The position numbers and the translations under genes were made by a program. Of a DNA stretch of 64,000 nt, positions 1 to 64,000 are shown piece after piece; within the stretch, counting starts at the first letter, position 1, and every line of letters starts with the position of its first letter. The stretch is taken from contig VLTN01000022.1 of NCBI GenBank assembly GCA_008330645.1, positions 420,822-484,821 on the forward strand. Direction: 5' to 3'. The DNA is from Cafeteria roenbergensis. Lineage: Eukaryota; Sar; Bigyra; Bicosoecida; Cafeteriaceae. A model generated the notes under the pieces. It saw only the letters and a list, made by a program, of their open reading frames with translations. It made no database searches and had not been told where the DNA came from.

Positions 1-667
1 GCTCCCTGAGGCTTACGCCGCAGGCCGGCAAGGTGAGGAATGCTCCTGCGCCAGCCCAGGCGCCCCCGAATGGCGGGCCTCCGACTTGGCAGCGAGTTAG
101 CCCATCCGGGCTTGCTGCCCCTTGCGGGTGCGCCGAGGTGACGGTCACCGCCGCGCCCCGCTTGCGCCACGCTGGAGGCTGCGACGCACGTGTTCGCGGC
201 GAAGGGCAGCGTTCCTGCGGAGGGCGCGCGTCACAGCTGTTGCCAGGCCGCCGCTCCCACCACCAGCCGCGCGGCACCGTGTTTTTATGTCCGGGAAACG
301 TGCTTGCGCAGGTGCCAAGGGCGCTGCGGGGGCAGTGTCGGGAGCAAACAGGATTCCTATAACCCACGCTCGGCAGGTGCTGGGCTTCTCCGAGGGCCAG
401 GCCGTGAAGGACTTGGACAAGGCCATGGTCATGGATGCCTACGCCAAGCTGTTTGCCCTGAACGACCCAGCGGACGGGGGCAGCCTGTACATCCAGGCCA
501 AGGTGTACCACGCCAAGGAGGCGCTTCTGGAGGCGCTCGGCGTGCCGCACGAGGAGCGCGAGCTGCCGGACGACATGGAGGGGCAGGAGGAGAGCGGCGA
601 GCCGGCCAAGCAGGGCGAGATCGGTAATGGCGGCGACGAAAAGGCCGACCGCGAGGAGCGCCGGTGA
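1..667 (+). CDS. PAM16: PAM16/TIM16, mitochondrial import motor subunit (5' end outside window)
   Basis: Degenerate J-like subunit of the presequence translocase-associated motor; it acts on the matrix face of TIM23 and restrains the PAM18/HSP70 cycle. I infer exons <1..32 and 377..667, phase 0, with intron 33-376 (GTGAGG donor, CGGCAG acceptor). Across the junction the protein reads LTPQAGK then VLGFSEGQ, which fits the start of the J-like domain. The diagnostic family block follows: LFALNDPADGGSLYIQAKVY, equivalent to the LF..ND...GGS.Y.QSKV.RAKE signature. As in true PAM16 there is no HPD tripeptide. A hydrophilic acidic tail of about 35 residues ends at TGA. The N-terminal hydrophobic segment expected in this family lies upstream of the window. 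Family assignment is strong; the first exon is short and rests on splice logic. Confidence 0.85.
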
Positions 668-1150
668 AGTGCGTCGCGCTGGGCGAGGTCCGCTCGCTTT
701 TGTGTTTGTGTCTGAGACTGTGCGTAGCTGCATGCGAGCCAACGAGGGTGGCACCGTCAGGGTCTCACTGTCATGGGTGCGCGGCGGGTCACGTCGCTGT
801 TGGGGTCCGCCAGTGGGGCGGGGTGCGGGGGGGGACGGCGCTCACTGGGCGGCGGGCTTGCGGCAGTCCGCGGTAACAGCCCGCCGCCCCATTTCCCCCC
901 CAACCTCACAAACACACACACACACACCGCGCTGCGCTCTCCCATCACTGCCGCATATGCAGCCACGGAACGGACGGAAACATATCAGCATGCATCACGC
1001 TCAGCTCGACGCTGAGCGACGGCTCGCGAGCACACCCGGTCTCGGAGCAGTGCCACGCCCGCGCGGCCAGACCAGGGGAGGGGGGGGGGGGGCATGCCGG
1101 GCGATCAAACTGTCTTTGAGCGGGGGCAGGGACAAGGCCGGCGGCGGGTG
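668..1150. other. Convergent intergenic region with simple repeats
   Basis: Space between two converging genes. It contains an (AC)n microsatellite at about 911-927 and a poly-G run at about 1079-1092. I see no supportable gene here. Confidence 0.6.
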
Positions 1151-3901
1151 TCATTGGAAGCCGGCCGGTATCCTGTGCTCGCGCGCCGAAACCGTTGCGG
1201 CAGTCGCCACGGAAGACGATCCCGACTCAACAAACGTCCCCGCCGCACCCGCCGCAGCGTTTCCGGTGGCAGACGATGACGACGACGACGACGACGACGA
1301 CGCGAGGGAGGCGAGCTCAGAGCTGCCCACGGCTGAGCCAGCGCTGAGCGCGGCAGCAGCCAGTGCAGCAGCCCGTCCCGCCGCGGCCACGGCTGCCGGG
1401 AGGCCGGCGGCGAGGCCTGCCCTCTCCACCACGGAGGAGTCCCTCGCAACGAAGGAGAAGCCCCCCCAGTCGCCCGACGCGCTGGCTAGCTGGCCGGGGG
1501 CTGCGGCCGAGGTCCCCGGCGCGACGCCCACTGAGGCAATGTCGAGGCGGGTGAACTCGGGCGAGAAGAACGAGGTGTCGTCCGAGCCGCGCACGCCTGG
1601 GGTCCAAGGGGGCGGGATCTCCCGGCGGGCGAGGGCGGCCCAGTCGACGCCCGCGAAGAACGGGTGGCTCTTGATGTCCGAGGCGTCGGAGGTGAGGCAG
1701 CCGAGGCGGGAGCGGGGGTCCTTGTTCAGCAGCCGCTTGAGGATGTCGACCGCGGCGGGGGTGAGGTTGGACGTGTCGCTGAGGTCCAGCTTGGCCTCGC
1801 GGATCTTGGCGAAGAGCTCCTTCCGGTCGGAGCTGTAGAAGGGGGGCCAGCCGGTGAGCATCTCGAAGAGCAGCGCACCGAGGCTCCACCAGTCGACGGC
1901 GCGGCCGTGGCCAGAGCGGGCGAGAATCTCCGGGGCGAGGTACTCCGGGGTGCCGCAGAAGGAGTGCGCGCCCGTGTCGGCCTGGGTGACGCCCTCCTTG
2001 CTCAGGCCAAAGTCCGTGAGCTTGATGTTCCCCTTGGCGTCCAGCAGCACGTTCTCGGGCTTGAGGTCGCGGTAGACGACGCCCTTGGAGTGGAGGTGCT
2101 CGAGCGCGAGGAGGATCTGCGCGGCGTAGAACTTGGCCCTGCCCTCGTGGAAGCGGCCTTCCTTGCCCAGGTGGAAGAAGAGCTCGCCCCCGGGGCAGTA
2201 GTCCATGACAAAGTAGAGCTTGTCCGCCGTCTGGAAGGCGTACTTGAGCCCGACGATGAAGGGGTGGGAGATCTTGCCCATCACCGCGCGCTCCGTCACG
2301 GTGTGCTCCACCTGCTTGCGCGCCGCCACGGTGCGCTTGTGCAGCACCTTCATGGCGTAGACGCGACCGCTGTCCAGCTTGCGCGTCAGGAATACCTTGC
2401 CGAAGGAGCCCTTGCCGATCACCTTGACAAGCGAGAAATCGGCCAGGCTCACCTTGAGGCGGGCGGAGAGCGCGGCGTCAAGGCCGCGGTGCGGCCCGTC
2501 AGGGACACGCGGGGGCGCACCGGCTGCTGCCGCGCCCGCGCCTCCCGGCGCAGCGGCGTCCATGTCCGCGTCGTCGTCGTCGTCGGCGCCAGCAGCAGCA
2601 GCGCCTGCGCTGGCTGCGGCGGCCGCCGCTGCCCCTGCCTCTTCCGACGTGGGCCCGGCCCGGGCCGCAAGCTGGACGTCTTGCGGAGGCTTGTTGGCAT
2701 TTTGCCGGAGGAAGTTGTGAAACACGGCGCTGCAGCAAACGCGCTCGTCGCGGGCCAGCTGCGCGAAGGAACACCAAGTGTCGAGCGAGAGGCGCTGGCA
2801 TGCTCGCAAGCTGAGGCGGCAGCACATGAAACAGGCCGCGCGCCCCCGGGGAACACACCGCGAGCAAGACGTTCACCAAGGGCCGGGGCTCGTGTGGGAT
2901 GGGGCTTGGAGGCTCATGGGAAAAGGGGCGGGGCAGTTGCGGGTGATTCCGCCTGCGGGCTTCGGGCCAGCCGCGGAGCGGGCTCACGTTGCGGATCCAG
3001 TGAAGGAGCGCGCGGCGCCGAATCTCCATGACATCGCGAGTGAGAGTGCCCCCCGGTGCCGGGTGCTTTGCGGGGCAGGCGGCCAAGTCCGCAATCGTGC
3101 GGCGAAGCAAGTCTTCGAGAGCTCGGAACTCGGAATAACGCCTGTACACTGTCCACGCGTACGGCCCGAGGCAGATGTAGATGGCAAACACCTGCGATCC
3201 GCCCAGGGGCACGCAGCACATTCAGCGGGGAGCCGGTTAGGCGCAGCTGCAGGCGCGCGCGGTCGCGGCGGGCTGCCCGCGACATGAGAGCCCGCGCGAC
3301 AAGCGCCCGTGGTTCGGCAAGAGCTGCAGTGGCGGGCTGGCCATGTCGCTCCCGGCGCCGCGCCGCAGCCGCACTGCCGGGCCCCGCAGCGCGAGCGGCC
3401 GCTGGCCTCGGTGCCGACGCGCGGCGAGGGCGCGTGCGGAGGGGCGCGCCGGCGCGCACCGCGGCGGCCAGAGCAACAAAGCGACCGCTGAGCACTCGTC
3501 GTCAACCACTCGGGCCGGGGCCGGCCTCGGTCAGGCAAGTGAGAGGAAAGGCGCCCCGCCCATCCGCCGCCATGGGCAACCTCACGCCGCTGGGGCGCGC
3601 GGCCCGCCGCGGGGCGGGGCCGGCGCGGCTTGGGGCTGGCCCGCAGAATGGGAGCTCGTCAGTCCCCGGCCCTTCGGCCCAACCGACGCTCTTGCCTCGC
3701 GGCCACGCCCCTGCCCGGCGCCCCCCCAGCCCCACGAGCATTGTGCTCCATTCCCGATGGGCGGCGCCACGGGCCAGCCCCTCTTGCGTTGAGCGACCAA
3801 AGTTGCGGCGCGTTGTTCGTGCTCACCACAAATTCTCTGCCCTCGGCGTCCAGCGCCGTCATGCACCCCGTGATGTCAATGGACACGCCGCTGGCAGCCA
3901 T
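1151..3901 (-). CDS. PX-domain AGC-family Ser/Thr kinase (SGK/S6K-like)
   Basis: Three inferred exons on the minus strand: 3901-3827, 3191-2988 and 2794-1151, all phase 0, with GTGAGC donors; 640 residues. Residues 1-130 form a PX phosphoinositide-binding domain with the WTVYRRYSEF signature. An Ala/Asp-rich linker follows. The kinase domain begins near residue 213 and shows GKGSFGKV, the lysine of YAMKVL, YRDLKPEN, DFG and the activation-loop SFCGTPEYLAPE typical of PDK1-activated AGC kinases. The AGC tail includes DDTSFFSPEF and a hydrophobic-motif-like WGGFSFVA, which has Trp where Phe is usual. A further Ala/Ser-rich extension contains a ten-Ser run encoded by a trinucleotide repeat. PX plus AGC kinase is the architecture of SGK3, so endosomal or membrane recruitment is likely. 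The start gives a well-formed first PX strand. Intron 1 is long (635 bp). Confidence 0.88.
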
Positions 3902-4144
3902 GGCCGTTCCGTCCGCCGCGCCTGGACGCGGGGCTGTGGGGTCTGGAGCGCGCGCGCGGGGGGCGGTCGGGCCGAAACGTGCGCGATTTCCGCCGTCTCA
4001 TCGCCTGGCCAGCCCGACTTGCTCTGCCGCCAGCGCGGCCCGTCGCTCCAATATTTGCCGTTCGCCAGGCGTCCGCGCGCCATCTGAGGCCGGGCACAGG
4101 GAGCGCGCGCGCCAGGCAGCCGCCCGTCCAGCCAGCCCCGCGGC
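3902..4144. promoter_or_regulatory. Divergent promoter region, PX-AGC kinase / PH protein
   Basis: Only 243 bp separate the two inferred ATGs, so the two lipid-signalling genes probably share a promoter region. No TATA box or other defined element is evident in this GC-rich stretch. Confidence 0.4.
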
Positions 4145-5824
4145 ATGTCGGACACCGACGACAGCAAGGCCCCCGCTGCGGCCGCCCTGGGCGGCCCCGA
4201 GGCGTCCCCAGAGACGAGCGAGGCAAAGGAGCACGCCCTCGACCGCAAGGAGTCCTCCGACGACGAGGCGGACGAGGCTGAGGCCGGCAGCCCCGCCGAG
4301 CCCACCACAGACGCGGCGGCTGACGCACCGGCGTCGGAGACCCCGCCGCCGGCAGCGGCGGCCGCCGCCACAGCCGCCTCGGGGGCGGGGAGCAGCGCAG
4401 GCGCTGCTGCCGACGACGATGAGCCCGAGGACGCCGAGGACAAGCTGGCTGTGTACCGCACCGCCAGCACGGCGGGCCGCGGCTACGTCGTGTGCTATGG
4501 CTGGATGACGAAGCAGGTGAGCGCCCGCTCGCGCTGGGCCGGGTCCTGGCGACGGGCGTCGCGGCAAGGGAGAGCGCAATCCCAGTTGCCGCTGCGTTGC
4601 GTGCTTGCGCCTTTGCGCCACGACCACCCCGCGGCCGTGCGCTCCCCGCCGCCGCGCCTTGCCCCCCTGCCCTCGCCCCCGCTGCCGACCCGCGTCCCCG
4701 CCCGATGTCTGTGTCGCCTGTTTCGTCACTGCCGCGCAGGGAGAGGGCGGCTTCTTGCGACGCAAGAGCTGGAAGCGCCGCTTTTTTGTGCTCTACAAGG
4801 TGCGACCTGCGCTGCCGACGCCGCGCCGGCCGCTGCGCGGGCACGCGCGCCCGCGGCAAGGAGCCGCGCCAAACGCGCGGGCATGCCCGCCTTGCTGCGC
4901 TACCCTGGTGCCCGCGCGGGTCCCTGAGCGGCGAGGCGGGCCGGAAACACGCAACCGCCCGACGGTCAGGAGTATCCGCGAGCTCCGCCGACCAGAATCT
5001 GCAGTGCGCGCGGCTGTGGTCCCACTGCCCCGCAAGCCGCAATCATGGTCGGCCGCCCACTGCCCGCGGCTGCGTCGTGCCCTGCGCTGTGCGTCGCGCA
5101 GGTGCCTCACGGATCCGTGCTCGTTTACTACAACACCAACAAGCCGGAGGCAGACAACATCATGGGCTACGTGGACCTGCGCCAGGTCACCTCGGTGTCC
5201 CTGACCCGCCAGACCATCGGGGGCTCGGAGCGAGACGTCATTGAGATCGTCACCGTGCCGCGCACCTACTACGTGTGCCCGGCTACCGTGCAGCGCAGCG
5301 TGACCTCCTCCCCGAGCGGCAGCTGCATCAACATCCTCGGCTGGCCGGTGTCGGAGCTCGAGGTGACGGCGCAGTACGACGCCGAGAAGGAGGGCTTCGC
5401 CACGCAGCGGCGCGTCCTGCAGACGTGGCTCAAGAACCTCGAGGTGGCCTGCAAGTTCAAGCTGGCAACCATGCACGCGGAGGTCACCACCGAGACGGAC
5501 AGCACCACCGTGCTCCCCGACAAGGTCTACATCATGATCACCCCGTCGGACGTTGTGCTGCTGGATGGCAGCGTCAAGGACAAGGCCTACGCCTGCTGGC
5601 CCTACCGCGACCTGGCCTCGTGGCGCGCCGAGTCGCGCAAGAACCTGCAGATCAACGTGCGCTCCGTCTCCAGCACCATTCGCTGCACCTTTAGCGTGGA
5701 GGAGAACGTCCCCCGCGACGCCGGCGGCCTTGTCTACGGCACCACAGCCTTTGAGCTCAAGAAGCGCATCGACGAGCACATCCAGGCCCTCGTCGAGCTG
5801 CGCAAGGCCGGCGAGAAGGTTTAA
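4145..5824 (+). CDS. PH-domain protein with second PH/PTB-like domain
   Basis: Three inferred exons, 4145-4516, 4740-4799 and 5102-5824, all phase 0; 384 residues ending in TAA. Residues 1-115 are acidic, Ala/Pro-rich and probably disordered. A PH domain starts at GWMTKQ and is assembled across both introns: the 20-residue middle exon supplies the FLRRKSWKRRFFVLYK strand pair typical of PH domains that bind phosphoinositides through basic residues. The remaining ~200 residues look like a second beta-rich module (possibly a PH- or PTB-type fold) ending in an amphipathic helix, EHIQALVELRKAGEKV; this second assignment is weak. No catalytic motif is visible, so a membrane-recruited adaptor is the best guess. 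It is divergently paired with the PX-AGC kinase, suggesting joint action in phosphoinositide signalling. Confidence 0.8.
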
Positions 5825-6548
5825 GCGCTCACCCGCTCCGTCGCCAGTGGGGAGACAGGCACGGGTCCGAGCAACTGGCGGTCAGGCAGGCTGTGCCTCG
5901 GCTGGCTGGCCCCCCTACCGAGGTTATGCTGCGAGGGGCGGCTGCTTGCCCCGCTGCCAAGCCGAGAGGTGCGCCCCCCCGCCCTCCTCCCCCAGCCCAT
6001 CCGCACGCGTTCTGGCATCTGGGCTGCGCTTTGGCAGCTCAGGGTGCCTCCGGACCACGCGGCTCTGGCTTGGCCTGCTCGACAAGCCAAGCGTCCGCGG
6101 CGCCCCGTCCGCCCAACGCCTCTGCTCCTTTTGCGCTTGTCTGCCGCACGACTGCGACCCACCTTGGCTCGGGGCAGCCAGCGTGGGTTGGGAAAGCCGC
6201 TGCCGCAGCATCATGTGCCTGGGTCCCCGGCCGACAGCGTTGCGAATAGTGTGGTTGTCAACTGAGTGCATCGGCGCTCGCTAGTCAGCTTTTGATTGAA
6301 TGCCGCGGACGCCGTTTTCAGCCCGCCCTCTCGCCGCACGCGAGTTTGCTCATGCCTGCGTGTCTGGTTCGTGAGGAGGGCAGCGAGGGTCTGTAGCCCG
6401 TGCGAGGCATTCCGTTGGAGAGGCGGAGGAACGGTAGTGAGGAGGGGTGTCGCCGACACACAACTAAACGCGCGCTGCGAGGGTTGCGCGGCCAAAGGGC
6501 GCCCTCACCCGCGCGCAACATTGCGTGTCCAAACAGCTCGAGGAACAC
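5825..6548. other. Convergent intergenic region
   Basis: 724 bp between the stop of the PH-domain gene and the stop of RPL7. It is less GC-biased than the flanking genes, with no domain-bearing frame and no recognisable RNA gene. Confidence 0.55.
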
Positions 6549-7635
6549 TCAGAGCATGCGCTGGACAAGCTTGTTGATGTGGGTCTCGCGGTTGCCGGCC
6601 TCGCCGCCCTCGTTGAAGTGCAGAAGCTTCTTGCTGAAGCCGCCAAGGGGGCTGGACAGCTTGAACGGCCACAGGAAGTTGTTGGCCTCCTTGAAGGCGG
6701 GGCCGACGGTGGCGATCTCGTGGATGAGGTCCTCGACGCAGATGATGTCGTGCTTGCCGAGCGCCTCCTCGACGACGGAGTTGTCGCTGAGGGGGATGCG
6801 CTGCTTGTTGATCTTGCCGAAGCCGCGCTTGTAGATGATCTCGCGCACGGTCTTGACGTTGGGGTAGCCCCAGGCAACGTACGGCACGACCATCTGCAGC
6901 ATCTGGAGGGTGGCGCGGTTCAGGCGCACGAAGACGGCGTTGTTGATCTGGCGCAGGCGGAGGAGCTGCATGATCTTGCGCACCTTGGGGGAGACGCCCA
7001 TGATACCGCGGATGCGGACCACCACGGCGAGCTTGGCCTCGGGCTCAACGAAGAAGGTGCCGGTGCTCTTGGCGGCGCGGCGCATCTGGATGAGCGAGCG
7101 CTCGCGAGCCTTGTACTCGGCGACGTACTTCTCGGCGCGCTTGAAGATGGCGGCGCGCTTGGTGCGGGCGTCCTTCTTGGCCTGGGCGCGGGCGGCGAGG
7201 GCCTCCTTGGCGGCGGCATCCTCGACCTTGCGCTTCAGGAGCACGGACTCCGGCACATGGCTGCAAGGAACAGGGGCAAAGGAGCAGGCGCGGATCGCAG
7301 AGGTGGCTGGAGGCTACACATCCGCACGGCGCAGGCGCCCGCTGGCGGAGGGCGGACACAAGCGCAAGCCGTGCCTGAGCAAAGCGAGCCCCTTTCAGCA
7401 CCCGCCCGAGCCCGCTCCCTGCCGCTCCTTGGCACCAGACGCCCCTTTCGTGCACCCCCGACAAGCCCGCAGCGCCTGAAAGCCACAGGCCTGTTCTTCC
7501 CAGCCCCAGCCAGGCGCGGCAGTTCGCTCTGGCTTCGCTTTGCGCCTCTGCTCTGGAATGCGAGGCGTGCCTGCGCAGCCCTGAGGCTCACGTCGGCTTG
7601 GCGTCGAGCTCAGCAAGAGTGGGCACAGCGGCCAT
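6549..7635 (-). CDS. RPL7: 60S ribosomal protein L7 (uL30)
   Basis: Cytosolic large-subunit ribosomal protein of the uL30 family. Exon 1 is 7635-7592 (14 codons plus 2 nt) and exon 2 is 7260-6549, joined across a 331-bp intron with a GTGAGC donor and TTGCAG acceptor; 251 residues, close to the usual eukaryotic length. The N-terminus reads [20 protein letters not shown]. The core is highly conserved: [84 protein letters not shown] and the C-terminal EGGEAGNRE. The upstream exon matters because the long exon alone has no ATG at the conserved start. An intron soon after the start codon is common in ribosomal protein genes. Divergent from the neighbouring aldo-keto reductase. Confidence 0.97.
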
Positions 7636-8029
7636 AGTCTGCGGGGCCAGTCATCCGGCGAACGAGGGGCAGGGCTGTGAGCCAGGCGCGGCCACGAGCA
7701 GGTCGGAAGCAGACAGCCTTGCCCAGCACGGCGACGAGTTCCCCGGCCCGCGGGAGCGCCCAGCCCGGCGCGGCCCCCGTCGCCTCAAGGGCACAAAGGC
7801 CGTTCCACGACCGCGGCGGCCTCACGCTAAAACTCCCTCGGTCCTCCGCACGGGTGAGGCGGGCGAGGACACCGGCACGTTTTCACCGCACGACGTCGGC
7901 GACCGGAACTCGGCCGACGGCTCTGCCGGCAAGTGGTCTGCCTCTGCTTGCGCCTCTGCCTGATCCGCAAGGCCTTGCGGCGCCCAGGCGGGCGGCCTGC
8001 GGAGCGCACAGACCACTACCGTCAAGACA
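7636..8029. promoter_or_regulatory. Divergent promoter region, RPL7 / aldo-keto reductase
   Basis: 394 bp between two head-to-head ATGs. It should contain the RPL7 promoter. No TATA-like element stands out. Confidence 0.4.
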
Positions 8030-9348
8030 ATGGCAGCAAGCGCCGCGCCTGCGGCAAGCGTGTCAGCTGGGGCGCCGCCGCAGGACTTGGGACTCCCGGG
8101 GGCAGTGGCGGCCAAGTGCGGCGGCCCCGCAATCAAGCTCAACTCCGGCCACATGATGCCGCTCGTGGGGTAAGTCACCTCAGCGGCCGGCGCAATCGCC
8201 GTGCGGGTGGCGCGAGGGGCCTGCTGCGGTCGGTACCTGCGTTGCGGGCACGGGGACCCGACCCAGAGCGTCGCACGTGCAAGACTCGTCTCGCTGGCGC
8301 ACCCCGCTCGCTCCCGGCCGCAGCGTGGGCACATTCCGGGCCGATCCCGGAGTTGTTGGTGAGCACCGGCGATGGGTGCGCTTCTTGCATTGCGCTTGCT
8401 CTCTCGTGTGCTGTGGCAGTGGGCCACATGCGGCCCGCTGCGTTGCTGCCGGCGACCCTGGGAGGCGCCGCGCCGCCGTGCCTGCTCTGCGCAGGCGAGG
8501 CCGTGAAGGAGGCCATCGCCGTCGGCTACCGTCACATCGACTGCGCGGCCGTGTACGGCAACGAGAAGGAGGTGGGCGCCGCGTTGAAGGAGTGCATCGA
8601 CTCCGGGTTCGTGGCGCGCGAGGACCTGTTCATCACCAGCAAGCTCTGGAACACCGACCACCACCGCGTGGAGGAGGCCTGCCGCCGCACGCTGGAGCAC
8701 TTGCAGCTCGACTACCTCGACCTCTACCTCGTCCACTTCCCTTTGGCGTTCGACGGGAAGCCGGGCTGCGAGGCTCCCGGCTTCGAGGCTGACGAGGCCG
8801 GCAGAGCCAAGATGATGCCCAAGAGCCTGCAGGACACGTGGCGCGACATGGAGGCGCTGACGGACGCAGGCCTGGCCCGGTCCATCGGCGTGTCCAACTA
8901 CGAGTTCCTGACGTTCAACGACTGCCTGGCGTACGCCCGCGTGCCGCCCGCCTGCAACCAGATCGAGGCGCACCCCTACTTCGCCGTGGACTGGTTCGTG
9001 CAGTACTGCCGCTCCAAGGGCGTCGCTGTCGTCGCGCACACGCCGCTCGGCGGCGCCGCGGCCAACGCCGCGTGGCGCGGCGGAGCCTCCTCGCCCCTGG
9101 CCGACGACGCCATCAACGCCATCGCCAAGGCGCACGGCGTCTCGGCGGCGCAGGTGTGCCTGCGCTGGGCGCTGCAGCGCGGCACGGCCATCATCCCCAA
9201 GAGCACCAAGCGGCACCGTCTGGAGGAGAACTTCGCCCTGTTCGAGTTCGAGCTCTCCGCCGACGAAATGGCGGCTGTCGCGGCGGTGGACAAGGACCAG
9301 CGATCGAACAAGAGCGGCCGCAACTGGGGCATCGAGTTCAAGGCCTGA
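8030..9348 (+). CDS. Aldo-keto reductase
   Basis: NADPH-dependent oxidoreductase with the AKR (beta/alpha)8 barrel. Three inferred exons, 8030-8169, 8324-8358 (only 35 nt) and 8495-9348, give 342 residues. The micro-exon restores the expected N-terminal strand, MPLVGVGTFRADPG, and joins correctly in phase on both sides. The catalytic tetrad is visible: Asp and Tyr in DCAAVYGNE, Lys in ITSKLW and His in LVHFP. Downstream are GVSNYEFL, the NQIEAHPY cofactor-side motif, and IIPKSTKRHRLEEN, which binds the NADP 2'-phosphate. The first 35 residues are Ala-rich without a convincing targeting signal. Substrate cannot be told from sequence; family membership is secure. Confidence 0.95.
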
Positions 9349-9684
9349 GGCGGGCACGCCCCGCACCATCGCCTCGGCGGGACGGTGCTGGCCCGGCGCC
9401 CCAGCCTGCAAGCCCGCTGCAAGCCTGCAAGGGCGGCCGCGGTGCGAGGAGGCGCAGTCCCCCCAAGCTTCTGCGTGTGCGATCGAGCGATCGAGCGATC
9501 GGGCGTGTGGGCTTGGGGCGATGCACTGCCTGCGGCGCGAGCGAGCGTGTGGTCGCGGCGAGTTCCGCCCGATTCCAAGCGTTCGCCCGCAGCAACGGGC
9601 CCCCGAGCCTCGTTCTTCGCGCCGCCCCCCCCGCCCCCTCGCCCCCACACGCACATCGCTCGCGCGTGGGCGCGCAATCGCACG
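9349..9684. other. Convergent intergenic region
   Basis: 336 bp between the stops of the reductase and the debranching enzyme. It has a short direct repeat of GATCGAGC at about 9481-9500. Nothing else is recognisable. Confidence 0.5.
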
Positions 9685-12600
9685 TCACGCCGTCTCAAAC
9701 TCTGCCGCGTAGAGCGCGTCCAGCACGGTGGCCGAGGACCACGCCTGGACGACGCAGCTGGCCTCACACACGGCGCCCTCGGCGTTGGTGAGCTCGGGCA
9801 GGCCGCCGTGGGGGCTGCTCTCGATCCAGCGCCGGTGCTCGCGAAGCTGCGCCAGCACCCACCGGCGCGCCGCCGGCCTGGACCAGCGCGCGGACAGCAG
9901 GGACGGGCTGGGAGGCACGGTGCCGTCATCGACGCCGTCTTCGCTGCCTTCGCCGCCAAGGACGCCTGCGCCCCAGTCGTCGTCCCCTGGGCCACCCTCC
10001 TGCTCGCCCTCGGGAGTGGGGGAGATGCCTAGCGCGCCATCCAGGTCGGCCTCGGCCACGGCCCTGGCGGCCAGCGCAGCGGCTGACAACGGCTTTGCGG
10101 GCCTGCCGCCCTCGCTCGGAGCCCGGTCCGCAGCCGACTCGACCGCGCCGCGGCCCAGCGGGTCCGGCACGAGCGCGGCCACGGCAGCCCGCGGCGGGAA
10201 GTGCAGTCTGGCGCGCAGGTAGTAGCCGAAGGGCCACAGCCACTCGGGGCCCTGGTGGTAGTTCCAGCCCGCGGCCGTGGCTCTGTCGTCGCTCTCCTGG
10301 TTGGTGTACACGCCGCGGTAGGCCCAGTCTCCCGGGTCGAGGGTCTTCACTCCCATCTGGCCCGGGCTGTGGCCGAGCAGCTGCCGCTCCACTGCGGCCA
10401 GCGCCACTGCCGCGCGCCCCGGGCTGAAGAGCTCTGGCGCCACGGCCATGGCCACCAGAAAGTTCGGCCGCAGCTGGTAGTCCGCCCAGGCCGCCGACGC
10501 CCCCACGGTGTCCTTGTAGATCCCGCGGCCGTTCACGATGCTTGCGTCCACCTCGCAGTCGGCAGCGGGCGGCGCCGAACGGCCGCGCAGCGCCTCCGGC
10601 TCCGCCTCCAGCGGCACCCAGTAGCGCCGCTCGAAGGCCCGCGCGACGTCGTCTCTCCACGCTGCCCACGTCAGCTGGTGGCCGCCGGGCAGCGACGCTG
10701 CGGCCTGCGGCAGCAGCCCCGCAGGCGCCGCCTCGGCGGCCCAGGCCAGCACCGAAAAGAGCAGCCCAGTGAGCTCCACCGGCGCCCCGTCGCGCGGCGT
10801 GGCGGGCAGGCCGTCGGTGCCGTGCCGCGGGCTCTCTCCCATCTTGTCCATCCACGTGCCGCAGTTGAGGCCGTTGCCGCCCAGCAGGATGCCGGAGCGC
10901 TCGTCGCGCCGCACTTCCACGGTGAAACCGCCGTCGCGCATGTGCGCGTCAATGCCGCGGCCCGCGCGCCACTCCCGGAAGTGGATTCCCCGTGCGTGCG
11001 CGGCGAGCACCCCGCACACGATGCTGCCCAGCGAGCGCGGCCGCGCCAGCTCCGCCGGGCCCGTGAAGGCGCCGGTGGCGGGCGGGTCGTAGTCGCGCTC
11101 GTCGTCCGAGGGGAATCGCGGCGCCACAAGCTCGTCCAGGATGTGGGGGTGTTTCGGGTCGCGGGCGGCCCCGCCGCCGGCGTGGGCGGGAGCGATGCGC
11201 ACAAAGTCGACCACGGCCTGCAGCCACCACCACGTGGCGTCCCGTGCGTTGTAGCGGGGGTTGCGGCCGCCGTCGAGGAGGTTTGGCACGAGCCCGTGCC
11301 GGACCACGGCCGCCAGCGACAGCAGCGTGCGCCTGGCCTCAGCAAACCGCCCGGTGAGCAGGAGCAGCCCGCGGAGGGAGATGCACGTGTCGCGGCCCCA
11401 GTTGCGCATGAAGCCTGTGCAGAAGTGGTCCACCCCGGCGCAGAGCGAGCCGCTGGCCGAGAAGGGGCCTGCGGCGTCGCCGCCAGCGCCGCTGCCGCCA
11501 CCTGCGCCGCTGCCGCCGCCGGCGCAGTTTGCCACGCAGCTGTGGGGCGCATTGGCCTCGTCCGAGTCGGCCGGGGAGCGGCGCTGGAGCAGGCGGGGCG
11601 CAAGCAGCGGCGCGGACGGCGTCTGCGAGAAGAGCATGACCGAGGTCAGCGCGAGGGACACCACGAAGGGGGGCGAGGAGGACGGAGGCACGAACACCAC
11701 CAGGCGGTCCCTGCCGCGCCCGGCGGGCGAGGCGTCCCCGGCGTCGGAAGCCAGGTCCACCAGAGCCGCCGGGTGGCTTCCCTTGCGGTGCAGGGCCGCC
11801 ATGGTGGACAGCGCCCACTGGTCAGACGCGGACCCGTCGCCGGCAGGCCCGCTTGCGACGGCGGCTCCGCCCTGCGGGCCTGACGCCTGGGCGGCTGGCC
11901 GCCGACCCCCCGCCGCCGCCGCCGCCGCTGTGGCGGCCCCCGAGCGGGCGAGCGGGTCGCCGCCCAGCAGTGCGCTGCCGCTGGCCCGCATGTGGGCCAC
12001 CGCGCAGGCCACGGCAGCGTTGTACGCTGCGGACACGACGCGGTCGAACCCCTGGGGCCGAAGCCCGGGCGGCATCCGCCGCAGCGCCGCGAAGTGGCTC
12101 TGCAGCCACCGGCGGACCCTGTCGAGCCCCGGCCTGCGGCGCAGCCGAGCGCACACGAAGTCCATTGCCCAGGAGCCCTGCCGCAGGTTCTCGCACAGCG
12201 GGTGGCCGAGGTCGTTGGAGCCGCGGGCGGCGCGGAGCACCGCCTCGAAGCCGGCGAGCCCCGCCCAGGGCAGCCTGCCCCAGCCCGGCACGTCGTACAC
12301 GCCGCTCTCCCCCGCGGAGTCGTCCCGCTCCTCGGCGTCCACGCGGAACAGGAGCACGGCCAGGTCCGCGAGGGACGGGACGCCCTCCGAGGCCCCCACG
12401 CCGGCGGCGGCCGCGCCCGCGGCACCCTCCTTTCCCGCCCGCAGGTCCGAGTAGAACCGTTCGATGGCGCCGTCCAGGCCCAGCGCAGCCTCCAGCTCTG
12501 CCAGCGGGGGCCCAAAGCCCGCCTTGAGCGCCGCTGCGCCGGCGGAGGGGGCGGGGAGGGCGGCCGCCTCGTCGCTGCCGCACCGCTCCGTGACGCACGC

Positions 12601-14140
12601 CGCGCCCTGCGACGGTGCCGCTTGGAGGGGGTGCGAGAACAGCCGCAGGGGCACCTGCGCGTTGCGCGGCGCGCTGACGCGAAGCACCAGGACTGAACCG
12701 GGCCGGAACGCCGGCGCCAGGTCGACCAGGGACACCGTCGGGCCGCCCTTGCCCGACGTCTCGACGCGCCAGGAGCCCATGCCGAGCGGCAGGGAGCCGC
12801 AGCCGGCCGCGCCGTCGACGGCCGGGTCGCGGCCAAGCCCCGCGCTCTCGAGCTCGCACGGCACCCCTGTCACGAAGGCCGCGGCCAGCTGCTCGGCCGT
12901 GGCCCCGGCCCCCGCCCTGCGAGCCGCGGCGATGGCGGCCGCGGCCGCAGCGCGGCCCGAGGTGACCTCCGGCGCCGCCGCCAGCGCGCGCTCCACCGCC
13001 GCGGCGTCGGCCGACAGCCGGGCCGCCATGTCCACGCTCTCCACCACCCCCTCGATGCGCACGGGCGGCAGGCGGGCGCCGGCGGCCACGGCGGAGGAGG
13101 CCACGGCAGCCGAGAAGCTGCACCTGCACACGAACACCACGGTCTCCGACCGCGACGGGTGGCCTCGGGTGATCACCAGCAGGTCCCCCCCCTCCCGCAC
13201 CGGCTCTCTGTGCACGTGGACCTCCACCATGCCCGTGGCGGCCAGCTCCAGCGACAGCGCGCTCAGCCGGCGCCTGGCCGGAAGGATCCCCTCAGGCACG
13301 GGGGGCGCTCCTGCCGGCGGTTGGTAGAGCCGGTAGTCGGTCACGACGCTGGGGTTGCGGGCGGCGAGGCGGTCAAAGCCGCGGACGGAGCCCGAGGCGC
13401 AGGCCGCTGCGGCCACCAGCGCCGCGGTCGGGAGGGTGTCGTGGGCGGAGCGGCGCGCGAGCAGCGAGGGGTTGTCGTGGGTCAGGTCGAAGAGGATCTG
13501 CGGGATGGCTGAGGGCAGGCACTCCTGCGCCAGCGACCGCGCGGGGCACCCGGGCGCCCCGATCCACGTGTCGGCGTGCCTGAGCGACCCGGACGGCGTG
13601 CCGCCCGCCGCGGAGGGGTGCAGGCTCGCCGCGAGCGCGGCCTCGTCGCCCGCGTGCACGGTTTCGCGGACGAGCGAGTTGATGCCCAGCATGCCAGCGT
13701 AGAGCACGTCGTCCTGCACGCTGTTGGTGAACAGCTCCGCGTTGACGTACAGCAGCGGCCGCTCCTCGCGGGCCGCGTCCAGCATCCTGCGGGCCACCCA
13801 GGGCGGCGTCCCGTGGGCGTTGTCGAGCCTGACCGCCTGGAACAGCCGGGCGGCGCGGCGGCTGTACTCCTCCATGCGCGCCCAGCTGGCTGGCGCGTCG
13901 GACGGCCGCAGGCCGTAGCGCATCTTCACGCAGTCGCCCCAGATGATCACCTCGCGCCGCACGTAGGGCGTGGAGGCCAGCACCAGCGGCACCGGGACCT
14001 CCGGCGGCAGCAGGCCCCACGCGCCCGGGGCACCCGGCTTGCGAGCCGGCGGCGCCTGCCAGGCAGACCGAGCTTCGGCCGCCGCCGGAGCCGCCGCCGG
14101 AGCCGCCGCCCCGCCGCTGGCCCCAACCCCCGCCGCTGCC

Positions 14141-14185
<45 letters not shown>

Positions 14186-16752
14186 GCAGCAGCCTCCGCC
14201 GATGCGCACTGGCCGCCGCCCGCCGGCGCGTCATCCACGCATGGCTGGTCCGCCAGGCGGAACGCCAGGTCGGCGTAGGCGTGGGCCGCGTCGGTGGGCA
14301 GGGTGAAGTCGATCTTGGGGTCGCCGCCCCACACGAACCCGTTGCAGGCGACGGCGTGCGGCCCCGCGCGCTCGAAGTAGGCCCACACGAAGGGGTGCTC
14401 TGCCGAGAGGCTGCACCGGCCGCGCCTCTCCGACAGCCACAGCTGCTTGGCTGCGGACTCCACGCCGCGGAGGGCCGCCGCGACGTCGCCGTCGTAGCGG
14501 TCGTACAGCGGGGCGTTCACGGCGTCCACGGCCGCCCCCACCGCCTGCAGCGCCCGGGCGCACGCCCGCGCCTCTGCCATTCCCCCGTCGGGACTGCCCG
14601 CCGCCACGCGGCCCACGAGCTGCCAGAGGATGGGGCCCCCGGTGTCGTCAGCCGCGCCGTCCAGCGCTGCCGCCAGGGCGGCCGGCGCGATGCGCACCGG
14701 GAAGCGAGCACCCGTGCCCGCGTTCCACGCCCCTGCGCTCGCCAGGCGGGAGTCCGAGCCCGGACCGTCCGCGCACTTCCACCCCTCCCGGGGCGGCTCG
14801 GCCGCCATAAGGTCCCGCGCCACGGCAGAGGCGCTGGCTGCGCTCAGCGGGCGCGCCACCGGGCCAGCGCGGGCTGCCGCTGCCGCGATGCGGCCAGCCG
14901 CGCGCACGCACTCGGCGCTGGTCCACGCGTCGCCCGCGCCCAGAGTGGCCACGCGGATGGGCTTCTCGGCAGAGCCGGCAGAGGCCGCTGCCAGGGCGGC
15001 CAGAGTCGGGGCCGCATCGGCCTCGTCCGGCGCCCGCTCGCCGGTGGCCTCCTCGATGCTTGTGGCAGGGGCCGGAGCCGCGGCCGCGGCCGAGACGCCC
15101 GCCTTGCGACGCCACTCCGCGCCGGCCGCCCAGGCCGCCAGCGCCGCCAGCTGCGGCGCCGGAGCCGCCACATAGTACTCCCACAGCCGCAGACACCGGA
15201 GGCCCTTGTCCCCGTCGCGAAGGCGCGCAAGCACGCCGGCGACGTCTGACTCGCACGCGATGGGCCAGCCGCCCTCCCGGGACGCCGCGGAGGCGGACAC
15301 GCGCGCGATGGCGCCGTCCAGCGCGGCGGCCGGCCGCAGCCAGGGGCTGTTGCGCAGCGTGAAGGCGCACTCCGGCTGGTCGGCGAGGAAGGCGCTGTCG
15401 CTGGCCGTGTGGTTGAGGACGAGGTCGGCCATGAACTGCAGGCCGTGCCGCCGCTCCAGCCGCTGCAGCGCTGCGAGCATGGCGGCGTCGCGGTCCGGGG
15501 GCGCGGCACCGCCGGCCCACAGGCTGTCAGCGAGCGTGAGCTGGTCGAAGACGCTGTACGCGCTCCCGGAGGCGCCGAGCTGCTGGGGGGGGGTGAGGTG
15601 GACCATGTTGAAGCCGGCAGCCACCGTCTCGGCCAGCTGCTCGTCCCACTCGGCCAGCGGGCCCAGGCACCGCGTGAGGTTCGTCTGCAGCATCAGGCCG
15701 TCCAGCGGGATGTGCCGGAACACCGGGCCCGCCTCGGCCTCGGCCGCGGCCGCATCGCAAGGCCCGCAGTGCGCTCCGCGCAGGATGCTCGCGTGCAGGC
15801 GCCGTTCTCCGGACGGGGGCGAGGCGTCGCTGCCCGGGGTCACGGGCTCGCCGGGAGGCGTGGCAACGCCGTCAGAGCCGGCCTCGGGGTCCACCCACGC
15901 GCCGAGGCGGGGGTGCACGAGGAGGCGCACCATGGGCCCGCGCCGCGCCGCCGCAGACGGGGCGTGTGGCGAAGACAGGGCAACGTTCTCCACAGCCCGG
16001 CCGTGCAGCTTGCGCCACGCCGCGTCGCCAAAGGGGGAGTCGGCGTGGGGCGCGGCTTTGTGAGCGGGCTCGGTGGTGAGCGTGCCGTCCCGCATCGGCT
16101 GGAACTCGATGAAGAATTCCAGCGACCCTGGCAGCAGCACCGGAATGCGCGCCACCCAGTCCCCATCGCGGTGGCTCTCGTCCGTTCCACGGACCGGGCG
16201 GAAGCGCGAGCGGCTGAAGGGCGTGTCCGGGTCCAGCGGCGCATTGGTCCAAAGCCGGATCGTCGTCTGCGGGCACGCCTTGCAGCAGGACAAATCAGCA
16301 CGCGCGCACGTCAGGGAACGCCGCGCAAGCCTTTGCTCGGGGCCAAGGGCGGCGGGGGAGAGGGGAGGGGGGTGGGGGGAGGGGAGGCGGGCACAGGCTC
16401 AGTCCCAAGAGCCGCTGCTCGCGCGGGGCCGGAAACCACGACGGCAGCGGCAGCTTGCAAGCTGCCGCTCAAGCGTGCCGTCGCATCCGGCGCAGGCCGT
16501 GGGGAGTCTTGCGGGGGCCTTGGGCACACTCGGTGCGGCGCCTGCCCGGCAGAATCGGCGCGGCCCGCTGCCCGCGTGGCCTGTCCCCGTCATTCGCGAC
16601 TGTTCGACACTCACAGGATCAACCTTGCGCGACGGCGACAACTGCAGCACAACATCGCAGCCCAGGGGCACAACGAGGAGGCCCTCGCGCTCCGGCTTGC
16701 CCGAGTCGTCCAGGCGGACGACGCGGTCGCACCGCGGTGCCCACTCTGCCAT
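9685..16752 (-). CDS. AGL: Glycogen debranching enzyme (4-alpha-glucanotransferase / amylo-1,6-glucosidase)
   Basis: Bifunctional eukaryotic debrancher that moves maltosyl/maltotriosyl units and then hydrolyses the alpha-1,6 stub. Exon 1 is 16752-16615 (46 codons), then a 348-bp intron, then 16266-9685; 2,239 residues, well above the roughly 1,530 of the animal enzyme. The glucanotransferase half has a GH13-type barrel: DLVLNHTASDS, FVWGGDPKIDF, the nucleophile region VRLDNAHGTP near residue 862, the acid region VNAELFT and LTHDNPS. The glucosidase half has NWGRDTCISLRGLLLLTGRF near residue 1,670, NCGTWMDKMGES, RPNFLVAMAVAPELF, YHQGPEWLWPFGYYLRARL and GLPELTN near the C-terminus. Extra length comes from Ala/Gly-rich insertions, including a poly-Ala run near residues 735-755. 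Presence of this gene implies storage of glycogen-like glucan handled by the cytosolic indirect debranching route. Confidence 0.95.
14141..14183. repeat. (GCA)n trinucleotide repeat encoding poly-Ala in AGL
   Basis: About 14 perfect GCA units on the plus strand, read as GCT-type Ala codons on the coding strand. They extend an already Ala-rich insertion between conserved blocks of the glucanotransferase domain. Likely length-polymorphic. Confidence 0.9.
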
Positions 16753-18099
16753 CGCAGCGCGGCTTGCAAGCAAGGTTGTGAGTGCAACACGTTGCCACTG
16801 CCGCCGTCGGGACGGTCTGTCCTGACGGGCTCTGCAGCAATCTGCTGCGCGACGAGCCGGGCTGCGGTGGCCAACTGGGCCGCTCTGGACCGCTCCACAA
16901 GGCCAAAGTCGTCGGCCGACCCCCCTGCCAGGGCAAGCGCTCGTGCGGCCGCTGGCCGCGGGCGCTTGTGGACCGGCAGTGGCCTGCGCAGGCGCGTCGC
17001 TGCCGCGGCGGCTGCTGACCCAGCACGAGCACAGCGACGCTCCCCCACAGCTTGGGCCTGCTGCAGCTCGCAACGACAACTGACAGCGAGACCAGCGAGC
17101 CGCTCGCGCCCTTGCGCCGGAGGCCTTGTGGCCCCGGGCAAGGCGACAGCTTGCGCTCGCAACTGCCCGAGCGTCATGTCGTTGCCGGCGACTTCCAGCT
17201 CAGTCGCGCGTGTCAGAATGCCACACTCCTTCCCCTCCCCCCGCTGACGGCTGCTGGAACCGCGCCCAGCGCGCGTCCTGCGATGCCCGCCCGTTGTTGC
17301 GAACAAGCACTTTCAAGTCGGGGTCGGCGGGGCCAGCGTTCCCGCAGCTGGCTGCCCCCCTTGCCCACCCGCGCACTCGTTACTTCGTCGTGCGGAGGGG
17401 CCTCGAGCCGCGCACCAGCCGGCCCTGGAAGCGTAGCATTCCACGTCGTCCGCGGGATCTTGCGGCACGCTCGTGCTTGCAGCCGGAGCAGCTGAGCGGA
17501 GCTGCTGCTGCGATGCCAAGCACGACGGCGCGCTGGCCATTTTTCGTCTCCTTCGACTCGTTTGCACCGCCACGATCGATGAAACGCGCGCTGAACCGAA
17601 CCGAAAGCACTCAGCTGCCATCGGACACCTGAGCGCGCCCGAGCCGGAGAGGAGCCCGGCTGTCTGTTTCGCAGCGGTCGCGGGGGGATGGAGCCTGCTG
17701 ATTTTCCTGCAGCGGGAGGAGCAGCGGCGGCGAGGTGGGCAGCGGCCGCTGACTCTGCGCGGCCGAGCAGCGGTTCGCCTCCCCGCATCGGGGCGACCGG
17801 GCGGCCGGGACCGCTCGCTGTTGCGTACTTTGCAAGCCCGTGGTGGTTCGCGCGGATGGCCGAGGAGCCGCGTGCCACGGACACCGAGAAACAAGCTCTC
17901 TTGAACTCAGGTGCGTGTGCGGCGGTCGAGTCATTTGACTGCTCCACGTCAAGAGCAGCGTTGCGCCCGATTCCGCCGCAGAACACAGCCCCTTCCCGCG
18001 GCCCGACGGGCAAGGGACACTAATGCCCTGAGCGCAAAGAGACGCTGGGGGGCGGGGGGGTGTCACCTTGCCTGTGCGCTTCGCGACGCGGCGAACGCG
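16753..18099. other. Long divergent intergenic region; one weak coding candidate
   Basis: 1,347 bp between the AGL start and the inferred kelch-gene start. I cannot support a gene. The best candidate is a plus-strand frame beginning with ATG at 17688, reading through residues such as WWFARMAEEPRATDTEKQ and followed by a GTGCGT donor-like site at about 17912. It could be an upstream exon of the kelch gene, but I found no convincing acceptor joining it to 18100. Confidence 0.3.
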
Positions 18100-20540
18100 A
18101 TGCTGGCGCCCATTATCGTAGCTCGGCGTGCCATCGCCGCCGCCGCAGGCGCCATTGTGGACACAAGGCAGATGATCCTTGCCGCCGACCTCGACGCGGT
18201 GGTTCGTGCTGTTGAGACGTGGGATCCGAAGGTGTTTCACTACGTGGGGGACTGCAGAAACGCGGCGCCAGGTGAGACAGTGCTGCTTGGGCCTGCGACG
18301 GACGCTTTGCCGGGGACCATCTGCGGTTCTTTTCGGCCGGCGAGAACCCCGCCCCGCTGGGCGGCCCGGCGCTGGCACGCCCTTCCTTTGCGCCCCAATC
18401 TGCAGTGCCTTGCCGCGCTGTGGTCTTCCTTGCGACTGTCGCCGCCGCATGCGTTCGCGTGCATGCATTTCTGCTCCGCTCGAGTGTCGTTTCCTTCCCC
18501 TGATTGCTTGGTTTCGCAGGCTGGCCAGGCTGTGAGCACGACTCAAGTGGGCTCAGTTGGCCCATTGGCGAGGCGCGCGCGGCCGCCAGCCCTGCTGTGT
18601 GCGCCATTGCGGGAACTGCGATGGATCCCAGCAGGCAGCTTTGCTGTGCGCTGTTGCAGGCCGCCCACGGCCTGGTTCTTGGTCGGCTCCTGCACAAGAG
18701 TTTTATGCCGGCCGTTGTGTGCTGGCAGGCAAGCGTCCGCGCAGAGGCCATGGATCGCTTCGTCGGCGGGTTCTACAAGAGCGTGGGCCTGGGCGCCGAG
18801 GTGGAAGTCGCGTTCGCAGAGGGGTGCAACGCAGTGCTGGCCGCCGGCTTCAAACTCGGGCCACCCGAGGCGGGCGAGAAGCACGGCGGCGTGCCGTGCC
18901 TTCTCGTCGACGTGGAGACACCCGCTCTGAAGCGTGCGCGGGCGGCACTTCCCGACGTCGTCATCGAGGTCATGCCGCCTCTCAAGCTGGACTTTTCGGC
19001 GTTTACCAGTGCAAGCAGTTACGCGACAGCCGAGGAGGGCCCCGGGCTCCCAACAACGTCAGCTAGCTGGCACGCAAGCGTCGTTTCAGGCGTGGTGTCT
19101 GGATTCCCACCCGCGTCCGTGGGACCGTCGCCGCCCGCTGCTTCCCACTCACCGGCTCGCCAAACGTCGCCGGCGCGGGGCCATTGGTCTGCCGCAGCCA
19201 GAGAGCCCGCTGGACGGGGCGCATCGGCCTCAAGTCACCCTTTCGCGCCGTCCTGGAGCAGGGAGGCGCTCCCTCCGGGGTCTAGCGGGGCCGACGAAGC
19301 CACGGCATGCGCTGCGGCAGGGCTCGCTTCGCTCTCTGCAGCGCCGCCGCTCACCAGCGGCGCTTGGGCAAGCGGCACGACAAGCGGTACCAGCTCCGCC
19401 AGAAGCAGCGTGGGTGGCACAACCGTGCTCTGGGAGCACGACGCGACAAGCGCTGCGCCTGCCGGCGCAGGCAACGACTCCGGGGAAGGAGGCTGCGGCG
19501 CTGGCCGCCAGTGGCGCGGCGGCGAGGCCAGGGCGCCAGCGCCGACCAAGACGGGGAGGGCCCGCATGTTGCTCGTCGGGGGCACGTCTGCTGGCGCCGA
19601 GCTGCTCCCTCTGGGCGGGGCTGCCACAGTGGAACCGCGGCCGTCGACGCCCGGAGCGAGGCTCGAGTTTTCGCAGTCGATCCTCGCTTCGGGCGCTTGC
19701 ACGCGCACGGGATGGTGTCCAGTGGGCCCCGTCTCGTATCAAAGCGGAGCGCTGGCAATGGCGGGGGGGCTAGTCCGGGGCAAGGCCGTCGCTCACGCGG
19801 GCGTGGTTTCTCTGTGGGGATCCCCGAGTGGGCCAGGGGGTGCGGCAGGTGTCCTGAGCTGGGCTGCCCTGCCGGACCTTCCGAGCGCCCGCAGCGGGTG
19901 CGCCCTGGCGTGTAGCCAGCTGAGCGGGCTCACGGCCTGCCTGGGGGGCTCCGCGACCGCTGCGTCCGGGGGCGCGCTCGACGACGCAGTCATGCTCGAC
20001 GGTGCCCGGGGCTGGGTCAACCTCCCTTGCCTCCCCGTGCCCCTCATGGGAACCGTGGCCACTTGGAGCGACGGCCGCCTCGTTGTTGCCGGCGGGTGCG
20101 GCAGAAATGGACGATTTTCTTCGCGGACGTTCGCCCTTGACCCCAGGGCTGACAAGGCCTGGAACCCCCTGGCTGCGCTGACGTCGGCGCGCCATCGTGC
20201 ATGCGCATGCCTCGAGGGGGCGGAATCACGCCGGTGGTGGGCAGCCGCGGGAGAGGGTGCAAGCACAAGCTCGGAAGTGCTCGACCTGCGCTTCAGCCGC
20301 GGACATTGGGCGCCAGGGCCGTGCCTGATCAAGCCCCGCGCGGGCGCCTCACTCTCCTTCCTCGGATCTGAGCGCCAGCTGCTGGTGTCAGGAGGAGACC
20401 GCATCCTTGGGCCGTGCGTCACCGGCTCCCGCATGTCGATTGAAGCCATAGACATTGCCAGCGAGGATTCACGGGTCCTGGCGCACGTTCGCATGGCGAT
20501 GCCGCGATCGTGCCACGCTGCGCTTGTCTTGGAGGGTTGA
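18100..20540 (+). CDS. Kelch-repeat protein with unrecognised N-terminal region
   Basis: Two inferred exons, 18100-18271 and 18520-20540, phase 1, GTGAGA donor and TTCGCAG acceptor; about 730 residues ending in TGA. Residues from about 405 to the end show repeated kelch-like blades, each with a beta-strand ending in a di-Gly: RMLLVGGTSAG, GLTACLGGS, GRLVVAGGCGRNG, WWAAAGEG and RQLLVSGGDR, separated by segments such as FALDPRADKAWNPLAALTSAR. This indicates a beta-propeller used for protein binding. The first 400 residues contain a folded-looking stretch (MDRFVGGFYKSVGLGAEVEV) and a Ser/Ala/Pro-rich linker, and match no family I recognise; BTB, F-box or RING motifs are not visible. The true N-terminus is uncertain and further upstream exons are possible. 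Confidence 0.7.
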
Positions 20541-21023
20541 CGCGAAGATAGACCTGTCGACTCAAACCTGCTCAACACTCTCTTCGAGGCGTGGTGGGCG
20601 GGGTATCGGACGTTCCTATTGCATTGCCGCCGCGTCGCCGCCGGTTTCGTACTGGCCTTGCCTCTCTCTCCGTGGAATCTTCTCACTTGTCCCATCTGTG
20701 GCTGCTCGCTCCGCCGTGCTCTGCTCGGCGAGATGTGTGCCAAGCACCGCAGCCCTTCACCCCCCCCCTCCCCCCAAATCCGTCTGTCATTGTTGACCGG
20801 GCTTGCTTGTGGGGCCTTGGTTGCAAGCGTGCAGTGGAGCCAGCAGCGACTGTTGCGGGCCAGACAGACTCCACGCCCGCGCGCATCCGCCAGCTACCCT
20901 CGACCACAAGCACGCGCAAACGCACACACACACGCACACGCACCTTGGTACGCGTGCAGACCCTACATAGCCCGCCAGGCCGAGTGACGCCGAAGCCGTC
21001 TCGGGCTCCTGCTGGAACAGGGC
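20541..21023. other. Convergent intergenic region
   Basis: 483 bp between the kelch-gene stop and the PDCL3 stop. It includes an imperfect (CA)n tract at about 20920-20942 and a C-rich run at about 20760-20775. I see no gene. Confidence 0.5.
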
Positions 21024-22080
21024 TCAAAAGTCGTCCAGGTCGGCGGCCGCCGCTGCGGCAGCAGCCCCCATGGTCTCCTCCTCAGCGCCGGTGACGGCGG
21101 CGTCCACGGCTTCTTCCGCCGTGATGGCCCCGGCCTCCACGAGCGCCCCCGTGAGCTTGGTCACGGACGACCCAGTCTGCGCCGCCCCGACGAGGCGCGC
21201 CACGCACTCGCCCTTGTGGTAGACGAGCAGCGACGGGCAGTTGCGGTCGGGGTAGCCCTCGATGCAGTCTTTCCCCTGGATGCGCAGGAACTTGACGCTG
21301 CGGTGGCGCGCGGCCATGGTGGCCAGGGAGGCGTCGACCTCCCTGCAGCGGGGCACGCCCTCGGAGAAGAGGTGAAGGGCTACGTACAGGCCGTCGCCCT
21401 CAGAGCTGGCCCGGGTCACCTCTGCCACGTACTCCGCGCGCGTGATGGTGCGCAGCGTGCCGAACTTGTTGGCCGCGGCCGCGGCCCGCAGCTGCGCGAT
21501 GCGGCGGCGACGCAGCGCGGCGAGCTCCCTGTCGTCGGCGAAGGCTTCGTCGTCCTCCGCATCCTCCAGCTCCCCCTCAGTTCGGCCGCGCACGCCGTCG
21601 TCGGGCTCCACCTCTTCTTCCTCCTCCTCCTCCTCCTCGGGCTGCGGAGATGTACACGATCGCGTAGGGGTGCGCTCTTTGGAAGCCTCGAGGGCACGGT
21701 TTGGCCGGCCCAGTCGCGCCTGCTGCGCGCGGTGCGACGCCCGGCCATGCATCACTGGATGCCTATGCGGCGGCGAGCGTGTGAGCACAGGCGGGGCAGC
21801 GGGCGCGCTCACCTCAAGGGGCGGCAGGTTGCCGTGCTTTCGCTGGAGGTCTTCCCATTCCGTTGTCTCGCCCTTGGCGCGCGTGTAGGACGAGGAACCT
21901 GCGGCACAGCACGAGCACGTCCAGCACCTGCAGAGCGTGGAAACCCACAACGGGCTGGCGCTTGGCAGCGGCAGCCGAGGCGAGGAGACGCGCCGCAGCA
22001 GCAGGCAGCGGCGCTGGGGACTGGCGGCCGGCTGCCCAGGCGGACCAGCGCGCGAAATCAAGCTCACTGCCCACGTTCAT
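21024..22080 (-). CDS. PDCL3: Phosducin-like protein, PDCL3/PhLP2 type
   Basis: Co-chaperone of the CCT/TRiC chaperonin that helps fold actin and tubulin. Three inferred exons, 22080-22068 (13 nt), 21898-21813 and 21641-21024; 238 residues, matching the family length. Splicing assembles the diagnostic N-terminal helix ETTEWEDLQRKHGNLPP, equivalent to the TEWNDILRKKGILPP of family members. A Glu-rich linker leads to LAALRRRRIAQLRA and then a thioredoxin fold: ITRAEYVAEVT, LYVALHLFSEGVPRC, VKFLRIQGKDCIEGYPDRNC and PSLLVYHKGECVARLVG. As expected for phosducin-like proteins, there is no CxxC redox site. The C-terminus ends Ala-rich with the acidic DLDDF. The 13-nt first exon is supported by phase and by agreement with the family, but is very short. 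Confidence 0.92.
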
Positions 22081-22345
22081 GGCGGGGGTGGGTGGGGACA
22101 GACGGGGGCCGCGGGGAGTGCATCGACCGTCCCTGAATTTCGCGGGCTGGGGGCTGTCATCCGCTGGGCTTCGCCTCTGCCGGCCGAGCCGCCGCCAAAA
22201 AAGCGACGCCCCCCAAGGCCTGCAGCGGCCCAAGCAGTCGCTCTGCCGGTGCGGGGGGGGGCGGCCGCGCACACTCCCGCCGCACGGCATCCCTGCGAAT
22301 CGTTCGCCGCGGGCTGCGCTGCACTGCTGGGCGGCTTGCCCGTGC

Positions 22346-22639
22346 ATGTGCGCGATCGTTGCCATCGCTGCCATAGCCGTGGTCACTGGGACGCTTCTGC
22401 TGCTCGAGTCCGTCGGGATTCTCGACGCCTCGAGCGAAGCGCAGCGCAGGGAGTCGGCGGTCGAGGCGGTCGTATCGCCTGCTGGCACCCTGACGGTTGC
22501 GCTTGTGTTTGCGAGCGTCGTCGGCACTGTCGCCGCCGGGCTCGCGTATTTCCTATGGCGGCGGTGCGCATCACGAGGGGCACGACCGGCCGCCGCGGCG
22601 GCTCCGGGTCCGGCCGGGCGCCGCCCGCACTTGGACTGA
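22346..22639 (+). CDS. Small two-helix membrane protein (97 residues)
   Basis: ATG-initiated frame with two clear hydrophobic helices, AIVAIAAIAVVTGTLLLLES and TLTVALVFASVVGTVAAGLA, separated by a polar loop of about 28 residues and followed by a basic WRRC segment and an Ala/Pro tail. The topology (helix, charged loop, helix) is like the OST5/TMEM258 subunit of oligosaccharyltransferase, but I see no sequence identity that proves it, so no symbol is given. Its 3' end overlaps the start of the next gene by 85 bp in a different frame, which is unusual for a nuclear gene. Either the downstream start is later, or an intron removes the overlap. It is divergent from PDCL3 with 265 bp between starts. 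Confidence 0.5.
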   Translation: MCAIVAIAAIAVVTGTLLLLESVGILDASSEAQRRESAVEAVVSPAGTLTVALVFASVVGTVAAGLAYFLWRRCASRGARPAAAAAPGPAGRRPHLD

Positions 22640-25176
22640 CGGCGTTCGCAGTCGGCCTCGTGTCAATGCTCTTGCTCTCGGACGCGTGGGCGGCTGAGGC
22701 GGCGCGTGGAGGCGACAGGCGCTCGGCGCTGTTGCCGGGTGTGGAGGCGCACGTTCGCGCGACGCTGGAGCGGGAGCTCGGGCTGTCGCTGCCGCCATTT
22801 CACGCCCAGTGCATGCCAGCGCCCGTCTCACGGGCAGCGGCCGTCTCGGGGGACTCCCTGGCGCGTGTCGTTGAGCTGCGCGTCTCGGACGCTGCAGGCG
22901 CAGTTGCCTCCCTCGCCTCCATGGGCTGCACCGACGCGGCCATGCACGTGGCGCGCGTTGCTGTGTGCGCACAGCAGCCCAACGGGCTGTTTGCGGCGTC
23001 GGTCTTCTTGCCAGTGCCTCCCGAGGCTGTGGCCGCCGTGGCGGCAACTGCCCGCTCGCTCCGCGGCGTGCGTGCGGCGCTGGCCGCGTCCTCGCTGCAG
23101 GCCGGCGACGCCACGTTTGACTGCGCCGCCGCCGCTTCCGTCCTCGTGCCGGAAACCGGCAGCGTGTCCCGGTCCGCGCTGGACGCTGCTTGGCCGTCGC
23201 TGGACGAAGCCTGGCCGTCGGCGGGCGCGTGGGCGGCAGCCAGCGGCCCGCTGCCTGGGCAGGCTGTGGTAGTGCGGTCTCGCCTGATGGCTCTGCCGGG
23301 GATCGGGCAGGCAGTCTCGTGGCTGCACTTCGCTGCATCGAGCACGTCCGGCTGGGGCGGCGTGCCCGCGTCCCACGGCGCGCCCTCGTCCTGGGGCGCG
23401 GCATCGCAGGCTCGCCGGTGGGTGGAGAATCAGGGTGCCGCGGCCATGGTGTCGTGGACGAAGGCGCTGCTGTCGGGGAACCGCTCGGTAGCCCTGGCTG
23501 ACAATCCGCTCGTCGCCGAGTCTCTCATTGCGACGTGCCACCCGTGGGAGTCGTTCTTGCCGTTCGGGCCCGGCGCGCGCAACTGGACGGAGCTGGTTGC
23601 CGGCCAGCCCTGCTCTCCCGCGTTCGACGCCGGCCCTGAGCCCAGCTGGAGGCGGTCGTCCGCGGGGCCCAGTGCGGTCCCGGCGGCCGTGCGCCGGGCG
23701 GACCTGTGCCGCTTGGAGCGGCTCAGGGCGTCCAACTGGACCTGTCTCCCGCTGGCGGTGGACCGTGTGGAGACGGGGTGGGACGCCGCAGGGGGAGCGG
23801 CGGCAGCCGTCGCGTGGGTGGACCCGGCGGTTACGTCGCTGGCAGTGCTGGACGCGCTGGGGGCGGCGGCGTCGCTCAGGCTGGCCCCGTCCGCCGTGCC
23901 CTCTTCCGAGGGCAACATCCCTGCCACGGCCGTCTCGCTCTGGCGCGCGGGCCTGCGAACTGCCGGCCTGACGGGGCTGCTGCTCTCCGACCCTGCCAGC
24001 GGCGGGACGGCCTTCGCGCCCGTTGAGATTCGCTTGGCAGAGCCTGGCCTGCCGAGCAGGCCGCGGCTGTCGCTGGCCGGCGTCGGGGATGTATCGCTCG
24101 TTGTCGCTCCCCACGCGGACGCCGGCGCAGCTCTGCCCCTGGCTGCCGTGCCGCCGCTGCTGCGGGACGAGTTCTCGCTCGCAGACAGGTTCAACGCGTC
24201 GCTGGTCGATGAGCGCCCCCTAGCCAGCGGCGCAGGCGCTCTGACTGAGCCGCTTCGCGCATGGCCTGCTGGGGCGTCCCAGGGCAAGGCGGCCAACAGA
24301 GCCGCCGGCAGCGACACCCATGCTGGCGCCGGGACAGGCCGGTGGTCGGGCAGCGCGGGAGACGACAACGAGTTCGACTGGCCCGTTTCGGCCGGCGTGG
24401 GTCTGCTGACCCCGTCCCTGGCGCCGGGCAGGCGGCCCGTTGCCTCGCTCAGCGCCGAGTCAGCGTGGTTCAACGCGTCGGCCGGACAGCTGGGGCCAGT
24501 GTGGCTGCGAGCCCAGGCGCTGGCAGTGGCCGCGGCGCGAGCGGCGCTTCTGCCAGTGCTGGCGTTCGAGGCCTCGCGCACCGCGTCGCTCGCCCTGGCG
24601 GTCTCAAACTCCACGCAGTGGGCGGCTGCTGTTGCCATGGGCGGGCAAGCGCAGGGGGCGGCTGCTGCTCTCCCGGGCTGCGGGCTGGACGTGACGGCCG
24701 AGGGACTGTGGGCAGCGGCACAGATCACCGTTCCGAGGGGTGAGGCTGCGCTGCTTGGCCGCTTGCACAAGGCTGCGCGAGCGCGCGCCGTTGTGGGCGA
24801 TGGGCACGACGGCCGGTGTGCTGGTCGCCGGGCGCGCCCTTGCTGGCAGCTCTTGCTGCCTCGTCGCCGCCGCTCCTGCTGCCTCATCGCTGCCCCCTCC
24901 CCTTTCGATCCGCTTTCGTGAGCGCTGCGGCCCGCAGTTCCGCCAGTGCTGCCCCGGAGGCAGGAGGACCTGATGTGGCTCTCTGTGGTGGTGGCGGCGG
25001 ACATCAGCCTCGTTGCAGTCGGGGCTGTCGTGTGCATCGTTCTGGGGCTCAGAGCAGTGTCTCGCGTGCGCCACCGTCACAAGCAGCGCCACTTGGCTGA
25101 GACGACGAGGTTGGCCGCAGAGGCAGACTTTTCCGAGAGCGACGACGAGGGCACCGAGTTTGCTGGGCCGCCATAG
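22555..25176 (+). CDS. Large type I membrane glycoprotein, family unrecognised
   Basis: Exon 1 is 22555-24739 and exon 2 is 24947-25176 (GTGAGG donor, CGCCAG acceptor, phase 1); 804 residues. The N-terminus has a basic stretch and the hydrophobic core LGLTAFAVGLVSMLLL, then DAWAAEA, a likely signal-peptide cleavage region. About 680 Ala-rich residues follow with six N-glycosylation sequons (NRS, NWT twice, NAS twice, NST) and scattered cysteines. Exon 2 adds a transmembrane helix, LSVVVAADISLVAVGAVVCI, and a short basic then acidic cytoplasmic tail (RVRHRHKQRH, SESDDEGTE). Without the splice the protein would lose its anchor, which supports the intron. A signal anchor plus C-terminal helix layout, as in some GPI-transamidase subunits, is an alternative I cannot confirm. 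Stop codon is TAG. Confidence 0.72.
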
Positions 25177-25281
25177 GGTGCGCTGCCTCAAGGGGCGACC
25201 CTCCATGCGTAGGGTGCGCCGCCTCAAGGGGCGACCCTCCGTGCGTAGGGTGCGCTGCCTCAAGGGGCGGCCCTCCGTGCG
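25174..25281. repeat. Three tandem 36-bp repeats starting at the stop codon
   Basis: Three back-to-back 36-bp units beginning TAGGGTGCGC and containing CCTCAAGGGGCG. They differ at only a few positions. The TAG of the first unit is the stop codon of the membrane glycoprotein gene, so the block is its proximal 3' UTR. No spacers are present. Confidence 0.9.
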
Positions 25282-25606
25282 CTCGTGGGCGATCGGGGGG
25301 AAAGAGTTGCGCTCGGAACTCCCGTTCAGACGTGTCGCGAAGCCTGGTCTCAGGCGCTTGGTATTGCGTCAGCGCGTGGCCAGGATACAACATTGCCTGG
25401 TTGGCGCGAATCAGCGCACACAATGCACACCTAGCCAGGCAAAGCAAGCGCCGCAGCTGGGCGAAGCCACCCTCAAGGCGCCGTCAAGCCCAGTGCACCG
25501 CCCGCGATTCGAGCCCAGCAGTCGCAGCCGCGCGTCGCCTTGCCCCTGAGCGGAGCAGGCGATGCAGACTCGCGCTCGCAAGCCAGCCGCAGCGTGCGGT
25601 GCGCGG
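25282..25606. other. Convergent intergenic region
   Basis: 325 bp between the tandem repeat and the stop of the SH3 protein gene. A tRNA-B-box-like string near 25508 was examined and rejected. Nothing else is visible. Confidence 0.5.
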
Positions 25607-28600
25607 CTAAAACGCAAAGTCGCTCAAGTCCACCGCGGCGGAAGCCACCCGGCCAGGGCCTGGGGCGGTGTAGGTATGAGGCAGCGGCGCAGCCGCCGGC
25701 GCAGCGGGGCCTCCCACATGGGCCGGCGGCGGAGCCTCCCGCTCAGGGGGGCTCTGAGTCTGCGCGCTGCCCTGCCACACGCCCCCGCGTTGTCCGGTGT
25801 CTGGGCCGCGCTGCATCACCGCGAGGCGCGCCGCGGACGGCGGGGTAGCCGGTTGGGGCCTGAACCACGCGGCCCCACCAGCTCCCCCGGGTCTGCCGAA
25901 GGCGCCGGCCACGCCTGGCACGCCCACCCCTAAGCCTGCCGCCGCTGCCACCGCCCGCAGGGACGGCGTTCGCCGCACAAACTTGGACGGCAGAGCTCTG
26001 GGAGGGCTCGACGGCCCGGCGCTCGCGCCTGCTGGTGGCCGGGACGAGCTCGGGCCAGAGCCTGCTGACCCCATCGCTGCTGCTCCGGAGGCCCTTGCGG
26101 GGCTCGTTGGCGCTGCGGTGCCGCCAGACGCCGCTGCTCCGATGGAGGACACGGCGGCGTCGCTTGCAGCAGTGGCGGATGCGGTCGCAGCAGCCATGGC
26201 CGTTGCAAACGCACTCCGGCCACCGCTGCTGACGCTGGCGCTGGCCGAGACACTGGCCTCCGGCTCTGCAGCCGCAGCCGCAGTCGCATCTCCAGCAGGG
26301 CCCCCTTCGGCGGCGGGTGGCGGCAGTGGCCCGGTGGCTGCAGCGAGTTGGCGGTTTCGGCGCGGCGTGACGAGCGAACCGGGGGGCGGCTTCGCCAGCG
26401 CTGGCAGCGAGGCAACTGCAACCCCAGTGCGTCTGTCGCGGGAGGGCGTCGCTTGGGCAGTCGGGAGGGCGGTCGGGTGGTGGGCGCTCCAAGAGAGCAC
26501 GGCTGCGACCGGGTGCGGGTGGGCCGGAGGCGGCAAGGGGTGGGCGGCGGCCGCCGTGCGGGGATCAGCTGTGGCGGAGCTGGCGGGCGGCACGCCGGGT
26601 CGGCGGGGCGGCGGCAAGGGGGCTGCTCTGGGCGCTGCAGTCGAGGGGGCGGCAGCTGTCCCCCGGGGGATAGGGCTGACGGGGCCGCCGCCAGGAGGCG
26701 AGGGCGGAAGCGACGGGGAAGACGATCCCGAGGAGGACGGTGAGGGCGGGGGCGGCGGACGGGCAGCGCCGGGCCGGAGGGCGCTGCCGGCCCGAGCTGG
26801 TGCCGCCAGCGCCGCTGCTGTCCCCGGGGGAGAAGGGGGGGGGCTACCGGGCGAGTCCGAGCGGGCTGCCGGCAGAGCCGCCCGCACACGCTCCAGCGGA
26901 ACTGCAGGTGGCGGGGTCGGGGGCGGGCCGGGGCTGGAGTCCGAGGAAGAGCGGCGCTGCAGTGCCGCTGGCAGGCGACGGCTCTGCGCGGGCGCCGACA
27001 CGGGCGGCATGGGGGGAGGGGACGGGCTGACGTCGTGCTTGTGCCGGTCAACGGCCAGCTTCTGGCCAGCTGCGGCGAGGCTGGCTGCCGGTCCGTGGAC
27101 TGCGTCGCCGGGCGGAGGAGGCGAGGGCGGCCCGCTCACCGACGAGGCCTCGGAGGCTGCACTGCCAGACGCGGAGCCGTCGTCTGCACGCACAGCGCCA
27201 GCCAGCACGCCGGAGCGGAGCGGTGCCTCTGGACCCAGGGGAGGGGCCGTGTCCCGTGCCGGCTTCAGCGTGGGGCGCCGCCTGCCTGGGGACAGCGAGC
27301 GGCCGGTGTTCGACCGCTTCAGGGTGGCCGGTGCGGCGGCAGTCCCGCCCTCTGCCTGTAGCGACGCCACCGAGGACGACGCAGCCGCCGAGGACGACGA
27401 AGCCGCCGAGGACGACGAAGCCGCCGAGGGCGGCTGTGGCGGATGAGCAGGGTGAAGACCCGACGGATCCATGGCGCCAACCGGGTCGCCCGGGCCGCCG
27501 TGTCGACCGGCTCTGCCGCCAGGTTCGCTGAAGCTGCCTGCTCCGGAGTCGGGTCCCGTCCGGCCGCCACCTGCAGCGTCACCTCTGGCTCTGTCCGCAC
27601 TCGAGGAGGGACCGCCGACCGCGCGCGCCCCAGCCCCACCGGGCGAGGCAGGGGCGGGCTGAAAGCCGCCCAAGGCGGTAGTTGAAGGCCGGTTCGCCGT
27701 GGGCGTGCCAAGAGCAGTCGCCGCGGCCTCTGAGGCGGAGACCGACTGCCAGTCACCTGCCCCTGGCCCAGCTCCGGCAGTGGCGGCTCCGTCAGCACTC
27801 GTGGCATCAGCGGCAGCCCGATCGCCAGTGCCCATCGGGACGAGGAAGCTTCCGGGAACGTATCCAGCCGCGCCGTCTGGCAGGCGCTTGACGAACCACC
27901 ACCCGGACGGCAGAGCTGCCACGAGCGCGGCCGCCTGCCCCTCGTGAAGAGACACGGCGTTTCGCAGCTGCGCGTCCTCAGCCGAGAAAGCTGCCAGCGA
28001 GGTGAACAGCGAGCCGGCCTCCGGGGTGGCGGCCCGGCCAGAGCCGTTCAGCGGCTGCTCGGCACGCGCAGCCCGGCCGGCCTCCTGGCTGTCGCCCGAT
28101 CGGTCACCGGCCGCGCCTGCGAGCAGCCCTTCCGCTCCTGAGGCAGGCTGTGGCGCGCCATGGCCCTGGCCAGGCTCGTCGCGCCGACCGCCCGGCCGGT
28201 GCGCAGCCCGCTGCAGCGCTGCATCGCCCCTCGAACCCGAGAGGCCGGTGGAGGGCGGGGAGGCCCCGCCAAGCGCTGTGCCCGTCGGCACGGGGCTGCC
28301 GCTCGGCAGCGCGGGCGGCGGCGGGTCTGCCGCTAGGGCGTGTCGCGTTGCTGACCCCCCGCCGTCCATGGCCGTGCCGGCGGCCGAAGAGAGCGCCTCA
28401 GCATGGCCGGCCGAGCCATCGCTGCGCGCTTGCCCACGCGCGAGCTGGGACCAGGCTGGGGCACTCTGCGGAGCAAGCGCTGGCGCGGCGGTGCCTGGAA
28501 CAGGGGCGTGTCCGAGCGACTCGGCCACAGCCGGCCGCATGAACTGGGGAAGGGATGCTCCCGCCGACGCCGGTGAAACTGCCGACACGGCAGAGCGCAT

Positions 28601-31600
28601 TGTCCCGTGCAGAGCCCGCTCGGCCTGCGCCGCCGCGTCCCTGGCCTCGAGCCGCTCGAGGCGGGCCTGCATGCTGACGAGGAGCTGCGCAACCGCCGCC
28701 CCACTGCCGAGCGCCCCCACGCCGTGAGCGTGAGCGTGAGCGGTGTCCGTGCGTGTCTGGCGCCCTCCCCGATGGCGGGACGCTGACTTGGACCCGTCGC
28801 GGCCCCTGCTGCTGCTGCTCGCGTCGCTGCTGGGGGGGGAACTTTGCTCTGCGCCCCGGCGAGCAGTGCGCTCACCGGCCCTCCCTGGTCGACGGCCAGC
28901 CGCGCTGCTGGTGGCGCGACGCCGGCCAGAACGACCGGCGGGTGGGCCGTCGGGCGAGCGTTCCACTGTTCCCTGCCGCCGCCCTCGGCCTTGCGATTGG
29001 CCCCTGTTGCGCGGCCTGTCCCGGCGCCGGGGCTCATCGCCGTGCTGGCCTGCGACTGGTCGCGTTGCTCGACCTGCTCTGCCACTTCCGCTCCGGCCGT
29101 CTGCAAGCTCACCGCCCAGAAGCCCGTTGCTGCCGTTGGGAGCCCCATCGCGCCTTGCGAGCTCGCCTCTGGCCTTGTGCCCAGCCCGCAGGGACGCGCC
29201 TCCGGCGGCGGCGGCGGGTGGCGAGGAGGCGTGTGACTGCAGAGCCGCAACTGCGCCTCCGCTGGTTCTGCCGCCGGCGCCGCCAGCACCGGAGCCGGCG
29301 CTCATGGTGAGCTGAATCAGCCGCCGCTGCGCCGGAGACAGCACTTGCTGCGCCTCTCGCTGCCGCCGCCGCGGCTGCCCACTTGCGTCACGATGCGAGC
29401 TCTGCTTCGCGGCAGAGACGTGACGAGGTGGCGACGCACCGCTTGTCTGGGCGCCGCACTCAACCACTGCTGCAGAGCCGGCTGGCCTGACCCGCCCAGG
29501 CTCGACCACGCGGCCGCGCCCCGCGCCCACGCCTCCGTCCTCGGAGTCGCTGCTGCTGTCGGAGCCACTGCTGGAGAACGAGTCACTCACAGTGGCTGGG
29601 AATCTGCCGCGCGTGGCCGCGGCTTCGCGCTGCTTGGCGAGCTCGCCACGCTCGCCTTGCGCCTCGGCACCGCTGCTGTCCGACCCGCTGCTGTCCGACC
29701 CGCTGCTGTCCGACCCGCTGGAGCTTGCAGCGCTGGTGCTGGTGCTGCCCGTGGCCGACGCCTCAGAGCCCCACGCATCGTCCCCCCCAGCAGTCGGAGG
29801 GCTCCGCTGGCCGACCTGCCGGACGCGCCGGCGGTCCCTGCCGCCACCGCTCGATGGGCTGCCGCCCCGGCGGCGGCCACTGCTCGGCGGGCTGCCGCCC
29901 CGGCGGCGGCCACTGCTCTGCACCGGGGACACCGAGGCCGGGAGTGCCATGCTGGCGTGGGCTGGCCGGGCTGCCGCAGCGGGGCTGGTCTCGCCAGCAG
30001 CAGTGTCGGGCACCGTGCACCGGCCGTTCGCTCCGCGGTCCGCCCCAGTCGACCGCCTGGCGGCCAGGAGCCTGGAGTGGTGGTCGATCTGCTGTCTGAT
30101 CGCGAGACGCGTCCGCTTGAGCACGCGGAGGTGGGTGGCGGCCTCGGCCTCGCCGCTGTCGCTGCTGGGGTGCCGCTGCCGCTGCTGCTGCTGCTGCTGC
30201 TGCTGCCGCTGCTGCTGCCGCTGCTGCTGGCGCCGCCGCTGCATCTCCAGCGCATCAGCGTCGTCATCTGACGTCAGCACAGCGCTGGTGGAGGACGAGC
30301 CCTCCGAGCCCCAGTCGTCACTGTCGCCGTCACGGTCACTGTCACCGCCGGTGTGGTCCTCGTCGCGACGGCGTCCTGTACCAGCAGCAGCAGGAACCGC
30401 GGCGGTCGCGGCGCCAGCTCTCCCACCGCTGGCCGGCGAACCAGCCTCCCGGCCGCCTCTGGCTGGGCTGGCGTCGAGGTCGCGCACCGACAGACCACGC
30501 CCTGCCGCACCGGGGCTGACGACTTCTTGATGGCGCCGTGATGGGGGTCCAGCGGCGTCGGCGCCGCGCACCGCGGACGCACCTGCACCATGCTTGGCGG
30601 CGCTGTGGCGTCGGCCAAGGGCGCCCCCATTGCCGGCAGCACGAAGCGCGCTGCCAGCTGCCGCAGCGCCGCTCGAGCTTGCAGCTCGCCTGGCCGGCGG
30701 CGTCGGCTGCAAGCCCCGCCCTCCGCTCCCTCCGGACCCCGCGGCGCTGTGGGACCTGTTCGGCGAAACGTGTACCCGGCCCCTGACCCGATTGCCGCCT
30801 CCTTCGCCCGCCCTGCCGCCACGCAACTCCGGCTCGAAGGCCACGCGGCCTGACACGGCACCGCGCCCGCCGCTGCGACGCCGGCCCTCGCCACCGCCAC
30901 CGCCGCCGCTGCTGCTGCCGCTGCCGCTGCTGCTGCCGCTGCCGCTGCCGTTGCCGCTGGCGTCAAAGGGCGCCTCCCACACCCGCTCCTCCCTGCTGAG
31001 CACACGGCGCAGCTTCGCGTTGAGAGCGGCCAGCTCGCCGGTGACGCGGTCCTCCTCGCTCATCGCCAGCACGCCCCCGCGGGGCATGCGCACTGCGGTT
31101 ACGCCGCGCACCATGGAGCTAGTGTGCCCGCCGCCAGCCCGGCGGCGCTCCGCGGTCGCTGCGAATCCCACCCGTTGCGCTGCCGCCTGCTCCTGCGCCT
31201 GCGGTCGGCGCCGCCGCTGCGGCTGCTGTTGCCTGCTGCTGGCCGCGGCCTCGGAGGGACTCCGCGCGCTGCTGTAGCCACCAGGCGCATGGCGCGACGC
31301 TGGTGCCGCGCTGGAGGAGGCGGCGCGCCGGCTGCCGGGGCGTCGCGATCGCTGGGAACCAGCCAGGCTTCGGCCAGCGCGCTCCGAGCTCCCTTGTGCC
31401 GCACTCGCCCGATTTGTCCGTCCCGCCGAGGATGCGCTGCGGCTGCTCCCGAGGGCCGCCCCAACACTCTGCCGTAAGCCAGCCGCGGCCGGCAATCGAG
31501 GCGGCGCAGGCGCACGACCGGTCCCCCCAGCGAGTTGGTCTCGAGCAGGAGGAACGTGAGACGCCCGCTTCGCCACCGAAGCAGCAGTCTGTCTGTGGGC

Positions 31601-31858
31601 GCGAGGCACGCCTGGCTTGGCCTCCTTGGCCGCGAGGCCTCCTGCCCGGGCGTAGGGCATGCTCGCAGTTGGGCGCCCGCAGCCGCCGTCTGCTGCGACC
31701 TTTGCACAAGGCCTTCGCAGCTCGCTGCGGCACGCAGATCCGCGCGAGCGGACTGGATCCGCGCCGCAGGCGGAGCCTCTGCGTGTTCGCGACGGGGGCT
31801 GCCGCCGCCGTGCGTCGCCTGGACGCTCGTGGGCTGCTGTCATCGGCGACGCTTGCAT
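25607..31858 (-). CDS. Very large disordered protein with one SH3 domain
   Basis: A single open frame of 2,083 codons. Almost all of it is low-complexity: Arg/Ala/Ser-rich N-terminus, a charged helix EEDRVTGELAALNAKLRRV near residue 275, Gly/Ser runs, a Gln/Arg tract near residues 540-560, Ser-Gly-Asp repeats, and a Pro/Ser-rich C-terminal third full of PxxP strings. One globular domain is evident near residues 1,283-1,340: LFTSLAAFSAEDAQLRN, then SGWWFVKRLPDGAAGYVPGS, which fits an SH3 domain (tryptophan pair, GYVP.. strand). It probably acts as a scaffold, and the PxxP motifs could bind its own or other SH3 domains. Because the DNA is extremely GC-rich, long frames occur by chance; the SH3 domain argues for this one, but unseen introns and a different start are possible. 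Divergent from the DZIP1-like gene. Confidence 0.65.
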   Translation of the reverse strand: MQASPMTAAHERPGDARRRQPPSRTRRGSACGADPVRSRGSACRSELRRPCAKVAADGGCGRPTASMPYARAGGLAAKEAKPGVPRAHRQTAASVAKRASHVPPARDQLAGGTGRAPAPPRLPAAAGLRQSVGAALGSSRSASSAGRTNRASAAQGSSERAGRSLAGSQRSRRPGSRRAASSSAAPASRHAPGGYSSARSPSEAAASSRQQQPQRRRRPQAQEQAAAQRVGFAATAERRRAGGGHTSSMVRGVTAVRMPRGGVLAMSEEDRVTGELAALNAKLRRVLSREERVWEAPFDASGNGSGSGSSSGSGSSSGGGGGGEGRRRSGGRGAVSGRVAFEPELRGGRAGEGGGNRVRGRVHVSPNRSHSAAGSGGSGGRGLQPTPPARRAASSSGAAAAGSALRAAGNGGALGRRHSAAKHGAGASAVRGADAAGPPSRRHQEVVSPGAAGRGLSVRDLDASPARGGREAGSPASGGRAGAATAAVPAAAGTGRRRDEDHTGGDSDRDGDSDDWGSEGSSSTSAVLTSDDDADALEMQRRRQQQRQQQRQQQQQQQQRQRHPSSDSGEAEAATHLRVLKRTRLAIRQQIDHHSRLLAARRSTGADRGANGRCTVPDTAAGETSPAAAARPAHASMALPASVSPVQSSGRRRGGSPPSSGRRRGGSPSSGGGRDRRRVRQVGQRSPPTAGGDDAWGSEASATGSTSTSAASSSGSDSSGSDSSGSDSSGAEAQGERGELAKQREAAATRGRFPATVSDSFSSSGSDSSSDSEDGGVGAGRGRVVEPGRVRPAGSAAVVECGAQTSGASPPRHVSAAKQSSHRDASGQPRRRQREAQQVLSPAQRRLIQLTMSAGSGAGGAGGRTSGGAVAALQSHASSPPAAAAGGASLRAGHKARGELARRDGAPNGSNGLLGGELADGRSGSGRAGRATRPVAGQHGDEPRRRDRPRNRGQSQGRGRRQGTVERSPDGPPAGRSGRRRATSSAAGRRPGRAGERTARRGAEQSSPPSSDASSSSRGRDGSKSASRHRGGRQTRTDTAHAHAHGVGALGSGAAVAQLLVSMQARLERLEARDAAAQAERALHGTMRSAVSAVSPASAGASLPQFMRPAVAESLGHAPVPGTAAPALAPQSAPAWSQLARGQARSDGSAGHAEALSSAAGTAMDGGGSATRHALAADPPPPALPSGSPVPTGTALGGASPPSTGLSGSRGDAALQRAAHRPGGRRDEPGQGHGAPQPASGAEGLLAGAAGDRSGDSQEAGRAARAEQPLNGSGRAATPEAGSLFTSLAAFSAEDAQLRNAVSLHEGQAAALVAALPSGWWFVKRLPDGAAGYVPGSFLVPMGTGDRAAADATSADGAATAGAGPGAGDWQSVSASEAAATALGTPTANRPSTTALGGFQPAPASPGGAGARAVGGPSSSADRARGDAAGGGRTGPDSGAGSFSEPGGRAGRHGGPGDPVGAMDPSGLHPAHPPQPPSAASSSSAASSSSAAASSSVASLQAEGGTAAAPATLKRSNTGRSLSPGRRRPTLKPARDTAPPLGPEAPLRSGVLAGAVRADDGSASGSAASEASSVSGPPSPPPPGDAVHGPAASLAAAGQKLAVDRHKHDVSPSPPPMPPVSAPAQSRRLPAALQRRSSSDSSPGPPPTPPPAVPLERVRAALPAARSDSPGSPPPSPPGTAAALAAPARAGSALRPGAARPPPPPSPSSSGSSSPSLPPSPPGGGPVSPIPRGTAAAPSTAAPRAAPLPPPRRPGVPPASSATADPRTAAAAHPLPPPAHPHPVAAVLSWSAHHPTALPTAQATPSRDRRTGVAVASLPALAKPPPGSLVTPRRNRQLAAATGPLPPPAAEGGPAGDATAAAAAEPEASVSASASVSSGGRSAFATAMAAATASATAASDAAVSSIGAAASGGTAAPTSPARASGAAAMGSAGSGPSSSRPPAGASAGPSSPPRALPSKFVRRTPSLRAVAAAAGLGVGVPGVAGAFGRPGGAGGAAWFRPQPATPPSAARLAVMQRGPDTGQRGGVWQGSAQTQSPPEREAPPPAHVGGPAAPAAAPLPHTYTAPGPGRVASAAVDLSDFAF
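30178..30240. repeat. CTG/CAG-rich repeat encoding Gln-Arg tract
   Basis: Imperfect CTG triplets on the plus strand, read as CAG on the coding strand, give runs of up to eight Gln interrupted by Arg in the SH3 protein. Slippage-prone. Confidence 0.85.
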
Positions 31859-32223
31859 TCCACAAATCTGGTCCCAAGGTCGCCCTCAACTAGGCATCGC
31901 ACTTGGAGCGGCTGGCTCTGCAACCGCGGCCTTGGATTCTGGCCTGAGTTCAAGCGAATGCGGCCGCGACTTCGGGCTCGTATTCGAGCAAGGGGTCGCT
32001 CTGCTGCGGGCCGTTTTGTTTGGCGCAAAGCGGTGCAAGCAACCAACCGTTTCTGCAAGCACGCCAGCCGGCAGCCCCCGCAACGCCCAGCCGCCAGCAG
32101 CACTCGCGCCCCGCCCAGCGCGGCCGCAAGCAGCCCCTCGCCGCTCCGCCGCTGCTGCTCACCCTCCATCTCCTCCAAGGAGGCCCCCGGCTGACTGGCT
32201 GCAGGCAGCGACCCCACGCGACA
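31859..32223. promoter_or_regulatory. Divergent promoter region, SH3 protein / DZIP1-like protein
   Basis: 365 bp between head-to-head ATGs. It is noticeably less GC-rich than the flanking coding sequence. No defined element was identified. Confidence 0.35.
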
Positions 32224-35200
32224 ATGTCGGGCGACGCCAAGGCCGCTTGGGTCTCTGGCAGCCGACATGCCGTCGCGACCCGGACAGGCGCCAAGGAGGC
32301 GCCAGGCGCAAGCGCAGACCCCAAGGCCCGGTTCTCGTTCCAGGCGAGGCGCGGGCGGCTGGACACGCGCCGGTTCGCGGCCATGGACCCGCGCCGCGTC
32401 GCCGTCGACGGGCGAGTGGACACCCTGCAAGGAGTCCTCGCCAACTTGACCTTTGCCAGCGCTGCGGGCCTCGGTGCCGCCGTTGGGGACCCAGCCAGGG
32501 TCAAGCTGCTTCGCCTGTCCCAGCTGAACATCGAGTACATGCTCTTCGTGCAGCAGGGCCTGCTTGCGCGTGCTCGGGCGCTCGAGGCGCAGGCCGCCGG
32601 GGCCGCAGCTCAGGCCGCCTCCGAGCGGGCGGCGATCGCAGCGCTCGACGAGGAGGTCGTGGGTGCGAAGCGCGATTTGCAGAGGCGCCAGCGGCGGGCG
32701 GCGGAGCTAGAGGCCGCCATCAAGGCGCTGGAGGGCGCGCGGCGGGGGCGGCGCCGCGTGCCAATCGTGCACGAGCCCCGCCGAAGCCCTGGGCGGTCGT
32801 CCCGGCGAAGCAGAGGGCCGAGCACCACCGTTACGGTGGTTCCCATCCCGTACGGCGGCGGGGTGCCGCCTCCGGCGCCGGCCGCCCCGCAGAACGACGG
32901 GGCGCTGGCTGCGCTGCAGGAGCGCCTGCGCGCCGCGGAGGACGAGCTGCGTCGCCTGCAGGATCGACCGCAGCCTGCCCCCCGCGACGATTCGGCCCCT
33001 GGCTGGATCGGGGTGCTCAGCGAGTCGCGCCGCGACGAGCGGTCCGCCCTGGAAGCGCGCATTGCCGCGGCGGAAGAGGCAGCGCGTCAGCGGGAGGCCG
33101 CCGCGCGCGAGGACATGCGGGCTCTGCAGGCCCAGCTCGCCGCAGCGCGGGAGGCCGCCAGGGAGGCGGAGCTGGCTGCGGAGCGGCGCGCAGGGGACCG
33201 CGAGGCGGTGGCGTCGCGCCACGTCATCGAGCTCACAGCCGCCATTGCAGAGCTCCGGGAGAGTCTGGCGCGGCAGCAGCGGGAGGCGGACGACGGGCCG
33301 GGCGAGGGCGGCGCCGGGGCCATCCTCCCGGACGCCGAGTACCGGAGCATGGGAACGCAGATGGAGCTCTCAGCCCGGCGCGACGAGGCCGGTGCGGCGT
33401 TGGCTGCGCTCGAGGCAGAGCTGCGGCGGCTGCGGGAGGAGCACGCCTCCGAGAGGGGCCGCACTGAGGCGCTCAACGAGCAGATCGCCGCCCTGCGAGC
33501 GGAGCTGGCGCGGCTCCAGGGGTTCATGTCCTCCCAAGCCGACTCACAAAAGGCCATCGTCACGCTGTGCTCATCGTGCCGGTGCCACCACCACCACCAC
33601 GACGGGCCACCGGCTCCGGCACCAGCGCCGGCACCAGCACCAGCACCGGCACCAGCACCAGCACCGGCACCAGCACCGGCACCAGCACCGGCACCCCGGC
33701 CGCGGACTCCGACGCCGCCCCGGGAGCCCACCCCGCCGCCCCGGGAGCCCACCCCGCCGCCCCGGGAACCGACCCCGCCGCCACGAGAGGTCAGGCACGA
33801 GCCCCCGCCGCTCATGTCGGAACCGGAGCCCGAGGAGGAGGAGCCGGAGCCGGAGCTCGCGCCCGAGGAGGTTGACGAGCACGCCGTCTTCCAGCCGGCC
33901 ATCAAGCCTGGGGACCCGTTCGACCTCACCTACAGCTGGAAGCCGCTCCCGGTGGTGCCCCGGCAACTGCCAGCGGGCAGGGAGCCCTGGGCCGGGTGGG
34001 GCGGGTTCCGGCCACGCTTCCAGCTGACTGCCGACGGGTCGCTGCCGCCGCTGCCGCCGCGCCTGCGAGTGTGGGACCGCTGGCTTCCCAGCGAGACGCT
34101 GGTGCGGGCGGTGGCCACGCCGCTGCCGGAGGGCAGGGTGGCTGCTGGTGCAGACTCGGAGCAACGTGCCTGGGCGTCGCTCGTGGACCCGGACGAGGGG
34201 GACGCCAGCGGCGGGCCGGCGTCCACCGGCTACCGCTGGGAGGTCCGCGTGCCCGACGAATGGCGCTGGCGGGCGGCAGTTCGGCCGCCGGAGCTGCAGG
34301 CGGCTTCGCAGGACGGCGAGGCGCGCGAGCGGGCGGCTGAGTTGGGCGTGGCCCGAGGCGGAGCTGGGCCTGGCGAGGAGCTGGAGGTGGCGCTGGAGGC
34401 GGCCGCCGTGCCGGTCCGTCGTGGCACCACGGCCGGCCACATGGCGGAAGCGGTTCGGGCAGCGGCGCCGTGGGCAGAGCCGTTCTGGGCGCTCGCCAGG
34501 AAGCGCGTCGCCGCTCGTCCTGGGCAGGTGCTGCAAGCGTTTGCAGCAGCCGGAGGGGGGCGGGGAGGCGCCGTGGGGGGCGGGGCGGAGGCGCCCGCGC
34601 TGCTGAGCGACGAAGCCGAGGCCGCCCACCTATTCGAGAGGCGTCCTGTCGTGGCGATCGGGCGCTGCCCCGCGCTCAAGGGGCCGCCCCCCGCCGTGGT
34701 TGCGGCATTCGCAAGTGCTGAGCGGCAGGACGCCGGCGCCGCCCGCTCGCTGGCGCGATCCAAGGACGCTCGCGCCGCATCGCTGACCCGTACTGACCGC
34801 GAAGACAGAGTGCCGGTGGTGGTGGCCCACCTCAGCGCGCTTCTGCGCTGCGGGGTGCTGGCAGAGGACCCCACAACGGCCCCTGTGGAGGACGAAGCGG
34901 CAGCGCCTTCCGTCAGTCTTCCTGCGGGGTGGATGCGCTGCGCATTCGTGCCCGACGAGGCCGAGGCGCAGGCCGCCGCAGCTCGGGCGAACGACCGCGC
35001 TCTGAGTGCGGCCGCGGCGCTGCTGGGCCCGCCCCAGGCGCAGTCGGGGCGCGTCGCGGCGCTGGCAGACAAATTGACTGAGGAGGAGATGGCGGCACTG
35101 CGGCGCTGGGCGGAGGGCAAGGGAAGGCGGTCCAGCCGCGCCCCTGAGGAGCTCAAGGACGTTGGGGCGGAGGCGCGAGGCGAGACCGACGCGGCGGTGG

Positions 35201-35601
35201 AGGACGCCTGGCAACGGCTCCTGGCCATGGAGACGGAGGGCGTGTCGGCGCCAGCCGGGGGCGACGCGCACGAGGCCGATGGCCCCGCAGTCGCCACGCC
35301 GGAGGTGCTGGCCGCGCGCGCGAGGGTGCGTTCGGCGCGAGAGACTGACGATCAGTCTATCGACGCTGCCCGCGCCATGGCGCGCGAGCTGGCAGAAGAG
35401 GCGGTGCAGCGACAGTTCGAGCAGGCGCGGCTCAAGGCGGAGGCGGCCCGGCGCCGCACGGCTGCTCACGCCGTCGCCCGGTCCATGTTCTCGCGAGTGG
35501 CCAAGCGGCGGGAGCAGGACGAGAGCGCCGTGCGCTCGCGCCTCGGCCTCGCAGCGGCTGCCCGACCGGGCGAGGAGGAGCCCAGAGATGTGACAGAGTA
35601 G
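32224..35601 (+). CDS. DZIP1-like N-terminal domain, long coiled-coil protein lacking the zinc finger
   Basis: Intronless frame from ATG 32224, 1,125 residues, ending in TAG. Residues 37-110 match the N-terminal DZIP1/Iguana domain: FSFQARRGRLDTRRFAAMD, DTLQGVLANLTFASA and LLRLSQLNIEYMLFVQQ. In known members this domain is at the ciliary basal body/transition zone and is followed by a C2H2 finger. Here residues 110-436 are coiled coil (ERAAIAALDEEVVGAKRDLQ and similar), but I find no C2H2 finger where it belongs. Near residue 450 there is a Cys/His cluster, CSSCRCHHHHH, next to Pro-Ala repeats and a PPREPT repeat. The C-terminal half has W-rich segments (YSWKPLPVV, GYRWEVRVPDEWRWR) and a final charged helix. 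A role in flagellum assembly is inferred from the N-terminal domain. Confidence 0.78.
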   Translation: MSGDAKAAWVSGSRHAVATRTGAKEAPGASADPKARFSFQARRGRLDTRRFAAMDPRRVAVDGRVDTLQGVLANLTFASAAGLGAAVGDPARVKLLRLSQLNIEYMLFVQQGLLARARALEAQAAGAAAQAASERAAIAALDEEVVGAKRDLQRRQRRAAELEAAIKALEGARRGRRRVPIVHEPRRSPGRSSRRSRGPSTTVTVVPIPYGGGVPPPAPAAPQNDGALAALQERLRAAEDELRRLQDRPQPAPRDDSAPGWIGVLSESRRDERSALEARIAAAEEAARQREAAAREDMRALQAQLAAAREAAREAELAAERRAGDREAVASRHVIELTAAIAELRESLARQQREADDGPGEGGAGAILPDAEYRSMGTQMELSARRDEAGAALAALEAELRRLREEHASERGRTEALNEQIAALRAELARLQGFMSSQADSQKAIVTLCSSCRCHHHHHDGPPAPAPAPAPAPAPAPAPAPAPAPAPAPAPRPRTPTPPREPTPPPREPTPPPREPTPPPREVRHEPPPLMSEPEPEEEEPEPELAPEEVDEHAVFQPAIKPGDPFDLTYSWKPLPVVPRQLPAGREPWAGWGGFRPRFQLTADGSLPPLPPRLRVWDRWLPSETLVRAVATPLPEGRVAAGADSEQRAWASLVDPDEGDASGGPASTGYRWEVRVPDEWRWRAAVRPPELQAASQDGEARERAAELGVARGGAGPGEELEVALEAAAVPVRRGTTAGHMAEAVRAAAPWAEPFWALARKRVAARPGQVLQAFAAAGGGRGGAVGGGAEAPALLSDEAEAAHLFERRPVVAIGRCPALKGPPPAVVAAFASAERQDAGAARSLARSKDARAASLTRTDREDRVPVVVAHLSALLRCGVLAEDPTTAPVEDEAAAPSVSLPAGWMRCAFVPDEAEAQAAAARANDRALSAAAALLGPPQAQSGRVAALADKLTEEEMAALRRWAEGKGRRSSRAPEELKDVGAEARGETDAAVEDAWQRLLAMETEGVSAPAGGDAHEADGPAVATPEVLAARARVRSARETDDQSIDAARAMARELAEEAVQRQFEQARLKAEAARRRTAAHAVARSMFSRVAKRREQDESAVRSRLGLAAAARPGEEEPRDVTE
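33606..33790. repeat. Coding Pro-Ala and PPREPT repeats in the DZIP1-like gene
   Basis: From about 33606 to 33697 alternating CCG/GCA-type codons encode a (Pro-Ala)n run. From about 33715 to 33790 a 24-bp unit encoding PPREPTPP-type octapeptides is repeated about three times. These form an extended, stiff linker. Confidence 0.85.
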
Positions 35602-35854
35602 CCTCGGGGTCGTGGTTAATCCTGGCTGGGGGTTGCGGGCTCTCTGGCGTCGGCTGCAGGCGCTTCGATTCGTTTTCTGCTTCTCGTCCTCGCGTGATTT
35701 CATGCTTGCGTACTTCGAATCCATCCGCGTGCGCTTTGCTCGGAAGCCGCGTCAAAAGGACGCGCGCTCAACACAGGGCGGCCCGGTGCGGGCGGCCGGA
35801 CGAACGGGCACTGCTTTGCGCGCGCATGCGAGCGCGCGCTCGTGTACTAGAGCA

Positions 35855-35969
35855 TCACACATAGCGCACGACTTTCCGGAACAGCTTGCCCGACAGAGAC
35901 GCCATGCAGTCCGCCATCACCTCGTCGCCGCCTTCCTTGAGGACAGGCGTGGGCTTGTCGGCAGGGGCC

Positions 35970-36006
<37 letters not shown>

Positions 36007-36040
36007 GAGCTTCGGCCTTGGGGGCAGCAGCGTCGGCCAT
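35855..36040 (-). CDS. Small Ala-rich hypothetical protein (60 residues or more)
   Basis: Frame starting MADAAAPKAEAP, then a 13-Ala run encoded by (GCC)n, then DKPTPVLKEGGDEVMADCMA and the basic C-terminus LSGKLFRKVVRYV. The non-repetitive tail looks like a real amphipathic helix. Just upstream of the ATG is a CGCGCAG acceptor-like site, so a 5' UTR intron or extra upstream coding exons are possible. I do not recognise a family. The gene would be divergent from the fibronectin-III/coiled-coil gene with 432 bp between starts. Confidence 0.4.
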
Positions 36041-36472
36041 TTCTGCGCGCGAGAGGAATCGGGGCCAAATTTAACACCGCCAGAGCAGTCGCTCAATGCG
36101 CGGCTTGCGCAGGCCCAGGTATGGGGCGACGAGAGAGACTGCAAGGCGCGAGGCACGGTCTCGCCCCCACGATCCTCGGCCACGAATTCAGGCGGCATTT
36201 GCCCGACGACTCCACGCTGTCGGCCCCGATGTCGGGCGGGCCAAGCGCGCCCCCCCCGCCCGCGTGCGCCACCATGCTCGCCCGAACCAGGAGGCCGCGC
36301 CAGGGTGCCGCAAGACGGCGCTTGGCTCACCGCGCACTGGAGAGTGCTGGGCGGCCTGTGGACGGAGCCTCGCGTTGGGCGCGGAGCTCTGCAGAGACCG
36401 GCGATCGATCGCAAAAAAATAGGCGACTGTCCGAGCTTGCCGCAATTTCCGCAGCACTCCGCGCGCCCCGCG
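36041..36472. other. Intergenic region upstream of the fibronectin-III/coiled-coil gene
   Basis: 432 bp with mixed composition. A short A-run, CGCAAAAAAATAGG, lies near 36409-36422, about 50 bp before the inferred ATG. No gene is supported here. Confidence 0.4.
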
Positions 36473-38455
36473 ATGGCAGCGTCATCGTCTAGCCTGCCGG
36501 CCCCGGCGCTCAAGGTCGCGTCTCCTGAGACATGCGCTATCCCTGATGGGAGGTTCGTGATTGCCAAGAAAAGCGGCTCAGGCCACCGCGTGATTCAAGT
36601 TCTGCGAGTTCCTGCCGAAAGGCTCGGCAGTGGCGGCACCCTCAGAGGTGGCCTGCCAGAGGGGGTCTCCGCGGAGCTGGTTGACTCCGTGGGAGATGTT
36701 TCGTGCTTCGTGGCGCCCGGCAGCAAGACCGGTGAGCCGAGGGTAAACACTCTGCGGTGCAACTGGCGTTCGCGTTGCGCACGGCAGACCCGCCGCAGCG
36801 GCGCTGCGCGAACCGCGGCCAAGAGGCATACCCAGCGCAGTCATTTCGTATTCGATGAGGCTTCTCCTTTTGACTTGCCTCTCGTCGCAGGAATCTGGAT
36901 TTCCCGCCTTCCCGACAAGTTGTCGAATTCCGTCGCGGTTTTCTACAGGGTTGGCGTGCCCCAGTCTGACGTGGCCAGCCTGATGGGCCCGTCCCGCCTC
37001 GTTCAAGGTTCAGTTGAGGAAGCAACCCTCATCGCGGAGGCGTCGTCTGTCCCTGGCGTGCGCGCCTGGAGCGGGTGGAGCCAGCCGCTCATTGTTCGAA
37101 TGCCGACGGTTGACAGGTGCAAGGAAGCCTGGCGCGAGGCATCCGCCGCATGGAAGTCCGAGCTCGATGGGTTGCAAACCCTGGCCACTCAAGTCACGTC
37201 AGCGCTCTCCGACGTGCGAGACTCCCTGGCCACGGAGCGCAAGGCCAAAGCCGAAGCCATCAACAACCTTGAAGCAGCCGAGGCGAGCAAGGCGGCCGCG
37301 GAGGCCCGTGCCGCGGAGGCCGAGGCGAGCAAGGCTGCGGCTGTGGAGGCCGCGGAGGCACGTGCCGCGGAGGCCGAGGCGAGCAAGGCGGCCGCGGAGG
37401 CCCGTGCCGCGGAGGCCGAGGCGAGCAAGGCTGCGGCTGTGGAGGCCGCGGAGGCACGTGCCGCGGAGGCCGAGGCGAGCAAGGCTGCCGCGGAGGCCCG
37501 TGCCACGGAGGCCGAGGCGAGCAAGGCTGCGGCTGTGGAGGCCGCGGAGGCACGTGCCGCGGAGGCCGAGGCGAGCAAGGCGGCCGCGGAGGCCCGTGCC
37601 ACGGAGGCCGAGGCGAGCAAGGCTGCCGCGGAGGCCCGTGCCGCGGAGGCCGAGGCGAGCAAGGATGCGGCTGTGGAGGCCGCGGAGGCCCGTGCCGCGG
37701 AGGCCGAGGCGAGCAAGGCTGCCGCGGAGGCCCGTGCCGTGGAGGCCGAGGCGAGCAAGGATGCGGCTGTGGAGGCCGCGGAGGCACGTGCCGCGGAGGC
37801 CGAGGCGAGCAAGGCTGCCGCGGAGGCCCGTGCCGCGGAGGCCGAGGCGAGCAAGGCTGCGGCTGTGGAGGCCGCGGTGGCCCGTGCCGCGGAGGCCGAG
37901 GCGAGCAAGGCTGCGGCTGTGGAGGCCGCGGTGGCCCGTGCCACGGAGGCCGAGGCGAGCAAGGCTGCCGCGGAGGCCCGTGCCGCGGAGGCCGAGGCAG
38001 GCGCCGCCGACGCGGAGCGGGTGGCAAGCCGGGAGATGGATGCCGCGAGCCGCTTGCTTGCGGAGCTGCAGGCGCTTCAGGAGGCGAGGGAGGCTCAGGC
38101 CGAGGCCAGCGCAGTGGAGGTTAGCGAGTTCCGCTTGCGAGAGCGTGCCCTGCGCGACCGCATTGCCGTCTTGGAGGGGCTTGACGGCGCTGCTGCGGCT
38201 GCCTCAGACGAGGCACACCGGACTGCCGGCGAGCTCGCCGAGAGCAAGGACATGATCATCGCGCAGCGGTACACGATCGACGAGCTCAAGGGCGTGCACG
38301 AGGCTGCTGTCAAGCGGCAGCGGGAGTCCGCTGCCAAGCTGGAGGCGGTGCTCAAGGCTCTTGAGGTGCACGGCCATGGCGACGCCCTCAGATTGGTGGT
38401 CAGCGTGCTGAATGCCCCAGCCAGAGCAGCGACCGCTGCTGGATCAAAGCACTGA
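36473..38455 (+). CDS. Fibronectin-III-like plus long repetitive coiled-coil protein
   Basis: Inferred exons 36473-36731 and 36891-38455 (GTGAGC donor, GTCGCAG acceptor, phase 1); 607 residues. The 159-bp intron has no in-frame stop, so retention would also translate, but splicing restores a smoother domain. Residues 10-170 are beta-rich and end YRVGVPQ...VRAWSGWSQPLIVRMP, the WS-type closing strand of a fibronectin type III module. A helical linker (WREASAAWKSELDGLQTLA) leads into about 240 residues made of 15 copies of an Ala/Glu/Lys repeat in two sizes, 14 and 18 residues, both starting AEASK. A non-repetitive coiled coil (MDAASRLLAELQALQEARE) follows to the end. This suggests a rod-like scaffold; no signal peptide or membrane segment is visible, so it is probably intracellular. 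Confidence 0.75.
   Translation: MAASSSSLPAPALKVASPETCAIPDGRFVIAKKSGSGHRVIQVLRVPAERLGSGGTLRGGLPEGVSAELVDSVGDVSCFVAPGSKTGEPRVNTLRCNWRSRCARQTRRSGAARTAAKRHTQRSHFVFDEASPFDLPLVAGIWISRLPDKLSNSVAVFYRVGVPQSDVASLMGPSRLVQGSVEEATLIAEASSVPGVRAWSGWSQPLIVRMPTVDRCKEAWREASAAWKSELDGLQTLATQVTSALSDVRDSLATERKAKAEAINNLEAAEASKAAAEARAAEAEASKAAAVEAAEARAAEAEASKAAAEARAAEAEASKAAAVEAAEARAAEAEASKAAAEARATEAEASKAAAVEAAEARAAEAEASKAAAEARATEAEASKAAAEARAAEAEASKDAAVEAAEARAAEAEASKAAAEARAVEAEASKDAAVEAAEARAAEAEASKAAAEARAAEAEASKAAAVEAAVARAAEAEASKAAAVEAAVARATEAEASKAAAEARAAEAEAGAADAERVASREMDAASRLLAELQALQEAREAQAEASAVEVSEFRLRERALRDRIAVLEGLDGAAAAASDEAHRTAGELAESKDMIIAQRYTIDELKGVHEAAVKRQRESAAKLEAVLKALEVHGHGDALRLVVSVLNAPARAATAAGSKH
37277..38005. 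repeat. Mosaic 42-bp / 54-bp coding tandem repeat
   Basis: Fifteen units in the order S L S L S L S S L S L S L L S, where S is 42 bp (AEASKAAAEARAAE type) and L is 54 bp (AEASKAAAVEAAEARAAE type). Units are nearly identical in DNA, with recurrent single changes (A to T, V or D). Unit sizes keep the reading frame and an alpha-helical register of 7 or 7+11. Confidence 0.92.
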
Positions 38456-38572
38456 GTGCGCATCTCATGCCGGTGCCCATGCCTGTTTGACCCCCGACCG
38501 CACTTTGAGACACGCGTGCCTGTTTGGCAAACGGGCCTTTGCGTTTGCCACAAAATGCCTTTGCATTGCCAC

Positions 38573-39390
38573 AAGCTTTGCAGCGCCGTTGCCTGAGGCA
38601 ATCAGCGCCTTCTACATCACCCACGCGAAACGCGCCTCCTTGTGCCCCCTCGCGGTTCCTCACTTGCAAGTCCCTGCCTCGAAGCTCTTCACCCACGTCG
38701 CCCAGTAGTCCGACCGAGTCGACCGCAGCCGGGCCTCCGTCGCAGCCGTGGCCACGCACACCTGCCCAGGCTCACACCCGCGACAGCGGTCCTGGTCCAG
38801 CACGAGGTCCCCGGCGCCCAGACGGCCCCGCGGCAAGCCGTGAAGCCGGCGGTACTCGTCCAGCGTCGGGTCCGCGCCCGGCAGCCGCCACGGCGCCCAC
38901 GCCCCGCTGACCTCGGACAGACCGAGGCCCGACTGCCGCGCGATCCCAGCGTCGCCCGCCCCGCGGATGCGCTGGTGGCACACGCGCCGCAGGTCCGGCT
39001 CGCGCCCCAGCTGCCGGTGCACGGTCGTCACCAGCGAGGCGCCGCACGTGGCCGGGTCCAGCGTCAGCCGCATGCCCGCCATCCCGCACCGCACCACATC
39101 GCTGTGCGAGCACGGCCACCCCGCATGCCGGTCCGGCGTCTCCGCCCCCGCCGCCGACTGCTGCTGCGCCCCCTCCCCCGCCTCCGCCCTCGCCTTGTCC
39201 AGCAGCCTCAGCCAGGGTCGGTAGTTGGACGCGTTCCCCGTGCGGTGCAGCCACACCAGGTAGTCCGCCAGATCGCTGGGGCTGTCGAAGCTCAGCGCGT
39301 CGATGAACACCGGGTGCTGCCCCAGCTCGTCCTGGGGGTCGCGCGGTGCCAGGTCGCTGTACCGCGCCCCGCCCTGCACCACCGGAATGG
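38573..39390. repeat. Segmental duplication, source copy (3' half of fucosyltransferase)
   Basis: 818 bp that recur at 40513-41330 in direct orientation, offset exactly 1,940 bp, with no indels and six substitutions by my count (about 99.3% identity). The block covers 87 bp of 3' flank plus the C-terminal half of the fucosyltransferase. Confidence 0.95.
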
Positions 39391-40261
39391 CGCCCACGTC
39401 CAACGCGTCGAAGAGCTTTTCAGTGGCGTAGTCGGGATAGAAGCTGTTCTCAAAAGCGAGCGCAAACTCCGTGTCGTGCAGCGCCGTCTGGCGTTGCTGA
39501 AGTCTGTCGCTACCCATTTTGCCGCTGAGGCACTTTCCGCGAAACCTGCTCCTGTTCGCGAGCACCGGCGCCACCTTCTGCAGCTGTGCGGCCACCCCTT
39601 TCACAATTTCCAAGCGCCGAGTGAGAAGCTCGTCGCAGTTGCTGATGGCGGCGAACACGAATGTCGACGGGCCTGTGTCCACATCGCGCAGGTGCCGGCG
39701 TGCCCCGGATCCTGCCCTCCACTGGTTTGGGTCGGGAAGCGGGTAGATTGACCACAGGTCTGACCGCTCGTCCGGAGTGCCCCACAAGTCCACGTGGTCC
39801 ACCAAAGCGTCCAACACCTCAGGGCGCGCGCGCAGCCGCGGCTGCTCGGCGCCAGCCAGCACCCACAACTGGCCAAGTGGCTTCAGCTTGGGGTCAGGAG
39901 TCTCTGCAAGGTCGAAGTAGGTGGGCACGAACACGATTGCGTCCGCAGACTGCCAGTCGTCGCGATCCGTGGTCCATTCGCACGGGGCGGAGCCCGCGGG
40001 CTGCAGCGAGTCGCCGGAGGGCGACTTCCAGACGACGACGCGGCAGCCTCGTCGAGCACGCAGGTGCAGCTGCGGCTCAACTCGCGGTTCTGGCGCCGTC
40101 CCACCAGCTGAAAATGCAAGGGTCCAGGCAACAGTTGCTACTCCCACCAGGGTCAGCGCAACAAGTGAGCCGTACCACTGGGGGCGGCGAAAAGCGCTTG
40201 CTTCCGCCCGTGGCAACGCAGCCGCGTGACCCGCTGTCGGGGCACCGCCTCTTTGAGGCAT
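38660..40261 (-). CDS. Alpha-1,3-fucosyltransferase, GT10 family, type II membrane protein
   Basis: Transfers fucose from GDP-fucose to glycans in the Golgi lumen. Single exon, 533 residues from ATG 40261. A short cytoplasmic tail is followed by a signal anchor near residues 31-50 (GSLVALTLVGVATVAWTLAF). The lumenal domain shows the GT10 donor-binding signature FENSFYPDYATEKLFDAL followed by GAIPVVQGGARYSDLAP near residues 270-310, and downstream SFDSPSDLADYLVWLHR. The N-terminal half has DAIVFVPTYFD and GTPDERSDLW, in keeping with acceptor-side folds. A Cys-rich C-terminal extension of about 130 residues (CRGCEPGQVC, final FEAGTCK) goes beyond the usual family end. One sequon, NAS, lies before NYRPWL. 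A 99% identical truncated copy of its 3' half lies just upstream. Confidence 0.9.
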   Translation of the reverse strand: MPQRGGAPTAGHAAALPRAEASAFRRPQWYGSLVALTLVGVATVAWTLAFSAGGTAPEPRVEPQLHLRARRGCRVVVWKSPSGDSLQPAGSAPCEWTTDRDDWQSADAIVFVPTYFDLAETPDPKLKPLGQLWVLAGAEQPRLRARPEVLDALVDHVDLWGTPDERSDLWSIYPLPDPNQWRAGSGARRHLRDVDTGPSTFVFAAISNCDELLTRRLEIVKGVAAQLQKVAPVLANRSRFRGKCLSGKMGSDRLQQRQTALHDTEFALAFENSFYPDYATEKLFDALDVGAIPVVQGGARYSDLAPRDPQDELGQHPVFIDALSFDSPSDLADYLVWLHRTGNASNYRPWLRLLDKARAEAGEGAQQQSAAGAETPDRHAGWPCSHSDVVRCGMAGMRLTLDPATCGASLVTTVHRQLGREPDLRRVCHQRIRGAGDAGIARQSGLGLSEVSGAWAPWRLPGADPTLDEYRRLHGLPRGRLGAGDLVLDQDRCRGCEPGQVCVATAATEARLRSTRSDYWATWVKSFEAGTCK

Positions 40262-40512
40262 GGCGGCCTTGATTGCTGAGCCCCTCGCGCAAGCTCAGGA
40301 CCTCCAGCTGCGCGCCAAGGGCGTTGGCCCGCGGGCGCACTCAGGGCTTGTGCGCGCCGGACGAGAAGTCGCGCGCCGCGGAATGTGGAATATGCCCAGT
40401 TCGGTAAAATATTTTTTGGTTCTGATCAGCCCGGCAAAAGAAGCAAGCGCTCAGACCCGAACAAGCCCGCGCGTGGTCGTCACTGAAATCTGCCCCGGCT
40501 TTTCAAGCTGGT
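40262..40512. promoter_or_regulatory. Upstream region of fucosyltransferase with an A/T-rich patch
   Basis: 251 bp between the fucosyltransferase start and the duplicated block. A conspicuous A/T-rich island, GGTAAAATATTTTTTGG, lies at about 40403-40420, out of character with the GC-rich surroundings. It could mark a promoter element or the breakpoint of the duplication. Confidence 0.35.
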
Positions 40513-41333
40513 AAGCTTTGCAGCGCCGGTGCCTGAGGCAATCAGCGCCCTCTACATCACCCACGCGAAACGCGCCTCCTTGTGCCCCCTCGCGGTTCCT
40601 CACTTGCAAGTCCCTGCCTCGAAGCTCTTCACCCACGTCGCCCAGTAGTCCGACCGAGTCGACCGCAGCCGGGCCTCCGTCGCAGCCGTGGCCACGCACA
40701 CCTGCCCAGGCTCACACCCGCGACAGCGGTCCTGGTCCAGCACGAGGTCCCCGGCGCCCAGACGGCCCCGCGGCAAGCCGTGAAGCCGGCGGTACTCGTC
40801 CAGCGTCGGGTCCGCGCCCGGCAGCCGCCACGGCGCCCACGCCCCGCTGACCTCGGACAGACCGAGGCCCGACTGCCGTGCGATCCCAGCGTCGCCCGCC
40901 CCGCGGATGCGCTGGTGGCACACGCGCCGCAGGTCCGGCTCGCGCCCCAGCTGCCGGTGCACGGTCGTCACCAGCGAGGCGCCGCACGTGGCCGGGTCCA
41001 GCGTCAGCCGCATGCCCGCCATCCCGCACCGCACCACATCGCTGTGCGAGCACGGCCACCCCGCATGCCGGTCCGGCGTCTCCGCCCCCGCCGCCGACTG
41101 CTGCTGCGCCCCCTCCCCCGCCTCCGCCCTCGCCCTGTCCGGCAGCCTCAGCCAGGGTCGGTAGTTGGACGTGTTCCCCGTGCGGTGCAGCCACACCAGG
41201 TAGTCCGCCAGATCGCTGGGGCTGTCGAAGCTCAGCGCGTCGATGAACACCGGGTGCTGCCCCAGCTCGTCCTGGGGGTCGCGCGGTGCCAGGTCGCTGT
41301 ACCGCGCCCCGCCCTGCACCACCGGGGTGGTGC
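40513..41333 (-). pseudogene. Truncated duplicate of the fucosyltransferase (C-terminal half)
   Basis: Second copy of the 818-bp block. On the minus strand it encodes residues from about GGARYSDLAP to the C-terminus, with no stop or frameshift, and includes the 3' flank of the source gene. It lacks the signal anchor, the acceptor-side half and most of the donor-binding motif, so it cannot be an active enzyme alone. At its 5' break (about 41331) similarity stops abruptly after GTTPVVQGG. The six differences include changes near LLDKARAEA (LPDRARAEA here) and NAS to NTS, keeping the sequon. Because flanking DNA was copied, this is a DNA-level duplication and not a processed copy. Confidence 0.88.
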
Positions 41334-41833
41334 CCAAGACGCAGCCGTGTCACAATATTGGGCAAACTTCCAATATGTCGTCCTGAGCTTTCTGCCGAGC
41401 CTCGAGGAGAGAGGCCGGCTCCGGCCGCCGCGGCCGGATGGCAGCGCAACTTCCCGGGCAGCCAGTGGCTCGCTCCAGGAAGCGAATCGGGGGTGCATGG
41501 CGGGCGGGAGTCTGTGGTCTCGCCCGGAAGCATGCGGCCGGCGGGACCGGCACGTCGATCGGCCAGAGCGACGTGGCCCAGCTCCACCGTTTTCTTTCGT
41601 CGCTTGTTCCGCACCTTTTCGCCACACTCGCGCGCTGCAGGCCACGGACTCTCCCAGCATCCCGACCCAATCAAGTTGCTTGACTGCTCCAAGCTAGCCC
41701 CGTCCCTCTGACTGAATTCCTGAGAGCGCGCGGCGCAGCTGGGGAGGCGTGGCGGAACCCTGCGCGCCGCAGCCCCTGGCTTCACTTGCCGCCGCTGACT
41801 CCCGCCGTGCCCGTCACTGCCATCTCTGGGGCG
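41334..41833. other. Region between fucosyltransferase fragment and receptor-like gene
   Basis: 500 bp without a supportable gene. It presumably contains the promoter of the large receptor-like gene. It is modestly less GC-rich than flanking coding DNA. Confidence 0.4.
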
Positions 41834-44800
41834 ATGGTATCAGCCGTGGGAGGGTCTGCCAATCCGGTTCTGCGTCGGGCCTGGAGGACGCCAGCGCGGG
41901 TGGCAGCGCAGGGGCTGCTCCATTTTTCGCTATCGCTGCTGTTGCTTGCGCTTGCGCTTGCGCGCGGGCTTGCGGACGCGACAAATTCCACTGCGGTTCT
42001 GTGGAATAAGGAACGTGACGGGCACATGCGCACCCCGACCTCCTCGGTTGTGGGGTCGTTTCCCGTGTGGGCAGGCCTGCGCGCGACGGCTCTCGTCCAG
42101 GGCCTGCGCCCGCTGGAGACGGCACCCCTTGGACAACACCAGGTCGCGGCCAGGATTGCGTTTCGCATGCCTGGCAACGGGACGGCATCGGCAGCGCATG
42201 CGGCCGGGCTGGCTGCCTTGGCGGGTGGGCTAGCAAACAGCAGCTTCGCACCAGCTTCCAGCGCCGTCTGGGTCACGCTGCAGTTCGGCGACGCGTCGGC
42301 ACCAGTGTCTAACGCCACTCTGCTGCGGTGGGCAACCGCCGCAGTGGCGGCTCCGGGTGCCGTCGCCGGAAGCCTCGACTGGGAGCGCCGCAACGCCACC
42401 ATGGCAGCCATGCGGGCGCTGCTCGGCGAGCGAGTCGGCGGCGGCGGGCTGGCGTTCCCGCAAGGGGCTGCTGGGCCAGACGACGGACCTCTGCGCGCGT
42501 TGTTCCCGGACAACGGACGGGCTCGCCGCCTCCCTCGGGCAGATGGCTCGTGCGGAGCGGCATCGCTCACGGACAACATGGTCCACGAGGCGCGCGTTGC
42601 TGCAGGCACCCCGTCCATCGCGTTTGCCGGTGCGGGCAAGCGGCACGCAGGCGGGGAGTGTGTCGTAGACGCGCGATCGTTGCACGCTCCTGGCGCTGGC
42701 TCCCCGTGGGACCTGCCGGCGGGGGAGTTTGCGGACGCGGCCGTGCTCGTGCTGCTGCCCAGCCACGCCGGCAACGTCACCGGCCGGCGAGACCTTCGCA
42801 ACGCGCTCGCCCGCCCGCGCGTCGCTGGCTCGTGGGTGTGGTCCCCCGCCGAGCAGGCGTGGCGCAGCTGGCCGGGGGCGCGGGCCGCGGTCGTGGACCC
42901 GCCTGCAGCCTGGCTCGAGGGGGACGCCGCGGCCAACGCCGCCGCGGTCTCGGTGGCCCTGGGCATGAGCGACGCGTGGCCCATCTGGTCCCGCTGGCGC
43001 CTGCTGGAGTCAGGGAGGGAGCCGGCGACGATGCCGCGGCTGCGCGTGCGGGCGTTGGCGGAGGCACTCCGCCCCACAGCAAGCCGCAACAGCTCGGTGT
43101 GGACCGATGCCGGCAGCGTGGCTGAGTCGGATCTGAGCCTGTTGTCGACGATGATGCCTGCGCGACTGGCCGAGCCAGCGGTGGCGGTGCAGGCGGGTAC
43201 GTCCGTGTCGCTTGCGCTGCTCTCCAACGGCGACCTGCACTCGTGGGGACTCGGTGCCCAGGGCCAGCTAGGCCGAGGGCTCGCTGTTGCGATTGGGGGC
43301 ACTCTGGGTAGTTTGCCCACGATGCGGTCGGCCGTGCCCTTGGGGGGCTGGGCAGTCGGCGTGGCTGCTGGCGGTCGCCACGTCCTCGTGCTTCTCAGCG
43401 ACGGGGGGGTGCGCGCCTTTGGGCTGGGCTCCAGCGGCCAGCTGGGCTACGGGAGCAACGCCACTGTTGGCCACACGAGCGCCACGCTGCCGGCGCTCCT
43501 GCCCAAGGTGCCGTTGGGCGGGCGGGCGCTAGCCGTGGGCGCTGGCGGCTATCACAGCATCGTCACGATGGACAGTGGCGAGGTTTTGCCGTTCGGCCAA
43601 AACGACCACGGCCAGCTCGGTGTTGGCTCGACGGCCAACCGTGGCGACACGCCAGCCACCGTGCCCGCATCCATGGGCGCAATGCCGCTCGCTCTCGCAG
43701 CGCGGCAGGGAACCGGCGGGGCAGCCTTCACAGCGGTTGTGACGAGCGCTGGGAGCATCATTTTGGTTGGCTCGGCGGCCAAGGGGCAGCTTGCGACTGG
43801 CGGAATCGCCGACATCGGTGCTGATGAGTGGAAACCCGCCCCCCCGGTGGGAGTCTTCCCCACAGAGGGCAGGGTGGTCGCGGCTGCTACAGGCTCCGAG
43901 CACACAGTGTTGCTGACCGCGAAGGGACGCCTGTTGACTTTCGGCAGCAGCACCAGCGGCCAGCTGGGCCGCGATTCCACCACCCCTCTGGGAGACTCGG
44001 CCGAGGAGACGCTCCAACAGCTCAACTCCATCGAGCTTTGGCAGCCAGCCGTTGCAGTTGCAGCAGGAGGGCAAGCCTCAGCTGCTGTGCTCGCTGACGG
44101 AGGCATTGTCACCTTTGGCATGGGCACCCACGGCATGCTCGGGTTGGGAGACAATATCGCCGTGGGCAGCGGCGGCGGCAAATTTTCGCTTGCACAGGCG
44201 GGGATGGTGCCTCTTGGCAAGCGGGCAGTCGAAGCTTCCATGGGCGAGGACCACACGCTAGTGCTCTCCGACGCCGGCCAGGTGTTTGCCTTTGGCAAGA
44301 ACGTGCACGGTCAGCTGGGGACTGGCTCGACGGAGGGTCTGGGCGACAAGGGCAAGACCCGTGCCATCCTTGCCCTCAGCCCCGTCGAGCTGAGCAACTC
44401 AACGCAAGCATGGCGCACGGAGGTTCGCATCGCGCCGCAGCCCCGTGACGGGCCCACCAGCGAGGTGGTGGTCGGAGTCGCGATGGGAGGCTCTCACACC
44501 CTTGCGCTGCTCGAGGACGGGCGAGTGCGTCCATTTGGTGGGAATGCCAAGGGCCAGCTGGGCTTGGGCACGACCTCGTCCGTGCTGACAGCGCGAGACA
44601 CTCACCTGCCGACGCTCGACGTCGGCGGCGACGTCTCGGCAGTGGCTGCAGGAAATGCACACAGCATTGTGCTCAGGCGAGACGGGCAAGTGTTTGCGTT
44701 TGGCTTTGGCGCGGCCGGCCAGCTTGGCTACGAGTCGACCGCCAACGTGGGGGATGGCCCTTCCGCCATGCCCGCCAGCACGGGGGCGGTGGACTTTGGA

Positions 44801-47800
44801 GGGGCTCGCGCGGTTGCAATCGCCGCCGGCACGGAGCACAGCGCAGTCATCCTGTCTTCAGGGCTGCTGTACGCGTTCGGGTCGGGCTCATTCGGCCAGC
44901 TCGGCACCGGAAACTTGTTCAAAGTCGGCATTTCGGGCAGACCGGTGCTTGCTCATGGCAGAGTGCCGCTCGGTTCAGCACGCGCTGTAGCCGTCGCAGC
45001 AGGCTTCTATCACACCCTCGTTCTCCTCGAAGACGGCACAGTGCGATCGTTTGGCCGCGCATTTCATGGGCAGCTCGGCTACGGCAACACCACGGAGCTA
45101 GGAGGCACGGCTGCCACGACTCCTGAACACCTCGCGCCTGTGCCACTTGGGGGTGCGGCAGTTGCGCTGGCTGCAGGGTTCCATTTCAGCGCCGTCGTCC
45201 TTGCCGATGGCTCGTTGCGCACGTTTGGCAGAGGCTCGTCGGGCCAGCTGGGCTACGGCAGCACGGCAAATGCCGGCGGTGCAGCATCGACCACGCCGGC
45301 GCTGATGGGCCCTGTGCCCGTCGGCGGGGCGGCGCTGGCAGTTGCGTGCGGCGGCTACCACACCATTGTCCTCATGCTTGACGGCACCGTGGCCGCCATG
45401 GGCAACAACTCACAGGGACAACTGGGGCTGGCCAGCTTCCCCAGCGTCGGAGCAGACCCCAGTGCCCTGCCAAGGGACGCTGGCAACCTCGCGGTGGGCG
45501 GCAGGGCAGTTGCGGTGGCCGCCGGCGGCGGAACTTCTGCAGGCTCCTCGCGCAGCGCCGTCTTGCTCGAGGATGGCACCCTTCTGACCTTTGGCTCCAA
45601 CACGGACGGGGCAATCGGGGCCGGATCCGCCGCCAGCCGAGGCCAGGCAAGCAATTGGGCGTTCGCGTCTCTGAAAAATGATGCTTCGTTGCTTCTGGCG
45701 GACAGCGCCTTGGACAGGCCCCTCTCGCGCCCTTTGACAGCAGCGCCGCCGTACTTGCTGACCATGGGATCCCCGTCCCTCCCAGACATGTCCATTCGAA
45801 CGTACATGCGTTCTGCAGCCGGCGTTCGAGTGACGCCGACTGGCGACTGGCCGATGACCGCGGGCATCCACTTCGCGTCCGGCGCCAGCCCGGTTGACCT
45901 CGCCCCTGGCGCCGACGCAGCAACGCAAGCTTGTGCAATAGGGGTGGCGGGTCAAGTGCTGGGCTCGAGTTCCGTGGCATGTGGCTTCGAGGACGCGAGG
46001 CTGTGGCATGCGTTCGATGCCGCCCCGACAGTCAGCAGCGTGTCGCTGGCTGTGAATGGCGTGGAGTCAACAGAAGTGGACGCCAAGGGCGACCCGACGG
46101 CCGAGCTTCGGTTCAGCGTGGCGGGCGACTTTCATTGGGCAGCGCTGGAGCTCGGGCTCGGAGCGACGGGGGGAGCGCAAGAAGCCGCAGCCTGCGACGC
46201 CAGTGCCGAGGCACTCCGGGCGTTTTCGTCTTGGGGAGGCGGCTTTGTGACGGCAGAACTGCAAACTCGGGCCGTGGCTGCGGGCGCGGGGGCGATCCCG
46301 TCTTGCCGGCTGCTATCAACTGCAGAATTGCAGTGCTTCGGGCAGGTGCTCGGCGCTCGGAGCAACGAGTCAGACCCGATGGCGGTGGTGCTTTCGCCGC
46401 GCTGCTCTGCCCAGCAGTTTCGCAGCGTGTCGATTGTGCCGCTGCGGTTCCCAGGACCAGCAGTCGTCTCCGCTTGGCTTGAGGACGACGGAGCAACGCT
46501 GCAGGTGCTGGGCCGTGGCTTTGGATCCGGTTCCGAGGCACTCCCCGTCGTCAACGTGAACGGCTCTGGGGAATGTCTGCCTGTTGTTCGCCACAGCGAC
46601 TCCGAGCTTGCTTGCTCTCTGGGCCCAGGCGTTGGCGTTGACCAGCAGGTAGTGCTGCACATAGACGGGATGGTGGCTTCTGGCGCCGCGACTGTGACGT
46701 TTCCCGCCCCGGAGATCATCAGTGTGTCGCCCGCGTTCATATTGGCAGGTGAGCGAGGCGTCAACGTGACGGTGACTGGCAGGCACCTCCTGTTGACATC
46801 CGTGCCCGCCCACATCAACAGCAGCAGCAGCAGCAGCAGCGGCGGCAGCAGCGGCGGCGGCGCAGCGCTCGGCATCGACGCCCAACTGGAGGCAGCTGCT
46901 GCGCGAGGCGGCGGGCTTTGGATTGGCGGCCAGCCCTGCGAGGCAGAGCTGATCGTGGTCGTTCCCGGCTCGAAGATGCTCTGCACCGGCTTCGACGCGC
47001 CGGTGGCGTGGCCGGAAGCGCGAACCGTTCGCGTGTCCGTTGCGGGCCAGGTCGGCGTCGGCAAGCCGGGCGCGTTTGAGGGGGCGCCGCGGCCGCGGGT
47101 CTCCTTCGTCTCACTGACCGCTGGTGCCGGCGCTGCCGCCGAGTATCGGCCCGGCACCATGGTCTCCATCCGAGGCAGCGGCTTGGCGCCGTCGCCAGCC
47201 GGCGTGTCGGCGACCGTGCGCATCGGCGGGGTGGTTGCGGCGCCTGTGAACACAAGCAGGGCCAGCCAGGGAATCCTTGAGGTTCCTCTGCCCAGCGGAG
47301 TACAAGGCAAGGCAAGCGTGGTCGTGACGTCCGCCGCAGGCTTGCTGTCCAGCGATGCCCCCGGATCGGCGGCCGTCACTGTGATCATGGCTCCACCAGT
47401 GGTCGCGGCTGCAGCTGTGCGACCGCCTGGCGGCGACACGTTCGGCGAATGGCTTGGGCTGCCTGCCAGTCAGGCTGACGCGGGAGAGCCGGCCCCGCCT
47501 GCGGCGCTCAACGCCAGTGTGCGGCTTACCGGGCGAGGGCTTTTGCGAACGGGTGTGTCAGGCGTCCGCGTGGGTCCGCTGAACTGCCCCGACGTGGTTG
47601 TTCTGAGCGACACCAGCCTGGAGTGCACCGTGGTGGGCATCGAAAGCCTCCGCGGGCTCTTCCCAGCGGCAGATGATGCTCTGCCGGACAGGCTGTTCGT
47701 GTCTTTTGAGTGGCCGACCGCCGGCCAGCGCGTGGAGTCGGCAGACGCATGGGTTTCGCCTGACTGGCCGCCCGTAGTGTCTGCGGTCGCACCTGCCATC

Positions 47801-50800
47801 GCATCGCCAGGAGACGACGTGGTGGTGCTGGGTCGCCGGTTCGGACCGAGCGCCGGCCGGCCGGCGAGCGTGCAGATCGGCGGGCTGGCGTGCCCTGGGC
47901 TGCAGTGGGTCGCGTCGACAGTGCTGCGCTGCACTCTCCCAGCTGGCTACAGGCTGGAGTCGCTCCCCGACAGAGACGGGGACGCTCTGCACGTCCGTGT
48001 CACTTCAGCTCTGGGAGCCTCAACGATCAAGCCGCGCGCCATCCGGCTCTCAGGGTCCGTTGCAGCTTCGCTTGTCGGCGCTGAAGGCGGGGGACTGGAC
48101 CCGAACGAGGCGCTGGTGGTGTTGCCGTCCTCGGATGGGGACGTGATCGCGGTGGCTGCGGAATCAGGCGGCGCCCTCTGCATCGCCGCCGTCGGTCTTG
48201 GGGCTCAGGAGTGCGGCTTCGACGCCGCTGTTGCCGATTCTCCGCTGGCACTGGCGGGGGCCGGCGCCACCGCTGTCACCGCGCTGCTCGTGGGCGTGTC
48301 GAGGCAGTCTGTTCCGAGAAACGTGTCGGTGATGAAGTTTCCGGGCACCGGGGTCAAGGCGCCGTTCGGTGCTGCGGTTTCGCTTCGGCCGTGGTGCTCG
48401 TCGGCAGTTGCCGGGCAGTCTTTCGCCAGTCGCAATGTGTCCGTTGTTGTTCCAGCTGTCAACGTCAGCTGGACATGGTTTTCAACGGGCGTCATCCAGA
48501 CTCCGCTCGCCGTGGACCCGACTCCGCTCCCTCCCGTCAACGCCACCGTGACTATGGACCCGCCGGTGGGGCCCGGCATGGCCGCGCTCGTGGCCGACCG
48601 TCTGCTCTGCCAGGCAGCCCTGGCCAGACTTGCGACTGGCGAAGTGGTGGCCACGCTGCCTGCTCAGGTGTCGGCTGAGCCCGGCCAAAGCGGACGCAGG
48701 TGGGTGGTTCTCTTCGCCGCCCTGCCGCTGACATTCATCGAGGCAGGGGCTGGCTTTTCCGTGCGGGCGACCTGTACTTGGGTGCCCACAGGGCAGGTGC
48801 TGGAGCTGCCGCAGCTGACTGGCCGCGTGGCCAGACTGCGCACCAGTCTGTCTGCTGTGGATCCCGGCGCGGGTGTGGGTCCCGACGGGAAGCTTCTGCT
48901 GGTTTCTGGCGTCACTCGGCAGGTGCAGTTTCGCGTGGACGCCGGCTTGAGCGACTTCGGGGGCCTCGTCAAGCGGTCCCTGCGCTTGGAGGCGCCGCCC
49001 GCGCCTGCCTGGGCGCCAGGTGAGGCAGCGACCCAGGCCTGTGGGGCAGCCTTTCACGGCAGCCCCGGCAGCCCGGGTGCTGCCCCACGTTCGATCGGCA
49101 GCTCCAGCATGAGACTCCTTGGCCTGGGCACTGCCAGCGTGGCGGAGGAGGGGTCGGCGCTGCTCGAGCGAGCCCGGCCGGAGTGCGCGCTCCGCCTGTC
49201 GGGATCCGGGCTCCAGGCGCTCCCTGCAGTGGCTGAGGGAACGGAGGGCCTGGTGCTCTCGGCTGCCAACGAATGGACGGCCACCGTGCCCGTTGGCGTG
49301 AGCGGCGTCGGGGCCGGGACGGTGTCCGTCGAGTGCTCCGCGTGGGGCGGGCTGCAGAGCTGGTCGTCGACGTCTTCCGTCGCGCTGCGAACTGGCACGC
49401 TTGGCATGGCGATGTCGCAGACCGATGGCGGCGCGGCTGGCGACGCGGGCGGGGGCGGCAGCGGAGTTGCTTCTCGGCAGCTGGTGCTCTCCAGCGGGGC
49501 AAGCGGCTTCTCAGTGGTGCCGGCAGTGGAGCTGCGAGCGGTGGTGGCGGAGGCACCGGCGTGGCCTGTGGCCAACGCGGGGGGCATCAGCTGCGGCGTG
49601 GCCGTGCCTTCTTTGCCGGCGTCGACGACGCAGTCTGGGACGAAGACGCGGTTCTTCGCGTCTGTTCGGGCCGGCCCGACTGGGGCCATAGTTGGGGTCG
49701 TATTTGACGCGCTGGGCCTCGTTGGCGTCGCGAGCTACCCGCAGCTGGGGCAGCCGGTGGCGTTCAGCCTGCAGTGCGAGCACCCGGACGCCGGCCAGCT
49801 GCCGCCAGTGCAGGTGGAGACGGAGCTGGTGGGGCTGCGCGCGGCATGGGGGCGCGTCCCCGCAAAGGGGCTTCTCCCCTCCGCACGGCAGTGGGAGCCG
49901 TTCGACGTGGAGGTGTTCACCGGCGACGGCCGGCCGCTGGCAGTGCCCGGCGTGGCGTCGGCGGTCCGGTGCGTGGCCGCGGTGGGGAACGGGACGCGGC
50001 TGGAGGGGGCGTCGGCGGCGGGCGCCGCGCCGGACGCCGGCCGCGCCGCCGCCGAGGGCATGGTTGCCCGCGCGGAGTTCCGCGGGTTCGCGGTCACAGG
50101 GAAGCGGGGGGCGGCGTTCGAGCTGCGCGTGACGTGCTCCGTCGGGGACCTGCCCCTGCGGCCAGTGCTGGCGCACTCGTTCCGGCTGCAGGGCTGCTCG
50201 GCCGGGCAGCAGCCGCGCGAGGCGTCGGAGGACCTGTGCGAGGCCTGCGGCGCGGGCACGTACAGCGACGGGGGCGCAGGCGCCAGGTGCGTGCCCTGCC
50301 CCAAGACTGGCGCCAGCTGCGCGGGCGGCGTGCTGGAGCTCAGGCGTGGCTTCTACCGCCCGCCGGAGGCCGCGGGTCTGCCCTTTGACGGCTCGACGGA
50401 GCTGCACCCCTGCTTCAACGCGGAGGCGTGCACGCTCAACAGCACGGCCAGGCACTACGGCTGCGCGCCCGGGTACACCGGCCCGCTGTGCGGGGTGTGC
50501 ACGCCGGGCCACGCCCTGTTTGGTGAGGCCTGCGGCGAGTGCGGGCCGCCGTGGACAAACCTGGCCGTGGTGGCGGCGCTGGCGGCGGGGGTGCTGGCCG
50601 TCGCCTGCTACTTCGCCGTGCGCACCGCCATGTCGCACGCGTCGGCCAGGAGCGACCGGGCCATCGCGCTGCGGCTGCTGCTCTCGCACGCGCAGGGGCT
50701 GGGCGCGCTGGTGCTGTTCCGAGCCAAGGGCACGGCGCTGTTCCAGGCCGTTACGGGCTTTGTGAAGGAGGTTGGCACCACCCCCGCGTCCTGGGGGCCG

Positions 50801-52360
50801 GTGCTGTGCGCAACGGGCGCGACGTTCGTCACGCGCTTCTGGGCCACGCTCATCCTGCCCGTCGTCGTCATGGTCCTCTCAGTCATCGCGTTCGCTGCCA
50901 TAGCGATGGCGTGCGGGGCGTGGAAGTCCTGGTGCGGCGCCGGGCGCAGCGCAAGTGCGCCGGAATGCACGGTGAAGCACGCACACCCGCCACTTGGGCC
51001 GAGCCAACCGCGGGCCCCTCAGGCCCCGGCCGGCGACGAAGCGGCGCCGCCGCGCCACGCCTCTACCGGAGCTGCTGGGACGGACAGCCCCGCCAGTCCA
51101 ACCGCCGGAGCTCAGCTGCAAGACGCAAAAGCAAGCGCTGGCGCCCCTGCTGTCGCCGGGGAATCCTGTGCTGCCCCTGCTGCGGCGATCGCGAGCGACA
51201 CAGCCACGCAAGCCGTGCACGCAGCAGTGCCCATTGGGCCCTCCACGCCTGGACAGGGTGCCCACCGCGACGTTGCTGCGTCGCAGCCGGAGCCCGGTAG
51301 GGCTTGCGTGGGCACGGTGGCCTCGGCGGACCCATCTCGTTCCCGGGCAGTCGTGAAGCGGCCTGGACAAGCAGCCGAGGCAGGTCCCGCAAAGCTGCTC
51401 GGATCGGCAATGCCAAGCCAGCATGGACAAGGCCTCCCCTCGAGCGTTGGTGATGTTTTGGAGTATTTGCGGAAGCACAAATATATGGTAACACTTGCAA
51501 TGGAGCTGTACGTGCTGTACATGCCGCTGGTGAGCCTGGGCGTGACGGCGCTGGAGTGCTACGACCGGCCCGTCGGCGGCCGGCGCTACTTGCGGGCGGA
51601 CCTGTCCGTGCCTTGCTTCGAAGGAGATCACTTTGCAGTGGCGGTGGGGGCGGGCGTGATGCTGGCTGTGCTGGGGGTGGGGTTCCCTGCTGGGCTGGTG
51701 CTGGCGCTGCGAGGCGGTCGGCCCGCGCCCAGCTTGCGTTTCCTGTACGAGGGGTACGACGAGGCCAGGGGGCTGCGATGGTGGGAGGCGCTGGGGCTGC
51801 TCCGCAAGATGGGGCTGGTGATGGCGGCAGCCCTAGTGCCGGACGCGGCGTCGCAGGTGGCAGCTGCAGTGATGGTCCTGACGCCGGCGTTGTGGGCACA
51901 GACACAATTCCAACCATACAGGGCGAGCAAGTTCAACGCGCTGGAGACCATGTCCCTTTTGGCCATGCTGCTGACCGCAACGGTCTCGCTTCTGTACCTG
52001 CAGGCACAGGGGGGCGAGGCGGCCGCAGAACTTCAGACCGAGTCGCAGCTCAGCGGATGGACCGACGTTGTCGTCACCGTGGCACTGATCGGTGCAAACG
52101 GCAGCGTCTTCGCGCTCATGATACTGGCACTGGTGAGGTCAGGGCAGAGCCACGCGGGCCGCCCAAAGTCCGGCTGCCGCAAGAGCTGCGACTCGTTGGC
52201 AAGGCGACTTCGGTGTGGGTGGCGCGCGGGGCAGACGGAATCGGCGATGGGAGGGCCAATGATCGCAAGGGGAGCCATGGGCGAGGGCGTGCGGGCGCAG
52301 CGGCTGCAGCTCGTCCCGTCGCGCAGACGCTGGAGTGTCAGGGCAGTCGTGGAGGACTGA
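41834..52360 (+). CDS. Giant RCC1 / IPT-TIG / Cys-rich multi-pass membrane protein
   Basis: Single 10.5-kb exon, 3,508 residues from ATG 41834 (an in-frame TTG lies 48 nt earlier). A signal sequence (LLHFSLSLLLLALALARGLA) begins near residue 33. A roughly 400-residue domain with many N-glycosylation sequons precedes about 830 residues (near 450-1,280) of RCC1-type repeats, recognisable by recurring GQLG, VAAG..H and L.DG.V..FG. Then come about four IPT/TIG-like modules (for example PEIISVSPAFILAGERGVNV, PPVVSAVAPAIASPGDDVVV) between residues 1,530 and 2,060, and further beta-rich repeats. Near residue 2,790 a Cys-rich GCC2/GCC3 (ephrin-receptor-like) module appears: CEACGAGTYSDGGAGARCVPC. From residue 2,905 on there are several transmembrane helices and a cytoplasmic loop rich in Ala/Pro, ending in a basic tail. 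Proteins of this general build occur in protists as presumed surface receptors or TRP-like channels; the ligand is unknown. Confidence 0.88.
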   Translation: MVSAVGGSANPVLRRAWRTPARVAAQGLLHFSLSLLLLALALARGLADATNSTAVLWNKERDGHMRTPTSSVVGSFPVWAGLRATALVQGLRPLETAPLGQHQVAARIAFRMPGNGTASAAHAAGLAALAGGLANSSFAPASSAVWVTLQFGDASAPVSNATLLRWATAAVAAPGAVAGSLDWERRNATMAAMRALLGERVGGGGLAFPQGAAGPDDGPLRALFPDNGRARRLPRADGSCGAASLTDNMVHEARVAAGTPSIAFAGAGKRHAGGECVVDARSLHAPGAGSPWDLPAGEFADAAVLVLLPSHAGNVTGRRDLRNALARPRVAGSWVWSPAEQAWRSWPGARAAVVDPPAAWLEGDAAANAAAVSVALGMSDAWPIWSRWRLLESGREPATMPRLRVRALAEALRPTASRNSSVWTDAGSVAESDLSLLSTMMPARLAEPAVAVQAGTSVSLALLSNGDLHSWGLGAQGQLGRGLAVAIGGTLGSLPTMRSAVPLGGWAVGVAAGGRHVLVLLSDGGVRAFGLGSSGQLGYGSNATVGHTSATLPALLPKVPLGGRALAVGAGGYHSIVTMDSGEVLPFGQNDHGQLGVGSTANRGDTPATVPASMGAMPLALAARQGTGGAAFTAVVTSAGSIILVGSAAKGQLATGGIADIGADEWKPAPPVGVFPTEGRVVAAATGSEHTVLLTAKGRLLTFGSSTSGQLGRDSTTPLGDSAEETLQQLNSIELWQPAVAVAAGGQASAAVLADGGIVTFGMGTHGMLGLGDNIAVGSGGGKFSLAQAGMVPLGKRAVEASMGEDHTLVLSDAGQVFAFGKNVHGQLGTGSTEGLGDKGKTRAILALSPVELSNSTQAWRTEVRIAPQPRDGPTSEVVVGVAMGGSHTLALLEDGRVRPFGGNAKGQLGLGTTSSVLTARDTHLPTLDVGGDVSAVAAGNAHSIVLRRDGQVFAFGFGAAGQLGYESTANVGDGPSAMPASTGAVDFGGARAVAIAAGTEHSAVILSSGLLYAFGSGSFGQLGTGNLFKVGISGRPVLAHGRVPLGSARAVAVAAGFYHTLVLLEDGTVRSFGRAFHGQLGYGNTTELGGTAATTPEHLAPVPLGGAAVALAAGFHFSAVVLADGSLRTFGRGSSGQLGYGSTANAGGAASTTPALMGPVPVGGAALAVACGGYHTIVLMLDGTVAAMGNNSQGQLGLASFPSVGADPSALPRDAGNLAVGGRAVAVAAGGGTSAGSSRSAVLLEDGTLLTFGSNTDGAIGAGSAASRGQASNWAFASLKNDASLLLADSALDRPLSRPLTAAPPYLLTMGSPSLPDMSIRTYMRSAAGVRVTPTGDWPMTAGIHFASGASPVDLAPGADAATQACAIGVAGQVLGSSSVACGFEDARLWHAFDAAPTVSSVSLAVNGVESTEVDAKGDPTAELRFSVAGDFHWAALELGLGATGGAQEAAACDASAEALRAFSSWGGGFVTAELQTRAVAAGAGAIPSCRLLSTAELQCFGQVLGARSNESDPMAVVLSPRCSAQQFRSVSIVPLRFPGPAVVSAWLEDDGATLQVLGRGFGSGSEALPVVNVNGSGECLPVVRHSDSELACSLGPGVGVDQQVVLHIDGMVASGAATVTFPAPEIISVSPAFILAGERGVNVTVTGRHLLLTSVPAHINSSSSSSSGGSSGGGAALGIDAQLEAAAARGGGLWIGGQPCEAELIVVVPGSKMLCTGFDAPVAWPEARTVRVSVAGQVGVGKPGAFEGAPRPRVSFVSLTAGAGAAAEYRPGTMVSIRGSGLAPSPAGVSATVRIGGVVAAPVNTSRASQGILEVPLPSGVQGKASVVVTSAAGLLSSDAPGSAAVTVIMAPPVVAAAAVRPPGGDTFGEWLGLPASQADAGEPAPPAALNASVRLTGRGLLRTGVSGVRVGPLNCPDVVVLSDTSLECTVVGIESLRGLFPAADDALPDRLFVSFEWPTAGQRVESADAWVSPDWPPVVSAVAPAIASPGDDVVVLGRRFGPSAGRPASVQIGGLACPGLQWVASTVLRCTLPAGYRLESLPDRDGDALHVRVTSALGASTIKPRAIRLSGSVAASLVGAEGGGLDPNEALVVLPSSDGDVIAVAAESGGALCIAAVGLGAQECGFDAAVADSPLALAGAGATAVTALLVGVSRQSVPRNVSVMKFPGTGVKAPFGAAVSLRPWCSSAVAGQSFASRNVSVVVPAVNVSWTWFSTGVIQTPLAVDPTPLPPVNATVTMDPPVGPGMAALVADRLLCQAALARLATGEVVATLPAQVSAEPGQSGRRWVVLFAALPLTFIEAGAGFSVRATCTWVPTGQVLELPQLTGRVARLRTSLSAVDPGAGVGPDGKLLLVSGVTRQVQFRVDAGLSDFGGLVKRSLRLEAPPAPAWAPGEAATQACGAAFHGSPGSPGAAPRSIGSSSMRLLGLGTASVAEEGSALLERARPECALRLSGSGLQALPAVAEGTEGLVLSAANEWTATVPVGVSGVGAGTVSVECSAWGGLQSWSSTSSVALRTGTLGMAMSQTDGGAAGDAGGGGSGVASRQLVLSSGASGFSVVPAVELRAVVAEAPAWPVANAGGISCGVAVPSLPASTTQSGTKTRFFASVRAGPTGAIVGVVFDALGLVGVASYPQLGQPVAFSLQCEHPDAGQLPPVQVETELVGLRAAWGRVPAKGLLPSARQWEPFDVEVFTGDGRPLAVPGVASAVRCVAAVGNGTRLEGASAAGAAPDAGRAAAEGMVARAEFRGFAVTGKRGAAFELRVTCSVGDLPLRPVLAHSFRLQGCSAGQQPREASEDLCEACGAGTYSDGGAGARCVPCPKTGASCAGGVLELRRGFYRPPEAAGLPFDGSTELHPCFNAEACTLNSTARHYGCAPGYTGPLCGVCTPGHALFGEACGECGPPWTNLAVVAALAAGVLAVACYFAVRTAMSHASARSDRAIALRLLLSHAQGLGALVLFRAKGTALFQAVTGFVKEVGTTPASWGPVLCATGATFVTRFWATLILPVVVMVLSVIAFAAIAMACGAWKSWCGAGRSASAPECTVKHAHPPLGPSQPRAPQAPAGDEAAPPRHASTGAAGTDSPASPTAGAQLQDAKASAGAPAVAGESCAAPAAAIASDTATQAVHAAVPIGPSTPGQGAHRDVAASQPEPGRACVGTVASADPSRSRAVVKRPGQAAEAGPAKLLGSAMPSQHGQGLPSSVGDVLEYLRKHKYMVTLAMELYVLYMPLVSLGVTALECYDRPVGGRRYLRADLSVPCFEGDHFAVAVGAGVMLAVLGVGFPAGLVLALRGGRPAPSLRFLYEGYDEARGLRWWEALGLLRKMGLVMAAALVPDAASQVAAAVMVLTPALWAQTQFQPYRASKFNALETMSLLAMLLTATVSLLYLQAQGGEAAAELQTESQLSGWTDVVVTVALIGANGSVFALMILALVRSGQSHAGRPKSGCRKSCDSLARRLRCGWRAGQTESAMGGPMIARGAMGEGVRAQRLQLVPSRRRWSVRAVVED
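46815..46862. repeat. (AGC)n / GGC triplet repeat encoding Ser-Gly run
   Basis: AGC triplets followed by GGC-rich triplets encode a Ser7 and Gly/Ser linker inside the second IPT/TIG region of the receptor-like gene. Confidence 0.85.
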
Positions 52361-53894
52361 CGGGCCGCCCAAGCCGTCGCCCCCGCTCCCGCTTGCGCGC
52401 GCACACCGGACGCGCCCAGCGCATGGCTTCTCGAGGACACGCGTTGGCTTTCGTGGCGATGAAAGGGGGGGGGGGGGGTGGCGGGCGAAAGCTGCAAGCA
52501 GCGCTGTCGTAAAACGTGTATGTTGTTACGGAGTGGTCGATGCCGGTCGAGCGGGCGTTGCTCGCAAACCCATTTATGCGCTCACTGGATGAACGGCGAT
52601 AGCAATGTGCGAGCTGTTCGAGCTCCGCCTCTGAACGAGCACACCGGTTCGAGTCCACCGACCGCAGCCACCGCACGCACGCGCTCCGGGTGTATGCTCG
52701 ACCCGTGTGATTGACCCCAATGTTGCAGGCAACAACTGCACCTGAACCGAACCCTCCTGCCACCCCTGGCACGGAAAATTACCGCCCCCCGTCCTCAGGG
52801 GCACCGCCGACGACAGACCTGGCGCCTGGGCCTACGGGCACGCCACCAGCAGCTGGGGCAGGAGTCACCTCGTGGAATCGGCGCCAGTAGCGGCCAGGCC
52901 GCGTGGGTTCGGTGCCCACAGTGTCACAGCTGCAGCATCCCCAGGGCAGCCGGTGCCTTCGCTCGCGCCCAAGCGGGCCTCGGAGGGAATCCGGAACGAG
53001 TCGCCCGCCAAGCGACGCGCTCGCAGGCATCAGAGAGGCGCTGGTCCGAGGCAAGAATGAGTGCGCTGGACTTCGACATCCGAGAGACTGACGCCGAAAG
53101 CCCGGACCCGCGCACAAATTTCCGAGGCCTCGAGGGAAGAGGTCGGCCACAGGCGCCACAGGCTGCGCCTTCTATGGTGCCGGAGCTCGCGGGTTGCCTT
53201 GAGCTGTGCGCACACTCCTGCACGGCCGGAAGAAGGCTCCTCTGCAGCTTTCCAGGTCGTGGCCTTGTTTATGCCACACATATGCGTGCCTTTCGCGGTA
53301 TCGTGGTTGGCTGAGACCACCAGGCCAGGAGCGTGGGAGAGTCCGAGGTTCAAAATTTGGCGAAATCGGCGTTGTCCACGAGCGCCAGCTTCAGGCCGCT
53401 CGTGGCTCCTGCACACCGCCGAGGAGCATCAAAGCATGCACGAACAACACACCCCTTGCGAAAAATTGAACCGGAAGGCCCATGGCACACGCACAAGCCG
53501 TGGCTGCGGCGGCACAGAAAACGATGGTGACCACCGGGCTGTGAACGCGTGCGCAGGGCCTCACTCGGTGGCCTCCGCCCCTCTGGGCATAAGGGCGGAC
53601 CAGATGCTGGTGTCCCCTCCATTCTGGGTGCTCTGAGTGCTCGAGGGGGCGAGCTGGCCCTGTGGGCGCGCCTGATTTCGCACCTTGCGATATTCGACAC
53701 GGATCATATATTAACTCTGGACAGCGCTAGGTCCGTATTTGGGCGATCGGCAAAACAACTACGCGATTCCAAGGCCTGATGAATCGACCGGCCAACGCAA
53801 GCACACATCGTTCCTCGAGGCCAAACCCTGAGCGGCGACTGGTTGGCTCGGGGAAGCTGAGGCACGAACACCCAATCGGCCTGCCCGGCCCGCG
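52361..53894. other. 1.5-kb region without a confident gene
   Basis: A poly-G run sits at about 52467-52478. Two stretches look weakly coding on the plus strand. One is 52720-52890, starting MLQATTAPEPNPPATPGTEN, 56 residues, Pro/Thr-rich. The other is 53057-53314, starting MSALDFDIRETDAESPDPR, 85 residues. A third, out-of-frame stretch at 52872-53057 ends in a basic NLS-like PAKRRARRHQRG. They could be exons or remnants of one small gene broken by frameshifts, but I could not join them with good splice sites. GTTCGAGTCC near 52649 was tested as a tRNA T-arm and rejected. Confidence 0.3.
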
Positions 53895-55456
53895 ATGGGC
53901 CGCCAGCACCGGCAAGCCCTGCTGCTGGTTGCTGCTGCGCTCACTGGAGTCGGGACGGCAGCAATACTCCGGCCTCGACACACCGATCCCTGGCTAGCGC
54001 GGCAGCTTGAGCGCAACGTGACGCCGGAAGCACGCAAGAACTCCATCGTTTTCTGGGACATTCCATTTTCCCCGATGCCGAACAGCGTTCCGACGGCTCG
54101 CGCAGCCCTGCGCGTGAGCCGAGGGTGCTCGTCCGGCCATTGCCTCTGTTTGCAGCATGACCGTGCACGCCCCAGGCGTGTAATTTTGGCCGAGCGATTG
54201 GCCGAGCATTGCGCTGTCCTTCTGCACTGCGTTTGCAGGCGCTCTCTGTGGCGGACCACTCGAGGGTCCGGCAAGACGGACCGGGTCGTTGCCGCGCGAA
54301 CTTTTTCTTCCCCATCGACGCTTTGGTGGTGAGCCTGGCAGACTACATGACATCATGGGGAGCCGTATGTCAGCCGGTGGCCTACGTTTACTCTTCCGAG
54401 TGGCATCTACTGAGCATCCTTCAGGGTCAGCTTGGCCTCTGCACTGCTTCCGGCGGGAATGGCACCAGGTCGTCCGACGACATTGCCTTGGTTGTGCCCC
54501 AGCGAATGCACGACGGCACGATGGCGCCGCTCCACAGCTGCGTCGACAGTCCCGCCGTATGGATTTTCAGCACCGAGCAGTTTTCCAACCCGCTGTACTT
54601 GTCCTTAACGACCTCGCTGATCCAACAAGGCTGGCGCGCGGTCGAGTTCATGCCCCAGCACAGGTGTCTGCTGCTCGCGTCGCTGTGCTCTCGTGGAGCG
54701 ATCCTACCTGCCAAAGATTGCGAGTGGGCCACCCTCAGGCGAGGCGCAGCAGCTTGCACGAAGGGAGTCGCAATCGCCGCTGGCAGCGGCCAGCTGGGAA
54801 AGCTTGCGCGGAGCTGCAAGCTGGAAGGAACCGAAGGAGCGCGAACTCTCGAGTGCCCCGCCTCAGCAACGGGAGCGGCTGTGCGGGTGGCGAGCGCCCA
54901 ATCGGGCACAGCCGAATCCGCGATGCGGGTCGTCCCGTACCAGCTGACGTCCGAGGTCGCAGCCCTGTCAAGGCTGCTTGAGGCTGTCCCCCTTGCACAG
55001 CGGCGGCATGACGTTGCGTTTGTTGGATTTATCAGCCCCAGGCGCAAAACCATTCTGCTCGCGCTCCAGAGAGCAGGAGTCCGCCTTGTGGTCGCCAACG
55101 GCCTTCCCAGCACCCGGGACGCTGTCGTCGCGTCGGCAAGGGTGCTGGTGAATATCCACGGGAACGACGAGCAGACCATGTTCGAGACCATGCGCTGCGA
55201 CCGGTGGATTGCCGCTGGTCACGTCGTCGTGTCCGAGCCCTCGTAGGCGGACGAAACCAGCGATTTCCGAAGGGCGTACATCATCACCCCTGACCCAACC
55301 GAAGCGTCCATCGTTGCCACGACACAGGCAGTGCTGAAGGACATCAATGCAGTGGCAGCTCGAATTAAAAAGGTTCTTGATGCCATCGGCCAGAGGGCTA
55401 AGGCGAAGCGAGCGAGTGCCCTCGAGGCATTTGTGAGTGAAGCCCTCGGGACCTAG
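53895..55456 (+). pseudogene. Type II membrane glycosyltransferase interrupted by an in-frame TAG
   Basis: Exon 1 is 53895-54113 and exon 2 starts at 54239 (GTGAGC donor, TTTGCAG acceptor, phase 0). Residues 7-22 form a signal anchor (ALLLVAAALTGVGTAA). The lumenal part ends in a glycosyltransferase-1-type C-terminal fold: HDVAFVGFISPRRKTILLAL, then RDAVVASARVLVNIHG and MFETMRCDRWIAAGHVVVSE. A TAG at 55244-55246 stops the protein at residue 408, directly after VVSEPS. The same frame stays open for 69 more codons to a second TAG at 55454, and the continuation (ADETSDFRRAYIITPDP and a terminal helix) looks like the natural end of the fold. So this is either a recent nonsense allele or a sequencing error; TAG is a normal stop elsewhere in the window. 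A retroelement fragment lies 90 bp downstream. Confidence 0.7.
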
Positions 55457-55545
55457 CCAGGGCTGTTGGTGGCGATGTCGGAGCGGCCGGCAGCGTCTCT
55501 GGTTGGACGAACTAGAATGGTCTGAGCTGATGCTCTCTGCATTAT

Positions 55546-55955
55546 TGAGGGGGGCGAGAACTCGCGTCCCCATGGCACGCACTCGATTCACAGACTCATC
55601 AAGAACCAATCCAGCAACTCCATCACCGATGAATCACAAACCGCGCCAAACCCGCAATCCCAAGACCCAAGCCCAGATCACTGCCATCACACCGCCACGA
55701 GTCGCCACTCAGCCGCCCCTGCTCACCGCATGCGCTCCACCTGCTGTCGCAGGTACTGCGTCTGCCCGATCAGCTGGGTCGCCAGTCCCTTGGCGATGAC
55801 CTCGTTCAGCCTCGACAGCCAGCGGAAGGCCCAGCGCGCACGCTCCCTCGGCCGCCCACCGAAGGCCGTGTCCGCCACCTTCTTGAGGAAGGCGAAGGCC
55901 GCCGGTCCCATGCGTCCCGTGGTCGTGACGACGAAGGGCACAATGGAGCTCATGT
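55546..55955 (-). mobile_element. Solitary 5'-truncated copy of the array retroelement
   Basis: About 410 bp matching the 3' end of the elements at 60670-64000: the same 3' UTR (GATTCACAGACTCATCAAG, CATCACCGATGAATCAC) and the final ~75 codons of the coding region, from near SSIVPFVVTTTGRMG to RQQVERMR stop. It has the same orientation as the array. It lacks the terminal TGAACATCGTT string; its 3' edge reads GAGGGGGGCGAGAAC. It is somewhat more diverged, so it is probably an older insertion. Confidence 0.88.
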
Positions 55956-56649
55956 TGACTTTCGTTTCCAGTACTCTGGCGCGAGCTTCGGAGCGGTGGT
56001 AGGACGGTCCATTTTCCACCGTGCTGTCCATCAAGCAGCAGCGACAGTTCCCTGTCTTCCCGCGCGGCAGTAGGGCTGGGTGCGGGGAAGCGGCACGGCC
56101 TGCAGGTGGGCGAGGCGCGCCTCTGCCGGCGCTGCCCACAGCTGTGAAACCTGCGCACGATTTTGTGGGAGCTTTTGCGCAGGACAGGGACGGGGCGGCA
56201 GGCGCAGGATGGCGGAGCCACGGGCGGGCGACCGGCGGGCGCTGCCTTCCAACAGTCTAGAGTCGGCCAAGCGATTCATCAGGATACGGGCTCCGCAGTG
56301 TCCTTCCAAGACTGCGAGTCACAGCTCTTGAGTTCTCAGCATAGTCGAGGCCAACTGCGATCTTGCCCGCCACTGAAAAATAGGAACAACACTCTCGCAC
56401 ATTCGCCTTCCCAACCCGCACCTGAGGACCAAGTGAGGGGCGCCAGGTGCTGCATCGTTGACCCGCAAGTCGTTTGCGCAGCATAGGGGGCGCGCGTTGT
56501 GACTGGGGAGCGGGCAGTCGGTGGGGTGCGTGCTGCCAGCCGGCCATCTCGATTTTTGCGCCCGCTCGCTGTTGCCGCCCGCCCGCTTCCTCGCAGTGGC
56601 CCACCGGTGCACAGATGGTGGCTGCAGAACCGCTTCGACTGAAAGCGGC
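55956..56649. other. Region between retroelement fragment and CLU-like/TPR gene
   Basis: 694 bp. It has no domain-bearing frame before the ATG at 56650. Part of it may be 5' leader, because the frame of the downstream gene stays open back to about 56520 without an ATG. Confidence 0.4.
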
Positions 56650-59600
56650 ATGTCCCCCGCGGCAGGGGCGTTCACGGCCCCGCAAGCCGGCGCTGCGGGA
56701 GCGGGCCAAGACGCAGCTTTGATTCAGCGAACCGTCCTCGCCCCTGGCCATGCCGCGCAAGCCAGCGCAGGCCATGGCGCTGCGGCTCGAGGAGCAGGCA
56801 TGCCGCTCCGTGCCGAGGGGCCAGCGGCAGCAGTCGCGGCTCACCCGGAGACCGTGGGCGACAAGGCCTCGCGCCTCCGCAACAAGCCCACGCTCACCGC
56901 CCACGACCACCTGGAGCGCTTGGAGGAACTGGCGGGAGTGCGACAGGCCTTCCAGCGTATCACGGAGGGCGCCGCTGACGCCATTGCTCGGGCCTTCCAC
57001 GACGCCAAGCAGCGCAAGCGCTGCGGCGACGACAGGCCGCTTCAGGCCATCACGCAGGAGTGCGTGGGCCGCTTGCGGGGCGGCGAGAGTCTCCAGGTGG
57101 TGGACGCAGGCATTGCAGGGGGCGTCAAGGTGGCCGACCCCAGCACGGGGGCCTTCTTCAAGATCGCCGAGGACACGGTGGGAATCTACAGGGGCTCCTC
57201 GGTGATGGCGGACAAGGCGGCCAAGCACGAGCTGGCCATGCTCACGCACCTCCACGATGCGGACGCGGCGCGGCTGCTGACCGTACCGCTGGCGTCGTGC
57301 GTGGACGTGACGGTGCGCGACGCGGCTGGTCGGCCGGAGCGGGTGTACCGCGTGCAGGGCTTCTCGCGGCACGCGGTCGGCGGCAGAACTCTGCGTGTGG
57401 GATCGGGCGACGGCGGAGTCACGGCACACGTGTGCGCGGAGCTGGACGGCGTGGCGGAGGAGCTGGCGGCGGGGCTGCACCTGGCCCCGAGTCTGATGAC
57501 TCCCCGCTCAGGCGACTTCACGCGGCACAGGTACCGGAGGGTGCGGGGCGGCAGGGATCCGGACAGTTTCCCGCGGCTGGGCCCGGCCACGGACGAGCTG
57601 CTGGAGAGCGTGGGGGCTGGCCGGCATGCGGCCGAGAGCTCGGGGGTGTGCGCGGCGGTGGAGGCGGAGCACGACGTGGTGCTGGACCCGCTGCGGCCGG
57701 TGCACGCGGAGCACTCGAAATCCCGGCAACGGAGGTTGCGAGGCCACATCCAGCGTCTGCCGTTCGACGTTGAGCTGCACGCGCTGCCGTGGGGCGAGGT
57801 GGTGCTGCTGGACACGCACCGGCTCTGCATCCCCGACGTGACCGGCGGCGCGGCGGCGGATGGCCAGATTGCGGTCGTGTGGGCCGCTACGCCCGGGGGC
57901 CCGTCTGGCGCTGAAGGTGAAAGCGGCAGGACAGCTGTGGATGCGTCGTCGTCCTCGTCCTCGCCGGTGCTGCGAGTGGTGGGGCTGCCGGAGGGCGGCT
58001 CAAGCGACGCTGTCTTGGCCACGCTGGCCGCTCGGGAGGCTGGGCTCCTGACGGGCGCCGACGCTCCGGTGTGGAACGCGGTCGAGCTGGGCCCTCTGGC
58101 GGCGTGCTGCGGGGTGGCGGTGCTGCAGTCGAGCGACGGGGCGATCCGAGTGCTCCTGCCGCGGCCCGGGCAGTTTTGGCGAGCAGCATACCTAACGGCG
58201 CTGTTCCGACCCGAGGCGGCGGCCGTGCTGCGGGAGGCGGGGGCGGAGCCGGTGTCACCGGACGCCGTGATGGAGGGTGGCAGGGATGCCGGGGGCCTTG
58301 CGAAGGGCAGGCTTGTGGATGCGGGCGACGTGTTGCTAGGCGCCCACAACGTGGGCCTGGCGGCGGACGCGGTGCAGGAGTGTCTGATCGCGTGCTGGCG
58401 AGCGGGGCAGGGCGATGACGTGGCGTCGGTGCGGCGAGCGGTCAAGGCCGGCCTTCACACCCGCGGGCTGGGGCTGCGGCACGCCTGGCGGGTGCTGGGC
58501 GCGGAGCTAGGCCGTGCACAGGAGCCCGGCGGGGTGGGGCTGCCTCCGTCAGTGTTGCGCGCCGCTGCGGCGTGCACCAGCCTCCCGAGCCCCGGGTCGA
58601 GCGGGGCAGCGGCGCTGGAGTGTCTGGTGTCTGAGGGAGCTGCAGGTGGCGCCGATGCGGATGCGGACTGGCTGAGGGCGTGCTGTGTGGCCCGGGGTGT
58701 GGCGTCCAAGGGCCGCGGCGTGCCGATGGCGACGGCGGTGCTGGTGGGCCGGGCAGCGGCCGCTGGCGGAATTGCCGTCGGGCAGGCGTGGGCGGCCATG
58801 CAGCGAGAGTGCGGGCGGCGCGTGAAGGTGTCTGGGTCCGGCGCGCGGAGCGAACGGCGAGGCGCTGCGTTGTCGTTCGGGGATGACTCGGCGGGACTGG
58901 CAGCGCGCATGATCGCGTCGCAGCTGCGCGGTTTGCGGCTGAGTGAGCGGCTGTGCGACGAGGCGTGGCGTCACCATCGTGGCGGCGCAGCGCATTCGCT
59001 TTCGGAGACGTGCGCACGGGAGTCTTCAGATGGCGCCTTAGAGGTGCTGTGCTTGTTGGTTGCGGCGGGGTGCAGCATAAACGCTGATGAGAGTAACGGT
59101 GAGGAGACGATGCTTCAGGCATGTGCTTTCCGCTTGCTGGAACGAGGCGAGTACGATGCGGCGCTGGATCTGCTGGAGCGGTGCAGGGACATCCACGCCT
59201 CGTCGCTGGGCGAGGAGCACCCGAGCTTCGCGGGCACGCTGTTCACGATGGCGCAGTGTCGGCAGGAGAAGGGGGAGTACGATGCGGCGCTTGGCCTGCT
59301 GGAGCGGTGCAGGGCCATCGAGGCCTCGTCGGTGGGCGAGGAGCACCCGAGCTTCGCGGGCACGCTGTTCACGATGGCGCAGTGTCGGCGTGCCAGGGGG
59401 GAGTACGATGCGGCGCTGGATCTGCTGGAGCGGTGCAGGGACATCCAGGCCCCGTCGGTGGGCGAGGAGCACCCGAGCTTCGCGAAAACGCTGTACACGA
59501 TGGCGCAGTGTCGGCGCGACAAGGGGGAGTACGATGCGGCGCTGGAGCTGCTGGAGCGCTGCAGGGACATCCAGGCCTCGTCGGTGGGCGAGGAGCACCC

Positions 59601-60657
59601 GAGCTTCGCGGGCACGCTGTCCACGATGGCGCAGTGTCGGCGTGCCAGGGGGGAGTACGATGCGGCGCTGGATCTGCTGGAGCGGTGCAGGGACATCCAG
59701 GCCCCGTCGGTGGGCGAGGAGCACCCGAGCTTCGCGAAAACGCTGTACACGATGGCGCAGTGTCGGCGCGACAAGGGGGAGTACGATGCGGCGCTGGATC
59801 TGCTGGAGCGGTGCAGGGCCATCGAGGCCTCGTCGGTGGGCGAGGAGCACCCGAGCTTCGCGGGCACGCTGTTCACGATGGCGCAGTGTCGGCGTGACAA
59901 GGGGGAGTACGATGCGGCGCTGGATCTGCTGGAGCGGTGCAGGGACATCCAGGCCTCGTCGGTGGGCGAGGACCACCCGAGCTTCGCGGGCACGCTGGCC
60001 ACGATGGCGCAGTGTCGGCAGGCCAAGGGGGAGTACGATGCGGCGCTGGAGCTGCTGGAGCGGTGCAGGGACATCGAGGCCTCGTCGGTGGGCGAGGAGC
60101 ACCCGAGCTTCGCGGGCACGCTGTACACGATGGCGCAGTGTCGGCGCGACAAGGGGGAGTACGATGCGGCGCTGGATCTGCTGGAGCGGTGCAGGGACAT
60201 CTTCGCCTCGTCGGTGGGCGAGGAGCACCCGAGCTTTGTGGGCACGCTGTACACGATGGCGCAGTGTCGGCGTGCCAGGGGGGAGTACGATGCGGCGCTG
60301 GATCTGCTGGAGCGGTGCAGGGCCATCGAGGCCTCGTCGGTGGGTGAGGAGCACCCGAGCTTCGCGGGCACGCTGTTCACGATGGCGCAGTGTCGGCGTG
60401 ACAAGGGGGAGTACGATACGGCGCTGGATCTGCTGGAGCGGTGCAGGGACATCTTCGCCTCGTCGCTGGGCGAGGAGCACCCGAGCTTCGCGGGCACGCT
60501 GTTCACGATGGCGCAGTGTCGGCAGAAGAAGGGGGAGTACGATGCGGCGCTGGATCTGCTCTCTCGGTGCTCTGTGATCTTCGCGAGGTCTTTAGGAGAA
60601 CGGCACCCCAATTTCTTGCTTGCGCGTCGATCGATTGAAGCTTTGCTTTGGAAATGA
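56650..60657 (+). CDS. CLU-like domain protein with twelve near-identical TPR repeats
   Basis: Intronless, 1,335 residues from ATG 56650 to TGA; ATG 56800, in frame, is a possible later start. Residues ~70-400 resemble the central domain of CLU/TIF31-type proteins: HELAMLTHLHDADAARLL, FSRHAVGGRTLRVGSGDGG, AEELAAGLHL and DVELHALPWGEVVLLDTHRL, compared with the LYGSxDGGRTVH and GxxYLLDxxRL features of that family. This assignment is by eye and moderate. The middle (400-820) is Ala-rich and helical. From residue 833 to the end there are twelve 42-residue TPRs of kinesin-light-chain type (GEYDAALDLLERCRDI, SVGEEHPSFAGTL, TMAQCR). CLU proteins bind mRNAs for mitochondrial proteins in other eukaryotes; here the repeats may serve another partner. 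The retroelement array begins 12 bp after its stop. Confidence 0.8.
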   Translation: MSPAAGAFTAPQAGAAGAGQDAALIQRTVLAPGHAAQASAGHGAAARGAGMPLRAEGPAAAVAAHPETVGDKASRLRNKPTLTAHDHLERLEELAGVRQAFQRITEGAADAIARAFHDAKQRKRCGDDRPLQAITQECVGRLRGGESLQVVDAGIAGGVKVADPSTGAFFKIAEDTVGIYRGSSVMADKAAKHELAMLTHLHDADAARLLTVPLASCVDVTVRDAAGRPERVYRVQGFSRHAVGGRTLRVGSGDGGVTAHVCAELDGVAEELAAGLHLAPSLMTPRSGDFTRHRYRRVRGGRDPDSFPRLGPATDELLESVGAGRHAAESSGVCAAVEAEHDVVLDPLRPVHAEHSKSRQRRLRGHIQRLPFDVELHALPWGEVVLLDTHRLCIPDVTGGAAADGQIAVVWAATPGGPSGAEGESGRTAVDASSSSSSPVLRVVGLPEGGSSDAVLATLAAREAGLLTGADAPVWNAVELGPLAACCGVAVLQSSDGAIRVLLPRPGQFWRAAYLTALFRPEAAAVLREAGAEPVSPDAVMEGGRDAGGLAKGRLVDAGDVLLGAHNVGLAADAVQECLIACWRAGQGDDVASVRRAVKAGLHTRGLGLRHAWRVLGAELGRAQEPGGVGLPPSVLRAAAACTSLPSPGSSGAAALECLVSEGAAGGADADADWLRACCVARGVASKGRGVPMATAVLVGRAAAAGGIAVGQAWAAMQRECGRRVKVSGSGARSERRGAALSFGDDSAGLAARMIASQLRGLRLSERLCDEAWRHHRGGAAHSLSETCARESSDGALEVLCLLVAAGCSINADESNGEETMLQACAFRLLERGEYDAALDLLERCRDIHASSLGEEHPSFAGTLFTMAQCRQEKGEYDAALGLLERCRAIEASSVGEEHPSFAGTLFTMAQCRRARGEYDAALDLLERCRDIQAPSVGEEHPSFAKTLYTMAQCRRDKGEYDAALELLERCRDIQASSVGEEHPSFAGTLSTMAQCRRARGEYDAALDLLERCRDIQAPSVGEEHPSFAKTLYTMAQCRRDKGEYDAALDLLERCRAIEASSVGEEHPSFAGTLFTMAQCRRDKGEYDAALDLLERCRDIQASSVGEDHPSFAGTLATMAQCRQAKGEYDAALELLERCRDIEASSVGEEHPSFAGTLYTMAQCRRDKGEYDAALDLLERCRDIFASSVGEEHPSFVGTLYTMAQCRRARGEYDAALDLLERCRAIEASSVGEEHPSFAGTLFTMAQCRRDKGEYDTALDLLERCRDIFASSLGEEHPSFAGTLFTMAQCRQKKGEYDAALDLLSRCSVIFARSLGERHPNFLLARRSIEALLWK
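59146..60657. repeat. Twelve 126-bp coding tandem repeats (TPR array)
   Basis: Period is exactly 126 bp (42 codons). Internal units differ at only a few positions, mostly at D/A, I-Q/E/F-A and RRDK/RARG/RQAK. The first and last units are the most diverged, as expected when an array expands from its middle by unequal exchange. Confidence 0.95.
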
Positions 60658-60669
60658 TTGAACTATGGG

Positions 60670-61284
60670 TGAACATCGTTGGGGGGGGTCGAAAACTCGC
60701 GTCACCATACCACACACTCGATTCACAGACTCACCAATCACCAATCCAGCAACTCCATCACCGATGAATCACAAACCGCGCGAAACCCGCAATCCCAAGT
60801 CCAAAGCCCAGGATTAGATTGAATGAACATTGTTGGGGGGGGTCGAAAACTCGCAGCACCATACCACACACTCGATTCACAGACTCACCAATCACCAATC
60901 CAGCAACTCCATCACCGATGAATCACAAACCGCGCGAAACCCGCAATCCCAAGTCCAAAGCCCAGGATTAGATTGAATGAACATTGTTGGGGCGGTCGAA
61001 AACTCGCAGCACCATACCACACACTCGATTCACAGACTCATCAAGAACCAACCCAGCAACTCCATCACCGATGAATCACAAACCGCGCGAAACCCGCAAT
61101 CCCAAGTCCAAAGCCCAGGATTAGATTGAATGAACATCGTTGGGGGGGGTCGAAAACTCGCAGCACCATACCACACACTCGATTCACAGACTCATCAAGA
61201 ACCAACCCAGCAACTCCATCACCGATGAATCACAAACCGCGCGAAACCCGCAATCCCAAGTCCAAAGCCCAGGATTAGATTGAA
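60670..61284 (-). mobile_element. Array units 1-4: four ~154-bp 5'-truncated retroelement ends
   Basis: Four head-to-tail copies (60670-60823, 60824-60977, 60978-61130, 61131-61284) containing only the last ~140 bp of the 3' UTR, beginning on the plus strand with TGAACAT(C/T)GTTGGGG. All are truncated at the same base, after CCAAAGCCCAG, and followed by the same filler GATTAGATTGAA. Units 1-2 carry the variant CACCAATCACCAATCC and units 3-4 carry CATCAAGAACCAACCC. One G is missing from the G-run of unit 3. Confidence 0.92.
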
Positions 61285-61650
61285 TGAACATCGTTGGGGG
61301 GGGTCAAAAACTTGCGTAACCATGCCACACACTCGAGTCACAGACTCACCAATCACCAATCCAGCAACTCCATCACCGATGAATCACAATCCCCGCCAAA
61401 CCCACAATCCCAAGTCTCAAGTCCCAGATCCCTGCCATCACACTGCCTCGAGTCGCCACTCAGCCGCCCCTGCTCACCGCATACGCTCCACCTGCTGCCG
61501 CAGGTACTGCGTCTGCCCGATCAGCTGGTTCGCCAGTCCCTTGGCGATGACCTCGTTCAGCCTCGACAGCCAGCGGAAGGCCCAGCGCGCACGCTCCCTC
61601 GGCCGCCCACCGAAGGCCGTGTCCGCCACTAGTGTCATGTTTAGGTTGAA
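61285..61650 (-). mobile_element. Array unit 5: 366-bp truncated retroelement
   Basis: Contains the complete 3' UTR and the last ~53 codons (VADTAFGGRPRERARWAF to QQVERMR stop). The 5' truncation lies at GTCCGCCAC, followed by 21 bp of non-element filler ending GTTTAGGTTGAA, then the 3' end of unit 6. Confidence 0.92.
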
Positions 61651-62140
61651 TGAACATCGTTGGGGGGGGTCGAAAACTCGCGTAACCATGCCACACACTC
61701 GATTCACAGACTCACCAATCACCAATCCAGCAACTCCATCACCGATGAATCACAATCCCCGCCAAACCCACAATCCCAAGTCTCAAATCCCAGATCACTC
61801 CCATCACACTGCCACGAGCCGCCACTCAGCCGCCCCTGCTCACCGCATGCGCTCCACCTGCTGTCGCAGGTACTGCGTCTGCCCGATCAGCTGGTTCGCC
61901 AGTCCCTTGGCGATGACCTCGTTCAGCCTCGACAGCCAGCGAAAGGCCCAGCGCGCACGCTCCCTCGGCCGGTCGCCGAAGGCCGTGTCCGCCACCTTCT
62001 TGAGGAAGGCGAAGGCCGCCGGTCCCATGCGTCCCGTGGTCGTGATGACGAAGGGCACAATGGAGCTCAAGTTGTCCTTTGTAGCTGAGCTCTTCTTGTA
62101 CTCCCTCATCTTGTCATTATCACGGCGCTCGAGATGAAGA
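61651..62140 (-). mobile_element. Array unit 6: 490-bp truncated retroelement
   Basis: Same 3' end, with coding sequence extending back to NDKMREYKKSSATKDN. The 5' truncation is at GGCGCTCGAG with filler ATGAAGA. Differs from unit 7 by a few substitutions (for example N/R before DNDKM). Confidence 0.92.
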
Positions 62141-63110
62141 TGAACATCGTTGGGGGGGGTCGAAAACTCGCGTCGCCATACCACACACTCGATTCACAGA
62201 CTCATCAAAAACCAATCCAGCAACTCCATCACCGATGAATCACAAACCGCTCCAAACCCGCAATCCCAAGTCTCAAGTCCCAGATCACTCCCATCACACT
62301 GCCACGAGTCGCCACTCAGCCGCCCCTGCTCACCGCATACGCTCCACCTGCTGTCGCAGGTACTGCGTCTGCCCGATCAGCTGGGTCGCCAGTCCCTTGG
62401 CGATGACCTCGTTCAGCCTCGACAGCCAGCGAAAGGCCCAGCGCGCACGCTCCCTCGGCCGGTCGCCGAAGGCCGTGTCCGCCACCTTCTTGAGGAAGGC
62501 GAAGGCCGCCGGTCCCATGCGTCCCGTGGTCGTGATGACGAAGGGCACAATGGAGCTCAAGTTGTCCTTTGTAGCTGAGCTCTTCTTGTACTCCCTCATC
62601 TTGTCATTCTCACGGCGCTCGAGAAAGGCGTCCATGCTCTGCAGGCCCTGCGTCACGTAGGACTTGCTCACCGCCGAGGTGATCTGCACGTCGACGAGAC
62701 AGGTGGTCTCGAAGTCGACGTGCACCCGCAGGTCCGGTCGCTTGCGCGCGGCCTCGCTGGACCCCGGCTGGGACCCGAAGCGCGTCTGCCCGTCCTGCCA
62801 GCTGGAGGGCTCCACCACCGACTGTAGTCCCGCCGAGCGCACCGCTGCGTGCAGCACGTCGCGGACATCGTTGTGCGCCCGGATGGTGGAGCCCTTGCCG
62901 CAGCGGCAACGCGCCAGGTGGTGCGCCACGCCGGAGACCCCGCCGATGTGGACGGTGCCTCTCGCGGTGGTGTCTCGCTGCATGCACGCGCAGTTGATCG
63001 ACACGCCGTCCGGCACCACGTGGTCGGCCTCGGAGGCTCCGATGCGGTAGCGTTCCACCACCGCAAACTCCTCGTCCGCGAGCCCGCGGGGTCCCATCAT
63101 AGTGATTGAA
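62141..63110 (-). mobile_element. Array unit 7: 970-bp retroelement with C-terminal endonuclease-like region
   Basis: The longest fully contained copy. The minus-strand frame, entering at 63110 and stopping at 62330, encodes about 258 residues: a Cys/His cluster (CACMQ, then VAHHLARCRCGKG), a basic-to-helical block IRAHNDVRDVLHAAVRSAGL, then KRPDLRVHVDFETTCLVDVQ, a restriction-like (PD-D/ExK) nuclease pattern, and ENDKMREYKK followed by LSSIVPFVITTTGRMGPAAF. A zinc knuckle followed by such a nuclease is the usual C-terminus of site-preferring non-LTR retrotransposons. The reverse transcriptase itself lies 5' and is absent here. Junction to unit 8 is ATAGTGATTGAA. Confidence 0.88.
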
Positions 63111-64000
63111 TGAACATCGTTGGGGGGGGTCGAAAACTCGCGTAACCATGCCACACACTCGATTCACAGACTCACCAATCACCAATCCAGCAACTCCATC
63201 ACCGATGAATCACAAATCGCGCCAAACCCACAATCCCAAGTCCCAAGCCCAGATCACTCCCATCACACTGCCACGAGTCGCCACTCAGCCGCCCCTGCTC
63301 ACCGCATACGCTCCACCTGCTGTCGCAGGTACTGCGTCTGCCCGATCAGCTGGGTCGCCAGTCCCTTGGCGATGACCTCGTTCAGCCTCGACAGCCAGCG
63401 GAAGGCCCAGCGCGCACGCTCCCTCGGCCGGTCGCCGAAGGCCGTGTCCGCCACCTTCTTGAGGAAGGCGAAGGCCGCCGGTCCCATGCGTCCCGTGGTC
63501 GTGATGACGAAGGGCACAATGGAGCTCAAGTTGTCCTTTGTAGCTGAGCTCTTCTTGTACTCCCTCATCTTGTCATTCTCACGGCGCTCGAGAAAGGCGT
63601 CCATGCTCTGCAGGCCCTGCGTCACGTAGGACTTGCTCACCGCCGAGGTGATCTGCACGTCGACGAGACAGGTGGTCTCGAAGTCGACGTGCACCCGCAG
63701 GTCCGGTCGCTTGCGCGCGGCCTCGCTGGACCCCGGCTGGGACCCGAAGCGCGTCTGCCCGTCCTGCCAGCTGGAGGGCTCCACCACCGACTGTAGTCCC
63801 GCCGAGCGCACCGCTGCGTGCAGCACGTCGCGGACATCGTTGTGCGCCCGGATGGTGGAGCCCTTGCCGCAGCGCAACGCGCCAGGGTGGTGCGCCACGC
63901 CGGAGACCCCGCCGATGTGGACGGTGCCTCTCGCGGTGGTGTCTCGCTGCATGCACGCGCAGTTGATCGACACGCCGTCCGGCACCACGTGGTCGGCCTC
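63111..64000 (-). mobile_element. Array unit 8: retroelement copy running out of the window
   Basis: Same 3' UTR and coding region as unit 7 and at least 890 bp long. It is nearly identical to unit 7 but has a 1-bp deletion near 63874 and a 1-bp insertion near 63886. These shift and restore the frame, changing HHLARCRCGKG to HHPGALRCGKG and removing one Cys of the zinc-knuckle-like cluster. The 5' end is not seen. Confidence 0.9.

Follow-up and report, generated by a model that had tools for sequence, protein, structure and literature searches.

Oriented arrays of a non-LTR retrotransposon at contig ends of Cafeteria burkhardae suggest a telomere-associated element

Why should a contig of a protist genome end in a stack of truncated copies of a single element, all pointing the same way? 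The window analysed here, a stretch of 64,000 nucleotides, covers positions 420,822-484,821 of a contig of 484,821 bases, and its right edge is therefore the contig end. The source is almost certainly strain BVI of Cafeteria burkhardae. At this edge, sequence reading and a repeat search reveal eight copies of one element, in a single orientation and with a common 3' end, in agreement with a preliminary description of the window that had counted at least eight. The spacing of the copy starts, measured on a GAACAT motif, is 154, 154, 153, 154, 366, 490 and 970 bp, with the outermost copy reaching the edge after ~890 bp, and so reproduces the lengths first given. All eight copies are antisense on the + strand, their 3' ends facing the genes and their 5' ends the window edge, as had been claimed, and they are separated by fillers of 7-22 nt (Table 1).

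Table 1. Features at the right end of the window, numbered from the first letter of the window; element positions are counted from its 3' end.
Feature	Position	Strand	Basis or remark
Diverged element fragment, element 9-431 from 3' end, inward of the TPR gene	55545..55965	-	93% identity to long copy; polarity as array
TPR-repeat gene, last before the array	56503..60657	+	1,384-aa open frame; 126-bp repeats; Pfam TPR_12, 246 bits
Copy 1, element 1-142, innermost of the array	60671..60811	-	Repeat search and alignment to element
Filler GATTAGATTGAAT, degenerate telomere-like	60812..60824	+	Identical at the next three junctions
Copy 2, element 1-142	60825..60965	-	Repeat search and alignment to element
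Copy 3, element 1-142	60979..61118	-	Repeat search and alignment to element
Copy 4, element 1-142	61132..61272	-	Repeat search and alignment to element
Copy 5, element 1-344	61286..61629	-	Alignment to element
22-nt filler, ends in GTTTAGGTTGAAT (telomere-like)	61630..61651	+	Junction reading
Copy 6, element 1-483	61652..62134	-	Alignment to element
7-nt filler TGAAGAT	62135..62141	+	Junction reading
Copy 7, element 1-959; encodes C-terminal part of element protein	62142..63100	-	ORF list and alignment
11-nt filler AGTGATTGAAT	63101..63111	+	Junction reading
Copy 8, element 1-890, cut by contig end	63112..64000	-	Alignment to element

The four units of ~154 bp, read at all four junctions, end at the same element position, 142, and carry the same filler. 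As these junctions are identical, we reject the idea that each short unit is a separate insertion; the common junction and common stop make the units look like local duplications, in which a single junction has been amplified. Two 389-bp units with an identical junction are likewise found at the low end of contig C4. It had been proposed that the innermost, shortest copies are the older ones. The four shortest are duplicates of one junction rather than four old insertions, and what is left of the proposal is a weak hint from their identities to a long copy (96, 94, 89 and 92%, the four longer copies each reaching 96%), drawn from stretches that are not comparable.

What kind of element is this? 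Many long copies carry the reverse transcriptase (RT) that the preliminary description had expected of full-length elements. The element encodes a 1,823-aa frame in which the RT (Pfam RVT_1, 76.3 bits) has the R2 and LINE-1 proteins as its best solved relatives (E ~1e-4), and both matches mark it as an enzyme of the non-LTR type. RVT_1 is the sole Pfam match within this frame, and no N-terminal AP endonuclease was found there. An endonuclease-like motif comprises HLARC-x8-RAHN and then, in order, RPD-x13-D, with paired cysteines that are spaced differently from the R2/CRE/NeSL/Hero pattern; in the window, the frame of copy 7 has HxxxC-x8-RAHN and RPD-x13-D, resembling restriction-like endonuclease motifs. 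The endonuclease part has no relative in Pfam or among solved chains, one match below the cut-off being taken as chance, and its predicted structure (pLDDT 41.6) is too poor to compare. We conclude from the protein sequence that the element is a non-LTR retrotransposon with a putative R2/CRE-like endonuclease, the latter assigned by motif. Among the strongest RT matches (the best 32 of 65) 31 have no stop codon. The frame is evidently under purifying selection, with a median dN/dS of 0.28 over 152 informative pairs, which are not independent of each other.

Is this arrangement peculiar to one contig? The 26-nt 3' end of the element has 254 exact matches in the genome, compared with none for the reversed-motif control. 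Among the 100 of these places that were listed, on contigs C1-C76, every one points inward as seen from the nearest contig end; 92 lie no more than 15 kb from that end, in a zone that makes up ~6.6% of those contigs' bases, and 5 lie more than 20 kb inside. A 161-bp query gives 50 matches, of which 48 are placeable, 47 of them with end-facing polarity and 46 within 15 kb. For the best 32 of 65 RT matches, 31 are on contigs of known length, with 28 of the 31 end-facing and 28 within 15 kb; RT matches of other families, taken as a contrast (6/9 and 5/9), are too few to inform. These counts support the oriented, 5'-truncated non-LTR array proposed for the present contig end and agree with the expectation that copies gather at such ends in one polarity. 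On the maps drawn, 47 of the 51 forward units with the inner end in view begin at element 1-9, with varied 5' stops; at the low end of C1 one copy is interrupted by other sequence, 527 bp long. Enrichment at contig ends was set aside as proof, because repeats break assemblies and enrichment alone proves little; we use polarity and the fillers instead.

Internal copies are a minority, mostly diverged and mixed in orientation. With a 14-mer from the 3' end, 17 of the 100 matches listed are more than 20 kb away from a contig end, 11 of these 17 in end-facing polarity, and 3 of the 83 near-end matches among those listed are reversed. Near the high end of C85 there are a close copy (C85:98224, found outside the 26-nt places listed) and an RT copy (C85:101299), both reversed; the low end of C10 carries a reversed array of 84-87% identity; and on C107 two of three RT copies face away from the nearer end. 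Internal copies in random orientation had been named beforehand as evidence against an end-directed array, and a minority partly fits this description, namely the internal 14-mer matches and the reversed copies on C85 and C10. No relatives of the element were confirmed in viral contigs.

The sequences between the copies give a further line of evidence. There are 39 distinct copy-to-copy junctions, mostly with different truncation points, and 36 of them have a filler. The fillers are degenerate, range across junctions from 0 to 34 nt, and total 310 nt with only 24 C, in a genome that is 70% GC. TTAGG occurs in them 6 times, compared with a mean of 0.58 in shuffles, none of 20,000 of which reaches 6, whereas 29 of the 36 fillers are without TTAG, telomere units thus being absent from most. 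Of the 284 exact 14-mer 3' ends in the genome, 21 have TTAGG 0-14 nt ahead of them and 1 has CCTAA, the orientation control, in that place (Fisher p 8e-6); reversed-pattern controls (0) are uninformative here, since the fixed part of the pattern does not occur in reverse. At 63 inner junctions TTAGG is present in 6, but also in 3 of the reversed strings, and the set TTTAG/TTAGG/TTAGA in 10 of 63 compared with 8 of 63 reversed strings, implying that this set mostly reflects base composition. The telomere signal at the junctions rests on the shuffles and on the CCTAA control. At the low end of C7 the contig itself stops in GGTTGGGTTAGGTTAGGGT. We conclude that some copy junctions carry what reads as degenerate telomere sequence, which is evidence beyond the observations of the preliminary description.

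Telomerase-type repeats had been named as one thing to look for beyond the right edge, and the outcome is divided: telomere-like sequence occurs at some junctions, but none of the TTAGG-type tracts searched for is in the assembly. Exact (TTAGGG)3 and GGTTAGGGTTAGGG each occur 0 times in the assembly; when as many as 3 mismatches are allowed, (TTAGGG)3 occurs 12 times, compared with 41 in the reversed control, and one of the 12 is at a copy junction. Three TTAGG units with spacers of 0-4 nt occur 0 times in 36.3 Mb, compared with 5 in the reversed control. Among the TTAGG-type patterns that the search covered, none gave a contig ending in a recognisable telomere tract; TTGGGG repeats were found, so that short tandem repeats are detectable. 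A predicted telomerase gene is present. Its Telomerase_RBD match in Pfam (33.9 bits) is above the 25-bit cut-off, and two stretches of the candidate show weak similarity to a telomerase reverse transcriptase of solved structure (E 0.003). The parallel first drawn with HeT-A/TART needs amending here, since systems of that type have no telomerase gene.

We conclude that this is probably a telomere-associated non-LTR retrotransposon, whose copies would be joined to chromosome ends of Cafeteria burkhardae that have eroded and in some cases been seeded by telomerase, and on our analysis it is best read as an element that would work like the fungal MoTeR and FoTeR. Element RNA would be reverse-transcribed from a 3' end at the chromosome terminus, so that every new copy is attached by its own 3' end on the inner side and points its 5' end outward; copying that stops early, or erosion of the chromosome end, would shorten the newest 5' end. 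Now and then a telomerase-like activity would append a handful of irregular nucleotides of TTAGG type, priming of the next copy would take place there, and local recombination would also copy units, as for the four 154-bp units. We infer that the contig ends are chromosome ends, that priming takes place on a free end, that telomerase is the source of the fillers and that the element has a role in end maintenance, where it may act alongside telomerase. Possibly, and we put this forward only tentatively, Cafeteria chromosome ends have no regular telomerase arrays, the terminus being the retrotransposon array and telomerase adding only short irregular seeds that prime the next copy. If true, such a telomere would be built in two steps, by telomerase and a retroelement together, and would stand midway between the ordinary kind and that of Drosophila.

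Could such arrays arise in other ways? The element might insert subtelomerically, its endonuclease nicking telomere-like or older element sequence in one orientation, with ordinary telomerase tracts capping the ends further out. This would suit the endonuclease-like motif, the telomere-like stop of C7 and the position of MoTeR elements in TTAGGG-bearing telomeres, as the account in PMC7367193 has it; moreover, the contigs stop inside arrays, implying that caps could be unassembled. Against it, the assembly has neither the spaced triple TTAGG nor GGTTAGGGTTAGGG, the fillers are short and mostly without telomere units, and on the maps drawn we saw no split copy that resumes beyond another element copy. 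We consider subtelomeric insertion unlikely, though it is to be taken seriously. Arrays grown mainly by recombination between ends (break-induced replication or unequal exchange), with little new retrotransposition, would account for the four like units of the window and the paired units on C4, but the many distinct junctions with mostly different truncation points, and the long open RT frames under apparent purifying selection, make this improbable.

An ordinary dispersed repeat, ending contigs that the assembler could not cross, would be expected in both orientations about equally, whereas the 100 listed 26-nt matches, and all but one of the placeable 161-bp matches, are in one; the one-strand telomere-like sequence (21 versus 1) would also be left unexplained. 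The modest long-read coverage of 13-45x per strain given in PMC6972860, the reversed copies on C85 and C10 and the mixed orientation of internal copies all speak for such an artefact, which we nevertheless regard as highly improbable.

We found no published report of the Cafeteria element nor, judging by titles and the openings of abstracts, of any telomere-associated retroelement in a stramenopile or bicosoecid. Few lineages are known to have retroelements associated with their telomeres. The present host is a model protist kept in culture, of which four strains, BVI, E4-10P, Cflag and RCC970-E3, have been sequenced, and its telomere seeds are unusually degenerate. If the telomere-associated reading is true, the sharing of end upkeep by telomerase and retroelements becomes testable, also as a route toward doing without telomerase, and the absence of recognisable telomeres in the assembly of a much-used virophage host may be explained.

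How does the element compare with known systems? HeT-A, TART and TAHRE form head-to-tail non-LTR arrays at the chromosome ends of Drosophila, which is without telomerase and whose telomeric elements belong to another clade; unlike there, a telomerase gene is predicted in Cafeteria. The Zepp elements of green algae form clustered non-LTR copies, and Giardia belongs to a eukaryotic supergroup other than that of Cafeteria. The Cafeteria element resembles GilM and GilT of Giardia, described in PMC10999387 as telomeric elements, reverse-transcribed toward the chromosome end, of a protist with telomerase: here too the 5' ends point toward the contig ends and the protist host has a putative telomerase gene.

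The likeness to the fungal elements is closer. The single polarity with 5' ends outward at sequence ends, which marks elements of the MoTeR/FoTeR kind, is found at the Cafeteria contig ends, with C85 and C10 as exceptions. In Magnaporthe (Pyricularia) oryzae, MoTeR1 and MoTeR2 form head-to-tail arrays with the 5' end toward the chromosome end and telomere sequence between copies, and the (TTAGGG)n at their junctions varies between half a unit and more than 20 units; the same account (PMC7367193) describes 5'-truncated copies that gained telomeres de novo, the amplification of identical junctions and some internal relics. Their restriction-like endonuclease motif is quoted as C..C..H..C..RHD..RAD (PMC12857005). 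The Cafeteria arrays are similarly head-to-tail, 5' outward and 5'-truncated, with amplified identical junctions and some internal copies; they differ in their short, degenerate fillers, in the absence from the assembly of the TTAGG-type tracts searched for and in their stramenopile host. FoTeR of Fusarium oxysporum, on the published account (PMC12857005), combines an RT with a restriction-like endonuclease, points its 5' end toward the terminus and has more truncated copies than full ones, with 4 to 55 copies per genome, none of them at non-telomeric loci, typically 3-7 TAACCC repeats, and tandem repeats upstream of the ORF. The Cafeteria element is unlike FoTeR in its 254 3' ends, some of them internal, and its degenerate fillers, and like FoTeR in its RT, its consistent orientation, the excess of truncated over full copies and its upstream tandem repeats, which here comprise 19 repeats of a 72-bp unit.

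The window covers the final 64,000 bases of contig C22, which is 484,821 bases long, and its right edge is the contig end. Eight element copies occupy the stretch from 60,671 to this edge, all antisense on the + strand and all with a common 3′ end, their starts being spaced 154, 154, 153, 154, 366, 490 and 970 bp; the preliminary description had given the same spacings. Each of the four short units stops at element position 142 and has an identical filler before the 3′ end of the next copy (by sequence reading; three of the four are also in the junction list). Because stop and filler are the same, these units look, on their sequence, like a single junction that has been amplified. The GC content of the window is about 70%. 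The TPR-repeat gene adjoining the array contains about a dozen 126-bp repeats (window 59020-60705), most with 89-95% identity.

Features inward of the contig-end array (window coordinates)
Feature	Coordinates	Location	Basis
Diverged element copy	55,545-55,965	Inward of the TPR-repeat gene	Comparison with long copy
TPR-repeat gene	56,503-60,657	Between diverged copy and array	Open reading frame and Pfam

How are such copies placed in the rest of the genome? Within the 36,303,456 bases and 167 contigs searched, the 26-nt 3′ end of the element has 254 matches with up to three mismatches (143 forward, 111 reverse) and its reversed control has none. Positions were scored for the 100 matches listed of these 254; they are exact and are spread over 45 contigs (C1 to C76) and 51 contig ends. 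The sizes of four contigs were bounded from their neighbours, assuming length-ordered contigs, and every match on these four falls in the first 3 kb at the low end. In all 100 listed, the 3′ end points away from the closest contig end, towards the interior, with 92 lying within 15 kb of that end and 95 within 20 kb. With a 161-bp query there were 50 matches, two of them on a contig of unknown size; 47 of the 48 scored have the expected polarity and 46 lie within 15 kb. Mapping the 3′ UTR, as the preliminary description proposed, places most of the scored matches at contig ends in one polarity. A search for copies with a reverse transcriptase (RT), also proposed there, gave 65 RT matches, and 31 of the 32 strongest are stop-free. 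Scoring took in these 32 and 14 weak matches, the other 19 falling outside it. Among the 31 strongest on contigs of known size, 28 have the expected polarity and 28 lie within 15 kb. The 14 weak matches have other frames and probably belong to other families; as a contrast set (nine placeable, six with this polarity, five within 15 kb) they are too few to help.

The natural copy on C28 extends for 7,357 bp until the next unit and holds a frame of 1,823 residues from one in-frame ATG. Pfam places RVT_1 at residues 647-853, the RT catalytic motif being MADD, and did not find an AP endonuclease in this frame; HLARC-x8-RAHN and then RPD-x13-D stand close to its C terminus. The element is probably of the restriction-like-endonuclease type, judging from these motifs, and its best solved relatives are R2 and LINE-1 proteins (E ~1e-4). 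A 72-bp unit is repeated 19.3 times at the 5′ side of this copy, and a 102-bp tandem repeat of 5.7 copies (L040:1-584) lies immediately inward of the C28 array. The family looks recently active. The comparison used 19 rows, from 18 loci plus the C28 copy (three or more pairs of rows represent the same genomic copy), and gave 159 comparable pairs; for the 152 that differ by over five synonymous changes, the median dN/dS is 0.28 (range 0.09-0.62).

Junctions were mapped by aligning 21 longer stretches and 17 one-kb ends to the long copy. Forward units with their inner end in view begin at element positions 1-9 in 47 of 51 cases, the remaining four at 318, 49, 340 and 1835, and 5′ stop positions vary. 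At the low end of C1, an element copy is interrupted at its position 318 by 527 bp of other sequence (L021, outward coordinates 6658-7184). Three of the 39 distinct copy-to-copy junctions abut or overlap, and 36 carry fillers of 1-34 nt, such as TTAGGGT, TAGGGTTAGGTTGAT, TGGGTTAGGGTTAGATTTAGGAT and GGTTAGGATAGAAT, which total 310 nt (T 106, A 102, G 78, C 24). TTAGG occurs six times in these fillers; shuffling each filler 20,000 times gave a mean of 0.58 and never as many as six. TTAG is found in seven of the 36 and not in 29, and CCTAA in none. Genome-wide, TTAGG lies 0-14 nt before the 14-mer TGAACATCGTTGGG at 21 of its 284 exact occurrences, compared with one of 284 for CCTAA (Fisher p 8e-6). 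Since 35 of the 36 fillers end in T, one terminal T is probably part of the element or of a pairing primer.

A right-hand chromosome end would offer a free 3′ end on the + strand, and reverse transcription from it would lay the element down antisense on that strand with its 3′ end inward, matching the arrays observed. We infer that the retrotransposon primes on the free chromosome end. An endonuclease that nicks near the chromosome end is a possible alternative to such priming. Erosion, brief telomerase addition and retrotransposition, acting one after another, would account for the succession of a 5′ truncation, a telomere-like filler and a new 3′ end. A predicted telomerase gene is present on C17, where the telomerase RNA-binding domain scores 33.9 bits (Pfam cut-off 25); a telomerase reverse transcriptase of solved structure also gives weak alignments to two stretches of it. 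TTAGG-type tracts were searched for in the assembly and none was found, and one of 38 contig ends examined (21 low, one reading N, and 17 high) has a telomere-like terminus, GGTTGGGTTAGGTTAGGGT, at the low end of C7. Frames that read as a degenerate Ngaro-like element lie outside the array there (L028:1-3340), followed by this terminus on the outward strand. The low end of C16 (L037:1-10000), AT-rich in a 70% GC genome, may be an endogenous virophage of the kind reported from this host.

Internal copies in mixed orientation, which the preliminary description had set against a terminal system, do exist as a minority. Among 100 listed of the 284 14-mers (C27 being taken as ~450 kb), 17 lie deeper than 20 kb and 11 of these face the end, which is near random; the other 83 lie within 20 kb of a contig end, 80 with the expected polarity. 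Near the high end of C85, a close copy at 98,224 and an RT copy at 101,299 are both reversed, counter to the general polarity, and two of three scored RT copies on C107 (40 kb) face away from the nearer end. The low end of C10 (L031:1-10000) has a reversed element array, at 84-87% identity, within a 5.7-kb tandem unit; these units are 99.9% identical to one another and also hold a 669-residue open frame. On C6, internal copies lie at 294-303 kb, and one of them directly adjoins a diverged copy in inverted orientation. Four 14-nt 3′ ends in mid-contig on C27 (229765-249075), 6.2-6.9 kb apart in the same orientation, may mark an internal macrosatellite or a cluster of centromere-like kind.

Titles and abstract openings on telomere-associated elements, Cafeteria, stramenopiles and bicosoecids yielded no such Cafeteria element, and 'telomer' occurs 0 times in the main texts of PMC6972860 and PMC8547959. 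Steps like those proposed here are described in PMC7367193 for arrays of the fungal telomeric element MoTeR, among them truncations at which a telomere formed de novo and the amplification of tandem units that share one junction. The endonuclease motif of MoTeR1, as quoted in PMC12857005, has the same motif order as the Cafeteria element, in which the first cysteines are spaced differently. Although set apart by degenerate fillers and by having no visible telomere cap, the Cafeteria element appears to work like MoTeR and FoTeR and, so far as the review text goes, like GilM/GilT.
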